A stretch of DNA of 64,000 nt from Crocinitomicaceae bacterium (GTDB taxonomy: Bacteria > Bacteroidota > Bacteroidia > Flavobacteriales_D > Crocinitomicaceae), in NCBI GenBank assembly GCA_030830895.1, contig JAURMC010000014.1:124001-188000 (forward strand). Reading direction: 5' to 3'. A program made the position numbers and the translations under genes. Under the pieces are notes generated by a model. The model made no database searches and was not told the origin of the DNA. It saw nothing but the letters and a program-made list of their open reading frames with translations. Below, one piece after another: positions 1-64,000 of this stretch (the stretch's first letter is position 1; every line of letters starts with the position of its first letter).

Positions 1-1
1 C

Positions 2-649
2 GTTACGCGCTTTATGTTTGCTTTTGTTTCATTAGTATTCTCTGTTTACTTGTTTACTGGGATGTTCGGTCATCCGCTTAAATTAATTGATGGCATTGCA
101 CCGCCAAGGACCCATTCAGAGGATAACTTTCGTTTCAACAACGGAGGACTTGAAACAGGAGTTAAACAAGATTCAATCACCGATAAATATTCAGCAGACA
201 TGCATCCGGTTGGGGATGGTTCAATTTTAGTCTTCCATGATTTATATAAAGGGCGCGCCTATGCGAAAGAACGTAACCTACCGATTTTGATGGACTTTAC
301 TGGCCATGCGTGTCAAAACTGTCGTAAAACAGAGTCTACCGTTTGGACCAATGATGAAATTAGGCCTATTCTGCAAAAGAATTTCGTGATTATTTCACTC
401 TACGTTGACGACCATCAACCCCTCCCCGAAAGTGAGCAACGTTACTCCAAGGAATTGGGCGGAAAAATTCGTGATGTTGGTAATAAATGGGCTGAATTTG
501 AAGTGATTAATTACAAGAGCTTCCAGCAACCGCTCTATGTAGTAACCGATCATGAAGGAAAGGATTTAACTGAAACCATCGGTTACACCCCTGAAATTGA
601 AAGCTACAAACAATTCTTACTCAAAGGGATTCGTAAATTCAACCACTAA
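2..649 (+). CDS. DsbD-like thiol:disulfide interchange protein, C-terminal part (5' end outside window)
   Basis: The reading frame is open from base 2, so this is the C-terminal part of a longer protein cut by the window edge. The first residues are hydrophobic, which fits the end of a membrane segment. A thioredoxin-like domain follows, with the redox motif CQNC in the context DFTGHACQNCRK; this is the form typical of the periplasmic C-terminal domain of Bacteroidota DsbD/CcdA-type proteins. That domain passes electrons from the cytoplasm to periplasmic disulfides. The stop codon directly abuts the topB start, so the two genes are probably co-transcribed. The family assignment is good; the substrate cannot be told. 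Confidence 0.8.
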   Translation, partial: VTRFMFAFVSLVFSVYLFTGMFGHPLKLIDGIAPPRTHSEDNFRFNNGGLETGVKQDSITDKYSADMHPVGDGSILVFHDLYKGRAYAKERNLPILMDFTGHACQNCRKTESTVWTNDEIRPILQKNFVIISLYVDDHQPLPESEQRYSKELGGKIRDVGNKWAEFEVINYKSFQQPLYVVTDHEGKDLTETIGYTPEIESYKQFLLKGIRKFNH

Positions 650-2419
650 ATGAAACTGTGTATTGCGGAAAAACCGAGTGTCGCACGAGATTTGGCTCAA
701 ATTTTAGGCGCATCTACTCGGAAAGAGGGGTATTTTGAGGGAAACGGGTATTGGGTGAGTTGGACCTTTGGTCATTTGTGTACGCTGAAAGAACCTGAAG
801 ATTATAATCCAAACTGGAAGCAATGGCGCGTTGAGGACTTACCTATATCTCCTGAACAGTTTGGAATTAAAGTGATTAAAGACGAAGGGGTGCAGCGACA
901 ATTCAATGTACTAAAATCCCTCGTTGCACAATGTGAAGAAGTGATCAATTGTGGGGATGCGGGACAAGAAGGTGAATTGATTCAACGCTGGGTACTTTTG
1001 AAAGCAGGGTGTAAAGTACCGGTTAAGCGCTTGTGGATTTCTTCACTTACCGATGAAGCCATTAAAGAAGGTTTTTCCAAGCTTAAAAATGGGGAAGAAT
1101 TCGACAATTTGTTTGCCGCGGGTAATTCCCGAGCCATTGGTGATTGGATGCTCGGCATCAACGGAACACGACTCTATACCAAAAAATTTGCCCCAGCAAA
1201 AATGACCCTGTCCGTAGGTAGAGTGCAAACCCCTACCCTCGCCATGATCGTTCAACGGCAAAAAGAAATCAATGCATTTAAATCCGAAACCTACTGGGAA
1301 CTTAAAACGATTTATAGAGAAACAGAGTTCCTCTGTCAAATTGACCGCTTAAAGTCTGAAGAAAAAGCCAAGAAAGGCTTAGCGTATTTGAAAGATAAAC
1401 CCTTTAAAATCACTTCCTTTGAACAAAAAGAAGGAAAGGAAGGAAACCCGAGATTGTACGACTTAACCTCCTTACAAGTAGATGGTAACAAACGTTACGG
1501 ATTTAGTGCCGACGAAACGCTTAAGCACGTTCAAAGCCTTTACGAGAAAAAGCTGGTGACCTATCCCCGGGTTGATACCACTTACCTCTCCGAAGATCTT
1601 CACCCCAAAATACCCAATGTATTAAAAGGGCTCAGAGATTACAGCAGATTTACTGAATTTTTGCTGGAAAAGCCCATTCCAAAAACGAAAACTATTTTCG
1701 ACAACAGCAAAGTTACCGACCACCATGCTATAATACCTACGGGCATTGTACCTTCAGGAATTTCACCGGATGAACATAAAATATACGACCTAATTGCTCG
1801 CCGGCTAATCGCTGCTTTATATCCAGAATGCAAAGTTTCGAATACCACCGTAATGGGTCAAATAGATCAACTAGCATTTAAAGCAACTGGGAAGCAGGTA
1901 TTAGACAAAGGTTGGCGTGTGGTATATGAAGACCTCGATCAAAAAGTGCAGAAAAAAGGTGAATCTGAAGATAAAATCTTACCCCTCTTTACCGAAGGCG
2001 AAGAAGGTCCGCATGAACCCTTTATGCATCAAGGCAAAACCTCAGCGCCCAAACCCTATACCGAAGCCACGCTCCTAAGAGCCATGGAAACCGCTGGAAA
2101 ATTGGTAGAGGACGAAGAAATGCGTGAATTAATGAAGGAAAACGGAATTGGAAGACCCTCAACCCGATCCGCCATTATTGAAACCTTATTCAAACGAAGG
2201 TACATCGAGAAAAAGAAAAAGAACCTCATCGCTACGGATACCGGCATGCATTTAATTGACACCATTAAAAACGACCTACTCAAAAGCCCTGAACTGACTG
2301 GTCAATGGGAACATAAGTTACGTCAAATGGAACGTGGACTTTACGACCCTAAGCAATTCAAAGCTGAACTTTTTCAAATGGTTCGCGAATTAACCGATGA
2401 GGTAATTTTCGGTTATTAA
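650..2419 (+). CDS. topB: DNA topoisomerase III (type IA)
   Basis: 589 residues. The N-terminal TOPRIM domain starts MKLCIAEKPSVARDLA and carries the metal-binding GDAGQEGELI segment. The active-site tyrosine is Y305 in TYPRVDT, the standard type IA signature. The C-terminal GIGRPSTRS motif is also typical. The enzyme cuts and passes single strands to relax or decatenate DNA during replication and recombination. It is shorter than E. coli TopB (653 aa), and I see no C-terminal cysteine zinc fingers. The ATG follows the previous stop codon with no gap, so translational coupling is likely. Its stop overlaps by 4 bp the stop of the convergent protease gene. Confidence 0.96.
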   Translation: MKLCIAEKPSVARDLAQILGASTRKEGYFEGNGYWVSWTFGHLCTLKEPEDYNPNWKQWRVEDLPISPEQFGIKVIKDEGVQRQFNVLKSLVAQCEEVINCGDAGQEGELIQRWVLLKAGCKVPVKRLWISSLTDEAIKEGFSKLKNGEEFDNLFAAGNSRAIGDWMLGINGTRLYTKKFAPAKMTLSVGRVQTPTLAMIVQRQKEINAFKSETYWELKTIYRETEFLCQIDRLKSEEKAKKGLAYLKDKPFKITSFEQKEGKEGNPRLYDLTSLQVDGNKRYGFSADETLKHVQSLYEKKLVTYPRVDTTYLSEDLHPKIPNVLKGLRDYSRFTEFLLEKPIPKTKTIFDNSKVTDHHAIIPTGIVPSGISPDEHKIYDLIARRLIAALYPECKVSNTTVMGQIDQLAFKATGKQVLDKGWRVVYEDLDQKVQKKGESEDKILPLFTEGEEGPHEPFMHQGKTSAPKPYTEATLLRAMETAGKLVEDEEMRELMKENGIGRPSTRSAIIETLFKRRYIEKKKKNLIATDTGMHLIDTIKNDLLKSPELTGQWEHKLRQMERGLYDPKQFKAELFQMVRELTDEVIFGY

Positions 2420-5400
2420 TCCAATTTCACAAAAGGCTTAACATACTTTGTTCCATCGAAATGTCGAAGTTCAAACCGATAGGTGCCACGGGCAAAATCT
2501 ACCAGATTTATTTCTGTTACAAACCCTTCTAGCTTACCCGATCTGACCTTTCTGCCGGAGGCGTCATAAATGAAATAAGTGGGACGTATTGCATTTGAAT
2601 GCACGAATAGGATATCTTGAACAGGGTTTGGATACAAATCCCATGTGTTATTTTCATCTTCAATTATTCCCGCATTATCTACTACTATTTCGAAACTTAC
2701 TGTATCCGAACAATTATCATTATTAGCGATTAATGTTACCGGATATGTTCCCGGAACCGTATATAAATGGGATGGCGTGAATAAAGTTGAAGAGGTGTTA
2801 TCCCCAAAATTCCAAATATATTGTGTGGCATTATTGGAGGTATTGGCAACCACATTTGCAGTCATACCTACTGTGGAAATGCTCGCTGAAGCCGATACTT
2901 CATCCATAATTAATTGAACCGGCGTACGAGGACTTATGCATGGATCTTTTACGACTTCCCAATCATAGAAATAATAAAAATACGCGGCGCCGGCACTTGA
3001 TCCAGTAATGGAAATCAAACCAGGAATTTCATAGGGAAAAACCGTTCCTGTATTATTCCGATATAAATTCATTTGTGTCCCACCTATGCGGTAATTAATT
3101 CCAGGTTCAACATGAAAATTCAATGAAATTCGAGAACCCCCTGAAGGAATATTTAAAAACCTAGAATCCAATTGGTTACCACTAGCATCCCACAGCGTAA
3201 TTGTTCGATCTCCCGTTGATCCTGCATTTACCCAAGCTGAAACGATGGTTAAAGGTTCATTAACTGAAAAAATGAGGTATTGCGTAGATCCATTATTATG
3301 CTGTCCTCCTGTACCAAAAGAACTATTTAAAGGGCCAACGTATTGGGCCAGATTACTCTCTGAAGATTCAATCCAAACAGTATCGGTTTGTAGTAAGAAG
3401 GTAGAAAAACTTGGTCCGATAGATAATTGGTTTCCATCAAATTCCGAATCATAATAAGTGATACTGCCATTAGCTGTTGCAATCACTGTAACGGTATCTG
3501 GCGAACACACCGTTACGCCTGAAGCCAGAGGCGCCTCTGGACGATCGATCGTAATGTACTGAGCAATGCTGCTTGTATCCATTCCGAAGGCATTTCCGGC
3601 AATCAAAGTAACGGTAAATTGACCATCTTGCGTATACACATGACTTGGAAATTGTAATGTTGAGGTAGTTCCATCACCAAAATCCCAAATCCAGCTAGTT
3701 GGTCCTCCTGTAGATTGATCATAGAAATCTATTTCACCAGTACAACTCGTAATGGTATTTGCTTGAAAATTTGCCACAGGTGGATTGGTTGGTATTTGAC
3801 AACTCCATGTCATTACAAATCCGGCATTGGTCACATAGGTATCGGAGAAAAACTTCAATGTTACAGCCCCATATGTAGAAATGATTACACCTCCATTTGG
3901 CAGTGTGTTTCCAGTATACTGACCAATTAAAGGACTTGTATTGTTAGGGCCATCATAGATATACAAGTAATCGTAATTCGCTTCCAGGTCAAAGCTTGAA
4001 AAATTCAACGTAATACTCGCTGCTCCGATTGGCGCGATGGTTATCTCGCTCGTTACTAAATCTTGATAATTTGCTGCTGCACCTCCTGGGTCAAATAAGG
4101 TTCCTGTGCATGAGGTCTGGGTTTGATTTAATCCCGCGGGATTCATAGTAATGGCACAAGGCAAATTTGGATCTACATTAATATAGTCCACCAAGGTAAA
4201 GGTATCTACACCGCAAGGCCCTCCGCTGGCAATCAAGGTTACTGAGTAGATACCGGGATTTTGATAAGTATGTGATGGATTTATAGCAGTCGATGTCGTT
4301 CCGTCGCCAAAATCCCATTGATATGTGCCAGCATTAAAACTGCCATTTGTAAAATTTACAAGTGCCGGAGACTGGCAATAATCTTGAAAAGCTGTAGAGA
4401 AATCCGCATTCACAGTATATGAGAACGCTGGACCCACCCCAACCGCATACCACGCGTTTGTTGTACTCATCACCTCTGGCGAACAAGCCCCAAATAAATC
4501 TATAGCTGATTGCACAGCATAGAATCGAGCGTCCTGATAATCGGAATTTGGAGTTAGATAAATGGTGTTATTTCTAAAAGCAATACGTGACGCATCAACA
4601 ATCCCTAAACCGTTCACATTATAAACATTGCTGATATCATTGGTCCCAGAGCCACCTACGGTTAGCAAATAATACCAAAAATTCTGAACTCCTGAATTGG
4701 TATGTACTCCACCATTATCTTGTGTTCCCGTATAATAATGGGTTCCCAAATAAGTATCAGGGTCTGAAAATGAATTAGGATTGCTCATGCTTCGAATACC
4801 ATTTCCATTAGGTGTAGCATCCTCACCCATTATCCAATTTAACACATTATTATTAGCAAAGGCCTCTACGGATACTCCAAAAATATCGGAAAACGACTCA
4901 TTTAAGGCGCCAGACTCATTAGAATAAACCAAATTAGAAGTATTGGAAGTAAGCCCGTGCGCAATTTCATGCGCAGTAATGTCAATGGCGGTAAGCGGTG
5001 TGAAAGTTGTTCCATTACCATCGCCATACGTCATACGTTGTCCATCCCAAAAAGCATTATTGTAGTTGGTGTTGTAATGCAAGTAGCTCTTCAGTAAAAA
5101 CCCATTCCCGTCTATACTATTGCGGTTATGAACTTGCCAAAAATAATCGTAGGTCATTTCTGCTCCCCAATGCCCATCACCAGCATAATGATCTTGATTC
5201 GAAGTATTATTCCAATTATTGTCTGCATCAATAAAATCAACTGCAGCGCCATAATTTGACGTGTTATTCAAATCGAAAGTTTGAATTCCATTTCCCCTAC
5301 CTGTTTCACGAAGTCTAAACTGAGATGCAAAATAATCTGCGACTATCGGACGATTACCAGAGTAGGCCGTAACGGCCACACCATTACTGTCCGCGGTATG

Positions 5401-6057
5401 AATTCTGTTTTCCGTTGCCACCACGATATTGCTATGAGCATCGACATAAATGAACTGTCTTGATAAGGGCTCGTCAGCATAGACATCCATACCATAAACC
5501 AAGACGGGAGTGTTATCTGAAGGGTTTGAGTACCACATTAAATTGGGCGCAGGATAATAGCTGGCCTCCATCCCTTGTTCCATTTTTAAAAGGAATTCTT
5601 CTTCCGGCATCTCCCATTTATAGCGAATCGCATTCACATGATTTAAAGCAGTTTCAATCACTTGGTCACTTGAAAAGGAAGGCGTAATCGAACCTGAAAC
5701 CTTAGCTAGTTCCGCATTCACAGAAACCAAATAACTACCATTAACGTGTATTTTTATAATATTATGACGAATAGGAATGCCTTTAAAGGTCAATGAATAG
5801 GTGTAATGATTCCAACCGAGCTGATCTTTAATGTTATTTGTAAGGGAGAACGAATAATCATCGGTTAAATCGAACAATTTATATAAAAAATCCCCGTGGG
5901 ATTCCGGTGCCAAAGTAACTTTTCCATCAAATTTTATGTAGCTTGGAAACGCCTCATTAGGACGTTTCCAAATCGAAACAATGTGTTCTTTTACCCAAGT
6001 TTGTGCGGTTATTTGTACAGATAAAAAAAATAGCAAAGGGAGTAAATATCCTTTCAT
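2416..6057 (-). CDS. Secreted M4 (thermolysin-like) metalloprotease with PKD, CUB and T9SS sorting domains
   Basis: 1213 residues. Order of parts: signal peptide (about 1-19), thermolysin-type propeptide (about 20-210), M4 catalytic domain (about 225-555), PKD (about 560-630), CUB-like (about 640-755), PKD (about 760-845), a jelly-roll-like region (about 850-1040), a third PKD (about 1055-1135) and a C-terminal type IX sorting domain (about 1140-1213). The zinc motif is H363-E-I-A-H367 with the third ligand E387 in GALNES. The sorting domain starts DLYPNPVQD and ends FVKLD. It is probably exported by Sec, moved across the outer membrane by the T9SS, and released or anchored to digest proteins. 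The mature size and substrate are unknown. Confidence 0.93.
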   Translation of the reverse strand: MKGYLLPLLFFLSVQITAQTWVKEHIVSIWKRPNEAFPSYIKFDGKVTLAPESHGDFLYKLFDLTDDYSFSLTNNIKDQLGWNHYTYSLTFKGIPIRHNIIKIHVNGSYLVSVNAELAKVSGSITPSFSSDQVIETALNHVNAIRYKWEMPEEEFLLKMEQGMEASYYPAPNLMWYSNPSDNTPVLVYGMDVYADEPLSRQFIYVDAHSNIVVATENRIHTADSNGVAVTAYSGNRPIVADYFASQFRLRETGRGNGIQTFDLNNTSNYGAAVDFIDADNNWNNTSNQDHYAGDGHWGAEMTYDYFWQVHNRNSIDGNGFLLKSYLHYNTNYNNAFWDGQRMTYGDGNGTTFTPLTAIDITAHEIAHGLTSNTSNLVYSNESGALNESFSDIFGVSVEAFANNNVLNWIMGEDATPNGNGIRSMSNPNSFSDPDTYLGTHYYTGTQDNGGVHTNSGVQNFWYYLLTVGGSGTNDISNVYNVNGLGIVDASRIAFRNNTIYLTPNSDYQDARFYAVQSAIDLFGACSPEVMSTTNAWYAVGVGPAFSYTVNADFSTAFQDYCQSPALVNFTNGSFNAGTYQWDFGDGTTSTAINPSHTYQNPGIYSVTLIASGGPCGVDTFTLVDYINVDPNLPCAITMNPAGLNQTQTSCTGTLFDPGGAAANYQDLVTSEITIAPIGAASITLNFSSFDLEANYDYLYIYDGPNNTSPLIGQYTGNTLPNGGVIISTYGAVTLKFFSDTYVTNAGFVMTWSCQIPTNPPVANFQANTITSCTGEIDFYDQSTGGPTSWIWDFGDGTTSTLQFPSHVYTQDGQFTVTLIAGNAFGMDTSSIAQYITIDRPEAPLASGVTVCSPDTVTVIATANGSITYYDSEFDGNQLSIGPSFSTFLLQTDTVWIESSESNLAQYVGPLNSSFGTGGQHNNGSTQYLIFSVNEPLTIVSAWVNAGSTGDRTITLWDASGNQLDSRFLNIPSGGSRISLNFHVEPGINYRIGGTQMNLYRNNTGTVFPYEIPGLISITGSSAGAAYFYYFYDWEVVKDPCISPRTPVQLIMDEVSASASISTVGMTANVVANTSNNATQYIWNFGDNTSSTLFTPSHLYTVPGTYPVTLIANNDNCSDTVSFEIVVDNAGIIEDENNTWDLYPNPVQDILFVHSNAIRPTYFIYDASGRKVRSGKLEGFVTEINLVDFARGTYRFELRHFDGTKYVKPFVKLD

Positions 6058-6098
6058 AATGTAGCTTAAGTCTTTAAATATAGCTAATTGAACGCTGA

Positions 6099-7997
6099 TT
6101 ACATCCTTTCGGGCGCATTAATACCCAAAATATTTAACCCGCTTTTCAATACCTTGGCAACATTCTCTGAGAGTAAAATACGGGCCGCGCGCAATCCAGG
6201 ATTGATTTCATTTAGGATCGGACTTTGCTGATAAAATGAATTATATGCTTTGGTCAATTCAAATAGGTAATTTGCCAATACGGCAGGCGAATAATTACTT
6301 GATGCTTCAGCAATCGTTTGAGGAAATGCTGCGAGTAATTTAATGAGTTCAATTTCTCCGGCTTCAATCTCCAAAGCGGATTTATCGAATTGAATTAATC
6401 CTGCCTTTCGCAATAATGAATTAATTCGGGCATGGGTATATTGAATAAACGGACCGGTATTTCCCGTTAAGTCTATTGATTCCTCCGGGTTAAAAAGCAT
6501 CCGTTTTTTCGGGTCAACTTTCAATAAATAATATTTCAAGCCCCCCATTCCAATCGATTCGAACAGGTTATGTCGCTCATCTTCGGTTAACTCAGCAATC
6601 TGGCCCCTTTCTTGTGTCATTACTGTTGCCGCATTAACCACCTCTTCCATAAGGTCATCCGCATCTACCACCGTACCTTCCCTAGACTTCATTTTCCCCG
6701 AAGGTAAATCTACCATACCATAAGATAAATGGTAACAATCAGCTGCCCAAGTATAACCTAACTTTTGTAGGATTAAGAACAATACTTTGAAATGATAATC
6801 TTGTTCATTACCTACCGTATAAACGATACCAGACAAGGCTGGATAATCATGAAAACGTTCAATTGCAGTTCCAATATCCTGAGTCATATATACGGCTGTT
6901 CCATCCGCGCGAAGCACCAGTTTTTCATCTAAGCCATCGGGTGTCAAATCAATCCAAACACTGCCATCCGGTTTTTGATAAAACACACCGCGTGCTAATC
7001 CATCCATCACCTGATCTTTCCCCAATAAAAAGGTATCACTTTCGTAGTATAATTTATCAAAATCAACCCCCATGCGTTTATAGGTGACATCAAACCCATC
7101 GTAAACCCAACCGTTCATGGTAGACCATAATAAATAGGTTTCTGGGTCCCTTCCTTCCCATCGCACCAACATATCTTTAGCCGCTCTTAAAATCTCTGTT
7201 TCATTCTTTGCAAGCTCCTTAATTTTATCATAAATCGCAGCTTGCGCTTTTTCGTCCTTGCCTTCAAGGGCCTTGTTTAATTCTTGGAATTTATCAACGG
7301 TGACAGAAGCGGTATTGGAAAAATCTCCAGCATCCCAACGTGAAAGCACTTCTTTAACTTCAAGTTGCAGGTGTTTTTCAAACTCCACATAATACTTCCC
7401 AACTAACTTATCCCCTTTGAGCCCGGAATTAGCGGGAGTTTCGCGTTCGCCGTTAGATTGAATCGGAGCATAACGATGCCAGGCCAACATACTTTTACAA
7501 ATATGAATGCCCCGGTCATTAATTACTTGAGTTTTGATAACTTGATGCCCATGTGCCTTTTTTAATTGAGCCACCGAATAGCCAAGGAAAATGTTTCTGA
7601 GATGACCTAAATGCAGCGGTTTATTGGTGTTGGGCGAAGCATATTCTACCATCACCATATGCTTTGAATTGGGTTCAGAAATTCCAAACGAATCGGTTTG
7701 ATTAATCGAAATGAGTTGATCCGACCAAAAGATTTTGGAAAACACAAAATTTAAAAATCCTTGAATCACCTCGTAATCCGCTACAAACGAAACTTCAGAT
7801 TTCACATGTTTACCAATACGTTCAGCAACCTCTGCCGGCGTTAATTGAAGCGCCTTAGCAAAGGGAAAAACCATTAAGGTAATGTCCCCACGAACTCCTT
7901 TACGGGTTGGTTGAAATTGAATCCAAGATGGATTAATATCAATTCCTAACCATTCTTTTCCTTTCGACAAAAGGATATCCTTCAACGCTATTTCCAT
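6099..7997 (-). CDS. argS: Arginyl-tRNA synthetase
   Basis: Class I aminoacyl-tRNA synthetase charging tRNA-Arg. The HIGH-type motif appears as HLGH after ASPNTNKPL, and the KMSKS loop as KMKSREG, both as expected for ArgRS. The C-terminal anticodon-binding (DALR) domain contains TGPFIQYTHAR. I place the start at the ATG of MEIALKDILL (632 aa) rather than eight codons upstream. This ATG overlaps the last 10 bases of the upstream arginase gene (GAATCATGGAAATAG), which suggests translational coupling. Pairing arginase with ArgRS puts two arginine-using enzymes in one transcript. Confidence 0.96.
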   Translation of the reverse strand: MEIALKDILLSKGKEWLGIDINPSWIQFQPTRKGVRGDITLMVFPFAKALQLTPAEVAERIGKHVKSEVSFVADYEVIQGFLNFVFSKIFWSDQLISINQTDSFGISEPNSKHMVMVEYASPNTNKPLHLGHLRNIFLGYSVAQLKKAHGHQVIKTQVINDRGIHICKSMLAWHRYAPIQSNGERETPANSGLKGDKLVGKYYVEFEKHLQLEVKEVLSRWDAGDFSNTASVTVDKFQELNKALEGKDEKAQAAIYDKIKELAKNETEILRAAKDMLVRWEGRDPETYLLWSTMNGWVYDGFDVTYKRMGVDFDKLYYESDTFLLGKDQVMDGLARGVFYQKPDGSVWIDLTPDGLDEKLVLRADGTAVYMTQDIGTAIERFHDYPALSGIVYTVGNEQDYHFKVLFLILQKLGYTWAADCYHLSYGMVDLPSGKMKSREGTVVDADDLMEEVVNAATVMTQERGQIAELTEDERHNLFESIGMGGLKYYLLKVDPKKRMLFNPEESIDLTGNTGPFIQYTHARINSLLRKAGLIQFDKSALEIEAGEIELIKLLAAFPQTIAEASSNYSPAVLANYLFELTKAYNSFYQQSPILNEINPGLRAARILLSENVAKVLKSGLNILGINAPERM

Positions 7998-8935
7998 GAT
8001 TCGATTAAGGTCCGTGTACAATTGGTAATCAAATCGAGGGCTATTTCAGCCATTCTATTTTTTTTCTCATCCAAGGTTGGATTTACTTCTACGAATTCTA
8101 ATGCCGCCAACTTTGAAGAACGACACAATCCTTCGAGGAGTGATTTTGCTTCTTGCACCGTTAAACCATGGGCCACAGGAGTTCCCGTACCAAAAGACGT
8201 TTCAACTGGGTCCATCGAATCTACATCAAAGGAAACATACATTACATCACAGGCATTCAATTGATGGTTAATTTGTTCCAAAGCATGTTGTACTCCGAGA
8301 GACCGAACCTTTTCCACCGTAATATTGGTGATCTGTTCAGCTTCAATAACCGCGTCTTCTTCCGGTTCAGTACTGCGAACACCAACATATATTAAATCGG
8401 AGAACTTAACTGCATTACTTTTTAATTGATTCCATTGAAGGGATGTTTCGATGTCAACATGATTCCGTTGACATGGCAAGTTATCTACACCCAAGGCAGT
8501 TGCAAGTGGCATGCCATGCAAATTACCTGAAGGTGTGGTATATGGTGAATGCAAATCCGCATGGGCATCAATCCAAACTACTCCAATACGTTTATTGGGA
8601 TAAGCTGCTTTTAACCCATGGAAGGTCCCGCCCGCAGATGCATGGTCGCCAGATAAAATCATTGGGAACCGATTGGAATCCAAGTGTGAAACCAGGGTGG
8701 AAGAAATCGTTTTATAAATTTGTTGCATCCCATCAATTCGTTTCGCTAAAGGATAAACTACAGGACGATCAAGAAGGTGATTTAATTCAGGAATTACTTC
8801 CCAAGGAATCTCCGTAAATAATGGATTCCCTTGAATTCTAGATGCCGCCTGAATTGCAAATGGACCTAAGGATGCTCCCCGAGTTCCTGCCCCTAATTCA
8901 GAGGGATTTATAATAAGTTGGATCGTTTTGCTCAT
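7988..8935 (-). CDS. rocF: Arginase/agmatinase family hydrolase (probably arginase)
   Basis: Ureohydrolase with the binuclear manganese signatures in order: GDHASAGG, DAHADLHSP and SFDVDSMDP. The SGNLHG segment next to DAHAD and the overall length fit arginase (arginine to ornithine plus urea) better than agmatinase, but substrate choice is an inference. The start is placed at MSKTIQLIINP (315 aa). The frame continues 33 codons upstream, but those residues lack family character and lie in the intergenic region before the tRNA relic. It overlaps argS at its 3' end, so the two form a two-gene operon. Confidence 0.88.
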   Translation of the reverse strand: MSKTIQLIINPSELGAGTRGASLGPFAIQAASRIQGNPLFTEIPWEVIPELNHLLDRPVVYPLAKRIDGMQQIYKTISSTLVSHLDSNRFPMILSGDHASAGGTFHGLKAAYPNKRIGVVWIDAHADLHSPYTTPSGNLHGMPLATALGVDNLPCQRNHVDIETSLQWNQLKSNAVKFSDLIYVGVRSTEPEEDAVIEAEQITNITVEKVRSLGVQHALEQINHQLNACDVMYVSFDVDSMDPVETSFGTGTPVAHGLTVQEAKSLLEGLCRSSKLAALEFVEVNPTLDEKKNRMAEIALDLITNCTRTLIESWK

Positions 8936-9023
8936 GGCGTGTTCCGTTGAATAGGAACCATACAAAGATACAAAAGTTGACCATCTGACGATAAGAAAAC
9001 TTTTGGGATTAACTGAAAGGCTG

Positions 9024-9031
9024 TATATTCG
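9024..9031 (+). promoter_or_regulatory. Predicted -7 element for the tRNA-Ala region
   Basis: TATATTCG resembles the Bacteroidota -7 consensus TAnnTTTG (one mismatch). A TTTTGG at 9001-9006 lies 17 bases upstream as a possible -33 element. The expected transcription start is near 9037-9040, just before the damaged tRNA copy at 9042 rather than next to the intact tRNA. Confidence 0.55.
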
Positions 9032-9041
9032 CACTCAGTTC

Positions 9042-9078
9042 GGGGATGTAGCTCATCCGCCGCGGCGGAGGCTAGAGC
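9042..9078 (+). pseudogene. Damaged 5' copy of tRNA-Ala with a 14-bp palindrome in the D-loop
   Basis: Bases 9042-9055 (GGGGATGTAGCTCA) and 9070-9078 (GGCTAGAGC) are identical to the acceptor, D-stem and D-loop of the intact tRNA-Ala at 9099. Between them the intact gene has GTT, while this copy has the perfect palindrome TCCGCCGCGGCGGA (9056-9069). Downstream of 9078 the match is lost: there is no anticodon arm or T arm, so it cannot make a tRNA. The next 20 bases carry only a vague trace (TCAAG) of the anticodon stem. It looks like a partial tandem duplicate 57 bp upstream of the working gene. Confidence 0.75.
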
Positions 9079-9098
9079 AAGTGTGATTCAAGTTTAAT

Positions 9099-9172
9099 GG
9101 GGATGTAGCTCAGTTGGCTAGAGCGCTTGACTGGCAGTCAAGAGGTCGTCGGTTCGAGCCCGATCTTCTCCA
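9099..9172 (+). tRNA. tRNA-Ala (anticodon GGC)
   Basis: A full cloverleaf can be drawn. The acceptor GGGGATG pairs with CTTCTCC, including G3:U70, the alanine identity pair; there is one T-T mismatch at 6-67. The D arm is GCTC...GAGC, the anticodon stem CTTGA/TCAAG has loop CTGGCAG (anticodon GGC), and the T arm is GTCGG-TTCGAGC-CCGAT. The discriminator base is A. CCA is not encoded. A terminator follows within 6 bases. Confidence 0.95.
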
Positions 9173-9177
9173 CGTTC

Positions 9178-9216
9178 GCCCTGCGACGCTGAACAAGCGA
9201 AGCAGGGCTTTTTTTT
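9178..9216 (+). terminator. Rho-independent terminator after tRNA-Ala
   Basis: The stem GCCCTGC (9178-9184) pairs perfectly with GCAGGGC (9202-9208) and is followed by eight T. The loop of 17 bases can pair further inside. It sits directly after the tRNA 3' end. Confidence 0.9.
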
Positions 9217-9251
9217 GCGTAAATTTTTGAGAGATCAGTTTATGCCGAACC

Positions 9252-9428
9252 ATGATTACCCCTATTTATGTCTATTGTACAGATTTCTGCATTACTAGCG
9301 CGAATCTAATGAACATTACCTATGAAGATTTCTGTGCCCTTATCTTTTGTGTGCTTTGGCCATTGATCGCTCTGGGACTTTCATTAACCTTAATCATTCA
9401 ATTACTCCAAAGATTTAAAAATCTGTGA
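9252..9428 (+). CDS. Possible small membrane protein (58 aa), weakly supported
   Basis: An open frame of 58 codons fills most of the gap between the tRNA terminator and the next gene. The first half is Cys/Tyr-rich (MITPIYVYCTDFC). The second half is one hydrophobic stretch of about 24 residues ending in a basic tail (LLQRFKNL), as in a single-pass membrane peptide. An internal ATG at 9309 would give 39 residues and keep the membrane segment. I see no good promoter or ribosome-binding site and recognise no family. It may be chance; conservation of the frame in relatives would decide. Confidence 0.3.
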   Translation: MITPIYVYCTDFCITSANLMNITYEDFCALIFCVLWPLIALGLSLTLIIQLLQRFKNL

Positions 9429-9451
9429 TGTGTTTCCTATAGATTCATTAC

Positions 9452-9459
9452 TACCTTTG
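9452..9459 (+). promoter_or_regulatory. -7 element TACCTTTG before secreted protein gene
   Basis: Perfect TAnnTTTG match ending 4 bases before the ATG at 9464. Transcription would begin at or next to the start codon, giving a leaderless or nearly leaderless mRNA. Confidence 0.6.
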
Positions 9460-9463
9460 ATGT

Positions 9464-10090
9464 ATGAAATGTTTTGTTTTCCTCTTAGGCATCTTTTTTT
9501 CGGTTAGTTTTTTCGCACAAAAAAAACAAAAACCTTTTTCTGGAGAATTATTATTCAAAGCCCAACGCGTAATCCCCACGGACTCTACTCAAGAACATAT
9601 GCTTATTTATGCGAAAGATAGCTTACTGAAGGTTATTAACTTTTCATCCCAGATGGGGAAACAAGAGTTGATTAAACACCTAAGTAAAGAAAAATCATAC
9701 CTGCTTCTCGAAACCACCAAAGGCAAGTATGCAATCCGAACGAACTATTCCAAATACCAAGACACAACCCTATCCTATTCCTTTAAAAAGAAACTGGGAT
9801 CCAAACGCATCGCCGGAATGAAAGCTAAAAAACTAAGCGTTACCTTCACGGATATAGACAAAAAATTCTCCTTTTACTACCTAAAAAATATTCCTGCAAA
9901 CTACGGAAGTGCCTACACAAATTTTCCTGGATTAGTTGTTGAATATTACATTCCAACCGACGAGGGCATGTATCAATACACCTTGACCGAATTCAAACGA
10001 ATAGATCCTCCATTAACGCTTTTCATGGTCCCCACGGATTATAAACGGGTAAGCATCGAAGAATTCATGGAAGAAATGTCAAAGCCCTAG
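9464..10090 (+). CDS. Secreted protein of the GLPGLI-like type, function unknown
   Basis: 208 residues with a clear signal peptide (MKCFVFLLGIFFSVSFFAQ) and no later membrane span, so it is probably periplasmic or surface exposed. The body is rich in beta-prone segments. It carries NFPGLVVEYY, which resembles the GLPGLI signature of a family of exported Bacteroidota proteins of unknown role; the match is imperfect and the assignment tentative. It stands alone between the tRNA and ftsK, with its own -7 element four bases before the ATG. Confidence 0.7.
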   Translation: MKCFVFLLGIFFSVSFFAQKKQKPFSGELLFKAQRVIPTDSTQEHMLIYAKDSLLKVINFSSQMGKQELIKHLSKEKSYLLLETTKGKYAIRTNYSKYQDTTLSYSFKKKLGSKRIAGMKAKKLSVTFTDIDKKFSFYYLKNIPANYGSAYTNFPGLVVEYYIPTDEGMYQYTLTEFKRIDPPLTLFMVPTDYKRVSIEEFMEEMSKP

Positions 10091-10153
10091 GTAGTTAACA
10101 CCTTGCTGTGTAAAGAATTCACTTTTATCCTGATTACATCGTAACCCTTTTCT

Positions 10154-10161
10154 TACTTTCG
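10154..10161 (+). promoter_or_regulatory. Probable -7 element TACTTTCG for ftsK
   Basis: Differs from TAnnTTTG at one base and lies 13 bases before the ftsK ATG. The same TTCG variant occurs before the tRNA (9024) and the FKBP gene (15217). Confidence 0.45.
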
Positions 10162-10174
10162 TATTTTACCCAAA

Positions 10175-12709
10175 ATGCGAGATAACGAATATATTCCATA
10201 CGAAGAAGAGGAAACGCAATACGACAACTCTAAGCCCGCGCAAAAAAAAGAGAAAACCACCGCTTCAAAACCAAGGAAAGAGGCTAAACAAAAATCAGAT
10301 AAACCCAAAGGTTTTGTTGGTTCCAAACGCTTAATTAATTCACTTGGAGCGCTTTTGACAATATCCAGCATTTTCCTTTTTTTTGCTTGTATTTCTTACT
10401 TTTTAACATGGAAAGCTGATCAAGATTCTATTTTAGGCTACGGTTTTGGTGAGTATATCTTTAATAATAGTGTTCATGCTCCTGACAATTGGCTCGGTAA
10501 ATTTGGTGCTTGGTGCAGCCATGTTCTAATCTACAATAGCTTTGGAATACCATCTATTGGTGTTAGTTTAATTGGGTTTTTACTTGGCGTTCGACTACTA
10601 TTTAAAGTGGAATTACTGCCGATATTACGCACTTCATTGATCACCTTGAGCTTCATGGTTTGGGGTTCACTTTTTCTAGGATATTTTCATGATTTCATCA
10701 ATTTTGGTGGCGGTACATTTGGCTATTTTATTAACGAATGGCTATTCCTTACTATAGGTGGGATTCCAACCTTCATTCTTCATTTAGTGTTGCTATATGT
10801 CACGGTCACTTTACTATTTAACCCGAATTATAGTTCATTGTTGGCACGCATTAAGCCTACGAACATAACCGGCGATTACTTTGACATCAACGAAGAAAAA
10901 GATTCTTCAAGTGACAAACCATATAATACTATGGAGGTTGTTAATCCTATAAAAGAAAATGAAATAACAGAAGATCTCGTTTCTAAACCCGTTCATTTTG
11001 ACGATTCTGAACCAGATCAGGAAGAATTAATTGATGACTCGGAGTTGGAAATTACCTACATAGATAAATCTAACCAGGATTCAACTTCAGAAGTTGAATT
11101 AGAAATTAATGTACAACCTGAATCGGTAGAGAATCCTGAAAAACCAATTGATTCTAATGGTGATACAACAGCTGAAGATTTGGTCAGTGAATTTGGCTTA
11201 TATGATCCGAAAATGGATCTAGAATCCTATGTACTCCCAACCATTGAATTATTAAAAGAATATGGAGGAAATGGAGGGGCATCAGTTACAAAGGAAGAGC
11301 TAGAAAGCAATAAAGACCGAATTGTAGAAACGCTTTCCCATTATAAAATCGACATTGCAAAAATTAAAGCAACGGTTGGACCTACTGTAACTTTATATGA
11401 GATCATCCCAGCTCCAGGTGTACGTATTGCAAAAATTAAAAACCTTGAGGACGACATAGCGTTAAGTCTTTCCGCTTTAGGTATCCGGATTATTGCGCCA
11501 ATTCCAGGTAAAGGGACCATCGGAATTGAAGTTCCAAATTCCAAACCAGAAATGGTGAGTATGCGCTCCCTTATCGCATCTGAAAAATTCCAAAGTTTTG
11601 ATGGGGAATTACCAATCGTGATGGGCAAAACCATTACTAATGAGACCTATGTTTTCGATCTCACCAAGATGCCACACTTACTTGTAGCAGGAGCAACAGG
11701 TCAGGGAAAGTCTGTAGGATTAAATGCAATTTTAGTTTCACTACTTTATAAGAAACATCCTGCTCAAGTAAAATTTGTACTTGTAGATCCTAAAAAGGTT
11801 GAACTTACCTTGTATAATAAGATTGAACGGCACTTCCTTGCTAAACTCCCCGGAGAGGAAGATGCCATAATAGTAGATACCTCTAAGGTAGTGAACACCT
11901 TAAATTCTCTCTGTATTGAAATGGATGACCGTTATGAGCTGCTTAAAAACGCTGGAGTTCGAACCATCAAGGAATACAATGCGAAATTTATTGGAAGAAA
12001 GTTAAATCCTGAAAAAGGGCATAGATATCTTCCCTATATTGTGGTGCTTATTGATGAGTTTGCCGACCTTATTATGACTGCTGGAAAAGAAGTGGAGCAT
12101 CCGATTGCTCGTATTGCACAATTGGCTCGTGCTATTGGAATTCACCTTATTGTAGCCACTCAGCGACCATCAGTAAACGTAATTACCGGAATGATAAAGG
12201 CAAACTTCCCCGCTCGAATTGCCTTTAGGGTATTGTCAAAAATCGATTCTAGAACTATTCTAGATGGCTCTGGAGCAGATCAATTAATTGGACGTGGAGA
12301 TATGTTAATCTCTACTGGCTCAGACATGATTCGTTTGCAATGCGGGTTCGTTGATACCCCAGAAGTGGAAGAAATTTGTGAATTCGTCGGAGATCAGCGA
12401 GCCTATCCAAGCGCCTTCTTACTTCCTGAATATGTTCCAGAAGGTAGTGACGGAACAGGGGACGTGGACATGGATGAAATCGACCCAATGTTTGTGGATT
12501 CAGCTAGAATTGTCGTGATGAGTCAACAGGGCTCCGCATCACTTCTTCAGCGCAAATTAAAATTGGGGTACAACCGTGCGGGACGCATCGTTGATCAATT
12601 AGAGGCTATGGGTATAATTGGTTCGTTTCAAGGAAGTAAGCCTCGTGAAGTTTTATTCGGAGACATTGAATCATTAGATGAATTCTTAAAGGTTAAAGGC
12701 GTGCTTTAA
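10175..12709 (+). CDS. ftsK: DNA translocase FtsK/SpoIIIE family
   Basis: 844 residues. The N-terminal part has a short charged cytoplasmic tail, then about four membrane spans (roughly 45-220). A variable acidic linker follows (about 225-345), then the RecA-like motor with Walker A G506-ATGQGKS-513 and a Walker B-like VVLIDEFADL. The last 65 residues form the winged-helix gamma domain that reads oriented KOPS-type sequences. It pumps DNA through the closing septum and helps resolve chromosome dimers. The linker is short compared with E. coli FtsK (1329 aa), as usual in this phylum. Confidence 0.96.
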   Translation: MRDNEYIPYEEEETQYDNSKPAQKKEKTTASKPRKEAKQKSDKPKGFVGSKRLINSLGALLTISSIFLFFACISYFLTWKADQDSILGYGFGEYIFNNSVHAPDNWLGKFGAWCSHVLIYNSFGIPSIGVSLIGFLLGVRLLFKVELLPILRTSLITLSFMVWGSLFLGYFHDFINFGGGTFGYFINEWLFLTIGGIPTFILHLVLLYVTVTLLFNPNYSSLLARIKPTNITGDYFDINEEKDSSSDKPYNTMEVVNPIKENEITEDLVSKPVHFDDSEPDQEELIDDSELEITYIDKSNQDSTSEVELEINVQPESVENPEKPIDSNGDTTAEDLVSEFGLYDPKMDLESYVLPTIELLKEYGGNGGASVTKEELESNKDRIVETLSHYKIDIAKIKATVGPTVTLYEIIPAPGVRIAKIKNLEDDIALSLSALGIRIIAPIPGKGTIGIEVPNSKPEMVSMRSLIASEKFQSFDGELPIVMGKTITNETYVFDLTKMPHLLVAGATGQGKSVGLNAILVSLLYKKHPAQVKFVLVDPKKVELTLYNKIERHFLAKLPGEEDAIIVDTSKVVNTLNSLCIEMDDRYELLKNAGVRTIKEYNAKFIGRKLNPEKGHRYLPYIVVLIDEFADLIMTAGKEVEHPIARIAQLARAIGIHLIVATQRPSVNVITGMIKANFPARIAFRVLSKIDSRTILDGSGADQLIGRGDMLISTGSDMIRLQCGFVDTPEVEEICEFVGDQRAYPSAFLLPEYVPEGSDGTGDVDMDEIDPMFVDSARIVVMSQQGSASLLQRKLKLGYNRAGRIVDQLEAMGIIGSFQGSKPREVLFGDIESLDEFLKVKGVL

Positions 12710-12750
12710 TTTTCAAATGCGTTTTTGTAGTTTTACCTGAATCTTTTGAT

Positions 12751-15186
12751 ATGAAGCATTTCCTTTTTGGCATTTTTCTGCTGATCTCATCACTGCTCTT
12801 TGCGCAACTTTCAAGCATTCCATCACCATTAAACAAATTTTACCATTCTGGAAAAGATTTTTCAAGATATCACGAAGTAATTCAGTTTTTTGAAACACTC
12901 CAACAGCGTTTTCCGTCGCAGATTATCCTTGAACCCTATGGATATACGAACGAAGGTCGCCCGTTAATGTTGGTGTTTATTAGCTCTGAAGAAAATATTA
13001 AATCCATAGAAACAATTCAATTAAATCACTTAAATAACGATCCTTCTGAGCACGTATCAATTGCATGGCTTAGTTACAATGTACATGGTAATGAAAGTTG
13101 TGGTACCGAAGCCGCCATGGAAACAGCATACAGGTTCGTGACTTCTGAGGCAGATTTATTAAAAAATACTTTGATAATCCTTGACCCATGTCTGAATCCT
13201 GACGGTAGGGAGCGCTACGTAAATTACTTCAAACAATTCCAAAACCACACTGAGCAAGTGCACATGCAAAGCGCTGAACACCACGAAATTTGGCCTACTG
13301 GACGACCAAATCATTATCTATTCGACCTTAACCGAGATTGGGTATGGTTAACGCAGGTAGAATCGCAACAGCGTTTGAAGGCCTATAACCGATGGTTACC
13401 CCATGTACATGTGGACTTTCATGAACAAGGCATGAACGAACCATATTATTTTCCGCCCGCTGCTGAACCATACCATGAAGTAATTACAAATTGGCAACGA
13501 GACTTTCAAATACAAATTGGTAAAAATCACGCCTCGTACTTTGATCAGAAGAAATGGCTTTATTTTTCAAAAGAAACCTTCGACTTACTTTACCCTTCCT
13601 ATGGGGATACATATCCTATGTTCAATGGAGCCATTGGAATGACTTATGAACAGGGGGGGTCCGGAAGAGCAGGACTCGGAGTAATCACTGCCGTTGGAGA
13701 TACCCTAACCTTAGCAGAACGCATTGAACATCACACAATAACTGGAATTTCAACAATAGAAACCGTTAATAATTATCATTCAAAGTTAATTTCTGAATTT
13801 CAAAAATTCCAATTAAAATCTAGCCATAAAAACCCCAATACCTATGTGCTTTATGGTGGGTCCCCAAACATAAATTCACTCACTCAACTCCTAGACCAAC
13901 ATCAAATAATATACAATAAGGTTCTTCAAGATGAATCTACGGAAGTTAAAGGATACGATTATTTTACAAATCAAATTAAGAGCATTAAACTGAATAAAAA
14001 CGACGTGCTGATATGTACGAATCAATCAAAAGAAAGACTTATTAATGTTTTATTCGAACAGAAAACTGCGCTAAGCGACTCACTCACCTATGACATCACG
14101 GCATGGTCTTTACCCTATGCCTACGGCATTCAATGTCTTAAAATTAATCGGGAGGTATTTGTAAATCAACATTCCTCTACAGATCAACAAACACAATTTA
14201 GCTTAAATGAGGAGCCATATGCGATCGCCATTCCTTGGAAAAACCTTAAAACTGCAAGCGCATTGAATGAATTATTAAACGCAGGGATAAGGGTTTCAAT
14301 GACCGAAAAAGAATTTACAAATTCTAATGGTCAATTTGAATCAGGAACATTGCTAGTTTTAAAATCTGAAAATCCTGAAAAATCCCTTGCAACACTTGTT
14401 CCTTCAATCATAAATAATTATAATCAAAGTGCCACGGCATTATTTTCAGGATGGTCAGAAATTGGAATTGACTTAGGTTCTTCTAGCATTAAAAACATCT
14501 CAAAACCAAGGATTGGAATCTTGTTCAATGAGCAATCCTCGTCATTATCTGTTGGTGAAATTTGGTATTTTTTAGATCAAGATTTAGGCGTTGAACACCA
14601 ATTGCTTCGTAATCTGGACATCGATGCCGTTACGCTAAGTCAACTTGATGTGTTATTCATTCCCGAAGGATTTCGCACTGAAAATAACAGCACAATTAAA
14701 CAATGGATTAGCAACGGTGGAATATGTATTGTTATGGGAACTGGCGCTTCAAATTTCATGGAAGCTGACTTTGGGATGAAAGTAGCAGAAGAATCCATAC
14801 CGGTGTTCTCTTCAGAATTAGGTAATTATGGTAACCTCGAACGTTCAAGCATCAGTGAAAGTATCATTGGAGCAATTTTTCAATGTACAACAGATTCTAC
14901 TCACCCAATTTCCTTTGGATACAAAAACACCTATTTCACATTGCGTCTATCTGCCGAGGTATACCCATTTGAAGGGGAAATAATTCAAAAAATAATAAAT
15001 AAAGATGCATGGATAACTGGCTTTGCAGGCTACAAAGTAAAAAACAAACAAGCTGGTGCAACGACGGTTGGATCAAAGTCAATCGGAAATGGAAAAATAG
15101 TTTACTTTTTTGATAACCCTTTATTCCGAGGATTTTGGGAGAATGGTAAATTACAAGTAGCAAATGCCATCTACTTTTTACGATAA
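12751..15186 (+). CDS. Secreted M14-family zinc carboxypeptidase with extra C-terminal domain
   Basis: 811 residues with a signal peptide ending near LLFAQ. The M14 fold is shown by the zinc-binding HGNE in YNVHGNESCGTE, DLNRDW, and the third zinc ligand in VDFHEQG. The expected catalytic glutamate may be in MTYEQGG near residue 300. The C-terminal half (about 560-811), beginning KPRIGILFNEQ, resembles the flavodoxin-like class I amidotransferase fold that follows M14 domains in some exported Bacteroidota proteins; it is probably not catalytic here. It likely trims peptides in the periplasm or outside the cell. No T9SS sorting domain is visible. Confidence 0.87.
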   Translation: MKHFLFGIFLLISSLLFAQLSSIPSPLNKFYHSGKDFSRYHEVIQFFETLQQRFPSQIILEPYGYTNEGRPLMLVFISSEENIKSIETIQLNHLNNDPSEHVSIAWLSYNVHGNESCGTEAAMETAYRFVTSEADLLKNTLIILDPCLNPDGRERYVNYFKQFQNHTEQVHMQSAEHHEIWPTGRPNHYLFDLNRDWVWLTQVESQQRLKAYNRWLPHVHVDFHEQGMNEPYYFPPAAEPYHEVITNWQRDFQIQIGKNHASYFDQKKWLYFSKETFDLLYPSYGDTYPMFNGAIGMTYEQGGSGRAGLGVITAVGDTLTLAERIEHHTITGISTIETVNNYHSKLISEFQKFQLKSSHKNPNTYVLYGGSPNINSLTQLLDQHQIIYNKVLQDESTEVKGYDYFTNQIKSIKLNKNDVLICTNQSKERLINVLFEQKTALSDSLTYDITAWSLPYAYGIQCLKINREVFVNQHSSTDQQTQFSLNEEPYAIAIPWKNLKTASALNELLNAGIRVSMTEKEFTNSNGQFESGTLLVLKSENPEKSLATLVPSIINNYNQSATALFSGWSEIGIDLGSSSIKNISKPRIGILFNEQSSSLSVGEIWYFLDQDLGVEHQLLRNLDIDAVTLSQLDVLFIPEGFRTENNSTIKQWISNGGICIVMGTGASNFMEADFGMKVAEESIPVFSSELGNYGNLERSSISESIIGAIFQCTTDSTHPISFGYKNTYFTLRLSAEVYPFEGEIIQKIINKDAWITGFAGYKVKNKQAGATTVGSKSIGNGKIVYFFDNPLFRGFWENGKLQVANAIYFLR

Positions 15187-15216
15187 GATTAACCCCTTCT
15201 TGAAGATTTAATTGCT

Positions 15217-15224
15217 TATCTTCG
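15217..15224 (+). promoter_or_regulatory. Probable -7 element TATCTTCG
   Basis: One mismatch to TAnnTTTG, 18 bases before the ATG of the FKBP lipoprotein gene. It would drive the FKBP, lipoprotein and priA genes, which follow with almost no gaps. Confidence 0.5.
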
Positions 15225-15242
15225 CAGATTAAGAATTACAAT

Positions 15243-16163
15243 ATGAAATACGCCCTATACTCATCCCTCTTTGTGTTGATTTTATCTGCCTGCAATAACC
15301 AGGAAAAACCATATTCAGTCGCTTTAAAAAACCACAAGGATAGCCTTTCATATATCATTGGGGCCATTAATGCAAAAACCATTGTGGATTCCAGGACAGA
15401 GGCCTTTAATAAATTAGATAAGGATCTTGTTTTAAAAGGATTCAAGCAAAACTTAAATGGAACACCAGCTCAAGAATGTTTAAACACTTTACAATTACTA
15501 TTCGGGCCGACATACCAAGATTTTAATCCTACATATGTCAAAGAAGGTTCTCTCTGCATGGGTAAAATGACAGGCTACGCATTCTATTACGACATTCGTA
15601 AAATTGGCGCCCTTGATAAAATCAATTTTTCAATGGTAAAAAAAGGATTTGAAGATGGATTGTTAAAACGAGACACCATGTTTTTAAAAGACAATACCAT
15701 GCGTTTTATGATGACAGATTTTATTACAAATATGAATGTAATTAACGGAAATAAGATGATGGCAAAAGCAAAAAAAATACAGGGAATTGCCATTCTTGAG
15801 GGAGGGATACTTATGGAAACCATACAGCAAGGGACTGGCCGTCAACCTTCGGCTACGGATGACGTAAAAGTTCATTACATTTTAACTTCGGCCTTAGGAG
15901 ATACCATTCAAAGCTCTTACCAAGGTGATAGGAAAGGAAATGTCGAACCTATTCCTTTAGCATTGAATGGAGGGGTTATTCCAGGTTGGTCGATTGCGAT
16001 TCCTAACATGAAAGTTGGTGGTAAATACCGGATTTTTATTCCTTGGAATTTAGCATACGGTGAACAACAAAATAAAGAATCACTTTGCTTTTTTATAGAA
16101 TTAATTGCTGCTGGTGCACAAGGAAGCTTTACGTCAAATGCACAAAATCTTCATAGACAATGA
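15243..16163 (+). CDS. FKBP-type peptidyl-prolyl isomerase lipoprotein
   Basis: 306 residues with a lipoprotein signal (LFVLILSAC, lipid-bearing Cys near residue 16). Two FKBP N-terminal-like helical segments (about 30-165) are followed by one FKBP isomerase domain (about 185-290). The latter has GVIPGWSIAIPNMKVGGK and IPWNLAYGEQ, which form the active-site wall. It should speed proline isomerisation while envelope proteins fold. The usual tyrosine near the start of the domain is replaced (VHYILTS), so catalytic strength is uncertain. The 3' end overlaps the next lipoprotein gene by 4 bp. Confidence 0.88.
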   Translation: MKYALYSSLFVLILSACNNQEKPYSVALKNHKDSLSYIIGAINAKTIVDSRTEAFNKLDKDLVLKGFKQNLNGTPAQECLNTLQLLFGPTYQDFNPTYVKEGSLCMGKMTGYAFYYDIRKIGALDKINFSMVKKGFEDGLLKRDTMFLKDNTMRFMMTDFITNMNVINGNKMMAKAKKIQGIAILEGGILMETIQQGTGRQPSATDDVKVHYILTSALGDTIQSSYQGDRKGNVEPIPLALNGGVIPGWSIAIPNMKVGGKYRIFIPWNLAYGEQQNKESLCFFIELIAAGAQGSFTSNAQNLHRQ

Positions 16164-17296
16164 AAAATATATGGGTAGGGTTTTGTATAATTCTTGGATT
16201 TTCTTCATGTAACGATAAAATTGATCTGATTGGAGATTATAAAGAGACGGCTGTTGTTTACGGCTTGTTAGATCATGCCGACAGCCTTCATTTTATTAAA
16301 ATTACGCGTGCATATATCGGTCCGGGGAGTGCCATCGATCTTGCCCAAATTTCTGATTCAAGCTATTTCAACCAAGTAAATGCCAAGGTTATAGAATATG
16401 TAGGTGACATACCTACACGCACTTGGGTACTCAAAGACACGATCGTTTATAATAAAGATATCAACGGTGCATTTTATGCCCCAGAACAAAAAGTATATTA
16501 TTTCAAGACTTTGCCATCTGGGACCAATGAGGTACAACAAGGCCCACCTGGTGCCTTGACCTCATCACTGAATAAGGATGCTACGTACAAGCTTGAAATC
16601 GATATTGACAACGGAAAATTTAAAGTGTTAGGTGAAACAGATCTGGTACATGGGTTAACTTCACCTTCAAACTCACAAAATTTTACTTTTAAATTCGCTA
16701 ATAATCCAGGTTCTTATATCAGTGGAGGTGTTGCTGCTGTTAATACCTTTGGGAATGCCTATGTTGTTAACACATCGCTTAAAGTTTTTTATAATGAATA
16801 CATTGGGGCCAATAAAACCGTTTCGTCATTCGATTGGACACTGGGTGAATCTAGCATTTCACCCGGGGAGTCACGCACTTTCACGGCGTATGGAGAAACC
16901 TTCTATACCTTAATGAAAAATAGTGTTAATTCAGACCCGGCAATTACTCGAAGAACCTTTGAGGGTATTGAATTCACAATTACCGGCGGCCATGAAGAGT
17001 TATATAATTACATGGTAGTTAATGCCCCAAGTTCTTCACTTTCACAAAGCAAACCGACCTATACAAACCTAAGCGTTACTAATGGCAAGGGGGTTGTAGG
17101 AATATTCTCCTCACGCCAGACCTTAAAGTTTTATCGTCCTTTTTACACGAATGCCGCTCAAGCTTACATTAGGGCCATTGATAAAAAATCTACGCGGGAA
17201 TTATGCCAAGGTCCGATTACAGGGTTATTAATTTTTTGTTCTAACCATCCCGGTGACAACGTTGTTGGATCAGAAGAATCTTATGCATGTCAGTAG
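16160..17296 (+). CDS. Lipoprotein of unknown function (possibly DUF4249-like)
   Basis: 378 residues with a lipoprotein signal (IILGFSSC). After the lipid anchor the protein is beta-rich, with VVYGLLDHADSLHFIKITRAY near the N-terminus. This arrangement resembles DUF4249-type surface lipoproteins, which open with an immunoglobulin-like strand pattern, but the match is by feel only. It overlaps the FKBP lipoprotein gene by 4 bp and is followed by priA after 9 bases. It is therefore co-expressed with a folding factor and probably sits on the outer membrane. Confidence 0.62.
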   Translation: MKNIWVGFCIILGFSSCNDKIDLIGDYKETAVVYGLLDHADSLHFIKITRAYIGPGSAIDLAQISDSSYFNQVNAKVIEYVGDIPTRTWVLKDTIVYNKDINGAFYAPEQKVYYFKTLPSGTNEVQQGPPGALTSSLNKDATYKLEIDIDNGKFKVLGETDLVHGLTSPSNSQNFTFKFANNPGSYISGGVAAVNTFGNAYVVNTSLKVFYNEYIGANKTVSSFDWTLGESSISPGESRTFTAYGETFYTLMKNSVNSDPAITRRTFEGIEFTITGGHEELYNYMVVNAPSSSLSQSKPTYTNLSVTNGKGVVGIFSSRQTLKFYRPFYTNAAQAYIRAIDKKSTRELCQGPITGLLIFCSNHPGDNVVGSEESYACQ

Positions 17297-17305
17297 TACA
17301 AACCC

Positions 17306-19783
17306 ATGGATGAGCGTAAAACCTTATTCGTAGATGTAATTCTACCAGTCCCTATCCGGAATCTATTCACCTATAGAGTACCATTTGAACTTAATGATGG
17401 TATTTCTATAGGACAGCGTGTGATAGTTCCTTTTGGAAAAAACAAACGCATTACGGGAATTATTTCGGTTATACATGAAAAAGCCCCTAGTGCCTATCAA
17501 GCAAAATATCTTGAATTTATCTTGGATGATAAACCGATTTTATCGGCGCATCAAATACATTTTTGGAATTGGATTGCTGCCTATTATTTAGCTCCAATTG
17601 GAGATGTTATGGCTGCTGCCCTTCCTTCAAATTTTAAATTAGCCAGTGAAACAAAGGTTGCACTACATCCGGATTATGATGGAATAGATACAACGGACGA
17701 ACAAGAAAAAATAGTTCTTGAAACCTTATCGCACCGCCAACAAGTTGATTTAAAAGAACTTTCTGAGATTCTTAAAGTTAAAAACATTCAAATTATTATA
17801 AAACGCCTGATTGAAAGACGTTGTGTAATGACTCAAGAAGAAATCAACCAACGGTATACACCAAAAACTAAAACTTTTATTCAAATTAACCCAAATTACA
17901 CCGAATTGGATATAAGTAATATCCTTGACGAACTTAATGCACGAACGAATTCTAAGGGACAACTACATGCATTACTGCGCATAATTCAATTGCTACCATC
18001 CCATGGAATCGACCAAAAATTTCTAGACAAAAAATTGCTACTTAGCCCCGAAATTAGTTCTAGCTCCTTATCCGCGCTGATTAAGAAAGGAATAATAATC
18101 CAGGAAAAGCTTCGCGTTGACCGCGTTGGTTCTACCATTGATGGCAATTCAACGTTTCCGGTATTGAGTCAAGACCAATTAACCGCACTTCACACAATTG
18201 AAGAAACTTGGAAAGAAAAAGACATTACCCTGCTTCATGGAGTTACGGGTTCAGGAAAAACAGAAATATATATTCATTTAATTCAATCGTTTTTAGACCT
18301 AGGAAAACAAGTATTACTGCTGATTCCTGAGATTGCCCTAACAACCCAGCTAATTCATCGATTGGAAAAGTATTTTGGAAAGCAACTAGGTGTTTATCAT
18401 TCCAAATTCAACCAAAATGAACGTGTTGAAATTTGGAATAAAGTCCATGCGAATCACCCTGATGAATTCCGAGTAATTATTGGGGCCCGGTCTTCAGTGT
18501 TTTTGCCGTTTCAAGACCTTGGTTTGGTAATTGTTGATGAGGAACACGAAAGTTCTTATAAACAGCACGATCCCTCACCACGCTACAATGGTCGGGATAC
18601 GAGTATATATTTAGCAAGCTTGTTTAATGCAAAGGTTCTCTTAGGAACTGCCACTCCATCAATAGAATCGTATCAAAATTCGTTGGATAAAAAATACGGA
18701 TACGTACAATTAGATGCTCGTTATGGAGACATCAATATGCCAGAAATACTAATTGCAAATACTCGTAAGGAAATTGCAAGTAAAACAATGAGTTCGCATT
18801 TCTCAAGTTTATTGATCGAACAAATGTCACTGGCCCTTGCCAACAAAGAACAAGTGATACTTTTTCAAAACCGACGAGGATATACCCCATATTGGTCTTG
18901 TGAAATCTGTGGATGGATTCCGAAGTGTAATGCATGTGATGTCTCCCTTACCTATCATAAGCATGTAAACTTATTAAAGTGTCATTATTGTGGATACACA
19001 TGTCCCCCAATGGGCAGTTGTGGTGCCTGTGGAAGTCACAAACTTAAAATGCAAGGATTTGGGACAGAAAAAATAGAAGATGAATTAGCAATGGTATTTC
19101 CTGAGGCAAAAATTGCAAGAATGGATTTAGACACTACCCGCTCAAAAAATGCATATGCCGATTTGATTACACGCTTTGAGGGGCGTGAAATTGACGTATT
19201 GATTGGTACACAAATGCTTTCCAAGGGGTTAGATTTTGACCATGTCAGTTTAGTAGGAATCCTGGATGCAGATCATTTATTAAACCGCCCAGATTTTAGG
19301 GCATACGAGCGCGGATTTCAATTAATGACTCAAGTGGCGGGCAGAGCTGGAAGAAAAAATAAACGAGGTAAGGTCGTAATTCAAACGAAACAACCCGACC
19401 ATTGGGTGTTACAAAGAGTAACATCCCATGCTACCATTGATTTTATTAAAAATGAATTGATTGAGCGAAAGAATTTCAACTATCCACCATTCACCAAACT
19501 AATGGTAATCACTTTAAAACATAGCGACGAACGGCTACTAAATAGGGCATCTAATGACTTAGCAATGCATTTAAAAAGTACCTTAAAAGAACGGGTCCTT
19601 GGTCCAGAATTTCCAATTGTTAAACGCATACAAAACCAATTTCAAAAAGAAATTAAACTCAAGTATGAAAAGACGCTTTCTGATAAAAAAATAAAGGAGC
19701 ACATCTTGGCACTCCTTAATCAATTTTACGAAATGGTTCCTTACAAAACCATCAAAGTAAGCATAGATGTTGACGCATATTAA
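17306..19783 (+). CDS. priA: Primosomal protein N' (replication restart helicase)
   Basis: 825 residues. The N-terminal 3'-OH-binding domain starts [18 protein letters not shown]. The helicase core has Walker A in GVTGSGKTE (from G312) and the DEEH box in [13 protein letters not shown]. Between the helicase lobes is a cluster of paired cysteines ([13 protein letters not shown], then CHYCG and CGACG) binding two zinc ions. The protein reloads the replicative helicase at stalled forks. It is last in the FKBP-lipoprotein-priA series. Its stop shares the palindrome TTAA with the stop of the convergent sigma factor gene. Confidence 0.96.
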
Positions 19784-20649
19784 CCTAAATAGCTTTTAAG
19801 AATCTTGTTCTTCGAAGTATGTTTTAAACGTCTAATGGCTTTTTCCTTAATTTGTCTTACCCGTTCTCTGGTTAAATCAAACCGATCTCCAATTTCTTCT
19901 AATGACATCGGTGGGCGACCATCCAAGCCATAAAACATAGAGACTACTTCGCTTTCTCTTGGTGTTAAACTCAATAAGGATCTTTTAATATCACTTCTCA
20001 GGGATTCAATAGTTAGATTATTCTCAGGGCTCGGCATGCCCTCACCACTTAACACATCATACATGTTGGAGGAAGATTCGTCTCCTTCCACAAGTGGTGC
20101 ATCCATAGATACATGTCTTCCATTTTGCGCCAAAGATTGCTTAACCTCATCCGTACTGCAATCTAAAAACTCAGCCAACTCCTCTGCTGAAGGCGGTCGC
20201 TCGTATTTTTGCTCTAATTCAGAAAACGCGCGATTAATCTTATTGATGTTTCCGATTTTATTCAAAGGCAATCGAACTATTCGTGCTTGCTCCGCTAAAG
20301 CTTGAAGAATCGATTGTCGAATCCACCAAACCGCATACGAAATAAATTTAAACCCTCGTGTTTCATCAAAACGCTCTGCAGCTTTGATTAATCCTAAATT
20401 TCCCTCGTTAATTAAATCTGGTAGTGCTAACCCTTGGTTTTGATATTGTTTGGAAACGGAAACAACAAATCGAAGATTTGCCTTGGTCAAGCGTTCTAAC
20501 GCTGCTCGATCCCCTGCTCTAATTCTTCGTGCTAATTCAACTTCTTCATCCGCTGTAATCAAATCTACTCTTCCAATCTCTTGAAGGTACTTATCTAACG
20601 ATGCCGTTTCTCGATTGGTTACTTGTTTAGCAATTTTAAGCTGCCTCAT
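19780..20649 (-). CDS. rpoD: Primary RNA polymerase sigma factor (sigma-70 family)
   Basis: 289 residues with regions 1.2, 2, 3 and 4 but no region 1.1, the short form seen in Bacteroidota housekeeping sigma factors. Region 2 carries [20 protein letters not shown] and [13 protein letters not shown]; region 4 carries the helix-turn-helix [24 protein letters not shown] sigma factor of this class reads the -33/-7 (TAnnTTTG) promoters noted throughout this window. It is monocistronic with a 96-base upstream gap; I could not find a clean -7 box for the gene itself. Confidence 0.95.
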
Positions 20650-20745
20650 AAATTATTGTATTTAAAGTCGTGAAGTCTCTAACGTACAAATCTTAAAAAG
20701 GTTAGTGCTTTTTATGAAAAAAGTTTAAAAAAACTTTATAAATAC

Positions 20746-21723
20746 TTATTGGGCTCGCAACCCTAAGGCATTACGTACTCGATTTAATACTGGATTAGCC
20801 ACAGAACTAGCACGAAGCGCACCGGCCATTAAAATCTCCTCAACTTCTTCGGGATGATTTATAAAATAATGATATTGGGTTCGTTCTTTAGAGAATCGTG
20901 AACAAATTAGTTCAAATAATATCTGTTTGGCTTGACCATAGCCGAAACCTCCTGCCAAGTAATTTGATCGCATAACTGAAACTTCTGCGGGCTCGGCTAG
21001 TAATTGATAAATACTAAACACGGTACAAGTATCTGGATTTTTAGGGGCTTCAAGCGGCGTACTGTCTGACGAAATACTCATTATTCGTTTTCTCAATGTT
21101 TTTTCGTCTTCAAAGATATCAATGATGTTCTTTCGAGATTTACTCATTTTCTGCCCATCAATTCCCGGAATCAATTTAGTTTGTTCATTGATGTGCTCTT
21201 CAGGAAGGACAAAAACCTCACCCATCTTAGCGTTAAATCTTGCGGCTACATCTCTAGTAAATTCAAGATGCTGCAATTGATCTTTTCCTACCGGGACTTG
21301 GTTTGCATCATACATTAAAATGTCTGCTGCCATTAACATGGGATAAGTAAATAAGCCCCCATTAACGTCTTCTAATCGGTCAGCTTTATCCTTAAAACTA
21401 TGAGCTAAGGTTAGTCGTTGATACGGAAAAAAAGTCAACAAATGCCACATTAATTCAGAAACTTGAGGTACATCACTTTGTCGATAAAATACAACTTTAT
21501 TAGGATTTAAGCCGCATGCAAGCCATACTGCAGCTGTAGATAAGGTATTGCTTTTAAGCAGCGAAGGATCCTTAACTTGCGTTAATGAATGTAGGTCGGC
21601 GATGAAAAAAAAAGAATCGTTATTCGGCAACTCAGACATTTCTATCGCAGGAATTATGGCCCCTAAGATATTCCCAAGATGAGGCGTGCCGGTGCTTTGT
21701 ATTCCTGTTAAAATTCTTGACAT
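20746..21723 (-). CDS. trpS: Tryptophanyl-tRNA synthetase
   Basis: 325 residues, class Ic synthetase. The HIGH-type motif is GTPHLGNILG near residue 15, and the KMSKS loop is GQKMSKSRKN near residue 193. DILMYDANQVPVGKDQLQH is the conserved tryptophan-pocket region. It charges tRNA-Trp. Length is normal for bacterial TrpRS. It is a single gene, divergent from plsC. Confidence 0.97.
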   Translation of the reverse strand: MSRILTGIQSTGTPHLGNILGAIIPAIEMSELPNNDSFFFIADLHSLTQVKDPSLLKSNTLSTAAVWLACGLNPNKVVFYRQSDVPQVSELMWHLLTFFPYQRLTLAHSFKDKADRLEDVNGGLFTYPMLMAADILMYDANQVPVGKDQLQHLEFTRDVAARFNAKMGEVFVLPEEHINEQTKLIPGIDGQKMSKSRKNIIDIFEDEKTLRKRIMSISSDSTPLEAPKNPDTCTVFSIYQLLAEPAEVSVMRSNYLAGGFGYGQAKQILFELICSRFSKERTQYHYFINHPEEVEEILMAGALRASSVANPVLNRVRNALGLRAQ

Positions 21724-21735
21724 TGATTCTTTCTA

Positions 21736-21743
21736 CAAAAATA
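21736..21743 (-). promoter_or_regulatory. -7 element TATTTTTG for trpS
   Basis: Perfect TAnnTTTG match on the minus strand, 12 bases before the trpS ATG. Confidence 0.6.
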
Positions 21744-21783
21744 ACAAATCAGTAGATAAATTCACGAAATCAAGTTAATTCAT

Positions 21784-21791
21784 TAATTTTG
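21784..21791 (+). promoter_or_regulatory. -7 element TAATTTTG for plsC
   Basis: Perfect TAnnTTTG match ending 3 bases before the ATG at 21795. It shows that the upstream TTG at 21789 lies inside the promoter and is not the start codon. Confidence 0.6.
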
Positions 21792-21794
21792 ATT

Positions 21795-22553
21795 ATGCGG
21801 ATTTTTTTCGGATTGCTATCGTTGCTTTGGAAAGTATATATTGCTATAATTTTCTTTTTCTTTGCGATACTTTTATTTCCTTTTTTTTGGGTAATCATCC
21901 AATCACCTAAAACAAAAAATTATAGCTTCAAGCTTTTTATCTTTTGGAGTTACATGATGCGTATATGTTGCTTTTATCCGGTAAAGAAAATTATTCATGG
22001 GGAGCTCCCAAAAGGTCCTTATATTATTGTTGCCAATCATACCTCCTATTTGGATATATTCTTCATGTATTCAATTGTTCCTCAACATCAATTCATGTTT
22101 TTAGGAAAAAGTGAAATTCTACGATACCCCATAGTAAGTACATATTTTAAAAGCATGAATGTTCCTGTTTTTCGATTTGATAAATCCAAGGCCGGCAGGG
22201 CATTTACCAATGCTGTGAAAGCCTATGAGCAGGGGTACTCATTGGCAATTTTTCCGGAAGGAACATTCCCAGAAACTGACTTGCCCAAAATGCTAACATT
22301 CAAAGGTGGTGCATTCAAATTAGCTAAGCAATTGAATGCCCCGATTTTCCCAATAACCTTCATGAATAACTATAAATTATTCTCCGACCCCTTGGAGTGG
22401 CTTGGCCCGGCAGGTCCAGGACTGGCTATCGTGCATTTACATTCTTTAGTAAGCAAAGAGGTGGTTGATTCAATGAGTGCTGATGAATTAAAAGACTATT
22501 GTTTTGGAATAATTTCGAAACCATTAGAAGAAGCTCATCCAGAACTTTATTAA
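21795..22553 (+). CDS. plsC: 1-acyl-sn-glycerol-3-phosphate acyltransferase
   Basis: 252 residues from the ATG at 21795. A hydrophobic N-terminus (about 1-40) anchors it to the inner membrane. The HX4D catalytic motif is NHTSYLD (H82, D87) and the substrate-binding box is FPEGTFP. It adds the second acyl chain to lysophosphatidic acid on the way to phosphatidic acid, the substrate of CdsA encoded near 57.4 kb. Its stop codon TAA forms part of the next gene's -7 box. Confidence 0.92.
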   Translation: MRIFFGLLSLLWKVYIAIIFFFFAILLFPFFWVIIQSPKTKNYSFKLFIFWSYMMRICCFYPVKKIIHGELPKGPYIIVANHTSYLDIFFMYSIVPQHQFMFLGKSEILRYPIVSTYFKSMNVPVFRFDKSKAGRAFTNAVKAYEQGYSLAIFPEGTFPETDLPKMLTFKGGAFKLAKQLNAPIFPITFMNNYKLFSDPLEWLGPAGPGLAIVHLHSLVSKEVVDSMSADELKDYCFGIISKPLEEAHPELY

Positions 22554-22558
22554 CTTTG
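22551..22558 (+). promoter_or_regulatory. -7 element TAACTTTG for gatC, overlapping the plsC stop
   Basis: Perfect TAnnTTTG match whose first three bases are the plsC stop codon. It ends 4 bases before the gatC ATG, so transcripts from it would be leaderless. Confidence 0.55.
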
Positions 22559-22562
22559 AACC

Positions 22563-22862
22563 ATGAAAATAGACGATTCTCTTATTAATCACCTGAGTAA
22601 TCTAGCAAAACTCTCTTTTGAGGGTGAAAATAGGGAGGCTTTAAAAAAAGATTTAGAGAAAATTATTGGATTCATGGATCACTTGAACAGTATTAATACG
22701 GATCAGGTGGAACCTCTTGTTTTTATGACCCATGAAACCAACCAGCTTCGGAAAGATGAGGCAACGATAGAAATATCAAAAACGGAGGCGCTTAAAAATG
22801 GCCCCAAACATGACAGTGATTATTTTAGAATACCAAAATTAAAAGGGAAACATTCAACCTAG
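22563..22862 (+). CDS. gatC: Asp-tRNA(Asn)/Glu-tRNA(Gln) amidotransferase subunit C
   Basis: 99 residues with the GatC pattern: helical N-terminus LINHLSNLAKLSF, DLEKIIGFMDHLNSINTD, the VEPLVF segment, and LRKDE in the C-terminal part. GatC clamps GatA and GatB in the complex that amidates misacylated Glu-tRNA(Gln) or Asp-tRNA(Asn). gatA and gatB are not in this window. Its stop shares the 4-bp palindrome CTAG with the stop of the convergent zinc-ribbon gene. Confidence 0.92.
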   Translation: MKIDDSLINHLSNLAKLSFEGENREALKKDLEKIIGFMDHLNSINTDQVEPLVFMTHETNQLRKDEATIEISKTEALKNGPKHDSDYFRIPKLKGKHST

Positions 22863-23221
22863 GAAATGTATTCGGATTTTTCAACAATTACACAGCGGTT
22901 GTTTTGTTGTTTTAAATATCCTAATTCATAACAGAAGAAATAAGTATCTCCTTTTTTAGTTTGAAATAAATTTGTGTGATAGTTGAAATTATATCCCAAC
23001 TCAATCAATTCGATTGTTGGTTTAACGCATTGTTTTTTAATCATTAATTCTTCTAAAATGCGTCGGTTTTTTCGTAAAATGCGATTCACTTTTCGCACCG
23101 TAGCGTTACTATCTTCATTCAATCGATTATTAAACGTATTTCGGCAATAGTCAGAACAGAATTTTTGATCTTTTCTGCCCTTTAACACCTCCTTACATTC
23201 ATTGCAATGACGTTGATTCAT
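22859..23221 (-). CDS. Small zinc-ribbon protein, function unknown
   Basis: 120 residues from MNQRHCNEC. Residues about 4-30 hold four cysteines as CxxC (CNEC) and CxxxC (CSDYC), giving a treble-clef or ribbon zinc site followed by RNTFNNRLN. The middle is very basic (VRKVNRILRKNRRILEEL) and the C-terminal part is a mixed alpha/beta stretch. Such proteins recur in Flavobacteriales without a known role. The basic zinc domain suggests nucleic acid binding, but that is inference only. The upstream ATG at 23239 would add six residues without clear support. Confidence 0.75.
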   Translation of the reverse strand: MNQRHCNECKEVLKGRKDQKFCSDYCRNTFNNRLNEDSNATVRKVNRILRKNRRILEELMIKKQCVKPTIELIELGYNFNYHTNLFQTKKGDTYFFCYELGYLKQQNNRCVIVEKSEYIS

Positions 23222-23317
23222 ATGAATATTGATTAACAAGAATTAACATGTAATACCAAGATAAAGCCTTGGAATTGTGCCAATTTTAGACTTTGAAAAT
23301 ACCCTTAAAAGGAATTT

Positions 23318-24331
23318 ATGCTTACCCAAGAATTGCATCGAACTGAAGAATTACGTCAAATTGCCGAAAAAATTGCGCTAGAACATCAAGTTTTGACATT
23401 ACTTAAACAAGAAATTTCAAAAAAAATTGTAGGTCAGCAAAAGCTAATTGATGGGCTACTAATTGCACTGCTATCAAATGGTCACATTTTACTTGAAGGT
23501 GTTCCCGGGTTGGCTAAGACATTGGCTATAAAAACATTATCAGATGCCGTAGATGGATCATTTAATCGGATACAATTTACACCCGATTTACTTCCTGCGG
23601 ACCTTACTGGAACACAAATCTACCAACAGAAAGCCGAAAAATTTGTGGTAAAAAAAGGCCCTGTTTTTGCATCCTTTGTTTTGGCTGATGAAATTAATCG
23701 CGCCCCGGCTAAGGTACAAAGCGCCTTATTAGAGGCAATGCAAGAAAGACAAGTTACCATCGGAGAAGAGACCTTTCCGCTTCCAAGTCCTTTTCTTGTA
23801 ATGGCTACTCAAAATCCTATAGAACAAGAAGGCACATATCCCCTACCAGAGGCTCAAGTGGACCGCTTCATGCTTAAGGTAAATATTGGATATCCTTCCA
23901 AAACAGAAGAATTACAAATAATTCGAAATCATATTCAACCTAGTTTACAACAACAAGTAAATCCAGTAATTACATTGGATGAAATTGAACGAATGCGCAA
24001 CTTAGTGGGTCAAATATACATGGATGAAAAAGTAGAAACTTATATTGTTTCATTGATTTTTGCCACTCGTCATCCCGCAGACTACGGACTAAGTGATCAT
24101 GCTCATTATATTACTTTTGGCGCATCGCCGCGTGGCAGCATCAATCTAGCGGTTGCAGCAAAAGCCCATGCATTTCTTAACGGTAGGGCCTTTGTTATTC
24201 CTGATGATGTTCAAGCCGTGGCTATGGATGTACTGAAACATCGTATAGGTCTGAGCTATGAGGCAGAAGTTGCTAACCTAAAAGCTGAAGATTTAATTCA
24301 GCGAATTATATCTCGTGTTGAAGTTCCATAA
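23318..24331 (+). CDS. MoxR-family AAA+ ATPase of the Bat operon
   Basis: 337 residues. Walker A is GVPGLAKT (61-68), Walker B is in VLADEINRAPAKVQ, and sensor 1 is in MATQNPIEQEGTYPLPEAQ. These are standard MoxR signatures. The C-terminal lid region is present. MoxR ATPases act as chaperones for von Willebrand A proteins encoded beside them, and here DUF58, BatA and BatB follow at once. It opens a run of seven genes with gaps or overlaps of a few bases, suggesting a single transcript. AAAAGGA lies about 8 bases before the ATG as a possible ribosome-binding site. Confidence 0.95.
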   Translation: MLTQELHRTEELRQIAEKIALEHQVLTLLKQEISKKIVGQQKLIDGLLIALLSNGHILLEGVPGLAKTLAIKTLSDAVDGSFNRIQFTPDLLPADLTGTQIYQQKAEKFVVKKGPVFASFVLADEINRAPAKVQSALLEAMQERQVTIGEETFPLPSPFLVMATQNPIEQEGTYPLPEAQVDRFMLKVNIGYPSKTEELQIIRNHIQPSLQQQVNPVITLDEIERMRNLVGQIYMDEKVETYIVSLIFATRHPADYGLSDHAHYITFGASPRGSINLAVAAKAHAFLNGRAFVIPDDVQAVAMDVLKHRIGLSYEAEVANLKAEDLIQRIISRVEVP

Positions 24332-24334
24332 TAC

Positions 24335-25204
24335 ATGAATAGAGAGGAAATCCTTAAAAGGATACGCGCCATTGAAATCGCGTCCAAAGGCTTGAGTAAG
24401 GATCTATATTCCGGTCAATATAAAACAGCCTTTAAAGGTCGTGGAATGTCTTTTTCAGAAGTTCGCGATTATCAATATGGAGATGAAATCCGTGCAATTG
24501 ATTGGAATGTAACGGCAAGATATAATTCCCCCTTTGTGAAAATTTTCGAAGAGGAGCGAGCTTTAACAGTCATGGTTATGATTGATGTCTCTGCATCACT
24601 TTATTACGGGTCAGGGAACCATTCAAAGATTGAAAAAGCCGTTGAATTTCTAGCTACAATAGGATTTTCAGCGCTTGCAAACAACGATAAAACAGGGGCA
24701 ATATTCTTTACAGACGAGGTAGAATGTTACATACCTCCCAAAAAAGGAAGGGATCATATTCTATTTATGATTGACCGCTTAATCGCTTTTCGACCCAAAG
24801 AAGTAGGTACATCATTGAGTGCTCCATTGAAAACATTAAGACATACCCAAAAAAAAAGATGCATTAGTTTCTTAGTCTCGGACTTTCTTGATAATTCGGT
24901 CAACTTAGATGAATTATCATTAACCAAAAAATATCACGATTTGATTGGTGTTAAAATCAATGATCCAAGTGAAAAAGAACTGAAAATTCCCGCCTTTTAT
25001 CAAGTGATAAATCCGGAAACAAAAAAAACAGAATGGGTAAATGGGTTTTCAGTTTTTTTGAAGTCCGTTTTTAAATCAACATTTAATGAACATCATGACT
25101 TTGTTAAACAAGCACTTGAAACACGGGGGATTTCTTTAATCAATTTAAGTACAGAAGGTGCAATTGCCGCTCCATTAGCACATTTTTTTAACACGCGTAA
25201 ATGA
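24335..25204 (+). CDS. DUF58 (von Willebrand A-like) protein
   Basis: 289 residues. The DUF58 signature GRGMSFSEVRDYQYGDEIRAIDW is present (cited here only as a region near 35-60). A von Willebrand A-like fold follows with a MIDAS-type D-x-S-x-S in MIDVSASLYYG. It has no membrane span and is probably cytoplasmic. It sits 3 bases after moxR and overlaps the next gene by 4 bp (AAATGAAG). It likely works with the MoxR ATPase and the membrane-bound Bat proteins in envelope stress tolerance; the mechanism is not known. Confidence 0.93.
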   Translation: MNREEILKRIRAIEIASKGLSKDLYSGQYKTAFKGRGMSFSEVRDYQYGDEIRAIDWNVTARYNSPFVKIFEEERALTVMVMIDVSASLYYGSGNHSKIEKAVEFLATIGFSALANNDKTGAIFFTDEVECYIPPKKGRDHILFMIDRLIAFRPKEVGTSLSAPLKTLRHTQKKRCISFLVSDFLDNSVNLDELSLTKKYHDLIGVKINDPSEKELKIPAFYQVINPETKKTEWVNGFSVFLKSVFKSTFNEHHDFVKQALETRGISLINLSTEGAIAAPLAHFFNTRK

Positions 25205-26145
25205 AGCGAAAGCTATTCTACCTTTTATTAACTCAATGGATACTTAGCGCAAGCGCACAAGAAACGCTTACGTACATATCAAGCAAAGAAATAACCGTTG
25301 GATCAATACTGGAAGTGCAATACGAACTTACATTACCAAAGGGCGATAGCCTATCCTTTACTCCTCCTGTAGGCAATTTCCCTTGCAATCGAATCGCCTC
25401 GCAATCGAATCTAAAAGGAACCACATTCAACGATCTTGAAATAATTAGCTATTCGGATACCATAATGCAGGAGGGAGCGGTAATGCGTTGGAAAGCGATT
25501 TTTAAATTAATTCCTTGGGATACGGGTATGTTGGTACTACAACCAATTCCATACACACTCAATAATAACCATGGTTTTTTTAGTTCAATTCTTGTTCAAT
25601 CCACCTTCGTTCCTTCAAAAAAGGGCCTTCGTATTTATGACATAGAAGAATCCATAACTCCTATGAATAAAGAATTTGTATTTACTGAATTCATTGTTAA
25701 ATATGGTTGGATCCTCTTGCTACTGCTGCTATTTATTGTCGGAGTAATTTTCTTTAAAAAAATAAGAAGACCCCAGCGTGAAGAACCCATTTCCTTATCA
25801 CTAAAGCAACAAACCCTTCAATCTATCGAAAAATTGAAGGCAAAAAAACAATGGGAATCCGATCAAAAAACACATTATACGGAGCTTAGCTTTATTTTGC
25901 GTTGGTACTTATCTGCTAGATATCAAATAAACCTTTTAGAGCGCACGACTTTTGATACGATGCTACTACTCCGTTCTTTAAAACTTGACGAGTATTTGCA
26001 ATCAATTATTACCCGCGTGCTTACAGAATCAGATTCCGTGAAATTTGCCTCCAATAAACTATCTGATAAAGATCACCTTTATCTCATCGAACAATTAAGG
26101 GAAGTAATTAAATTAAGTAGTCCAATTGATACCTCTCATGTTTAA
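25201..26145 (+). CDS. Bat operon membrane protein with N-terminal beta domain, function unknown
   Basis: 314 residues. A signal peptide (LLTQWILSASAQ) leads to a beta-rich periplasmic domain (about 20-160). A single membrane span follows (about 170-187: WILLLLLLFIVGVIFF), then a cytoplasmic helical tail with KAKKQWESDQKTHYTELSF. This layout resembles a short BatD, and a protein of this kind usually stands between DUF58 and batA in Bacteroidota. It overlaps batA by 8 bp. It likely belongs to the membrane Bat complex, but its task is unknown. Confidence 0.8.
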   Translation: MKRKLFYLLLTQWILSASAQETLTYISSKEITVGSILEVQYELTLPKGDSLSFTPPVGNFPCNRIASQSNLKGTTFNDLEIISYSDTIMQEGAVMRWKAIFKLIPWDTGMLVLQPIPYTLNNNHGFFSSILVQSTFVPSKKGLRIYDIEESITPMNKEFVFTEFIVKYGWILLLLLLFIVGVIFFKKIRRPQREEPISLSLKQQTLQSIEKLKAKKQWESDQKTHYTELSFILRWYLSARYQINLLERTTFDTMLLLRSLKLDEYLQSIITRVLTESDSVKFASNKLSDKDHLYLIEQLREVIKLSSPIDTSHV

Positions 26146-27175
26146 TCGCTGGAACATACAAGTTAACCATTATGAGTTTTTAGAACCGAACTGGTTCTGG
26201 GGGCTCTTAGCGATACCGATAGTGAGTTTTCTTTTGTTTCGCCTTGAGCGTCGTCGAACTGGTGATTGGAAAATTAATAGCCACCATACACTTCATCCTC
26301 ATTCCAGAATTAACGTTATTGCCCTTTTCCGATTTGTATTTAATCAGCTACCTGTTGCCATATTAACCCTATTGATAGCAGCCATGGCAAGACCCTATTC
26401 ATGGCAAGAAAGTGAACAAAAACACGAAGAAAATAAATATGGAATTGATATTATCATTGCACTAGATGTTTCAATGTCAATGTATGCAACGGATTTTGAA
26501 CCCAATCGGTTGGATGCTGCCAAGGAAGTGGCAACTGAGTTTATTAATGGCAGAAACGGAGACAAGATTGGTTTGGTGCAGTATGCAGGGGAGGCCTTTA
26601 CTAGTTGTCCGCTTACGCTAGACTATCCAATACTCATAAAACAACTCAGTAAAGCCGACGGAATGCAAATGGATCCGGGTACAGCAATTGGCACAGGGCT
26701 AGGTACTTCCGTAGTTCAATTGCGAAATAATGCATTAAAATCTAAAGTAATTATTTTACTTACAGATGGCAGCAATAATTCAGGAGATATAAGTCCAGAG
26801 GACGCTGCATTACTCGCAAAAGAAAAGGGAATATGTGTTTATACAATTGGAATTGGCAGCAATGGAATGGCTCCAACACCAGTAATAACGCCTACAGGGA
26901 TGATCTATCAAAACATGCCCGTTGAAATCGATGAGCAGACGCTAACGCAAATTGCAACAATTACCGGTGGAACCTATTTCCGAGCGTCTGATAAAAAGGG
27001 ACTAAAAAAAATATATGAAGAAATAGAATTAATGGAAAAAAGAAAAATAACGCATAAAGTTATTCAAGCTGATCCTCCTCCAACACCACAGGCTTTTCTA
27101 AATTGGGCCTTTGTTTTATTCATATTCTATATGGGTATTAAATCCGTACTGTTTTTGCCTCAACCCCATGAATAA
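26138..27175 (+). CDS. batA: BatA, von Willebrand A membrane protein
   Basis: 345 residues from the ATG at 26138, which overlaps the previous stop by 8 bp; an in-frame TTG 12 bases upstream is less likely. An N-terminal hydrophobic region (about 15-85, two spans) is followed by a von Willebrand A domain with MIDAS residues D110, S112 and S114 (DVSMSMY). LLTDGSNNSG follows, and a C-terminal membrane span ends near LFLPQ. Bat proteins were first linked to aerotolerance in Bacteroides fragilis. The protein is expected in the inner membrane with its von Willebrand domain contacting BatB. Confidence 0.93.
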   Translation: MFNRWNIQVNHYEFLEPNWFWGLLAIPIVSFLLFRLERRRTGDWKINSHHTLHPHSRINVIALFRFVFNQLPVAILTLLIAAMARPYSWQESEQKHEENKYGIDIIIALDVSMSMYATDFEPNRLDAAKEVATEFINGRNGDKIGLVQYAGEAFTSCPLTLDYPILIKQLSKADGMQMDPGTAIGTGLGTSVVQLRNNALKSKVIILLTDGSNNSGDISPEDAALLAKEKGICVYTIGIGSNGMAPTPVITPTGMIYQNMPVEIDEQTLTQIATITGGTYFRASDKKGLKKIYEEIELMEKRKITHKVIQADPPPTPQAFLNWAFVLFIFYMGIKSVLFLPQPHE

Positions 27176-28280
27176 ACTAATAAAACCACATAAATATATA
27201 ATATACTATTTATTTTCCATTGGGATTATAGGAACTATCTGCGCGGCACTATACTATTCATTAAGCGCCACTACTAATGCTAAATCCGCTCTAGTTTTCA
27301 CAAAGCCAAGCTATCTATATTGGTTAATATTCATTCCTGTTTTTTATGTGTTGCTTTACAGAAATCAATTGAGAAAATTCCGTTTAGATCAGCAAATGGG
27401 AAGCCCGAATTATCTAAAAAACCAGACAGTAATTTCAACAATTGCAGCAGATTTTTTCCTTATGTTAAGCATGTCTTTTGTTATTATTGCTTTGGCACAA
27501 CCCGTTTATGGAAGGAAAAAAGTATCCGGCAATTCCAAAAACATGGAAATCGCGATATGCGTTGACGTATCAAACTCCATGAATGTGCGTGATGTCCAGG
27601 GTGAAGCACGATTAGAGGTCGCTAAACGAACGATCAATGCATTAATCAATCAACTTTCAGGAGAAAAAATTGGCTTGTGTGTCTTTGCAGGTAATGCGAT
27701 GTTGCAACTCCCCCTAACCTCAGATTATAACACCGCTCAATTATTTACCGATGAAATACAAAGCACCCATATATCAAACCAAGGAACCAATATTGTTGAA
27801 GCATTAGAAACGGCAGTATTAATGTTCACAAAGTCCAACGATCCTAAATGTATTTTAATGATAACGGATGGAGAAGATCACGAACGACAAGCTAGTGAGA
27901 TTTATAATTTCATACGCGAGCAACAAATTGCATTTTACTGCATTGGAATCGGGACTAATACTGGTGGACCAATCCCCGAAGACCCATTAGATCTAAATAC
28001 TGAAAATAAGCGCGATGCGAATGGTTTTACAGTCAATTCTAAATTAAATCCAAATTATATCAAGCAGCTAGCTAAAATGCTGAATGGAACAGCAATAATA
28101 ACTAGTGAAGCCTATCCCGATTTGAATGCGATATTAACAGAAATTAACCGCGCCAAATCTACTAAATCACGAAATTTGGACTTTGAAATCAAAGCGAGTA
28201 TATACGAATACGCCGTACTAATTGCGTTGCTTTCGATAGTTTTTTGGTTGATAATAAAAGGATTAAAAAAGAATGGGTAA
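27168..28280 (+). CDS. batB: BatB, von Willebrand A membrane protein
   Basis: 370 residues from MNKLIKPHKY; the frame is open upstream, but this ATG overlaps the batA stop by 8 bp (ATGAATAA), the same coupling arrangement used elsewhere in the operon. There are two or three N-terminal hydrophobic spans, then a von Willebrand A domain with MIDAS D133, S135, S137 (DVSNSMN) and LMITDGEDHERQ, and a last span near the C-terminus (YAVLIALLSIVFWLII). It pairs with BatA in the Bat complex. Its 3' end overlaps batC by 8 bp. Confidence 0.93.
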   Translation: MNKLIKPHKYIIYYLFSIGIIGTICAALYYSLSATTNAKSALVFTKPSYLYWLIFIPVFYVLLYRNQLRKFRLDQQMGSPNYLKNQTVISTIAADFFLMLSMSFVIIALAQPVYGRKKVSGNSKNMEIAICVDVSNSMNVRDVQGEARLEVAKRTINALINQLSGEKIGLCVFAGNAMLQLPLTSDYNTAQLFTDEIQSTHISNQGTNIVEALETAVLMFTKSNDPKCILMITDGEDHERQASEIYNFIREQQIAFYCIGIGTNTGGPIPEDPLDLNTENKRDANGFTVNSKLNPNYIKQLAKMLNGTAIITSEAYPDLNAILTEINRAKSTKSRNLDFEIKASIYEYAVLIALLSIVFWLIIKGLKKNG

Positions 28281-28970
28281 GCGATTTTTACTTCTGCTTT
28301 TTAGCATATATGGGCATATTATCTTCGCACAACAATGGGTAGACTCAATTGATGCTGCAAGAGATGCTTACCAAAAAAAAGACTACAGTTCTGCCGAACG
28401 AATATATCGAGCACATTACAAAAAAGCCAAATCTAAGGGAGGAATCGATGAAGAACTTGCACAAACCAAGTATCGACAACGCCGTTTTAATAGCGCCATT
28501 GAGTATTATCAGAAAAAATTAAAAAATGTAAATAAACGGAGTGAAAAAGCACGTATAAACATAATTTGGGTAATGCATATTTCGAAAGAGGAGATTACTC
28601 TCGTGCCATTGAATCGTATAAAAGCGCGCTTCGCTTAAACCCCAAAAATGAAAAAACACGATATAACCTGAGTGAAGCAATTAGGCGTCAAAAAAACAAG
28701 CAAAAAAAAACTCCCAATCCCGCCAATAAGAAGTCCAAAAACAATCCAAAGCAAAATCCCTCCAACCAACCCAAAAACAATCCAAAAAAAAATAAAACAA
28801 ACAAATCAGGTGAAACTCAATCTGGACAATCTAACTCAAGTAAACTTCACCGAAAAGATGTCGATCGAAAATTAGATGAACTTGCCAAAAAAGAAGGTGA
28901 AACAAGAAGAAAATTTTATGGTAATAACGGAAAAAAACAAACCGAAAACACCTCGATAAAAGACTGGTAA
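28273..28970 (+). pseudogene. batC: BatC, TPR protein, apparently frameshifted
   Basis: Two frames together form one BatC. Bases 28273-28560 encode a signal peptide (ending IIFAQ) and TPR-like helices up to KARIN. The frame then runs into foreign residues and stops at 28638. From about 28560 the -1 frame continues the TPR exactly as expected (HNLGNAYFERGDYSRAIESY). It goes on with a Lys/Asn/Pro-rich low-complexity tail to 28970. One missing base near ATAAACAT explains both halves. The -1 frame has a TGA at 28542, so the shift must lie at 28545-28562. Flanking genes overlap it by 8 bp and 1 bp. It could be a real loss, a sequencing error, or much less likely programmed shifting. Confidence 0.85.
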
Positions 28971-30658
28971 TGACAAAACTCTTTGCTTTTTTATTGTTTT
29001 CAATCAGCTTTTCTGCCTATTCCCAAAAACCTATGGTCAAATTGGAGGTCGATCAACTGAAGGTAACCATAGGCAATGAATTGATTATTACGATCAAATC
29101 CAACATTGAAGGCGAGATAGATATAGACTTGCCATCAGAATTTGTCCGTGGATATAACGTAATGACAGGAATGGAACAAGTGGTAGACTACAACACCGGT
29201 TCGGTTAATACAATTAGCTACTATTCCCAAAATGGAAGCTTTAAGAAGTCAGGTGTTTTTGAAGTTGGCCCCGCATATATTAAACATGGGAAACATGTAT
29301 ACAAATCGAATGTAGTGCAAGTAACCGTTCAAAAAGAGCGTATAGATCAAGGAAATGGCGGAATTACTGCCAAACAATTTAAACAACTTGCCTTTGGTTC
29401 CATTGAAGTAAATAAATACTCAGTTTATGAAGGGGAACCACTCATAATCCAATCCAAAGTTTATTCGCGATTTGCTCCAACAAGTATCGAAGATTATCAA
29501 TCGTACAAGATGGACCAAAGTATTGAAAAATTCAGCCTAGAACAAGCTAGCAATCTAACAGCTCGTAAAGAAATAGTTAAAGGAGTAGAAATGTATACCG
29601 TTACCACCGATAAAAACCTAGTTTTTCCAACTGGTAATGGTAGTTTACTTATCAACCCATTTAAATTAGTTTTAAAGCATAATTATGATGGCTTGGCGGT
29701 GGTATCAACGGGTACTACAGTAACTGTAAAATCACTACCGAATAACGCCCCTAAATCTTTTATCGGATTTGTTGGAACCCTTGATGCAAAATGTAAATAT
29801 AGCGGCTCTTGTGATAGAAAAGGTGATGTGTTAACACTTGAAATTATTCTTTCGGGTAAAGGGAACCTACACAATATGGAATCCCCAAAGTTAGACATAG
29901 GCCCCGGATTATTACAATTTGGAAAACCTTCCATTTCCGAAGAATTTACTTTTGGGGCCCAAGGAGCCGATGGAAAGGTAATTTACACATATCGATTACA
30001 AGCAAGCAATCATTTAAAAAAATCCATCAAAGCACTGCAAATTTCCTATTTCAACCCTGAGAAAGCTGCCTATGTGACATTAAAGTTAGATGGATATAAA
30101 TCAACTGAAATACAGCCTAATAAGCCAATAAATAAACAAGGAAATACCAAGGTAATTAACACCGAAAAATCTACCAAAGGAAAACAAGAAGTTGTTAGTA
30201 AGAATTACTCCATACTACTTGGAGGACTTTCATTGGCAGCCGTTCTCTTATTAGGTGCACTAGGATGGCTAATGTATCATAAAAAAACACAATCCCAATT
30301 GGAAGATTCGGTAAAACAAGCCGATTTAATAAATGAAAAGACTTTACCTACTTTGAGCGAACTTGATGAACAAATGAACCAAGCGATGGAATCAGAGGAC
30401 CTCAATCTCATAGAATCTCTCTTGTTTACCATATTGGAAATTAAATTTAATGAGGATCCATCGTCTAGAAATAAGGGGGGCTTATTAGATCGTTTGCGTA
30501 TATACAATTGGAACGATTATGAAATGCTTAATTCATGGTACTTAAAGAATCAACAAGCAAAATACGGGATTGATTCAAAAGACATAAACCCAAAACAAAG
30601 ACTTAAAGAAGGAGTCTCGATCTATAAACACCTAAGGGCAAATTATTTAACTTCATAA
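28970..30658 (+). CDS. batD: BatD, oxygen-tolerance family membrane protein
   Basis: 562 residues. A signal peptide (FLLFSISFSAYSQ) is followed by several beta-sandwich repeats (about 20-390) typical of BatD. KVTIGNELIITIKS and VGPAYIKHGKHVYKSN are family-like segments. A membrane span follows (about 405-430: LGGLSLAAVLLLGALGWLMY), then a helical cytoplasmic tail. It probably presents a large periplasmic domain and closes the moxR-batD operon. Its start overlaps the batC stop by 1 bp (TAATG). Its end overlaps the convergent rnz gene by 16 bp. Confidence 0.92.
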   Translation: MTKLFAFLLFSISFSAYSQKPMVKLEVDQLKVTIGNELIITIKSNIEGEIDIDLPSEFVRGYNVMTGMEQVVDYNTGSVNTISYYSQNGSFKKSGVFEVGPAYIKHGKHVYKSNVVQVTVQKERIDQGNGGITAKQFKQLAFGSIEVNKYSVYEGEPLIIQSKVYSRFAPTSIEDYQSYKMDQSIEKFSLEQASNLTARKEIVKGVEMYTVTTDKNLVFPTGNGSLLINPFKLVLKHNYDGLAVVSTGTTVTVKSLPNNAPKSFIGFVGTLDAKCKYSGSCDRKGDVLTLEIILSGKGNLHNMESPKLDIGPGLLQFGKPSISEEFTFGAQGADGKVIYTYRLQASNHLKKSIKALQISYFNPEKAAYVTLKLDGYKSTEIQPNKPINKQGNTKVINTEKSTKGKQEVVSKNYSILLGGLSLAAVLLLGALGWLMYHKKTQSQLEDSVKQADLINEKTLPTLSELDEQMNQAMESEDLNLIESLLFTILEIKFNEDPSSRNKGGLLDRLRIYNWNDYEMLNSWYLKNQQAKYGIDSKDINPKQRLKEGVSIYKHLRANYLTS

Positions 30659-31560
30659 ATTTCTCCATCCTTTACCGCTTCAACATCTTTAAATATCTCT
30701 TGGGCCTCATTTGTATGACCTAATGTATCCACATACCTAGATGAAAAATGTCCAAGTAACAATTTACGTGCGCCACATGACAATGCCATCAATGCAGCAT
30801 CTTTAGCTGTTGAATGAAACGTTTGTTCCGCGCGCTCTTTGCGGTCATTAAGAAATGTTGCTTCATGATATAAAGTAGACGTTCCTTTCAAAAACCCTGA
30901 TTGATTTGGAAAAGGCTTCGTGTCCGAGCAATAGGAATAAATCCGTGGTGTTGGCATAGGAAGCGTGTAATCAACGTATTTTACCCATGAACCGTCTAAG
31001 CGCTGGAAATCCTTACCCTGTGTCAAAAGTTTAAAGTGCTCATTAGTTAATTTTGATTCTAAAATTGCTTGCTTATTAATTTTATATCGTTGAAATTTTT
31101 CTTCAATTTGGAATCCAAAAGTTTTAATGCGATGCTTTAATGGAAAGGCAGATATTCGCATCCCATCATCTTCAAAAACAATGTCTTTCGTTTTCATTTC
31201 AAGGGCAGTAAATGAAAAGTTAAAGTTTAGTTTAGTGTCGCTTGCCTTGAACATTACCATTAAAATATCTAACAAAGCTGGAGGGCCATATATTTTAATC
31301 CCAGAAGTTCTCCCTAAAAGGCTCATGGTACCAAGAAGGCCGGGCAAACCATAAAAATGATCTCCGTGTAAATGAGAAATTAAAATATGATTAATACGTT
31401 GAAAGGGGGCGTTAAATTTTCGCAACTGGATTTGCGTACCTTCTCCACAGTCAATCAGTAGATAGCGATTATTACAATTAACTAACTGAGATGAACAGGC
31501 GCGGCTTGTAGTAGGAACCGCCGCAGAGCTGCCAAGGATTAATACATTGAAATTATTCAA
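30643..31560 (-). CDS. rnz: Ribonuclease Z (tRNA 3' endonuclease)
   Basis: 305 residues, metallo-beta-lactamase fold. The zinc motif is H63-L-H65-G-D67-H68 in SHLHGDHFYGLPG, the standard RNase Z form, with further ligands in the C-terminal LLGHFSSRY. It removes 3' trailers from tRNA precursors. That matters for the tRNA-Ala here, whose gene does not encode CCA. The start is a TTG overlapping the STAS gene stop (TTGAATAA, 8 bp). No ATG fits the family N-terminus (NNFNVLILGSS), so coupled TTG initiation is likely. Confidence 0.95.
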   Translation of the reverse strand: MNNFNVLILGSSAAVPTTSRACSSQLVNCNNRYLLIDCGEGTQIQLRKFNAPFQRINHILISHLHGDHFYGLPGLLGTMSLLGRTSGIKIYGPPALLDILMVMFKASDTKLNFNFSFTALEMKTKDIVFEDDGMRISAFPLKHRIKTFGFQIEEKFQRYKINKQAILESKLTNEHFKLLTQGKDFQRLDGSWVKYVDYTLPMPTPRIYSYCSDTKPFPNQSGFLKGTSTLYHEATFLNDRKERAEQTFHSTAKDAALMALSCGARKLLLGHFSSRYVDTLGHTNEAQEIFKDVEAVKDGEIYEVK

Positions 31561-31891
31561 AATCCGCTAAGGCCTCTTCAACGGATTGAAAAATCCTAAA
31601 CACACGATCCAATTGAGCGATCTCTATCATTTTAAGTACTGCAGGCTGAACACCTGAGATGGCAAAAGTTCCATTGGTGTCTTTACACAAGCGATTTGCA
31701 ACCAAAATTGCACTCAACCCAGAAGAGTCACAAAACTTGGTATTACTTAATTCCAGTACCATTTTATTATGCCCCTTTTTATTTTCATAAGTAAATATCG
31801 ATTTTAAATCTGGAGCGCTATGGGTGTCTAGTCTCTCTACCAAAGAGGTTACCACCACAACATGGTTTCTAACGTCACTTTTAAAATTCAT
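31553..31891 (-). CDS. STAS-domain anti-anti-sigma-like protein
   Basis: 112 residues from MNFKSDVRNH. A single STAS domain carries D55-S-S-G58 in FCDSSGLSAIL, the site where anti-sigma antagonists are phosphorylated on serine. No partner kinase or anti-sigma gene is next to it. It lies between pyrB (31 bases) and rnz (8-bp overlap), so expression follows the pyrimidine genes. The regulated target cannot be named. An ATG three codons upstream is also possible. Confidence 0.88.
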   Translation of the reverse strand: MNFKSDVRNHVVVVTSLVERLDTHSAPDLKSIFTYENKKGHNKMVLELSNTKFCDSSGLSAILVANRLCKDTNGTFAISGVQPAVLKMIEIAQLDRVFRIFQSVEEALADFE

Positions 31892-31921
31892 AAACGGCAT
31901 TTTATCAAATATACCAAAAAA

Positions 31922-32851
31922 TCAACGTTCTATTTGCGAAGCAAGTAAATAAATAACTGCCATACGAATTGCAACGCCATTTTCTACCTGATTTAGTATA
32001 ATACTGTTTGGGCCATCGGCAACATCCGATGTGATTTCTACTCCTCTATTTATCGGGCCTGGGTGCATGATGACTATTTCCTTACCGAGGTTTTCCAAAA
32101 GCTCTTGATTTAAACCAAACTGCAACGTGTAATCCCGTAAACTTGGAAAATATTGAATGTCTTGTCGTTCTAATTGTATCCTCAGCATATTGGCTACATC
32201 ACACCATAGTAGTGCTTCATGGAGATTATTTGAAACCTTAACCCCTAATTCACCAATATACTTTGGAATTAAGGTTGAAGGTCCACAGACCATAACTTCA
32301 GCACCAAGTTTTTTCAAACAACTAATATTTGATAATGCTACCCTAGAATGTAATATATCCCCAATAATTGCTACCTTCTTCCCTTTAACTGATCCTAGTT
32401 TTTCTCGTATTGAATAAGCATCTAACAGCGCCTGTGTAGGATGTTCATGTGTCCCATCTCCCGCATTGATAACTTTGGCAGATATGTGCTTAGTTAAAAA
32501 CTGTGCAGCTCCCGGGGATGCGTGACGGATTACAACCATATCTACCTTCATAGACAGAATGTTATTGACGGTATCCATTAAGGACTCGCCCTTTTTTACC
32601 GAACTATTCGAGGAGGTGAAATTTACAACATCTGCAGATAGTCGTTTAGCTGCCAATTCAAAAGATAATCGAGTTCGAGTTGAGTTTTCAAAAAATAGGT
32701 TAGCTATGGTTATGTCCCTTAATGATGGGACTTTTTTAATCGGTCGATTAATCACTTCTTTAAATGAATCGGCTGTTTTGAAGATCATTTCGATATCTTC
32801 AACTGTTAAATCACGGATTCCCGTAAGGTGTGAAATGCTTAAACTATTCAT
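31922..32851 (-). CDS. pyrB: Aspartate carbamoyltransferase catalytic subunit
   Basis: 309 residues. The carbamoyl-phosphate loop FFENSTRTRLSFE and the aspartate/catalytic HPTQALLDAYS segment identify ATCase. It makes carbamoyl aspartate, the first committed step of pyrimidine synthesis. No pyrI regulatory subunit lies beside it; instead pyrR is directly upstream and overlaps by 8 bp (ATGAATAG). This suggests control by the PyrR type of regulation or simple co-transcription. Confidence 0.96.
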   Translation of the reverse strand: MNSLSISHLTGIRDLTVEDIEMIFKTADSFKEVINRPIKKVPSLRDITIANLFFENSTRTRLSFELAAKRLSADVVNFTSSNSSVKKGESLMDTVNNILSMKVDMVVIRHASPGAAQFLTKHISAKVINAGDGTHEHPTQALLDAYSIREKLGSVKGKKVAIIGDILHSRVALSNISCLKKLGAEVMVCGPSTLIPKYIGELGVKVSNNLHEALLWCDVANMLRIQLERQDIQYFPSLRDYTLQFGLNQELLENLGKEIVIMHPGPINRGVEITSDVADGPNSIILNQVENGVAIRMAVIYLLASQIER

Positions 32852-33392
32852 TCGAATCCATCATGTATAATTCAACTTTATCTTCTCCATCAACATCGAC
32901 CCAACTTACTATAACTTTTTCATGCAAAAGCGTATCTACAGACTTACCAATATAATCCGCTTGAATGGGTAAATCTCGGTTGAATCTTCGATCAATAAGC
33001 ACCAATAACTGCACCTTGGTAGGCCTACCAAAAGTTAATAATGCATCCAATCCTGAGCGGATAGTTCTTCCTGTAAACAAAACATCATCAATTAGAATAA
33101 CTTGTTTATTTTCTATACTAAAATCAATATTGGTCACACTCGGAATTATCGGTTTTTCTCGTCGCCTAAAATCATCCCTGTAGAAGGTGATGTCCAAATT
33201 ACCACATACAGGGGAATTGACTAAAATTTCTTGAAGTTTCTCTTGAAGGCGTTTGACTACATGTATGCCCCTAGGTTGTAAACCGATTAGTACCGTATTT
33301 GAGAAATCAGAATGTTGTTCAACGAGTTCGTAGCACAACCTTGTTAGGGTTAAATCGAATTGTTGTGCATCGAGAATAACCTGTTTATCCAT
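32844..33392 (-). CDS. pyrR: PyrR-type regulator / uracil phosphoribosyltransferase
   Basis: 182 residues from the ATG at 33392 (MDKQVILDAQQF). The upstream TTG at 33401 lies inside the -7 box and is rejected. The PRPP-binding motif is VILIDDVLFTGRTIRS, and IGLQPRGIHVVKRL is the other PyrR hallmark. In Firmicutes PyrR binds pyr mRNA in response to UMP; whether the Bacteroidota protein does so, or mainly acts as an enzyme, is not shown here. It is first in pyrR-pyrB-STAS-rnz. With a leaderless transcript there would be no upstream RNA site for it to bind before its own gene. Confidence 0.92.
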   Translation of the reverse strand: MDKQVILDAQQFDLTLTRLCYELVEQHSDFSNTVLIGLQPRGIHVVKRLQEKLQEILVNSPVCGNLDITFYRDDFRRREKPIIPSVTNIDFSIENKQVILIDDVLFTGRTIRSGLDALLTFGRPTKVQLLVLIDRRFNRDLPIQADYIGKSVDTLLHEKVIVSWVDVDGEDKVELYMMDSNE

Positions 33393-33398
33393 TCGGTG

Positions 33399-33406
33399 CA
33401 AAGATA
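33399..33406 (-). promoter_or_regulatory. -7 element TATCTTTG for pyrR operon
   Basis: Perfect TAnnTTTG match on the minus strand, 6 bases before the pyrR ATG. A CTTTG lies about 15 bases further upstream as a weak -33 candidate. Confidence 0.6.
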
Positions 33407-33430
33407 CTAAAATAAATCAGACAAAGAATT

Positions 33431-33910
33431 TCAATGCTTTTGCAGTAATACCGTGGCATATGCTTTTATAGCCAAACTTTCACCAAACGAATCTACACGT
33501 TCATGAGTAGTTGCTTTGATTGAAACAGCATCAATATCTACCTCTAACAATTCGGCAAGAATTGATTGCATTTCCGGGATATGTGGATTGAGCTTGGGAA
33601 ACTCTAGAATAACAGTTGAATCTAGATTCACCAAGGTATATTTGTGTGACTTCATTAAATCAACGACTTTCGCTAAAAGAATTTTAGAATCAATCCCTTT
33701 GTATTGTGGATCTTTATCCGAAAAATGATGGCCAATGTCTCTTAAATTGGCAGCGCCGAGGATCGCATCACAGATGGCATGTAGCAGTACATCCGCATCC
33801 GAATGACCTACCGCACCAAGGTCAGAAGGAATTTCTAAGCCACCAATAATTAGTGGTACTTCTGGCGATAATCTATGAACATCAACCCCAAAGCCAATCC
33901 TTAGCTTCAT
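33431..33910 (-). CDS. ispF: 2-C-methyl-D-erythritol 2,4-cyclodiphosphate synthase
   Basis: 159 residues with the IspF metal site D10-V-H12 in GFGVDVHRL, GHSDADVLLHAICDAILGAA, and the C-terminal KATTHERVDSFGE. It closes the cyclodiphosphate ring in the non-mevalonate isoprenoid pathway. It overlaps the 3' end of porV by 4 bp (ATGTATGA) and so is translated from the porV transcript. Placing an isoprenoid gene behind a secretion gene is probably just operon packing. Confidence 0.96.
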   Translation of the reverse strand: MKLRIGFGVDVHRLSPEVPLIIGGLEIPSDLGAVGHSDADVLLHAICDAILGAANLRDIGHHFSDKDPQYKGIDSKILLAKVVDLMKSHKYTLVNLDSTVILEFPKLNPHIPEMQSILAELLEVDIDAVSIKATTHERVDSFGESLAIKAYATVLLQKH

Positions 33911-35160
33911 ACATCTGCTGATTTTACTTGCTTTTCGCCAAGATAAAGCCGTAATGTAAATCTCAAGGTATTAGACAATGGATTTTGACGTCCGTTTAAT
34001 GATGCTAAATATGAAAAATCAATCCCAAACATGTTATATTTCAAACTGGCACCTAAATTCAAGTATTGACGATTTCCTTTATTTCGGCTTTCATAAAATA
34101 CACCAGAACGAACTGCAAACGTTTCATTATACCACCATTCAATGCCACCAGCGATATTTATTTCTGATAGTTCTTCTTTCAATTTAGATCCTTTCACCGT
34201 TTGATAGGTACCATCACCATTCTGAATATAGTCTCCGTTCTCATCTTTCGCAACTACTCCAGGCGCATCGTAGAATGATTGTAACATGCCATTGATAACG
34301 CCAACATCACCACTTCGTCCTGACAACATAACGAGTTCTCCATCAACTTGATCATAAATAGCGGGGGTTGGAACCAGAAGACGCTGTATATCAACCGAAT
34401 AGGTAACACTATTATAGGAATCGTACTTCGCTACAATGGCATTTCCGATTTTTAAATTCATTGGTATAAAATCACGCTTAGCCAACACGGAATACGCTAC
34501 TTTATTTCCAATATTATTAATGGTTGCCGCAAATTGATAGGTAGCGGAAGTTTTTCCTAATTTAACGCGGTCATTGTAATAGGCGAACGAGAGATCTGCT
34601 GCACCAACTTTTCCCGGTTTAGTCATTACACCGGCCACGGTGAGTCCACCAGTTAAATTTGAATACGCGAATTTTCCATTAACACCAATACTAAATTTAT
34701 CCGACAACTTGAATGCGTATGCTCCAGTAAGCTCAAATTCACTGGGTTTATCATCTCTCAAGACATTCCCCGAAGCATCAGTAAAAGTTATTTCTCCTAA
34801 ACTAAAGTAGCGCAATGCCCCTCCTATAGAATGTTTTTTATTCACTCTATAATATCCTGATAAATATGACAAATGCATATCATTGGTAAGTTGACGAAGC
34901 CAAGGTGTATAGGATAAACTTAATTCACTGTTCTTTTCTGCGAAGCTCAATCCAGCGGTATTCCAATATACAGAAGTTGCACTCGGACTAAGCGCAGTGC
35001 CAGCCTCACCCATTCCCCCTGCTCGGGAGTCTGGAGTTATTGCCATAAATGGCAAAGCCGTAGTGATGGTGTTTAATTGTAAACTATTTTGGTTTGCATC
35101 CTGAGAAAAAACAACCAGGTTGGTAATGAATAAAATCAGAAAAAATAATAAAATCCGCAT
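33907..35160 (-). CDS. porV: PorV/LptO, type IX secretion outer-membrane protein
   Basis: 417 residues. After a signal peptide (FLILFITNLVVFSQ) comes the PorV signature TTALPFMAITPDSRAGGMGEAG, then FadL-like beta-barrel strands ending YLASLNGRQNPLSNTLRFTLRLYL. PorV carries T9SS cargo from the translocon to the attachment complex, where PorU acts. porU lies directly upstream (59 bases between) in the same direction, the usual porU-porV arrangement. The assignment rests on recognisable motifs plus this neighbour. Confidence 0.93.
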   Translation of the reverse strand: MRILLFFLILFITNLVVFSQDANQNSLQLNTITTALPFMAITPDSRAGGMGEAGTALSPSATSVYWNTAGLSFAEKNSELSLSYTPWLRQLTNDMHLSYLSGYYRVNKKHSIGGALRYFSLGEITFTDASGNVLRDDKPSEFELTGAYAFKLSDKFSIGVNGKFAYSNLTGGLTVAGVMTKPGKVGAADLSFAYYNDRVKLGKTSATYQFAATINNIGNKVAYSVLAKRDFIPMNLKIGNAIVAKYDSYNSVTYSVDIQRLLVPTPAIYDQVDGELVMLSGRSGDVGVINGMLQSFYDAPGVVAKDENGDYIQNGDGTYQTVKGSKLKEELSEINIAGGIEWWYNETFAVRSGVFYESRNKGNRQYLNLGASLKYNMFGIDFSYLASLNGRQNPLSNTLRFTLRLYLGEKQVKSADV

Positions 35161-35219
35161 AATAATAAGTGTAATCCAAGGCGCTAATATACGGAAATCG
35201 GGGTGCTTTATTGTATGAA

Positions 35220-38200
35220 CTAATTTAATATCACCAATTTTTGTGTTTCTTCCGCCCGTTTTCCTTCATTGTTTTCATACTGCAGGCGATAGATATACAC
35301 CCCATTTGCTAACTTATCTCCATAATCATCTCGCCCATCCCAAAACAATCCTCTGGTTGTAAATCCTTGTGTATTCACTTGATTTTGAATGGTTTTAACC
35401 AACCTACCTCCTATAGTGAAAATCTGAATTTGAACATCCATCATGTCGCAAGATTGGTTGTGTTCTAGCATAAACTCCGTGGAAGTAGAAAATGGATTGG
35501 GATAATTGTACAACCTCTTTACCATGGGGGTTTCATCCGCATGCACATTGAAGGAAATCTTTACATCTGATGAATTATTATTTACATCCCATGCTTTAAC
35601 ACTAATGGAGTGGCTCCCTGGGGTTAGGGCGCTGAAGGGATACTTTACTTGCCCGGACTGGTAGGTGTTTAAATCTGCGGAATAGTATTCATTCAAGATG
35701 ATTAGATTCGAAGATTCTTCGTCCAATATTGCTATCAAATCGTGACCGATGCCATTCCCAACCGTATTAATTCCACTTTCGTCAAATAGCTTTAAAAAAA
35801 GTACCGGAGATTCATCACTAATCCCCCCGTCTATGAACTGCTCATCATTTAAATAAGCATTTATTTCTGGCCCAACTGAATCAATCAGCCCATTTGGGTC
35901 TATGCCACCTATGATGAATGTAGTGTCAACACCAATGGCATCGATTTGATCTGAAAATGCGTAATAACTCAGCTTACCTCTTCCATAATTCAGCGCAATA
36001 TCCTTCGGTACAATAAAACTAAACTCAAAGTAACCATTGGATATACTTGCTTTTCCTTTATAAAGGATATTCCTTTGTAATTCAAAATCAAGCACCGGAG
36101 AACTAGGATCTTGTGATAACGTTTGATTATTCTTTATTTTATCAAATATTGAAGGGACTAGGGTACCATTAAATGTTGAGACTAAGGCTTGATTTGCGTC
36201 AACAATATGCCCTTTAACAGTCACTTTGCTTAAGGCCTTAAGGGTATCAATGGATATAACCTCTGCTCCATTAATGCTATCAGTTACAACCCCTAATCTT
36301 GGTAAGGCTAATCTCAAGGCTGGATCACCAATTAGTGTAAAACTTCGTTTATTATCGGATGAAAGCGCCACATTTTTTGTTTCCTCTACAATTTTCCCAA
36401 AAGTTCTTGGATTTCCTGAAGCATCCCTAACAAACGCATTGTTAGTAAAGGCAATTCCAACACTTGAATTCACACCAAAAAACACGGATCTAGTTGTGGT
36501 CATTAAGGCGATTGCTCCCCCGCTGGGGTTCAAAGACATCCATTCCCCTGCTGACACCCTTGAAGGATCATCGTATTTAGTGAATTCGCAGGTAGCAGAA
36601 ACAAATAAGGTTAGCGCATTTATATTTTGCCAAGATTGAATTTGAGGTATGGTAACTACTCGTTCTTCTGCCAAACCGACCTCACCACCGTGTCCTACAT
36701 AATTCATGACCAAAGTTCCGCGATTAATACGATCCGTTATGGCATCGAAAACCTCGGGGTAACGCTGCCCTCCCGCTGAAGTTTGTTGAGGATAAGCATC
36801 CATATAGAGTTTATCCACATTTAATTCTCGATGATTTGTTTTTAATATTTCGTATTGTGGCTCTGTATCGTTTTTAATAAAGTATCCATTTTCCTCATCA
36901 TCAGCAATTTGGACTACTTTGGTCCGCCAATCGCCAAATGTAAGCGCTGAATTGTCATCTAAACAGCAATTAGCATTAGCAGATTGAAAAATTTGAGACC
37001 CATTTTTCATATAATGCTCTATTTTATCCACTTGCTGTTTTGCCTGCGTTATATCACTGATTAGCAAGCGACCTACTCCGATGTCAATCATATCCGAATC
37101 AAAAATGGCTTCATTATCGTCGAGCATTCCGAAATAATCATCCGTTACCAGGGCAGAGATATGATTTTCACTGTTGTCTACTTGATAGGTCACAACGAAA
37201 TTATTGTTGTTGGCGATGCGATTTTTTGGATCATATGTTCCATCCCCAAATAAGCACAAGTACTTTAGCATTTTTGAACCATTTTGAAGGGAGCGATCAT
37301 AGAACATTTTTGCCATTTTCCTAATTGCTGTTGGATCTTGGGCCCCCGAACTAAATTCATTGTAAATCTGATTAATAAGCACAGTATGAACCTCTAATCC
37401 TTCAGCCCGGTGCAAGTTCGCTAAACGCTCTGCTTGACTCAAAAACTCCGAAGGGGTTACAATTAAATAATCAATTTGAGATAACCCATGTAAATTTTGA
37501 TTGTCTATTCGGCCGATGGCTGTCGGGGTTAAAAAATTAGTCCCATTTGATGCCACGAATTCACGATAATATTTTTCACACCAAAAACTAAATTCATTTC
37601 CATTTAAAATCCCCTTTACCTTGCGTGGTGTGTGCGGAATCGAAAGATCCCAAACAAAGCCTGTAGAATTAACATTACTGAGCTGATATTTAACCACAAT
37701 TGATGAATCTGGAAGCGTTAAATTTCGGAACCCGAATTGTGTTCCGCTGAAAACTAAATTTCGTCTTGCATTGAGTAAAATCCGATCTAAATATGCGAGG
37801 GTGGTTGCGTTGTTTCGAGTTACTGAAAGATTAATACTCAAAGTTGGACTGGGATTCGCAGCCGTAAAATTAACTACCGATCGGTTAAAGTCATACGGGG
37901 CAATGGGTAAGGTAGTTTGAAAAACCTGTATGCCATTCACAGAATATTTTTGTGCCGTACCAGCAGCAGACTGGGCATTTGCTGCCAAACTTACCCTAAA
38001 ACGAGCAGGTGTGGTCGATTCGATTGCTGGAATAGAAAATGTAAAGTTCCGAGACAATTCTATGTCAAATAATTCTCCATACCATCTTTTTCCACCACCA
38101 ACTAAAGAAACTAAATCATTTTCATATACATCCCGATAATCATAGCTTGTATATGTTAAACTTTCGACTCCAATCGAATAATCTTGTTCATTAATGATTT

Positions 38201-39041
38201 TTGCTGGAAGTGACGCACTTATATGAATAAAATAATACGAATAATCAGAATAAGGATTTCTTCGCTGTTCGAATTCAACTACCCCGTTAGGATACCACTG
38301 GTGCGGGCCATACCCATAAAATAGAATATAATCTCCCTCATCAAAGGATCCATCCTGTCCTCCAATGATGCTTATGGCATTTTGGGCAAGGTCATCCGTG
38401 TAAGGAGTAGCATTTAATTCCGGTAAACTTCCTTCTCCATTGCCAAAAACATGTATATGATTTGGATTCAAGCCATTTAAGTTTATCCCAAGAGCACTCA
38501 ATAAAGATCGATCTATTTTATGGATGCCATCTGACCTAACCGATATTTTATACCATTCACCTTGAGCCAACACTGAATTAGCAACAAAATCCTTAAAAAC
38601 TGGACCAGGTGTTTGCTTTGTCAAATTAACTGACACCTTGGTGATCTTTTTAACGATACCTTGGTTCATGTAGAAAGGATAACACGAAAAACTCATCATT
38701 GGACGGTTGGCAGCTCGAACTACTTTTAACGAATAGCTAAAAGAATCAGGCAACTCATAACCGATTGATTTCAAATAATTGATTTCTGCTGACGTTGCAT
38801 TAATTGCATCATAAGTTATTAATTCACACGAAAAATCAATAGATTTTAACTCCTTACGATACATAAATCGAGGAATGCCATCCGTTGAAGCTTCCCCTGC
38901 AAGTGCTGGCACTAGGTAGGTGGATTCACCATAACTCACTGAAATTGGCTCTGTCCATGGCAAGAGAATCTCAACTGACTGGGACCAAGTGGTTGACGCG
39001 GAAAAACAAATTAAAAAACTCAGAATGTAGGGGTACTTCAT
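35220..39041 (-). CDS. porU: PorU, C25-family type IX sortase
   Basis: 1273 residues. A signal peptide ends near TTWSQS. The gingipain-like C25 domain has the catalytic pair H784 (NYVGHGGEVGLAEE) and C818 (FVSATCEFTKYDDP). The C-terminus keeps a sorting-like domain beginning YNYPNPFSTSTEF and ending TQKLVILN. PorU cleaves the C-terminal sorting signal from T9SS cargo, such as the M4 protease of this window, and links cargo to lipopolysaccharide. The length is normal for PorU. Its ATG is 4 bases from a perfect -7 element. Confidence 0.95.
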   Translation of the reverse strand: MKYPYILSFLICFSASTTWSQSVEILLPWTEPISVSYGESTYLVPALAGEASTDGIPRFMYRKELKSIDFSCELITYDAINATSAEINYLKSIGYELPDSFSYSLKVVRAANRPMMSFSCYPFYMNQGIVKKITKVSVNLTKQTPGPVFKDFVANSVLAQGEWYKISVRSDGIHKIDRSLLSALGINLNGLNPNHIHVFGNGEGSLPELNATPYTDDLAQNAISIIGGQDGSFDEGDYILFYGYGPHQWYPNGVVEFEQRRNPYSDYSYYFIHISASLPAKIINEQDYSIGVESLTYTSYDYRDVYENDLVSLVGGGKRWYGELFDIELSRNFTFSIPAIESTTPARFRVSLAANAQSAAGTAQKYSVNGIQVFQTTLPIAPYDFNRSVVNFTAANPSPTLSINLSVTRNNATTLAYLDRILLNARRNLVFSGTQFGFRNLTLPDSSIVVKYQLSNVNSTGFVWDLSIPHTPRKVKGILNGNEFSFWCEKYYREFVASNGTNFLTPTAIGRIDNQNLHGLSQIDYLIVTPSEFLSQAERLANLHRAEGLEVHTVLINQIYNEFSSGAQDPTAIRKMAKMFYDRSLQNGSKMLKYLCLFGDGTYDPKNRIANNNNFVVTYQVDNSENHISALVTDDYFGMLDDNEAIFDSDMIDIGVGRLLISDITQAKQQVDKIEHYMKNGSQIFQSANANCCLDDNSALTFGDWRTKVVQIADDEENGYFIKNDTEPQYEILKTNHRELNVDKLYMDAYPQQTSAGGQRYPEVFDAITDRINRGTLVMNYVGHGGEVGLAEERVVTIPQIQSWQNINALTLFVSATCEFTKYDDPSRVSAGEWMSLNPSGGAIALMTTTRSVFFGVNSSVGIAFTNNAFVRDASGNPRTFGKIVEETKNVALSSDNKRSFTLIGDPALRLALPRLGVVTDSINGAEVISIDTLKALSKVTVKGHIVDANQALVSTFNGTLVPSIFDKIKNNQTLSQDPSSPVLDFELQRNILYKGKASISNGYFEFSFIVPKDIALNYGRGKLSYYAFSDQIDAIGVDTTFIIGGIDPNGLIDSVGPEINAYLNDEQFIDGGISDESPVLFLKLFDESGINTVGNGIGHDLIAILDEESSNLIILNEYYSADLNTYQSGQVKYPFSALTPGSHSISVKAWDVNNNSSDVKISFNVHADETPMVKRLYNYPNPFSTSTEFMLEHNQSCDMMDVQIQIFTIGGRLVKTIQNQVNTQGFTTRGLFWDGRDDYGDKLANGVYIYRLQYENNEGKRAEETQKLVILN

Positions 39042-39045
39042 GATG

Positions 39046-39053
39046 CAAAAATA
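39046..39053 (-). promoter_or_regulatory. -7 element TATTTTTG for porU
   Basis: Perfect TAnnTTTG match followed by CATC and the porU ATG, the same layout as prfB (TACTTTTG-CATC-ATG). It predicts a leaderless transcript. Confidence 0.65.
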
Positions 39054-39178
39054 CGTGGAAAGATCAAAAACGGAAAGGTGTTTTATTTATTTGAAATTAT
39101 TTACGATATTTGTAACCAAGTTAACTTAAATTCGTAGAAGCGCTCGTGAGAAAACGCAAAAGTCTGTTCTTATTTCGC

Positions 39179-40141
39179 ATGGTCAAGAAGCCATTTTTGG
39201 TATTTCTTTTCATTTCGTCAGTATCTACATTGGTGGCGCAAGATCCGACTTTTACTCAGTTTTATTCAAATCCAATCTATTTAAATCCGGCGTTGACAGG
39301 TACTACGGGGTGTCCAAGGGTATCGATCAATTACCGAAACGAATGGCCTCAGCTTACCGGAAACTATACCACCTATTCAGCAGCTTTTGATTCTTATGTA
39401 AAAGACATCAAAGGTGGGGTTGGATTCATTGCGATGTATGATCAACAAGCTGAAGGAACAATCTCAACAACAATGCTTGGCGGGATTTATTCTTACAATT
39501 TAAAAATAAATAGAAAAGTTTCATTCAACTTTGGAGTTCGTGCGGCTTACATTCAAAAATATTTAGATTGGACTAAACTAACATTTGGAGACATGATTGA
39601 TCCGCGTCGTGGGTTTATTTATCAAACGGGTGATGTTCCTCGTGGAGGAAAAAGAGGCCTTTTTGATGCAAGTGCAGGAGCTATTATTTTCACTAAGTAT
39701 TTTTATGGTGGAGTTGCAGGCCATCACCTCAATCAACCTGATGAATCCATGATTTTAGGCGCTAGCAAATTACCATTGAGGCTCACCGCGCACATGGGGG
39801 GTACCATTCCAATTGGACGAAGAGGTCGCTATACGGATGGAACAACTATTAAGCCCGCTGTAATTTATCAATATCAAAACGGATTTCAAGAGTTTAATAT
39901 CGGTGGATATTTGAACTATGAACGACTAAACATCGGGGTGTGGTACCGGAATAGAGATGCCATGGTTTTCATCGTAGGGGTTAAAGCAGATAAATTTCGC
40001 TTGGGATATAGCTACGATTTAACGGTTTCCAGGCTTGGAAATGGTCTTACCGGTGGCTCTCATGAAGTTTCCTTCCAAATGGATATTAAGTGTAGAAAAA
40101 AACCTAAAAACTTTAGAAAAATAAGTTGCCCTTCATTTTAA
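39179..40141 (+). CDS. PorP/SprF-like type IX secretion outer-membrane protein
   Basis: 320 residues from the ATG at 39179, which gives a clean signal peptide (LVFLFISSVSTLVAQ); an in-frame GTG at 39146 would place 11 basic/hydrophobic residues before it. The mature N-terminus DPTFTQFYSNPIYLNPALTG is the hallmark of PorP/SprF proteins, which anchor the T9SS or adhesins such as SprB at the outer membrane. The rest is beta-barrel-like. It lies 52 bases before gldJ and is divergent from porU. This may be a gldJ-linked paralogue rather than the porP of the core operon. Confidence 0.9.
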   Translation: MVKKPFLVFLFISSVSTLVAQDPTFTQFYSNPIYLNPALTGTTGCPRVSINYRNEWPQLTGNYTTYSAAFDSYVKDIKGGVGFIAMYDQQAEGTISTTMLGGIYSYNLKINRKVSFNFGVRAAYIQKYLDWTKLTFGDMIDPRRGFIYQTGDVPRGGKRGLFDASAGAIIFTKYFYGGVAGHHLNQPDESMILGASKLPLRLTAHMGGTIPIGRRGRYTDGTTIKPAVIYQYQNGFQEFNIGGYLNYERLNIGVWYRNRDAMVFIVGVKADKFRLGYSYDLTVSRLGNGLTGGSHEVSFQMDIKCRKKPKNFRKISCPSF

Positions 40142-40193
40142 GTGTAACTAATTATATAAAATTGAATTTAAATTGAGCCAAAAAAGCAGACAT

Positions 40194-42959
40194 ATGAAAC
40201 GTTCAATGATTAATAAAATCTCGTATGCCTTAATTGCATTGGGATTAATGGTTAGTTGTCAGAAAGAAACTTCCACGTCTACGGGTTGGGAATATAACAA
40301 CATTAACAACGGCGGATTTGAGAAAGCAGACTTCGAAGAACAACGAACCGGACCTGGTCTTGTTATGATAGAGGGTGGTACCTTTACCATGGGAAGAACA
40401 GAGGAAGATGTTTTCGACGATAACAATAATCGTCCAAACCGCTTTACAGTTTCCTCATTTTATATGGACCGTACCGAAGTAACTAACTTCCATTGGTTGG
40501 AATATGTTTATTGGATGAAGCGTGTTTATAATAAAACATACCCTCACATTTATAAAAAAGCCTTACCTGACACCTTGTGTTGGAGAGACCCCCTTTCCTA
40601 CCGCGAAAAGTTTGTGGAGTACTACTTCCGCTATCCTGCATACCGTGACTATCCCGTAGTTGGAGTTTCTTGGATTCAAGCCAATGACTTTTGTAAGTGG
40701 AGAACCGACCGAGTTAATGAGTATATTCTTGTTGAACAAGGTATTATTAAATGGCATTTCGCGGACAAGGTAGAAGACGGGGGTGATTTGGGCACATTGG
40801 GACCAGAAAGCAAGAATTCGAAAAAGGCTCAAAATGCCCCGGAAAACATGTTTAATACTGAAAGTTATTTAGCTGGTCAGTATAATATTGAGTCTGGAGC
40901 AGTTAAAAAAGATGATCCCAAGAATTATAAGTATTCAGGGAAGGGTTATACCCTTACGGATGGAAAGGTTACAAGTCCTAAGGAAGGTGAGTCATTTCCT
41001 CGTGACCCATATATGCTTAACAATTATGATCCGGTTTATGCCGTACAAGACGGAGATAACTATTACCAAGGTAAGCGTTTAGTTAGAATGGAAGACGGAA
41101 TCCTGCTTCCAAAATATCGCCTACCTACTGAAGCGGAATGGGAATATGCCGCCCTTGGATTATTAGGAAATTTGGACCCAAAATCCGAGAATGTTGACGA
41201 ACGTAGGATTTACCCTTGGGATGGACATTATGTTCGTTACGATGAAGAGCAATTTCAAGGTACCATTCAAGCTAACTTTGTGCGCGGAACGGGTGACCAC
41301 ATGGGGGTAGCTGGTGCATTGAATGACGGTGCAGACGCTACAACATTTGTAGATGCCTATTGGCCGAATGATTTTGGCTTATACAACATGGCAGGTAATG
41401 TATCTGAATGGGTAATGGATACGTATCGTCCTACCACGAGTGACGTGGCAGATGGATTTATGCCGTTTAGAGGAAACGTTTACCAAACTCCGCTTATGGT
41501 ACCAGATGGGCTTCATGATAAATATGTTAAAACAAAAGACAATATTTATGACGTTCACGGAATGAAGGAATTTGTAAACGAGTATGCTCGTGTTTTGTAT
41601 GCTCGACATGGGAATATCAATCTTAATTTAGATAAGAGTTATAAACAAAACTATCTTACGCAATTGGAAAGAGATCGTAGAGAAAAAGAAAGCATAAGCG
41701 CCCCGCTATTTATCTCTACTATAGATTTAGTTGAAACAGTTGATTCAATTCGTTTAGTGAGTAAGTATAATGGTGCAGATTCAGTAGTATCTCGGCAATG
41801 GAAGGTAGATGGCCCCGGGAAGGTAACTTATGCATATGATTCATTGACAAGTAAAAATTCGGATCAATCTGCATCTGCATTGGTAAACTTTACTACGCCC
41901 GGAAAATATACTGTGAGTTTAACTATAACTACAGCTAAAGGGACTAAAGAGTCAAAGATATTGACAGATTATGTCACCGTATTGGATAAATCACAAAAAG
42001 CTTTTATTAATAGTCAAAGACAGAAAGCAATGATTAATTCACGTCAGGACATGCGTAAATATCAATTCAATAACCCGAGTAGTTATTACACATCCAATGG
42101 TAAAAAACTAACCACACAAGACAAAGCACAATTGGAAGTTCTTGATGAACTGAATGCCTTAATTGATACGGCAATTTTCCTTTATAACAAAGGCAATACT
42201 GTTAAAGCTTCAGCATTCATTGAAAAATCTTTATTCGGAAATACACCGATGACAAAACTTTTAAATTCGGACTTCCGAAGTGAAAAAGACATGCTTGAAC
42301 TTAATAAAAATGGAGACGATACTAAAAGTAACGATGAAGCCAAAGATTTTGGTATTTACTTAATTGTTCCTGATCCGGAAGGTGGAGATGCTTCTGTTTC
42401 ATGGGTATCAGCTTTTGGGAAAGAATATCTACAAAATAAATTCCCCAACTACCAAGATGATCAAACGATTACTACTTGGTTGCTCAACCTGCGCGATGGG
42501 TTATCAGAATATACCATCGAAAGTCGTGGCAAGCAACGTTGGAGAAACGTTACGGAAGAAGAGAATATTGGTCGATTAAACTATCGAAAAGATGACTATG
42601 TTGATTACTTAGATGGTGATTTAGAATCCTCAATATTTTACAATAATACCAAACGTAAGGAAGATATTAACTCAGGTCGTTTGAGTGCAAAAAATACGGT
42701 TTATCAATCGCAGCATGAAAATAGGGATTTGAATAATGACCAAATTACAACAAATTCATCTGGATGGCCAACAACGCTTATATCAGATCGTTCTAAGGTA
42801 TATAAGGGAGGTTCTTGGGCCGATAGAGCATACTGGTTATCTGCCGGAAACCGCAGGTTCCTAGATGAAGACAAAACAAGTGCTACCATTGGTTTCAGAT
42901 GTGCAATGGATCGCCTAGGAGGCCAACCTAATTTAAATTATAAGAAAAGGAAACGATAG
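40194..42959 (+). CDS. gldJ: GldJ-like gliding/T9SS lipoprotein with enlarged insert
   Basis: 921 residues from the ATG at 40194; the TTG at 40173 is in frame but gives a poor signal. The lipoprotein signal ends LMVSC. The FGE-sulfatase-like fold is shown by MIEGGTFTMGRTEED, LPTEAEWEYAA and MAGNVSEW in the first half. It is closed by KGGSWADRAYWLSAGNRR (from residue 871) and TIGFRC near the end. Between them is an unusually long insert: a PKD-like domain (about 501-600), then a helical/charged region to about 865. F. johnsoniae GldJ is about 560 aa. Position beside murF and opposite porU supports GldJ over GldK. Confidence 0.88.
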   Translation: MKRSMINKISYALIALGLMVSCQKETSTSTGWEYNNINNGGFEKADFEEQRTGPGLVMIEGGTFTMGRTEEDVFDDNNNRPNRFTVSSFYMDRTEVTNFHWLEYVYWMKRVYNKTYPHIYKKALPDTLCWRDPLSYREKFVEYYFRYPAYRDYPVVGVSWIQANDFCKWRTDRVNEYILVEQGIIKWHFADKVEDGGDLGTLGPESKNSKKAQNAPENMFNTESYLAGQYNIESGAVKKDDPKNYKYSGKGYTLTDGKVTSPKEGESFPRDPYMLNNYDPVYAVQDGDNYYQGKRLVRMEDGILLPKYRLPTEAEWEYAALGLLGNLDPKSENVDERRIYPWDGHYVRYDEEQFQGTIQANFVRGTGDHMGVAGALNDGADATTFVDAYWPNDFGLYNMAGNVSEWVMDTYRPTTSDVADGFMPFRGNVYQTPLMVPDGLHDKYVKTKDNIYDVHGMKEFVNEYARVLYARHGNINLNLDKSYKQNYLTQLERDRREKESISAPLFISTIDLVETVDSIRLVSKYNGADSVVSRQWKVDGPGKVTYAYDSLTSKNSDQSASALVNFTTPGKYTVSLTITTAKGTKESKILTDYVTVLDKSQKAFINSQRQKAMINSRQDMRKYQFNNPSSYYTSNGKKLTTQDKAQLEVLDELNALIDTAIFLYNKGNTVKASAFIEKSLFGNTPMTKLLNSDFRSEKDMLELNKNGDDTKSNDEAKDFGIYLIVPDPEGGDASVSWVSAFGKEYLQNKFPNYQDDQTITTWLLNLRDGLSEYTIESRGKQRWRNVTEEENIGRLNYRKDDYVDYLDGDLESSIFYNNTKRKEDINSGRLSAKNTVYQSQHENRDLNNDQITTNSSGWPTTLISDRSKVYKGGSWADRAYWLSAGNRRFLDEDKTSATIGFRCAMDRLGGQPNLNYKKRKR

Positions 42960-42977
42960 AAAATATCAAACTTTGAT

Positions 42978-42985
42978 TAACTTTG
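42978..42985 (+). promoter_or_regulatory. -7 element TAACTTTG before murF
   Basis: Perfect TAnnTTTG match located just before the gldJ terminator stem. Transcription would start inside the stem, about 20 bases before the murF ATG. No clear -33 element is seen. Confidence 0.5.
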
Positions 42986-42986
42986 A

Positions 42987-43010
42987 GTCCCGCACAAGCG
43001 GGACTTTTTT
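42987..43010 (+). terminator. Rho-independent terminator of gldJ abutting the murF start
   Basis: The stem GTCCCGC (42987-42993) pairs perfectly with GCGGGAC (42998-43004), with loop ACAA, followed by six T. The ATG of murF is the next base after the T run. Confidence 0.88.
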
Positions 43011-44288
43011 ATGCAACAACATTTTCCTTTATTCTATGAATGTTCGGGGATTTCTACAGATACGCGAACCATTTCACCCGGTGACCTTTTCATTTGTTTA
43101 AAAGGGGATCGTTACGACGCCAATGAATTTGCTGAACAGGCATTATCGCAAGGCGCAAAGTACGTGATTAGTTCGGATCTATCCAGATGCAATTCGGTAA
43201 ATATTCTTTATGTTGATGATACCCTCGACTTCTTGCAGGCGCTAGCTAATCATCACCGAAAACAATTTAATATACCTATCCTTGGCATTACAGGGAGTAA
43301 CGGCAAAACAACCACGAAAGAGCTTATTAATGCGGTACTGGAAACAGAACGCAAGGTTTTGTGTACCAAGGGGAACTTAAATAATCACATCGGTGTACCC
43401 CTTACCCTACTTCGTTTAAATACTACCCATGAAATAGCAATCATTGAGATGGGCGCAAACAAACCCGGTGATATAGAAGAGCTATGTAACATAGCAGAAC
43501 CCACACATGGTATTATTACGAATATTGGTAGGGCACATTTAGAAGGTTTCGGGACCTTTGAAGGAGTACTCAATACTAAACTAGCCCTGTATCGTGCAAT
43601 TGAAATTCGAGGTGGCACACTATTCTACAATGCGGATGACCCCATATTAACTCAACATCTTCCTCCAATTCATTCAATCAATTACGGCATGAATTCCGCC
43701 ACACATTGTCAAGGAACTCTACGCGAATTAACGCCATACGTGAACTTTCAATATACGATTGATGATATAGTTTCACCTATAATTAGAACACATTTAATTG
43801 GTGCCTATAACCTATCGAATTTTCTTGCAGCGGTTTGTATTGGACATTTTTTCCAAATAACTCCTGACCTGATACAAAAAGGACTTGAGCAATATATTCC
43901 ATCGAACAATCGCTCACAAGTTTTTAAAACGGCACGTAACACATTGATTATAGATTGTTACAATGCCAATCCTTCAAGCATGAACGCAGCATTAGTATCA
44001 TTCGAGCAGATAAAAAATGAACAAAAAATTGCAATTTTAGGTGACATGTTGGAATTAGGCGAAGTTTCTAAAGATGAACATTCAAAGATTATTGCTTTGT
44101 GCAAAAAGCTGTCTATTACCATAGTAACTGTAGGAAAAGAATTTGAACGAATCACTTCCGAACGAGATCACTTTCAAGATACTCAAGAGCTGATTTCATC
44201 AGGGTTACTCAATCAATATACGGAATCGTTTATTCTAATTAAAGGATCAAGAGGTATCGGTTTAGAAGCACTTATTTCCTTTCTCTAA
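43011..44288 (+). CDS. murF: UDP-N-acetylmuramoyl-tripeptide--D-alanyl-D-alanine ligase
   Basis: 425 residues. Mur ligase ATP loop [13 protein letters not shown] (G92-T101), then [14 protein letters not shown] and NNRSQVFKT in the substrate and C-terminal domains. It adds D-Ala-D-Ala to the peptidoglycan precursor in the cytoplasm. The N-terminus ([19 protein letters not shown]) is the usual UDP-binding domain. It follows gldJ, as in many Flavobacteriia, but a terminator separates them. Its stop overlaps the prfB stop by 4 bp (CTAA). Confidence 0.96.
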
Positions 44289-45367
44289 CCGCCATACTGC
44301 ATTAAAAAGCCTTTTAGGAATTCATCCAATTCTCCATTCATAACGGCATCCACATCTGAAGTTTCAATTCCGGTTCGAACATCCTTAACCAGTTTATAAG
44401 GATGCATTACATAATTTCGAATTTGGGAACCCCATTCAATTTTCTTCTTTCCAGCTTCAATTTCACTTCGCTTCTCCATTCTTTCCCGTAAAACAAGTTC
44501 GTACAATTGAGATCTCAGCAATTGCATGGCCTTTTCCTTATTGGCTAATTGAGACCGGGATTCTGAATTTTCAATAATTATTCCCGTTGGCGCGTGACGT
44601 AAGCGAACAGCAGTTTCTACTTTATTAACGTTTTGGCCTCCAGCCCCTCCAGAACGGAATGTTTCCCATGAAATATCTGCAGGGTTGACATGAATTTCAA
44701 TTTGATCATCAACCAATGGGTATACATACACTGAAACGAACGAAGTATGTCGCTTGGCATTTGAATCAAAGGGTGAAATTCGCACCAAGCGATGTACCCC
44801 ATTCTCTCCTTTCAAATAACCAAATGCAAATTCACCATCAAACTCTAAGGAGACCGTCTTAATGCCTGCTACATCTCCTTCTTGAAGATTCAGCTCAGTT
44901 ATTTTAAAGCCTTGCTTTTGAGCCCACATTAAATACATACGCATGAGCATAGAAGCCCAATCACAACTTTCTGTTCCTCCTGCGCCAGCAGTAATTTGGA
45001 TTACGGCACTCAAAGCATCTTCTTCATTTGACAACATGTTTTTAAGCTCCAATTCCTCTACGGAATCAACAAGTTGATTAAATTGTTCGTCTACTTCAGA
45101 AGCAGAAGCCCCACCTTCTTTTTCAAATTCCAGCAAGACTTGTAGATCTTCAAATCCTAAATGAATTTGTTTAAATCCATCTACCCAATATTTTAATCCA
45201 CGAATTATTTTCATTTGAGCTTCAGCTTTTTTAGGATCATCCCAAAAACTTGGATCTTGAGTTCGTAACTCTTCTTCATTCAATCGCTGAGTTTTTTCAG
45301 CAATTTTTAAATAATTATAAATATTCTGAATCCGCTGCTCTAATTCTTTAAACTGTTCATTGGTCAT
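44285..45367 (-). CDS. prfB: Peptide chain release factor 2
   Basis: 360 residues from MTNEQFKEL at 45367. The GGQ motif is in [20 protein letters not shown], and the family N-terminus shows [15 protein letters not shown]. It ends translation at UGA and UAA. The programmed +1 frameshift that controls prfB in many bacteria (CTTTGA after about codon 25) is absent: the frame is continuous and the site reads NYLKIAEK. The -7 element TACTTTTG lies 4 bases before the ATG; the frame's upstream TTG at 45382 falls within the promoter. Confidence 0.95.
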
Positions 45368-45371
45368 GATG

Positions 45372-45379
45372 CAAAAGTA
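45372..45379 (-). promoter_or_regulatory. -7 element TACTTTTG for prfB
   Basis: Perfect TAnnTTTG match, four bases (CATC) before the prfB ATG. Confidence 0.65.
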
Positions 45380-45420
45380 CAAAAGTTAAGCCCTCCCCTG
45401 TTTGAATTACTTGATTATAT

Positions 45421-45428
45421 TATTTTTG
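45421..45428 (+). promoter_or_regulatory. Promoter for gcvH (-7 TATTTTTG, -33 TTTG)
   Basis: Perfect -7 element with TTTG at 45401-45404, 16 bases upstream, as -33. The expected start is about 8-10 bases before the gcvH ATG. Confidence 0.65.
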
Positions 45429-45443
45429 TAAAAAACTAACACC

Positions 45444-45821
45444 ATGAACATACCTGCGAATTTAAAATACACCAAAGAACACGAATGGATTGCTTTGGAA
45501 GGAGAAATAGCGACCATAGGAATCACCGATTTTGCACAGCGCGAATTAGGAGATATCGTTTATGTCGAAATCGAAACTGTTGGTGAGACCTTATCAAAGG
45601 ATGAAATATTTGGATCAGTAGAGGCTGTAAAAACTGTTTCTGATTTATTTATGCCGGTAGGCGGTGAGATTCTCGAATTTAACAGTGAATTAGAATCTAA
45701 TCCAGAGGCAGTTAATAAAGACCCATACGGTTCGGGTTGGATGATAAAAGTTCAAGTTTCTACCCTGACAGAGCTTGACGAATTACTAGATGCTTCTGCA
45801 TACCAAGATTTAGTTGGTTAA
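45444..45821 (+). CDS. gcvH: Glycine cleavage system H protein
   Basis: 125 residues. The lipoyl-bearing lysine is K63 in [10 protein letters not shown], and YTKEHEWI and GDIVYVE are the usual strands of the lipoyl domain. It shuttles the aminomethyl group between the P, T and L proteins. Those genes are not in this window. It is monocistronic, with a good promoter and a terminator. Confidence 0.96.
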
Positions 45822-45840
45822 TCCTATCTTTCAAACATTA

Positions 45841-45867
45841 AAAAAGCCCCGGTTTGGGGCTTTTTTT

Positions 45868-45869
<2 letters not shown>
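45841..45869. terminator. Bidirectional terminator between gcvH and gyrB
   Basis: The stem AAAAAGCCCC / GGGGCTTTTT with loop GGTTT has runs of A and T on both sides, so it can serve both converging genes. It reaches the gyrB stop codon. Confidence 0.88.
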
Positions 45870-47853
<1,984 letters not shown>

Positions 47854-47861
47854 TTACTATA

Positions 47862-47869
47862 CAAAAATA
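47862..47869 (-). promoter_or_regulatory. -7 element TATTTTTG for gyrB
   Basis: Perfect TAnnTTTG match about 40 bases before the gyrB ATG, so unlike many neighbours gyrB would have a true 5' leader. Confidence 0.5.
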
Positions 47870-47941
47870 CGCAAAACCGAGGGTGAAAAAGGCGTTTAAT
47901 CCGCCTGAAAACGCTTAACTTTTCAACAAAATTTCAACGAA

Positions 47942-48526
47942 TCAATTGGATTTTATCCAAGAAATAATTTCGGGGTCATCAGGAGGAGTGGTTGGTGAAA
48001 TAACCCTCACTAAAAATCCATTTTCATCGATTAAATATTTCTGAAAATTCCATTTAACTTCATTGTCTTCAAATCCATTTTTAGATTTACTTGTTAAAAA
48101 TTCATACACGGGATGCATATCTCCACCTTTAACTGAAATTTTCGACATCATGGGGAAGGATACCCCATAATTTTTTGAGCAAAAAGCAGCAATTTCATTG
48201 TCGGATCCAGGCTCTTGGGCTAAAAAATTGTTGGCTGGGAAACCGACAATTACAAAATTAGAATCTTTAAATTGACGATAAAGTGCCTCTAGTTGTTTAT
48301 ATTGTGGGGTAAGACCGCATTTGGAGGCGGTATTCACAATCATCAACTTCTTGCCTCTTAACTCCGAAAAATTCAAACTATCACCGTTAATAGTTTGCAC
48401 CGAAAAATCATGAATAGACTGCCTGATCATAGTGGATGGGTTTTTTGTTTGATGACTACCATTGCGTTGACCTGTACCACAAAAAGTGAGTCCAAGGGCT
48501 ATAAAAAGCAAACCGAATATTTTCAT
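47942..48526 (-). CDS. Glutathione peroxidase-family lipoprotein
   Basis: 194 residues. The peroxidase motif is NTASKCGLTPQY with cysteine, not selenocysteine, and a normal downstream VGFPANNFLAQEPGS and KWNFQKYLID. It removes peroxides, probably using thioredoxin-like donors. The N-terminus looks like a lipoprotein signal (LLFIALGLTFC), which would place it in the periplasm on a membrane. It is a single gene, divergent from the OmpA-domain gene. Confidence 0.92.
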   Translation of the reverse strand: MKIFGLLFIALGLTFCGTGQRNGSHQTKNPSTMIRQSIHDFSVQTINGDSLNFSELRGKKLMIVNTASKCGLTPQYKQLEALYRQFKDSNFVIVGFPANNFLAQEPGSDNEIAAFCSKNYGVSFPMMSKISVKGGDMHPVYEFLTSKSKNGFEDNEVKWNFQKYLIDENGFLVRVISPTTPPDDPEIISWIKSN

Positions 48527-48576
48527 ACTTTTAAAACAAACAATAACTAAATTAGTTTAAATGCGTTAAATAATGC

Positions 48577-49434
48577 ATGAGGTTAAGTATAATTCAAGCG
48601 CTACTTTTTATTTCATGTTTATCCGTACTTGATGCGCAGAAAATCAGTGGGAATTGGATAGGTATTTTAACCAATTTCAAGCAAGATTCTTCGAAAGCCA
48701 TTCCAGTGCTGTTAAGCCATCAAGTGATTTTAAATTTCTCCAATGGAAGCTTTAGGATTGAAGAAAATGGAACTGTGCTTCAATATGAAGTTTCAGGCGA
48801 AATCACAAATAAAAAAAACTTTACATTCGTGTCAAGTAAATCTCCAATGATTAAACCCAAAGGAGAGCCCTCAGTTCCCTTTAGTTTTCAATTTTCATTG
48901 AATGATTCAAGCGGGTATGTAGAATCCATTTTTAACGCCCCGGGAAGTCCATTCGATGGATACCATCTATTTCTTGAGCGGGAAATAAAAACCTACGAAC
49001 TTGTCTCATCCCCAATCCTTTCTACGGGTATTTCAAAGGCCATGCTTTCAAACATCAAACAAGGGATTCCTGCCAAGGAAAAACGATTTAGGGAATTGCA
49101 ACAATTTGAATTCAACCCGGTTTACTTCGAATACAATATGCATGTACTCGACAGTATGTACACTCCATATTTACTACGAATTTGCCGTATTTTAAAAAGC
49201 CATAGTGATCTTAGGATAAATATCATCGGTAATACAGATGGAGATGGATCAGAAGCCTTTAATCTGCAACTTTCCAAACAGCGTGCGGATGAAATAAAAC
49301 AGTTTTTAATCCAGCATGGCATACCAACCGATCGCATGATCGAAACCTATAACGGAGAACTAAATCCTGTTGACTCTAATGATACAGAATCCGGAAAGCA
49401 AAAAAACCGCCGTGTTGACTTTCAATTTATATAA
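48577..49434 (+). CDS. OmpA-family protein with unknown N-terminal domain
   Basis: 285 residues with a signal peptide ([16 protein letters not shown]). Residues about 20-140 form an unrecognised beta-rich domain ([12 protein letters not shown]...). Residues about 185-285 form an OmpA C-terminal peptidoglycan-binding domain with [25 protein letters not shown] and NRRVDF. It likely sits in the periplasm or outer membrane and holds peptidoglycan. It overlaps valS tail to tail by 8 bp. Confidence 0.86.
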
Positions 49435-52045
49435 GTGTAGAAAGCCTTGATTCCAAAAGATTAAGTTTCTGTAAAGCATCTGCCTCTTTTTGGCGTTCCA
49501 CCGCCACTACTTGATCGGGCGCACCGGAAAGGAATCGTTCGTTTGATAATTTACCTTGTACAGCCGCAAGGAAGCCTTTAGTGTATTTTATCTCTTCAAG
49601 AATCTTATTACGTTCTCCTTCTACGTCAATTAATTCGCCGAATGGAATATAATAGGCTACTCCTTTTACCATAAAACAGTGCGCTCCAGCAATCTCATCT
49701 TCTTGGCGTCTCAATTCAGATAGATTTCCCATTTTCATAAGCACCGCATCTAAGGAACTAGAAGATGTTGATGCAACGACACAAGTCAGTTTTACCTTTT
49801 GAGCAATATTCTGTGATTTTCGGAAATTGCGAATACCAGATATAATTTCAAATACTTCATTCATAGAAGTAAGAACCTTCTCATTCACAGGGGTAGCGAC
49901 TGGCCAATTAGAAATGATAATATCTCCCCCCTCATTTCGTTCATTTAAGACATGCCAAAGCTCTTCGGTGATAAATGGCATGAACGGATGAAGCAATTGC
50001 ATCAGTTTTTCAAAGTACCCTTTTGTTTGACTCAAAGTAATTGAATCAATCGGCTGCTGATATGCCGGCTTGATCATTTCTAAAAACCATGAACAGAAGT
50101 CATCCCAAATCAATTTATAGATTTCCATTAAGGCATCAGAAATTCTAAACTTATCAAAATGGTCGTTAATTTCAACCAAACTCTTATTTAGTCTTTCTTG
50201 AAACCACTTCGTTGCATGCATGGAATGTTCGGGCTGATCGAATTCTCTAACCTCCCAACCAGAAACTAATCGATAAGCATTCCAGATTTTATTTGCAAAA
50301 TTGCGTCCTTGTTCGCATTGCGCCGTATCAAATGGCAAGTCATTACCCGCAGGTGAAGAGATTAATATCCCCATACGTACTCCATCAGCACCAAATTGAT
50401 TAATTAAATCAATCGGGTCGGGTGAATTTCCAAGTGACTTTGACATTTTACGCCCTAATTTATCTCTTACTATACCTGTATAGTATACATTCCTAAAAGG
50501 AAGATTTCCTATATATTCATATCCTGCAATGATCATTCGAGCAACCCAAAAAAACATAATCTCAGGAGCTGTTACCAAGTCATTAGTTGGATAATAATAT
50601 GTTATTTCTGCATTATTTGGGGAAGTAATACCATTAAACACAGAAATAGGCCACAACCAGCTGGAAAACCATGTATCCAATACATCCTCGTCTTGTTTAA
50701 TTTCTGAGGTATTTTTATTTATACCCATGGATTTGAGTAGGTCAATGGCTTCATTAGCGGAGGCGGCCACTACAAAGTCATTAGCTCCGTCCCCGTAATA
50801 CCATGCTGGTATTTGGTGTCCCCACCAAAGCTGTCTAGAAATACACCAATCTTTCACATTTTCCATCCAATGCCTGTAGGTATTTTTGAATTTATCTGGA
50901 AAGAATCTAATGTCGTCATTCATAACATGATCAAGTGCTGGTTGCGATAATTCTTTCATAGACAAGAACCATTGTAGAGATAATTTTGGTTCTATTACCG
51001 CATTAGTTCGTTCTGAAAATCCTACTTTATTGATGTAATCCTCGGTTTTAACAAGGTAACCTTTTTCTTGAAGTTCATTCGAAATCCTTTTTCTACATTC
51101 AAACCGATCCAGTCCCTCATAATGTAAGCCGTGAGCATTTAATGTTCCGTTTTCGTTAAACAAGTCAATTGAAGGTAGATTAAATTTTTTACCAATCTCG
51201 TAGTCATTAATATCATGAGCAGGCGTAATTTTTAGGCATCCTGTGCCAAAGGTTGGATCAACATATTCATCGGCGATTACTGGAACTTTTCTACCAGAAA
51301 CAGGAACAATGACAGATTTTCCAATTAGATGAGTATACCTCAAATCCTCTGGGTTTACGCAAACGGCAGTATCTCCAAGAATTGTCTCGGGTCTGGTTGT
51401 TGCTATGGTCAACCAATCATCATCGGATCCCTCGATTTTATATCGAATATGATATAACCTAGAATTTACTTCTTTATATAAAACCTCCTCATCGGATACG
51501 GCAGTTAGCGCTTCAGGATCCCAATTCACCATTCGCACACCGCGATAAATCTTACCTTTCTTATGCAAATCAATAAACACAGCAATAACCGATTTGGAAT
51601 ACTCAGGATCCATGGTGAAATGTGTTCGTTCCCAATCGCAAGAGGCACCCAATTTCTTCAGTTGTTCAAGGATAATGCCGCCATGTTTTTCTTTCCATTC
51701 AAATGCATGATTTAAGAATTCTTCTCGGGAAAGATCGGTTTTATTGATTCCATCTAACTTGAGTTTTTGGACCACTTTCGCTTCCGTAGCGATTGAAGCA
51801 TGGTCCGTTCCAGGGATCCAACATGCATTTTTCCCTAACATCCTCGCTCTACGAACTAACACATCTTGAATAGTATTATTTAACATATGCCCCATGTGTA
51901 GTACTCCTGTAACATTTGGTGGAGGAATAACAACCGTATACGGTTCACGATCATCAGGGATTGAATGAAAGTAGTTTTTAGACATCCAATAGGAATACCA
52001 TTTATTTTCTATTTCTCCGGGAATGAATGTTTTAGGGATTTCCAT
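49427..52045 (-). CDS. valS: Valyl-tRNA synthetase
   Basis: 872 residues. Class Ia motifs: HMGHML (HIGH) in [15 protein letters not shown], the editing domain with [15 protein letters not shown], and [12 protein letters not shown]. The C-terminal coiled-coil arm ends the protein ([23 protein letters not shown]). It charges tRNA-Val and edits misactivated threonine. Its length is typical. A probable TAACTTCG -7 box lies about 23 bases upstream of its ATG. Confidence 0.97.
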
Positions 52046-52105
52046 GATGTTATTTTGGCGCGAAGTTACTTATTTCAGTTCAAAGAGCTTTGCTCATGGA
52101 AATAG

Positions 52106-52495
52106 CTATTGATTTTGTGGCAATACATTGCCTTTAATCGTTAGTACAACGGGAGGGGCTTTATCGGAGGTGACTGTTATGGTTTTCACAAATTCGCCAA
52201 CGCGTTTTGTGTCGTAAGAAACACTAATTGTACCTGACTTTTTCTTTTTAATTGGATTCTTTGGCTTCTCTGCAGCAGTACATCCGCAACTTGTTTGAAC
52301 ATTTGTAATTGTAACGGTTTGGCCAGTAGCATTGATAAACTTGAAATCAAATAGCTCTTTGGAATCATAAGGAATGTCATTTCGTTCAATTTCAACAACA
52401 TCAAATCTCAAAATTCTTTTAGACTCGGATTGAGCCGAGATTAACGTACTTATTAAAAGTAAGAAAAATAAAAAAAGTGATTTCATACGATGCAT
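52106..52495 (-). CDS. DUF1573 exported protein
   Basis: 129 residues from MHRMKSLFLFF at 52495. The start is chosen because a perfect -7 element (TAAATTTG) lies 5 bases upstream; the internal MKSLF would also give a good signal peptide (ending LISAQ). The mature part is one DUF1573 domain, an immunoglobulin-like fold, with TNVQTSCGCTAAEKP and ISVSYDTKRVGEFVKTITV. DUF1573 proteins are common secreted Bacteroidota proteins of unknown role; the CGC motif could bind metal or heme-like ligands. Confidence 0.85.
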   Translation of the reverse strand: MHRMKSLFLFFLLLISTLISAQSESKRILRFDVVEIERNDIPYDSKELFDFKFINATGQTVTITNVQTSCGCTAAEKPKNPIKKKKSGTISVSYDTKRVGEFVKTITVTSDKAPPVVLTIKGNVLPQNQ

Positions 52496-52500
52496 TTTAA

Positions 52501-52508
52501 CAAATTTA
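52501..52508 (-). promoter_or_regulatory. -7 element TAAATTTG for the DUF1573 gene
   Basis: Perfect TAnnTTTG match lying 5 bases before ATG 52495, within the gap after the NUDIX gene. Confidence 0.5.
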
Positions 52509-52536
52509 ATTGAATAGTACCAAGAAATGCTAATGT

Positions 52537-53130
52537 TCACTTATGTTTTTTAAATTCTTCCCAAATCCATTGAATCATGGGGTAAGAATCCATCGTGTAT
52601 TGTTCTACATCCGAAAAATCAACAAAAGCAACTTTAGAAATACCTTCACTTGATTGTGGCTCTAAATGATAGTTTGGATCGGCGGACATGATATACCACA
52701 AAGTTTCTTTAAGTACAATTCTACCTTTCAAAGGGTATAGATGATGCGTAATAATAGGGTTTAAAGACTGAATGGTTAGATCCAATTTACCACACTCCTC
52801 CACTACTTCTCTCAAGGCGGCCTGCATTGGGTATTCATCCCCTTCAATCCAACCTTTTGGGAGATCCCAAACCTTGTTTCTAAAAATTAAAAGCAACTTG
52901 TTTTCTGATATTACGATTCCGCCGGCCGCTTTAATCAACTTAAATTGATCCTTGAATGCAGTAAATGTTGTATTCACACAACAATGTGTATTCGCTTGAG
53001 CGTGAATAGCTTCCCACCATTTCATAGATGAACTAATAGGTACTTCCGTAACCATTTCACAAACCTTCTGTTCATAACTACCGAAGAATAGTTTCAATTT
53101 CTCAGTAAAAACAATATAATTTTGAGCCAT
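52537..53130 (-). CDS. NUDIX hydrolase
   Basis: 197 residues. The Nudix box runs GWIEGDE-x7-REVVEECG and matches GX5EX7REUXEEXGU in full, so the fold should hydrolyse a nucleoside diphosphate linked to another moiety. The first 60 residues are an added N-terminal part of unknown role. LPKGWIEGDEYP is typical of the diadenosine/ADP-ribose-like branch, but the substrate cannot be decided. Its ATG overlaps the pyrE ATG by 2 bases on the opposite strand (CCATGG). Confidence 0.9.
   Translation of the reverse strand: MAQNYIVFTEKLKLFFGSYEQKVCEMVTEVPISSSMKWWEAIHAQANTHCCVNTTFTAFKDQFKLIKAAGGIVISENKLLLIFRNKVWDLPKGWIEGDEYPMQAALREVVEECGKLDLTIQSLNPIITHHLYPLKGRIVLKETLWYIMSADPNYHLEPQSSEGISKVAFVDFSDVEQYTMDSYPMIQWIWEEFKKHK
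53117..53124 (+). promoter_or_regulatory. -7 element TAATTTTG for pyrE, inside the NUDIX coding region
   Basis: Perfect TAnnTTTG match ending 4 bases before the pyrE ATG. It is read from within the first codons of the divergent NUDIX gene. Confidence 0.6.
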
Positions 53131-53773
53131 GGTTTATGACAAAGATAGCGCATTGCGCATTGCGGGTGAATTATTAAGAATTAAAGCAGTAAAACTCCAA
53201 CCGCAAGAACCATTCACATGGGCATCAGGTTGGAAATCGCCAATTTACTGTGACAATCGAAAAACACTTTCATTTCCTACCGTTAGGACTTACATCCGCC
53301 AACGCCTAGTAGATATCGTAGATAAAGAATTTGGAAAACCGGATGTAATCGCAGGAATTGCCACAGGAGGAATCCCTCAAGGAGTGTTAGTGGCTCAAGA
53401 TTTAGGGTTGCCCTTTATTTACGTGCGAAGTAACGTTAAAGACCATGGACTAGGAAATTTAATAGAAGGAACCTATGAAGCGGGGCAAAATGTGTTGGTA
53501 GTAGAAGACTTAATATCAACCGGCGGAAGCAGTTTACAGGGGGTACAAGCTCTGAAGGATGCTGGGATGAAAGTTAAAGGACTCATTGCCATTTTCTCCT
53601 ATGGGTTTCAAGTCGCTAAGGAAGCGTTTGATCTTGCGGAGGTCCCATTCATTGTCTTATCTGATTATGACCATTTAATTGAACAAGCTTTAAACTTGGA
53701 TTATATTAAGGAAGTAGAATTAGAAAAACTAAAAAAATGGAGAGAAATCCCCTCGGATTGGAATCCATCTTGA
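53129..53773 (+). CDS. pyrE: Orotate phosphoribosyltransferase
   Basis: 214 residues. PRPP motif VLVVEDLISTGGSS; orotate-binding TWASGWKSPIYCDNR; GIATGGIPQGVLVAQDL. It joins orotate to PRPP in pyrimidine synthesis, downstream of PyrB's product. It starts at the ATG formed by the shared CCATGG. The next gene (SRPBCC protein) begins 3 bases after its stop, so the two are probably one transcript. Confidence 0.96.
   Translation: MVYDKDSALRIAGELLRIKAVKLQPQEPFTWASGWKSPIYCDNRKTLSFPTVRTYIRQRLVDIVDKEFGKPDVIAGIATGGIPQGVLVAQDLGLPFIYVRSNVKDHGLGNLIEGTYEAGQNVLVVEDLISTGGSSLQGVQALKDAGMKVKGLIAIFSYGFQVAKEAFDLAEVPFIVLSDYDHLIEQALNLDYIKEVELEKLKKWREIPSDWNPS
53140..53147 (-). promoter_or_regulatory. -7 element TATCTTTG for the NUDIX gene, inside the pyrE coding region
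   Basis: Perfect TAnnTTTG match on the minus strand, 9 bases before the NUDIX ATG and within the first codons of pyrE. Confidence 0.6.
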
Positions 53774-53776
53774 CAC

Positions 53777-54172
53777 ATGCATATCATCAGTGATCAGTTT
53801 ACGGTTAATACGAACTGCGAAGCTATTTTAAGGTTTCTATCTACTCCCTCAAACCTAGAAAAAATCCTCCCGACTGAGCGAATTGAAAATTTCGAAGCAG
53901 ACCATGCCCAATGTAGCTTTAAAATACAAGGTGGTATTAAGATTAGCCTTGTATTTGTCTCACGATCAACGGAAAGTGTGCAGTATAAAAGTGGCGAGAA
54001 TAGTCCATTCCCGTTTGAATTAAAAGTAAATACAGAAGCGCTTAATGAACTTTGTACAGGCAGGCTTACATTCTTTGGTGAAACAACACCCTTTATTGCC
54101 ATGATGGCAAAAGGCCCACTCACAGCACTGTTCAACGACATGGGAAAAAGCCTTGTAATGGAATTTAAATAA
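53777..54172 (+). CDS. SRPBCC/START-like fold protein, function unknown
   Basis: 131 residues. The pattern FTVNTNCEAILRFLSTPSNLEKILP, then strands with RIENFEADHAQCSFKIQG and a long C-terminal helix, fits the SRPBCC (Bet v1-like) fold, which binds hydrophobic ligands. No catalytic residues can be named. It follows pyrE by 3 bases and overlaps birA tail to tail by 8 bp. This gene order (NUDIX, pyrE, SRPBCC, birA, rsfS, ftsH) recurs in Flavobacteriales, to my knowledge. Confidence 0.8.
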   Translation: MHIISDQFTVNTNCEAILRFLSTPSNLEKILPTERIENFEADHAQCSFKIQGGIKISLVFVSRSTESVQYKSGENSPFPFELKVNTEALNELCTGRLTFFGETTPFIAMMAKGPLTALFNDMGKSLVMEFK

Positions 54173-54893
54173 TCCATTGGAATTCTCCGTGGTTAAAAGC
54201 AATTTCTTCCGCTTCCGTTTTCAACACTAAGCGGCCTGTATTATCAACCCCTTGTAATATTGCTCTTACCGTTACCCCTCGAATGACAAAAGGAAATAAT
54301 TCATTTCTACGAAATAAACTAAGTTCATAACGTGATTTTAACGCTTCAGAATCATTAAACAAGTTATAATTTGATTGGAGTGTATCACATATTGTCCATA
54401 AAAAATCATTGGGTTGCACATGCTTTTCAGTGCATAATTTTATGGAAGTCGCATTAAAATCCGAAAATGACAATTGATTCAAATTAATCCCTATACCAAT
54501 TACTGCGGATTTAATAAAAGACCCTTGATTATTCGTTTCAATTAGTATACCCCCTATTTTTGCTTGATTAACAAAAAGATCATTTGGCCATTTAATGCTA
54601 GCATTCACACCATATCTTTTCAAAGCATCAACCAGGCTAACCGCAAACCACCAATTCAGCGTAATTCCTCTCAATGATGTCAAATTGTCAGGGAAATAAA
54701 TAAATGAGGCGCATAAATTCATCCCCGCAGCAGACTTCCATGAATTTCCACGTTGTCCACGCCCTTTCGTTTGAAAATCTGCCAATACTACCGCTCCTTG
54801 ATCCGCTTTGCCCTCATTAATTAAATTGGCTGCATAATTGTTAGTTGAATCTACGGATTCCAGTTTGAATAGCTGTTTACCAAATTTTAGCAT
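54165..54893 (-). CDS. birA: Biotin--[acetyl-CoA-carboxylase] ligase
   Basis: 242 residues. Biotin-AMP loop KGRGQRGNSWKS, ASIKWPNDLFVN and KIGGILIETN are the conserved BirA motifs, and VIGIGINLNQ follows. It activates biotin and attaches it to carboxylase carrier proteins. There is no N-terminal DNA-binding domain, so it is an enzyme only and not a repressor of biotin genes. It is divergent from rsfS. Confidence 0.95.
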   Translation of the reverse strand: MLKFGKQLFKLESVDSTNNYAANLINEGKADQGAVVLADFQTKGRGQRGNSWKSAAGMNLCASFIYFPDNLTSLRGITLNWWFAVSLVDALKRYGVNASIKWPNDLFVNQAKIGGILIETNNQGSFIKSAVIGIGINLNQLSFSDFNATSIKLCTEKHVQPNDFLWTICDTLQSNYNLFNDSEALKSRYELSLFRRNELFPFVIRGVTVRAILQGVDNTGRLVLKTEAEEIAFNHGEFQWII

Positions 54894-54944
54894 AATTTAT
54901 TGCCGCAGGATGTAAAAACCAAAGGTATATTTAAATTAATGAAT

Positions 54945-54952
54945 TAGTTTTG
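54945..54952 (+). promoter_or_regulatory. -7 element TAGTTTTG for rsfS-ftsH-cdsA-psd
   Basis: Perfect TAnnTTTG match 18 bases before the rsfS ATG, in the divergent gap with birA. It is the likely promoter of the four-gene cluster, whose members are spaced by 5-12 bases. Confidence 0.6.
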
Positions 54953-54970
54953 CACCTTGTATAAAAATTA

Positions 54971-55351
54971 ATGACCAAGAAGAAAAAAGAATTGTCGCAT
55001 TCAGAAAAACTTAGCAATTGTATCGTTGAAGGAATGCAAGAAAACAAAGCAAAGGATATTGTTGTTATCGATTTAAGAGAATTAAGTGCTGCGGTATGTG
55101 ATTTTTTTGTGATTTGTTCTGGAGATTCAAGTACTCAAGTAGACGGTATCACCAATGCTATTACAAGATTCACCCGTAAAAATATGAAGGAAAAACCATG
55201 GCATACGGAAGGACTACGTAACAGCGAATGGGTTTTATTGGATTATGTTGATGTTGTTGCGCATGTTTTTTACAAAGACGCAAGAGGATTTTATGAAATT
55301 GAAGATTTATGGGCTGATGGTATACGAACAGACATCCCTAATTTAAATTAA
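54971..55351 (+). CDS. rsfS: Ribosome silencing factor RsfS
   Basis: 126 residues with the Iojap/RsfS pattern: NCIVEGMQENKAKDIVVIDL, CDFFVICSGDSSTQVDGIT, WHTEGLRNSEWVLLDYVDVVAHVF. It binds L14 of the large ribosomal subunit and blocks joining under starvation. Length is normal. First gene of the rsfS-ftsH-cdsA-psd cluster; ftsH starts 5 bases after it. Confidence 0.95.
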   Translation: MTKKKKELSHSEKLSNCIVEGMQENKAKDIVVIDLRELSAAVCDFFVICSGDSSTQVDGITNAITRFTRKNMKEKPWHTEGLRNSEWVLLDYVDVVAHVFYKDARGFYEIEDLWADGIRTDIPNLN

Positions 55352-55356
55352 CAAGT

Positions 55357-57420
55357 ATGTCAGAAGATAAAAAGAAGAGTGGTTTTTCGGTGTATTGGAT
55401 TTACGCCTTGGCAGGGATTGCATTCATCGCAATTCAATTATTCTACAGCGCAGAATCTCGAATAACCATCGAGCGTAAGCAAACACTTTTTGAATTGGTA
55501 GATTCAAGTGGTGTGGAGAAAATTACTATAATTAATGACCAACGTGCAAATTTTCAACTTAATGGAAGGGGTCTTGAATTGGTCAAAACATTAAAAAAAG
55601 GAGAATTTCCAAAAATTTGGAAACAGCTAAAAAAAGAGCCTTCTATAGACCAACAAAAGAAGGCAGAAATTGTCCTTGAAAATATTGGTGATTTGGGCAA
55701 CTTTGAAAATAGCATAGAAAAAGAACGTAAATTCGAATGTGCTAGGGACACTGAAACGGATTACTTAGGTACTATTCTAGCCTATTTATTGCCCTTTGGA
55801 ATCATCTTCTTGATTTGGTTTTTTGTCATGCGAAGAATGACTGGTGGAGGTGGTGCTGGTGGCGGTGGAGGTCAAATTTTTAATATTGGAAAATCAAGGG
55901 CTCAATTGTATGATAAAGGTAAATCAACCAACGTTACGTTCAAGGATGTCGCAGGACTTGAAGGTGCAAAAGAAGAAATTGTAGAAATTGTAGAGTTCCT
56001 TAAAAATCCAAAAAAATACACCGATATTGGCGCTAAAATCCCAAAAGGAGCACTTTTAGTTGGTCCTCCTGGGACAGGTAAAACGCTATTAGCAAAAGCG
56101 GTAGCTGGAGAAGCCAAGGTTCCTTTCTTTTCATTATCTGGTTCTGATTTTGTAGAGATGTTTGTAGGTGTAGGGGCCTCCCGTGTTCGTGACCTTTTTA
56201 GACAAGCTAAAGAAAAAGCGCCCTCTATAATTTTTATTGATGAAATTGATGCTATTGGTCGTGCTAGAGGTAAAAACAATGGGTTTAATTCAAATGATGA
56301 ACGCGAGAACACCTTGAATCAATTACTTACAGAAATGGATGGATTTGGAACCAACAGTGGGGTAATCATTCTTGCTGCTACCAATAGAGCAGACGTCCTA
56401 GATAGCGCACTGATGCGAGCTGGGCGCTTTGATCGTCAGATATATGTAGATATGCCTGACTTGAATGAGCGAAAGGAAATTTTTCAAGTACATTTAAAAC
56501 CACTAAAATTAGAAAAGAGCCTAGATATTGACTTTTTAGCTAAGCAAACTCCGGGTTTTAGTGGTGCGGACATTGCAAATTTATGCAATGAGGCTGCGCT
56601 CATCGCTGCAAGAAAAGATAAAAAGAAGGTATCAAAACAAGATTTCCTTGACGCGGTTGATCGCATTGTTGGTGGGCTGGAAAAGAAGAATAAAATTATC
56701 ACCAAAGAAGAAAAGAAAACCATAGCAGTTCATGAGGCTGGTCATGCAACCATTTCTTGGTTACTAGAATATGCCAACCCACTCGTGAAAGTTACAATTG
56801 TTCCTCGAGGACAATCCCTTGGTGCTGCTTGGTATTTGCCTGAAGAAAGAAGTATTACGACCTCAGATCAATTATTGGATCAAATGTGTTCTGCGTTAGG
56901 TGGTCGAGCAGCTGAGGAGTTAGTTTTTTCAAAGATTAGTACCGGTGCATTAAGTGATTTAGAAAAAGTTACAAAGCAAGCATATGCTATGGTTTCAATC
57001 TACGGATTAAACAAACGCATCGGAAATGTATCGTTTTATGATTCACAAGGTAGGGATGCATTTACCAAACCATTTTCTGATGATACAGCGAATGTTATTG
57101 ATCAAGAGGTGTCTAATCTCATTGAAAGTCAATATCAACGAGCTTTAAAAATACTTGCCGATCACAGAGATAAATTAGAAGCATTGGCAGACAAACTTTT
57201 AATTGACGAAGTGATATTTAAAGAAAATTTAGAAGAGATTTTTGGCAAGCGTGAATGGGATAACACTGAGTTTGTAGAAGAAATCGAATCATCGATTGAA
57301 ACCACTGAGCCTACAGCAAAGCCTGAAGAGGCGAACACAGATGAACCTCAAATCAACAATTTAAAAGATACACCTGGTGCATCCGAATTATTAATCGATG
57401 AAGAGCCATCAGAAAAATAG
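55357..57420 (+). CDS. ftsH: ATP-dependent zinc metalloprotease FtsH
   Basis: 687 residues. Two membrane spans (about 10-26 and 140-156) flank a periplasmic domain. The AAA domain has Walker A GPPGTGKT from G236 and Walker [12 protein letters not shown]. The protease motif is H459-E-A-G-H463. A Gly-rich stretch (GGGGAGGGGG) follows the second span. The tail after about 640 is acidic and low-complexity. It degrades unstable and misfolded inner-membrane proteins as a hexamer. The sequence is complete with no odd features in the catalytic parts. Confidence 0.97.
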
Positions 57421-57432
57421 GGATTACAACCT

Positions 57433-58248
57433 ATGAGCAACTTAGCCCTACGAATCATCACTGGAACAATCCTTGGAATAATAATCTTGGGTTCTGTCTT
57501 GGCTGGCCCTTTGCTTCAAGGAATAGTATTCAGTGGATTTATGATTGTTGGCTTATTAGAATTCTATCGCATGTGTGACCGTCTTTCATTTATTCATGTT
57601 TCTAAAGAAATGGGGGTTTTTATTGGGGTTTTTATCTATGTATTATTACTCGGAATGAGTATCGAACTGCTCCCAATCATTTCAATCACAGTTATATTCC
57701 CTTTGTTTTTCAGTTTAATAATTGTTGAGCTCTGGAAAAAACATGCTCAACCCTTACTAAACATTGCCGTGTTGGTATTGGGAATAATTTACGTGGTGAT
57801 TCCATTCTATTTAAGCATTGATTTAAACCTAAGAAACAACCAATATTTACCAGTTGTTGCGGGAATGTTGATTCTTATTTGGACTAATGATACAATGGCT
57901 TATTTTTTTGGAAAAAAATGGGGTAAACGTAAATTATTTGAAAGAATTTCACCAAAAAAAACCTGGGAAGGCACAATTGGAGGACTCGTATTCACCTTGA
58001 TTCTAGGGTATATCATCGGAACCTATGTTAATCAGGGATTGACTTTCTTCTGGGTAATTTCAGCAGTGATTATTGGTCCAGGAGCGCTTTTCGGTGATTT
58101 ATTAGAATCTTTATTTAAACGAAGCTTAGAAATCAAGGATAGTGGGAATATATTACCTGGGCATGGCGGCGTATTAGATCGTTTTGATGCAGCACTATTC
58201 AGCATCCCGTTCTTTTATTGTTGGTATATGCTCTATTTTTATTGGTAA
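57433..58248 (+). CDS. cdsA: Phosphatidate cytidylyltransferase
   Basis: 271 residues, about seven or eight membrane spans. The CdsA signature is near the C-terminus: GDLLESLFKRSLEIKDSG and LPGHGGVLDRFDA. It makes CDP-diacylglycerol from the phosphatidic acid supplied by PlsC (21.8 kb). It is followed after 9 bases by psd, so two steps of phospholipid synthesis share a transcript with ftsH. Confidence 0.95.
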   Translation: MSNLALRIITGTILGIIILGSVLAGPLLQGIVFSGFMIVGLLEFYRMCDRLSFIHVSKEMGVFIGVFIYVLLLGMSIELLPIISITVIFPLFFSLIIVELWKKHAQPLLNIAVLVLGIIYVVIPFYLSIDLNLRNNQYLPVVAGMLILIWTNDTMAYFFGKKWGKRKLFERISPKKTWEGTIGGLVFTLILGYIIGTYVNQGLTFFWVISAVIIGPGALFGDLLESLFKRSLEIKDSGNILPGHGGVLDRFDAALFSIPFFYCWYMLYFYW

Positions 58249-58257
58249 CTTTACTGC

Positions 58258-58917
58258 ATGAGATTCCATAAGGAAGGATATGTTATTATGACCTTGGCAA
58301 CCCTCTTAACGAGTATACTAATCTCTACAATTTGGTTTTTTATAGGATCATCCATTGTGTGGCTAAGCATGTTATTATCTTTGATTCCAATAGTTTTTTT
58401 AATACTCGTTGTGCAGTTTTTTCGAGTTCCAAAAAGAAAAATAGCCGGAAATTCAAACGATGTTATTTGCCCAGCAGATGGAAAAATTGTTGTAATTGAA
58501 AAAGTATTTGAATCTGAATTCATTAACGACCAATGCATACAGATTTCCATATTTATGTCCCCGTTAAATGTGCACGCGAATTACGCTCCAATAGCGGGGC
58601 GTGTAATTTATACCAAGTACCATCATGGAAACTATCTAGTAGCATGGCATCCTAAAAGTTCAACTGAAAATGAGCGATCTACACTAGTATTAGAAACTGA
58701 CCAAAAAAAGAACATATTAATACGGCAGATAGCCGGTGCCCTTGCACGTAGAATTTGCTTTTATGCCCATCAGGATTATTTATACCAAAAGGGCGAAGAA
58801 TTTGGATTTATCAAATTCGGATCACGAGTTGATATATTCCTACCCTTAGATGCTCAGGTCCAAGTAAAGATTGGGCAAAAGGTTAAAAATCGTGAAGATA
58901 TTCTTGCAATCATTTAA
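58258..58917 (+). CDS. psd: Phosphatidylserine decarboxylase proenzyme (short type)
   Basis: 219 residues. It has an N-terminal membrane span pair (about 15-60). FMSPLNVHANYAPI and the self-cleavage site F-G188-S189-R-V-D are characteristic of the short PSD-A form. Cleavage at the Gly-Ser makes the pyruvoyl cofactor on the new subunit. It converts phosphatidylserine to phosphatidylethanolamine, a main lipid in this phylum. It is the last gene of the cluster. I see no pssA gene in this window. Confidence 0.94.
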   Translation: MRFHKEGYVIMTLATLLTSILISTIWFFIGSSIVWLSMLLSLIPIVFLILVVQFFRVPKRKIAGNSNDVICPADGKIVVIEKVFESEFINDQCIQISIFMSPLNVHANYAPIAGRVIYTKYHHGNYLVAWHPKSSTENERSTLVLETDQKKNILIRQIAGALARRICFYAHQDYLYQKGEEFGFIKFGSRVDIFLPLDAQVQVKIGQKVKNREDILAII

Positions 58918-58942
58918 TTTAATTACCTTTAAACAAAAAATC

Positions 58943-59152
58943 ATGAAAAAATTAGTTTTAGCTATCGCTTTGGTTATTATGGGTGGTTCAATTGCCTCTA
59001 AGGTTTACGCTGCACATACTAGCGTGAAAATGGAAATCAGTGATGATGATAAAAAGAAAAAGAAAAAGAAAAAAGGCAGTTGCTCAAGCACAGAACAAAA
59101 GAAATGTTGTTCAGGTTCTACTCAGAAATCTGGATGTGGTGAAAAGCATTAA
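58943..59152 (+). CDS. Small exported Lys/Cys-rich peptide, function unknown
   Basis: 69 residues. A clear signal peptide (MKKLVLAIALVIMGG, cleavage near VYA-AHT) is followed by EISDDD, then eight lysines in a row, then a cysteine-rich tail with four Cys (GSCSS, KCCSG, SGCG). The mature part is only about 45 residues. A terminator follows at once. Cys spacing C-x8-CC-x8-C could bind a metal or form two disulfides, and the polylysine could bind acidic surfaces; both are inference. Similar peptides exist in relatives as I recall, but no function is known to me. Confidence 0.75.
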   Translation: MKKLVLAIALVIMGGSIASKVYAAHTSVKMEISDDDKKKKKKKKGSCSSTEQKKCCSGSTQKSGCGEKH

Positions 59153-59167
59153 TTATGCAAATTCTAT

Positions 59168-59195
59168 AAAAAAGGGGCTTAGGCCCCTTTTTTTT
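59168..59195. terminator. Bidirectional terminator
   Basis: The stem GGGGC (59174-59178) / GCCCC (59183-59187) with loop TTAG is flanked by six A and eight T. It lies between the Lys/Cys peptide gene and the convergent acyl-CoA synthetase gene. Confidence 0.85.
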
Positions 59196-60951
59196 ATTCA
59201 AAAACCTCACTATGTGCTTGGCTATATTTTTCTAGAATTACCTTCCTTTTCAATTTAAGTGTTGGAGTTAATTCATTACCTTCAATCGAAAATAAATTTG
59301 GTAAGAGCTTTATTTTTTTTAGTTGCTCCCAATTACCCAAATTTGCATTAACTTTTTGAACCTCTTCAAATATTCGATCGTATACAGATGGGACTGATAT
59401 TAATTGCTCATTGCTCATGTCTTCTTGTAAAAGTTTATGTCTTTTAGCCCAAGCGCGTAAAAAGGCAAAATCAGGGACAATGAACGCAGCGGGAAACTTT
59501 TGATTCTCCCCTATCACCATGGCTTGCTCAATAAAACGAGACTCTTTCAAGGAATTTTCAATCGCCTGAGGAACGATATACTTTCCACCGGAAGTTTTAA
59601 ATATTTCCTTTTTACGGTCAGTAATTTTGAGAAACTTGGATTCAATAAACTCACCAATATCTCCTGTTTTTAACCATCCGTCGGCATTAAATACCTCTTT
59701 CGTTGCCTCTTCATTATTAAAGTACCCCATCATTACATTTGGCCCTTTAACTAAAATTTCGCCGTCTGAAGCAATCATAACCTCTACATCGTCAATTAAT
59801 GCCCCAACACTGCCAAAACGAATTCCACGCTGAAATGAATTCACAGAAATAACCGGGGATGTTTCAGTCATTCCGTACCCTTCAAGAATTGGTATACCTG
59901 CCGCTAGGAAAATTCGAGATAATCTTGGCTGTAAAGCTGCGCTGCCTGAGGCAATAGCACGGACATTACCGCCTAAAGCTTCTTGCCATTTTTTGAAAAT
60001 CAATTTTCTAGCGATAGAAAGTTTAAAATTATACCACATCCCCTTACCTGTTTGCTCATATTCTTCCGCTAATCCAACCGCCCAAAAAAACAATTTCTTC
60101 TTCACCCCTGATAAATCCTCTCCTTTCGCGATAATCTTATCATATACTTTCTCAATCAATCTTGGGACAGCACTAAATACATCAGGCTTAACCTCTCTAA
60201 TATTATCTCCTATGGTTTCCATAGACTCAGCAAAATAAATGGAAGCGCCAATATACATGTACAGGTAATGAAGCATTCTTTCATAAATATGACATACTGG
60301 TAGAAACGACAATACCTTTGATGATTGATCCGCTGGGATTGGCTCTTCACAAGCCAGCACATTGGAAAGGACATTACTATGTGAAAGCATAACTCCCTTC
60401 GGATTTCCTGTAGTTCCAGAGGTATAAATTATAGTTAATAAATCCGAGGATTTAACTTGATCCATTCTTTCCTGAACCATCAATTCACTTACCTCATGGT
60501 TAAGGTCAAAAAGAGTGTTCCAAGATTTAACTTCATTTAAATCTTCAAATGCAAAAACATCTTTTAAAGTGGTCAACTGAGATTTCACCTCACTAATTTT
60601 GTCTGCAATTTCCTGGTTACCTACGAACATATAAGACGCTGAACAATCGTTTAAAATGTAGGCATAATCCTTGGCCGAAATTGTTGGATAAAGAGGCACC
60701 AATACCGCACCAACCTGTTGGACTGCAATATCTAGAATATTCCACTCAAATCGATTAGTAGAGGCTACCGCAATACGATCCCCGGTGGAAACGCCTAAAT
60801 GAATTAGCGACTTGGAGAGACGCATCGAGCGATCTAAGAACTCCATGGTTGATAGCTTTTGCCATTCGCCATTTACTTTGGTATTGAACATATTCTCCTG
60901 TGGGAAATTCTTCAACTGATGATATGGTACATCAAATAATCGATTCAACAT
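59194..60951 (-). CDS. Long-chain fatty-acid--CoA ligase (AMP-forming)
   Basis: 585 residues. ATP/AMP loop TIIYTSGTTGNPKGVML, then GYGMTETSPVISVN and GWLKTGDIGEF, and KTSGGKYIVP near the C-terminus. These are the standard acyl-adenylate motifs of long-chain acyl-CoA synthetases. It activates fatty acids for breakdown or lipid use. The chain-length preference cannot be told. Its likely promoter is not clear. It is a single gene, convergent with the Lys/Cys peptide. Confidence 0.9.
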   Translation of the reverse strand: MLNRLFDVPYHQLKNFPQENMFNTKVNGEWQKLSTMEFLDRSMRLSKSLIHLGVSTGDRIAVASTNRFEWNILDIAVQQVGAVLVPLYPTISAKDYAYILNDCSASYMFVGNQEIADKISEVKSQLTTLKDVFAFEDLNEVKSWNTLFDLNHEVSELMVQERMDQVKSSDLLTIIYTSGTTGNPKGVMLSHSNVLSNVLACEEPIPADQSSKVLSFLPVCHIYERMLHYLYMYIGASIYFAESMETIGDNIREVKPDVFSAVPRLIEKVYDKIIAKGEDLSGVKKKLFFWAVGLAEEYEQTGKGMWYNFKLSIARKLIFKKWQEALGGNVRAIASGSAALQPRLSRIFLAAGIPILEGYGMTETSPVISVNSFQRGIRFGSVGALIDDVEVMIASDGEILVKGPNVMMGYFNNEEATKEVFNADGWLKTGDIGEFIESKFLKITDRKKEIFKTSGGKYIVPQAIENSLKESRFIEQAMVIGENQKFPAAFIVPDFAFLRAWAKRHKLLQEDMSNEQLISVPSVYDRIFEEVQKVNANLGNWEQLKKIKLLPNLFSIEGNELTPTLKLKRKVILEKYSQAHSEVFE

Positions 60952-60997
60952 AGCTATTAGATTAATTTAGAAAACGTTTTGAATGCCATACGATTAC

Positions 60998-61258
60998 TTA
61001 ATGATTTAGTGCATTCAATTTATCAAGGAATATAACAGATTTCTGATCGAAGTCAGAAACGATGGATTTGAAATCAGCTTTTGTCTTGCCTGAATTCATA
61101 CGCGAAATCAACTCGTTATAGGTAGTAATTACTTCCTCAATTAACTCCTCCGCTGCTTCAGCTTTATCGTTATTAAGCTCTTGAAGATAAATACATTCAT
61201 CTATTACATCAATGATCATTGCATTGATGTGTTTTTTTAACATTCGCTTGTTTGCCAT
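60998..61258 (-). CDS. Small conserved-looking helical protein, function unknown
   Basis: 86 residues from MANKRMLKKHI at 61258; the frame is open upstream but that extension lies in the promoter region. It is predicted almost all helical with no signal peptide: KKHINAMIIDVIDECIYLQ, then acidic helices and a lysine-rich middle (SGKTKADF). A perfect -7 element lies 14 bases upstream. It is divergent from rlmI. I recognise no named family, though small helical proteins of this look are common in the phylum. Confidence 0.65.
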   Translation of the reverse strand: MANKRMLKKHINAMIIDVIDECIYLQELNNDKAEAAEELIEEVITTYNELISRMNSGKTKADFKSIVSDFDQKSVIFLDKLNALNH

Positions 61259-61272
61259 CGTGCGTTTTTTCT

Positions 61273-61280
61273 CAAATATA
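61273..61280 (-). promoter_or_regulatory. -7 element TATATTTG for the small helical protein gene
   Basis: Perfect TAnnTTTG match on the minus strand, 14 bases before its ATG, in the 72-base divergent gap with rlmI. Confidence 0.6.
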
Positions 61281-61318
61281 TTGATTTTAATCATACCAAG
61301 GCCCACAAAGTAATTTGC

Positions 61319-61326
61319 TACTTTTG
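61319..61326 (+). promoter_or_regulatory. -7 element TACTTTTG for rlmI
   Basis: Perfect TAnnTTTG match ending four bases before the GTG at 61331. It supports GTG as the start and a leaderless transcript. Confidence 0.6.
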
Positions 61327-61330
61327 TGAT

Positions 61331-62503
61331 GTGGTTCAAATCATTACACTTAAGAAAGGAAAAGAAGCTTCATTAATCAGAAAACATCCTTGGGTATTTT
61401 CTGGGGCTATTGCGTCGAATTGTGAATCTTTGGAGGATGGAGCTTTGGTGGCAGTTCAAAGTTGGAATGGCACTTACTTAGCCACTGGACACTTCCAACA
61501 TGGATCTATCGCCATACGAATCCTGTCCTTTGTAGACGAGAAATTCGATCAATCATTTTGGAACGGCCGTTTGAATGGCATGATACAGTTACGAAAAAAC
61601 CTCGGCTTATTGACCCCTACAAATTCAATTTTCAGAATTTGCCATGCTGAAGGGGACGAATTGCCAGGATTAATCATTGATTATTATTCGGGAGTAGCAG
61701 TAATTCAATGTCACTCTATAGGAATGTTACAGCATCTCCAAGAAATAACAAAGGCTTTGAAGATAAACCTGGGTGACTCTTTAAGCGCAGTATATCATAA
61801 ATCCTCTGAAACACTGCCAAAACGATTGCAAGTGCGCGATGAGTATTTATACGGGCAAGCCACTACGCCGCATTACGCCGTAGAAGATTCAATAACATAC
61901 TCCATTGATTGGGTTCAAGGGCAAAAAACAGGATTTTTTATTGATCAACGTGACAATCGTTCACTATTGGGCAAATTATCAAAAGGTAAAAAAGTGCTTA
62001 ATGCGTTTTGTTATTCCGGGGGATTCAGTTTACAGGCGTTAAAGCACGGTGCTAGCTTGGTCTATTCGTTAGATAGCTCTAAGAGAGCTATATCCTTAGT
62101 TGATGAAAATGTTGCCATCAATAAACTTCAAGACCGTCATATTTCTGTAGTGGCCGATGCGATGGAGTTTATGAAAGATTTACCAGAGGCCTTCGATATC
62201 ATAATATTAGATCCCCCAGCCTTTGCCAAGCATTTAGATAAGAAACATAAGGCTATGCAGGGATATAAACGGTTGAATGCCCATGCATTGAGGCAAATTA
62301 AATCTGGTGGCATATTGGTGACCTTTTCTTGTTCTCAAGTTATTGACAAAATCTTATTCAATCACCTCATTATATCAGCTGCGATTGAATCTCGAAGAAA
62401 TGTAAAAATCCTATACCAGCTCCACCAACCGGCAGACCACCCAATCGGGGCATTTCATCCAGAAGGAGAATATTTAAAAGGAATAGTGGTTTATGTCGAA
62501 TAA
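61331..62503 (+). CDS. rlmI: 23S rRNA (cytosine) methyltransferase RlmI-like
   Basis: 390 residues starting with GTG. An N-terminal PUA domain (about 1-75) is followed by a Rossmann methyltransferase with motif I VLNAFCYSGGFSLQAL, DIIILDPPAFAK and TFSCSQ. The last carries the cysteine often used by RlmI, which methylates C1962 of 23S rRNA in E. coli; this specificity is by family. An ATG two bases earlier (61329) is out of frame. It overlaps the MATE gene by 11 bp. Confidence 0.9.
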   Translation: MVQIITLKKGKEASLIRKHPWVFSGAIASNCESLEDGALVAVQSWNGTYLATGHFQHGSIAIRILSFVDEKFDQSFWNGRLNGMIQLRKNLGLLTPTNSIFRICHAEGDELPGLIIDYYSGVAVIQCHSIGMLQHLQEITKALKINLGDSLSAVYHKSSETLPKRLQVRDEYLYGQATTPHYAVEDSITYSIDWVQGQKTGFFIDQRDNRSLLGKLSKGKKVLNAFCYSGGFSLQALKHGASLVYSLDSSKRAISLVDENVAINKLQDRHISVVADAMEFMKDLPEAFDIIILDPPAFAKHLDKKHKAMQGYKRLNAHALRQIKSGGILVTFSCSQVIDKILFNHLIISAAIESRRNVKILYQLHQPADHPIGAFHPEGEYLKGIVVYVE

Positions 62504-63833
62504 CGTATTACCCCTTTCCTACCGCTCTATTCTTGGAGTTGCTTTACCTATGATGGTGTCTGGTTTCATTCAATCCATTGTCTTAATCACTGACTCGGCG
62601 TTAATTAGCCGATATAGTATCGTAGGATTCGATGCTGTTGGTAATGCAGGCTTAGCCTATATCACGTTTTTTATGATGTTACTCGGAATGTCTGATGGTG
62701 CACAAATTCTAATGGCGCGAAGGATTGGTGAATCACGTTCAGATCAGCTTGGAAGAATACTCAATGCTACATGGCTAAGCCTGGGTGTACTAGCCTTCCT
62801 GTTTTTTATTATTCTAACAGTATTTATCCCATCTTGGATAAATTCTTACTCTATAAATCAAGAAATAGCAACACTACAAGGAGAGTACTTGCATCATCGG
62901 GCGTATGCCTTGTTTTTTACCATGATTACCCTAGGTTTTCAAGCTTTTTATCTCGCTATTGGGAAATCTTGGGTAGTATTAATTGCAGCAATTCTCACGG
63001 CATGCACAAATATCGTATTTGATTACCTTCTTATTTATGGGGTCGGCATTTTTCCTGAAATGGGTGTAGCAGGTGCCGCTACTGCATCAAGTATTGCCGA
63101 CGGAATGGGCATGATTTTTTTAATGTGCTTTACAATCCTTTCATCCAAAAACAAACAGTATAGGCTCTTTCATTCGCTCAAGGGGCTTTGGATTGAACTT
63201 AAGGAATTGTTAAGCCTTGGCACACCGCTATTAATTCAAGGATTTTCAGCTTTGTTTACTTGGACACTCTTTTTTACTTGGATCGAACAAATGGGTAAAT
63301 ATGAACTTACCATTTCCCAAAACATTCGTTCTATTTATTTTCTTGCTTTCGTTCCAATTTGGGGCTTTGCTGGAACCACTAAGACTTATATTTCCCAATA
63401 TATCGGTGCTGCAAAACAAATTGAACTTCCAAAAATTCAGCGTCGGGTACAATGGCTAACCTTTTTATTCATGTTGTTCAGTTTTCACGGGGCTTTCCTT
63501 TATCCTGAAACCATGATATCAATGATTAATCCGAATGAGGAGTTTATAAAAGAAAGTAGTTCTATACTTAGGCTCGTTTCAGGCTCCATATTACTTTATG
63601 CATTGGTGTCAGTATATTTTCAAACCATCCACGGAAGCGGAAACACCCTTGCCTCAATGACCATTGAATTTATTTCGGTTGGAATTTACATTTTTTGTGC
63701 ATACTTGTTTATTATCATTTGGTCATACGATATATATTATGTTTGGACAGTAGAATATATTTACTTTGGAACCATAGGAATATTGTCTTATTTATATTTG
63801 AAACTATTTTCTTGGAACAATAAACGCATTTAA
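62493..63833 (+). CDS. MATE-family multidrug efflux protein
   Basis: 446 residues with about twelve membrane spans in two six-span halves, as in MATE transporters. The N-terminal span region shows GVALPMMVSGFIQS and MSDGAQILMARRIGE, the usual first-half motif. Such transporters export drugs or metabolites using sodium or protons; the substrate here is unknown. It overlaps rlmI at its start and fmt begins directly after its stop, so three unrelated genes share a transcript. Confidence 0.9.
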   Translation: MSNNVLPLSYRSILGVALPMMVSGFIQSIVLITDSALISRYSIVGFDAVGNAGLAYITFFMMLLGMSDGAQILMARRIGESRSDQLGRILNATWLSLGVLAFLFFIILTVFIPSWINSYSINQEIATLQGEYLHHRAYALFFTMITLGFQAFYLAIGKSWVVLIAAILTACTNIVFDYLLIYGVGIFPEMGVAGAATASSIADGMGMIFLMCFTILSSKNKQYRLFHSLKGLWIELKELLSLGTPLLIQGFSALFTWTLFFTWIEQMGKYELTISQNIRSIYFLAFVPIWGFAGTTKTYISQYIGAAKQIELPKIQRRVQWLTFLFMLFSFHGAFLYPETMISMINPNEEFIKESSSILRLVSGSILLYALVSVYFQTIHGSGNTLASMTIEFISVGIYIFCAYLFIIIWSYDIYYVWTVEYIYFGTIGILSYLYLKLFSWNNKRI

Positions 63834-64000
63834 ATGGGATTAAGGATTGTATTTATGGGAACTCCAGATTTTGCAAGCCACATGCTTACAGGTTTAATTT
63901 CGTCGCACCATACGGTTGTTGGCGTTGTTACCGTAGCGGATAAACCCGCTGGAAGAGGAAAGCAACTTCGCGAAAGTGCCGTTAAATTAAGGGCGAAAGA
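63834..64000 (+). CDS. fmt: Methionyl-tRNA formyltransferase, N-terminal part (3' end outside window)
   Basis: The first 55 codons are present. [14 protein letters not shown] is the family start, and the folate-binding region follows with [12 protein letters not shown]. It formylates the initiator Met-tRNA. The ATG comes straight after the stop of the MATE gene (TAAATG). The rest runs off the window edge, so the catalytic HxSLLPxYRG-type segment cannot be checked. Confidence 0.95.

Follow-up and report, generated by a model that had tools for sequence, protein, structure and literature searches.

Divergent gene overlaps are strongly under-represented in prokaryotes, probably because upstream regulation needs room (available portions of PMC2174442). 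At the bidirectional promoters described in E. coli, the two transcription starts lie beside or within one shared -10 element and are most commonly 18 bp apart (available portions of PMC12825309). In Bacteroidetes, the published -7 element TAnnTTTG is located 4-5 nt before the start site; in F. johnsoniae the start follows TAHHTTTG by 4 or 5 nt, with the T at -12 and the G at -5, and the -33 element is weak (available portions of PMC6847099).

The window analyzed here, a stretch of 64,000 nucleotides from a Crocinitomicaceae genome, contains a divergent gene pair, pyrE and a NUDIX hydrolase gene, that shares features with these systems and departs from each of them. As in prokaryotic divergent overlaps, the start codons of the opposite genes overlap; unlike in the usual view of such overlaps, regulation here appears to lie inside the partner's coding sequence. 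As at the E. coli promoters with their symmetrical -10 element, two opposite-strand starts are predicted within one polymerase footprint; unlike there, each start has its own box, the two boxes point inward, and the predicted starts cross. A shared symmetrical bidirectional promoter was rejected on this geometry, which fits convergent (face-to-face) overlapping predicted promoters. Comparison of related sequences makes it likely, in our judgment, that this is a zero-spacer divergent pair in which two housekeeping (sigma-A type) promoters are reciprocally embedded, each in the coding sequence of the partner gene (Table 1). A search of the open-licence literature for pyrE-Nudix divergence, overlapping start codons and face-to-face promoters gave matches available in part, and we did not recognize the arrangement among those listed.

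Table 1. Features of the pyrE-NUDIX start region, in window positions.
Feature	Positions	Strand	Evidence
pyrE, orotate phosphoribosyltransferase, 214 aa	53129..53773	+	ORF; TIGR00336 above cut-off
NUDIX hydrolase, 197 aa, divergent from pyrE	52537..53130	-	ORF; PF00293 above cut-off
CATG palindrome with both start codons	53128..53131	.	sequence; CATG at pyrE start in 73/77 genus genomes
TGA in pyrE frame, just upstream of pyrE ATG	53123..53125	+	sequence
TAA in NUDIX frame, just upstream of NUDIX ATG	53134..53136	-	sequence
pyrE -7 box TAATTTTG, within NUDIX codons Gln-Asn-Tyr; T at -12 from ATG	53117..53124	+	
NUDIX -7 box TATCTTTG, within pyrE codons 4-7 (Asp-Lys-Asp-Ser)	53140..53147 (read 53147..53140)	-	
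Predicted pyrE transcription start (A of ATG, leaderless)	53129	+	inferred from 4 nt spacing (PMC6847099, available portions)
Predicted NUDIX transcription start (leader about 5 nt)	53135	-	inferred from 4 nt spacing (PMC6847099, available portions)

The pyrE product scores 133.1 bits against TIGR00336 (cut-off 106.8), and the NUDIX product 45.1 bits against PF00293 (cut-off 21.1). The best PDB sequence match of the NUDIX protein is the Ap4A hydrolase 3i7u (E 1.4e-9, residues 68-163), and we take GWIEGDEYPMQAALREVVEECG to be its Nudix box. Just downstream of pyrE, at 53777-54172, there is a 131-residue ORF with no Pfam or NCBIfam match at E 0.001. An earlier note on this DNA described two divergent ATGs sharing two bases within CCATGG, flanked by two perfect TAnnTTTG boxes 15 bases apart, and direct reading confirms this to the base: CCATGG occupies 53127-53132, the pyrE ATG 53129-53131 (+) and the NUDIX ATG 53130..53128 (-), and the boxes face each other across 53125-53139. 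In-frame stop codons stand two codons before each ATG (TGA GCC ATG for pyrE, TAA ACC ATG for NUDIX), so neither gene can start further upstream. Among 49 divergent ORF pairs on a 387-kb contig of the window's genome (C11), two have a two-base overlap, and after these the closest pair is separated by a 46-base gap. The second CATG-sharing pair on the same contig comprises Peptidase_C92 (L314:701-1369, -) and DUF6702 (1368-1874, +).

Both boxes fit the consensus of the Bacteroidetes sigma-A (sigma-ABfr) -7 element, including the TAHHTTTG refinement (PMC6847099). They differ from the usual promoter of this type in lying within the opposite gene's coding sequence and in having no -33 element, as neither box is preceded within 25 bases by a TTTG or TTG in the window sequence. 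The 25 bases preceding the NUDIX box include 14 that are G or C, whereas F. johnsoniae promoters are AT-rich at -18/-28. The window shows no enrichment of the motif (74 matches versus 80.45 +/- 9.20 in 100 shuffles); at this chance-level density a single box means little, and enrichment was dropped as evidence for promoters. By our calculation at this density, the chance that both boxes fall in slots of 5 bases at the distance expected for a leader is about 1e-5 for a given pair. Conservation is better evidence than this estimate.

Box positions relative to ORF starts were counted on the assumption that each ORF starts at its first ATG. On contig C11, 33 of 308 ORFs have a box with its T at -15 to -11 before that ATG, with a peak at -12 (13 genes), versus three such boxes at 2036 internal ATGs. 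Counted in the same way over 200 kb each, boxes of this type precede 8 of 176 ORFs in a genome of the same family (G125) and 7 of 162 in one of the same class (G180). By this comparison the window's lineage may be rich in leaderless mRNAs.

To follow the pyrE box through relatives, grouped by the genus, family, order and class ranks of the genome collection searched, we gathered 246 loci; the nine nearest named contigs have 78-93% PyrE identity. Counts refer to 221 non-redundant contexts, after removal of identical contexts, of L001 and L181, and of L042, L061 and L129, which lacked a usable start. The T of the box falls at -14 to -12 from the pyrE ATG in 187 of the 221 (34/36 in the genus, 23/23 in the family, 41/51 in the order, 32/48 in the class and 57/63 among named loci). 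Upstream of pyrE, 174 of the 221 loci carry a divergent ORF with a Nudix motif, a count in which a missing motif does not mean absence for those loci that have only about 300 bases upstream. In 14 of the 41 class loci with the motif, all NUDIX ATGs are located over 20 bp upstream of the pyrE start codon. Eight of these 14 keep the pyrE box at -14 to -12, in different sequence (for example L159, L160 and L162), and thus NUDIX coding alone does not explain its conservation; in the other six the box is at -16 (two loci), -23, -27 or -29, or is absent.

The distance from the pyrE box to the ATG equals the 4-5 nt reported between box and start site (PMC6847099), as in leaderless flavobacterial mRNAs, and a leaderless pyrE mRNA is therefore predicted. 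Judging by this spacing, transcription of pyrE most likely begins at the A of its start codon. Leaderless mRNAs are only 5.5% of those mapped in F. psychrophilum (available portions of PMC9723704), whereas here leaderlessness is predicted for one gene in 187 of 221 loci across a class. In the same work a pyrE start site of F. psychrophilum was assigned to a sigma-54 promoter. A promoter of this kind was considered for our locus as well. The sigma-54 consensus is GG-N10-GC; no such site is present on the + strand between 52829 and 53190, and the candidate was rejected.

The NUDIX box was surveyed in all 86 genomes of the genus present in the collection, of which 81 have pyrE and 77 were used (the pyrE start is cut in G001, G016, G260 and G270). 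The earlier note had proposed checking relatives for both boxes and both start codons, and in the genus the pyrE box is at -14 to -12 in 75 of the 77 genomes, the CATG is present in 73 of 77, and a NUDIX box is found in 69 of the 70 genomes that bear the gene. From the overlapping NUDIX ATG, a frame of at least 100 codons is open in 64 of the 73 CATG genomes. The NUDIX box takes one of two forms, a strict one at +11 (46 of the 77 genomes; 45 of the 70 NUDIX-bearing ones) or a relaxed one, TAnnTTTA, at +25 (25 and 24 genomes, respectively), the latter ending in A rather than in the nearly invariant G. No genome has both. On the tree, the +25 genomes fall into a single group with G013 and G024, and the +11 genomes make up most of the remainder; box-to-box spacing differs by group, at 15 bp (16 bp in four genomes) or 29 bp. 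Elsewhere in pyrE such boxes occur at 0.00 per 57 bases (genus loci). Two genomes at contig ends, G262 and G266, are in neither the NUDIX-bearing 70 nor the five genomes without NUDIX at the pyrE locus, here called NUDIX-less.

Three of the NUDIX-bearing genomes deserve separate mention. G012 keeps NUDIX, apparently starting at an inner ATG (MYEVF), with an imperfect pyrE box, TACATTTA, and no visible NUDIX box. In G233 and G255, counted as NUDIX-bearing, the frame from the overlapping ATG is broken after 54 and 32 codons, respectively; both keep the pyrE box and a NUDIX box (relaxed at +25 in G233, strict at +11 in G255). They may be either fresh pseudogenes or assembly errors.

The distribution of the NUDIX box bears on the explanation that only the pyrE promoter is real here, CAAAGATA within pyrE being a by-product of the peptide (D/N)-K-D-(S/T/R) and NUDIX being transcribed from elsewhere. 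Peptides like (D/N)-K-(D/N)-(S/T) are indeed frequent at the pyrE N-terminus, the window's NUDIX box has neither -33 nor AT-rich support, and the strict box is missing from most family, order and class loci. Outside the genus the strict +11 form is found in 0/23 family, 1/51 order, 1/48 class and 15/63 named loci (at least six of these 15 being close relatives of the window), and as a class-wide feature it was rejected, since it is frequent only in the genus and some named loci. The relaxed +25 form is found in 19/23 family, 29/51 order and 5/48 class loci. At the +25 site the Val codon is GTA in 41 of 46 order Val codons, versus a background of 0.30; this favors a promoter but is only suggestive, as codon bias near starts could contribute.

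Codon usage within the genus argues against the peptide as the source of the box. In all 46 NUDIX-bearing genomes outside the +25 group, pyrE codon 4 ends in C (GAC 23, AAC 19, CAC 3, ACC 1), although the residue encoded alternates (Asp 23, Asn 19, His 3, Thr 1) and the window's genome ends 26% of its Asp codons and 29% of its Asn codons in C. The +25 group has no need of this C, and there codon 4 is AAT in 16 of 24 genomes. Together with the failure of the +11 and +25 boxes to co-occur in any of 77 genomes, and with a NUDIX box in 69 of 70 NUDIX-bearing genomes set against the strict form in none of the NUDIX-less ones, this leaves a lone pyrE promoter rather unlikely.

The losses of NUDIX amount to a natural experiment, in which the box within pyrE decays once NUDIX is gone, while the pyrE box mostly survives in a fossil stub. 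The five NUDIX-less genomes (G013, G018, G024, G026 and G109) represent at least three independent losses: one shared by G109 and G018, one in G026, and one or two in G013 and G024. The strict NUDIX box is present in none of the five and the relaxed one in G026 only. The pyrE box is kept in four, that of G018 lacking the final G, and sits in a decayed NUDIX stub, for example MPQKYKVF; the remnant in G026 is MPQKYKVFTEQS followed by a stop. G018 and G109 still have AAC at pyrE codon 4, and the sole break in their NUDIX box is at codon 6 (GAG).

Identities to NUDIX-bearing sisters were calculated without gaps, and values away from the start are lowered by indels. On this measure, G026, G013 and G024 are 0.85-0.92 identical to their sisters over -30 to 0 and 0.24-0.46 beyond -60, versus 0.88-0.96 and 0.38-0.63 among the sisters themselves. 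For G018 and G109, identity to the sisters is only 0.62-0.65 over -30 to 0 and 0.23-0.37 beyond -60 (0.94 and 0.61-0.78 among sisters). NUDIX-less branches account for 6% of the length of the tree, which includes 74 of the 77 genus genomes (three partial genes were left out), and NUDIX-box losses concentrate on them (3/5 events, p = 0.0019; 4/6 events, p = 0.00017). For this test the three to four events were counted by eye on the tree, G026 was taken as a loss, and G012 and the +11/+25 switch were the events elsewhere. We regard this as strong but not final evidence, based on few events, that loss of the NUDIX box tracks loss of NUDIX. Conservation of both boxes in the genus, combined with the disappearance of the strict NUDIX box in all five NUDIX-less genomes and the survival of the pyrE box in four of them, supports the proposal of the earlier note that each promoter lies inside the other gene.

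In this reciprocally embedded arrangement, the first NUDIX codons would include the pyrE -7 box, and pyrE codons 4-7 the NUDIX -7 box. Leaderless pyrE RNA would begin at 53129 (+) and NUDIX RNA about 5 bases before the NUDIX ATG (53135, -). The promoters would face each other, and the 5' ends of the two RNAs would cross by about 7 nt. From this geometry, exclusion of one polymerase by another, which the earlier note read as mutually exclusive initiation, is expected sterically, and is likely a by-product rather than a proven switch.

A stronger version holds that selection has made the exclusion a regulatory switch, with polymerase at either promoter shutting out the other so that pyrE and NUDIX are made alternately. 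The 15 bp between the boxes should sterically forbid joint occupancy at the footprint size generally assumed for the polymerase, the divergent Nudix-motif ORF recurs at most of the loci surveyed (174/221), and semi-synthetic derivatives of E. coli bidirectional promoters do compete under an activator (PMC12825309). Against these points, basal activity was too low for competition at the five E. coli bidirectional promoters tested in the same source, the spacing of the boxes varies between groups (15-16 or 29 bp), spaced pairs make up 14 of the 41 class loci with the NUDIX motif, and pyrE was retained through at least three losses of NUDIX. Given the variable spacing, the spaced pairs and the lack of basal competition in E. 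coli, we take exclusion to be a likely by-product and consider a selected switch quite improbable. A still broader scheme, in which the embedded pair is class-wide, exclusion and run-through at the crossed starts couple pyrimidine synthesis to NUDIX activity, and both mRNAs are leaderless or nearly so and share one CATG, appears to us similarly doubtful.

The reciprocally embedded promoters also point to how the start codons may have come to overlap. Many relatives offer NUDIX a start codon 8-10 bases upstream of the pyrE ATG (MYKVF), an ATG that falls inside the pyrE box because TACATTTG reversed is CAAATGTA. If a leaderless pyrE has its box at -12 and its ATG is preceded by C, the resulting CATG automatically provides an antisense ATG in frame with the NUDIX N-terminus, three codons before MYKVF. 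Within the genus the inner ATG has mostly turned into AAA, AAG or AAT, and its loss would leave the overlapping ATG as the remaining NUDIX start. This is probably a simple evolutionary route to the overlap. That the overlap is instead a gene-calling artefact, one gene really starting further downstream, is very hard to credit: pyrE does have an in-frame TTG at codon 9, and NUDIX of other lineages can start at the inner ATG, 9 bases downstream of the overlapping one, but the window has AAT in place of this inner ATG, 225 of the 243 loci with usable starts have their nearest pyrE ATG exactly where the window does (duplicates included), and the box at -12 suits a start at the overlapping pyrE ATG.

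The usual view is that divergent genes require space between them for their promoters. This pair leaves none, and its promoters are seemingly written into the N-terminal codons of the partner genes, which suggests a route to promoters hidden in coding DNA and cautions that conserved N-terminal codons may be regulatory. The pair offers a clean system for testing crossed-promoter interference in Bacteroidota.
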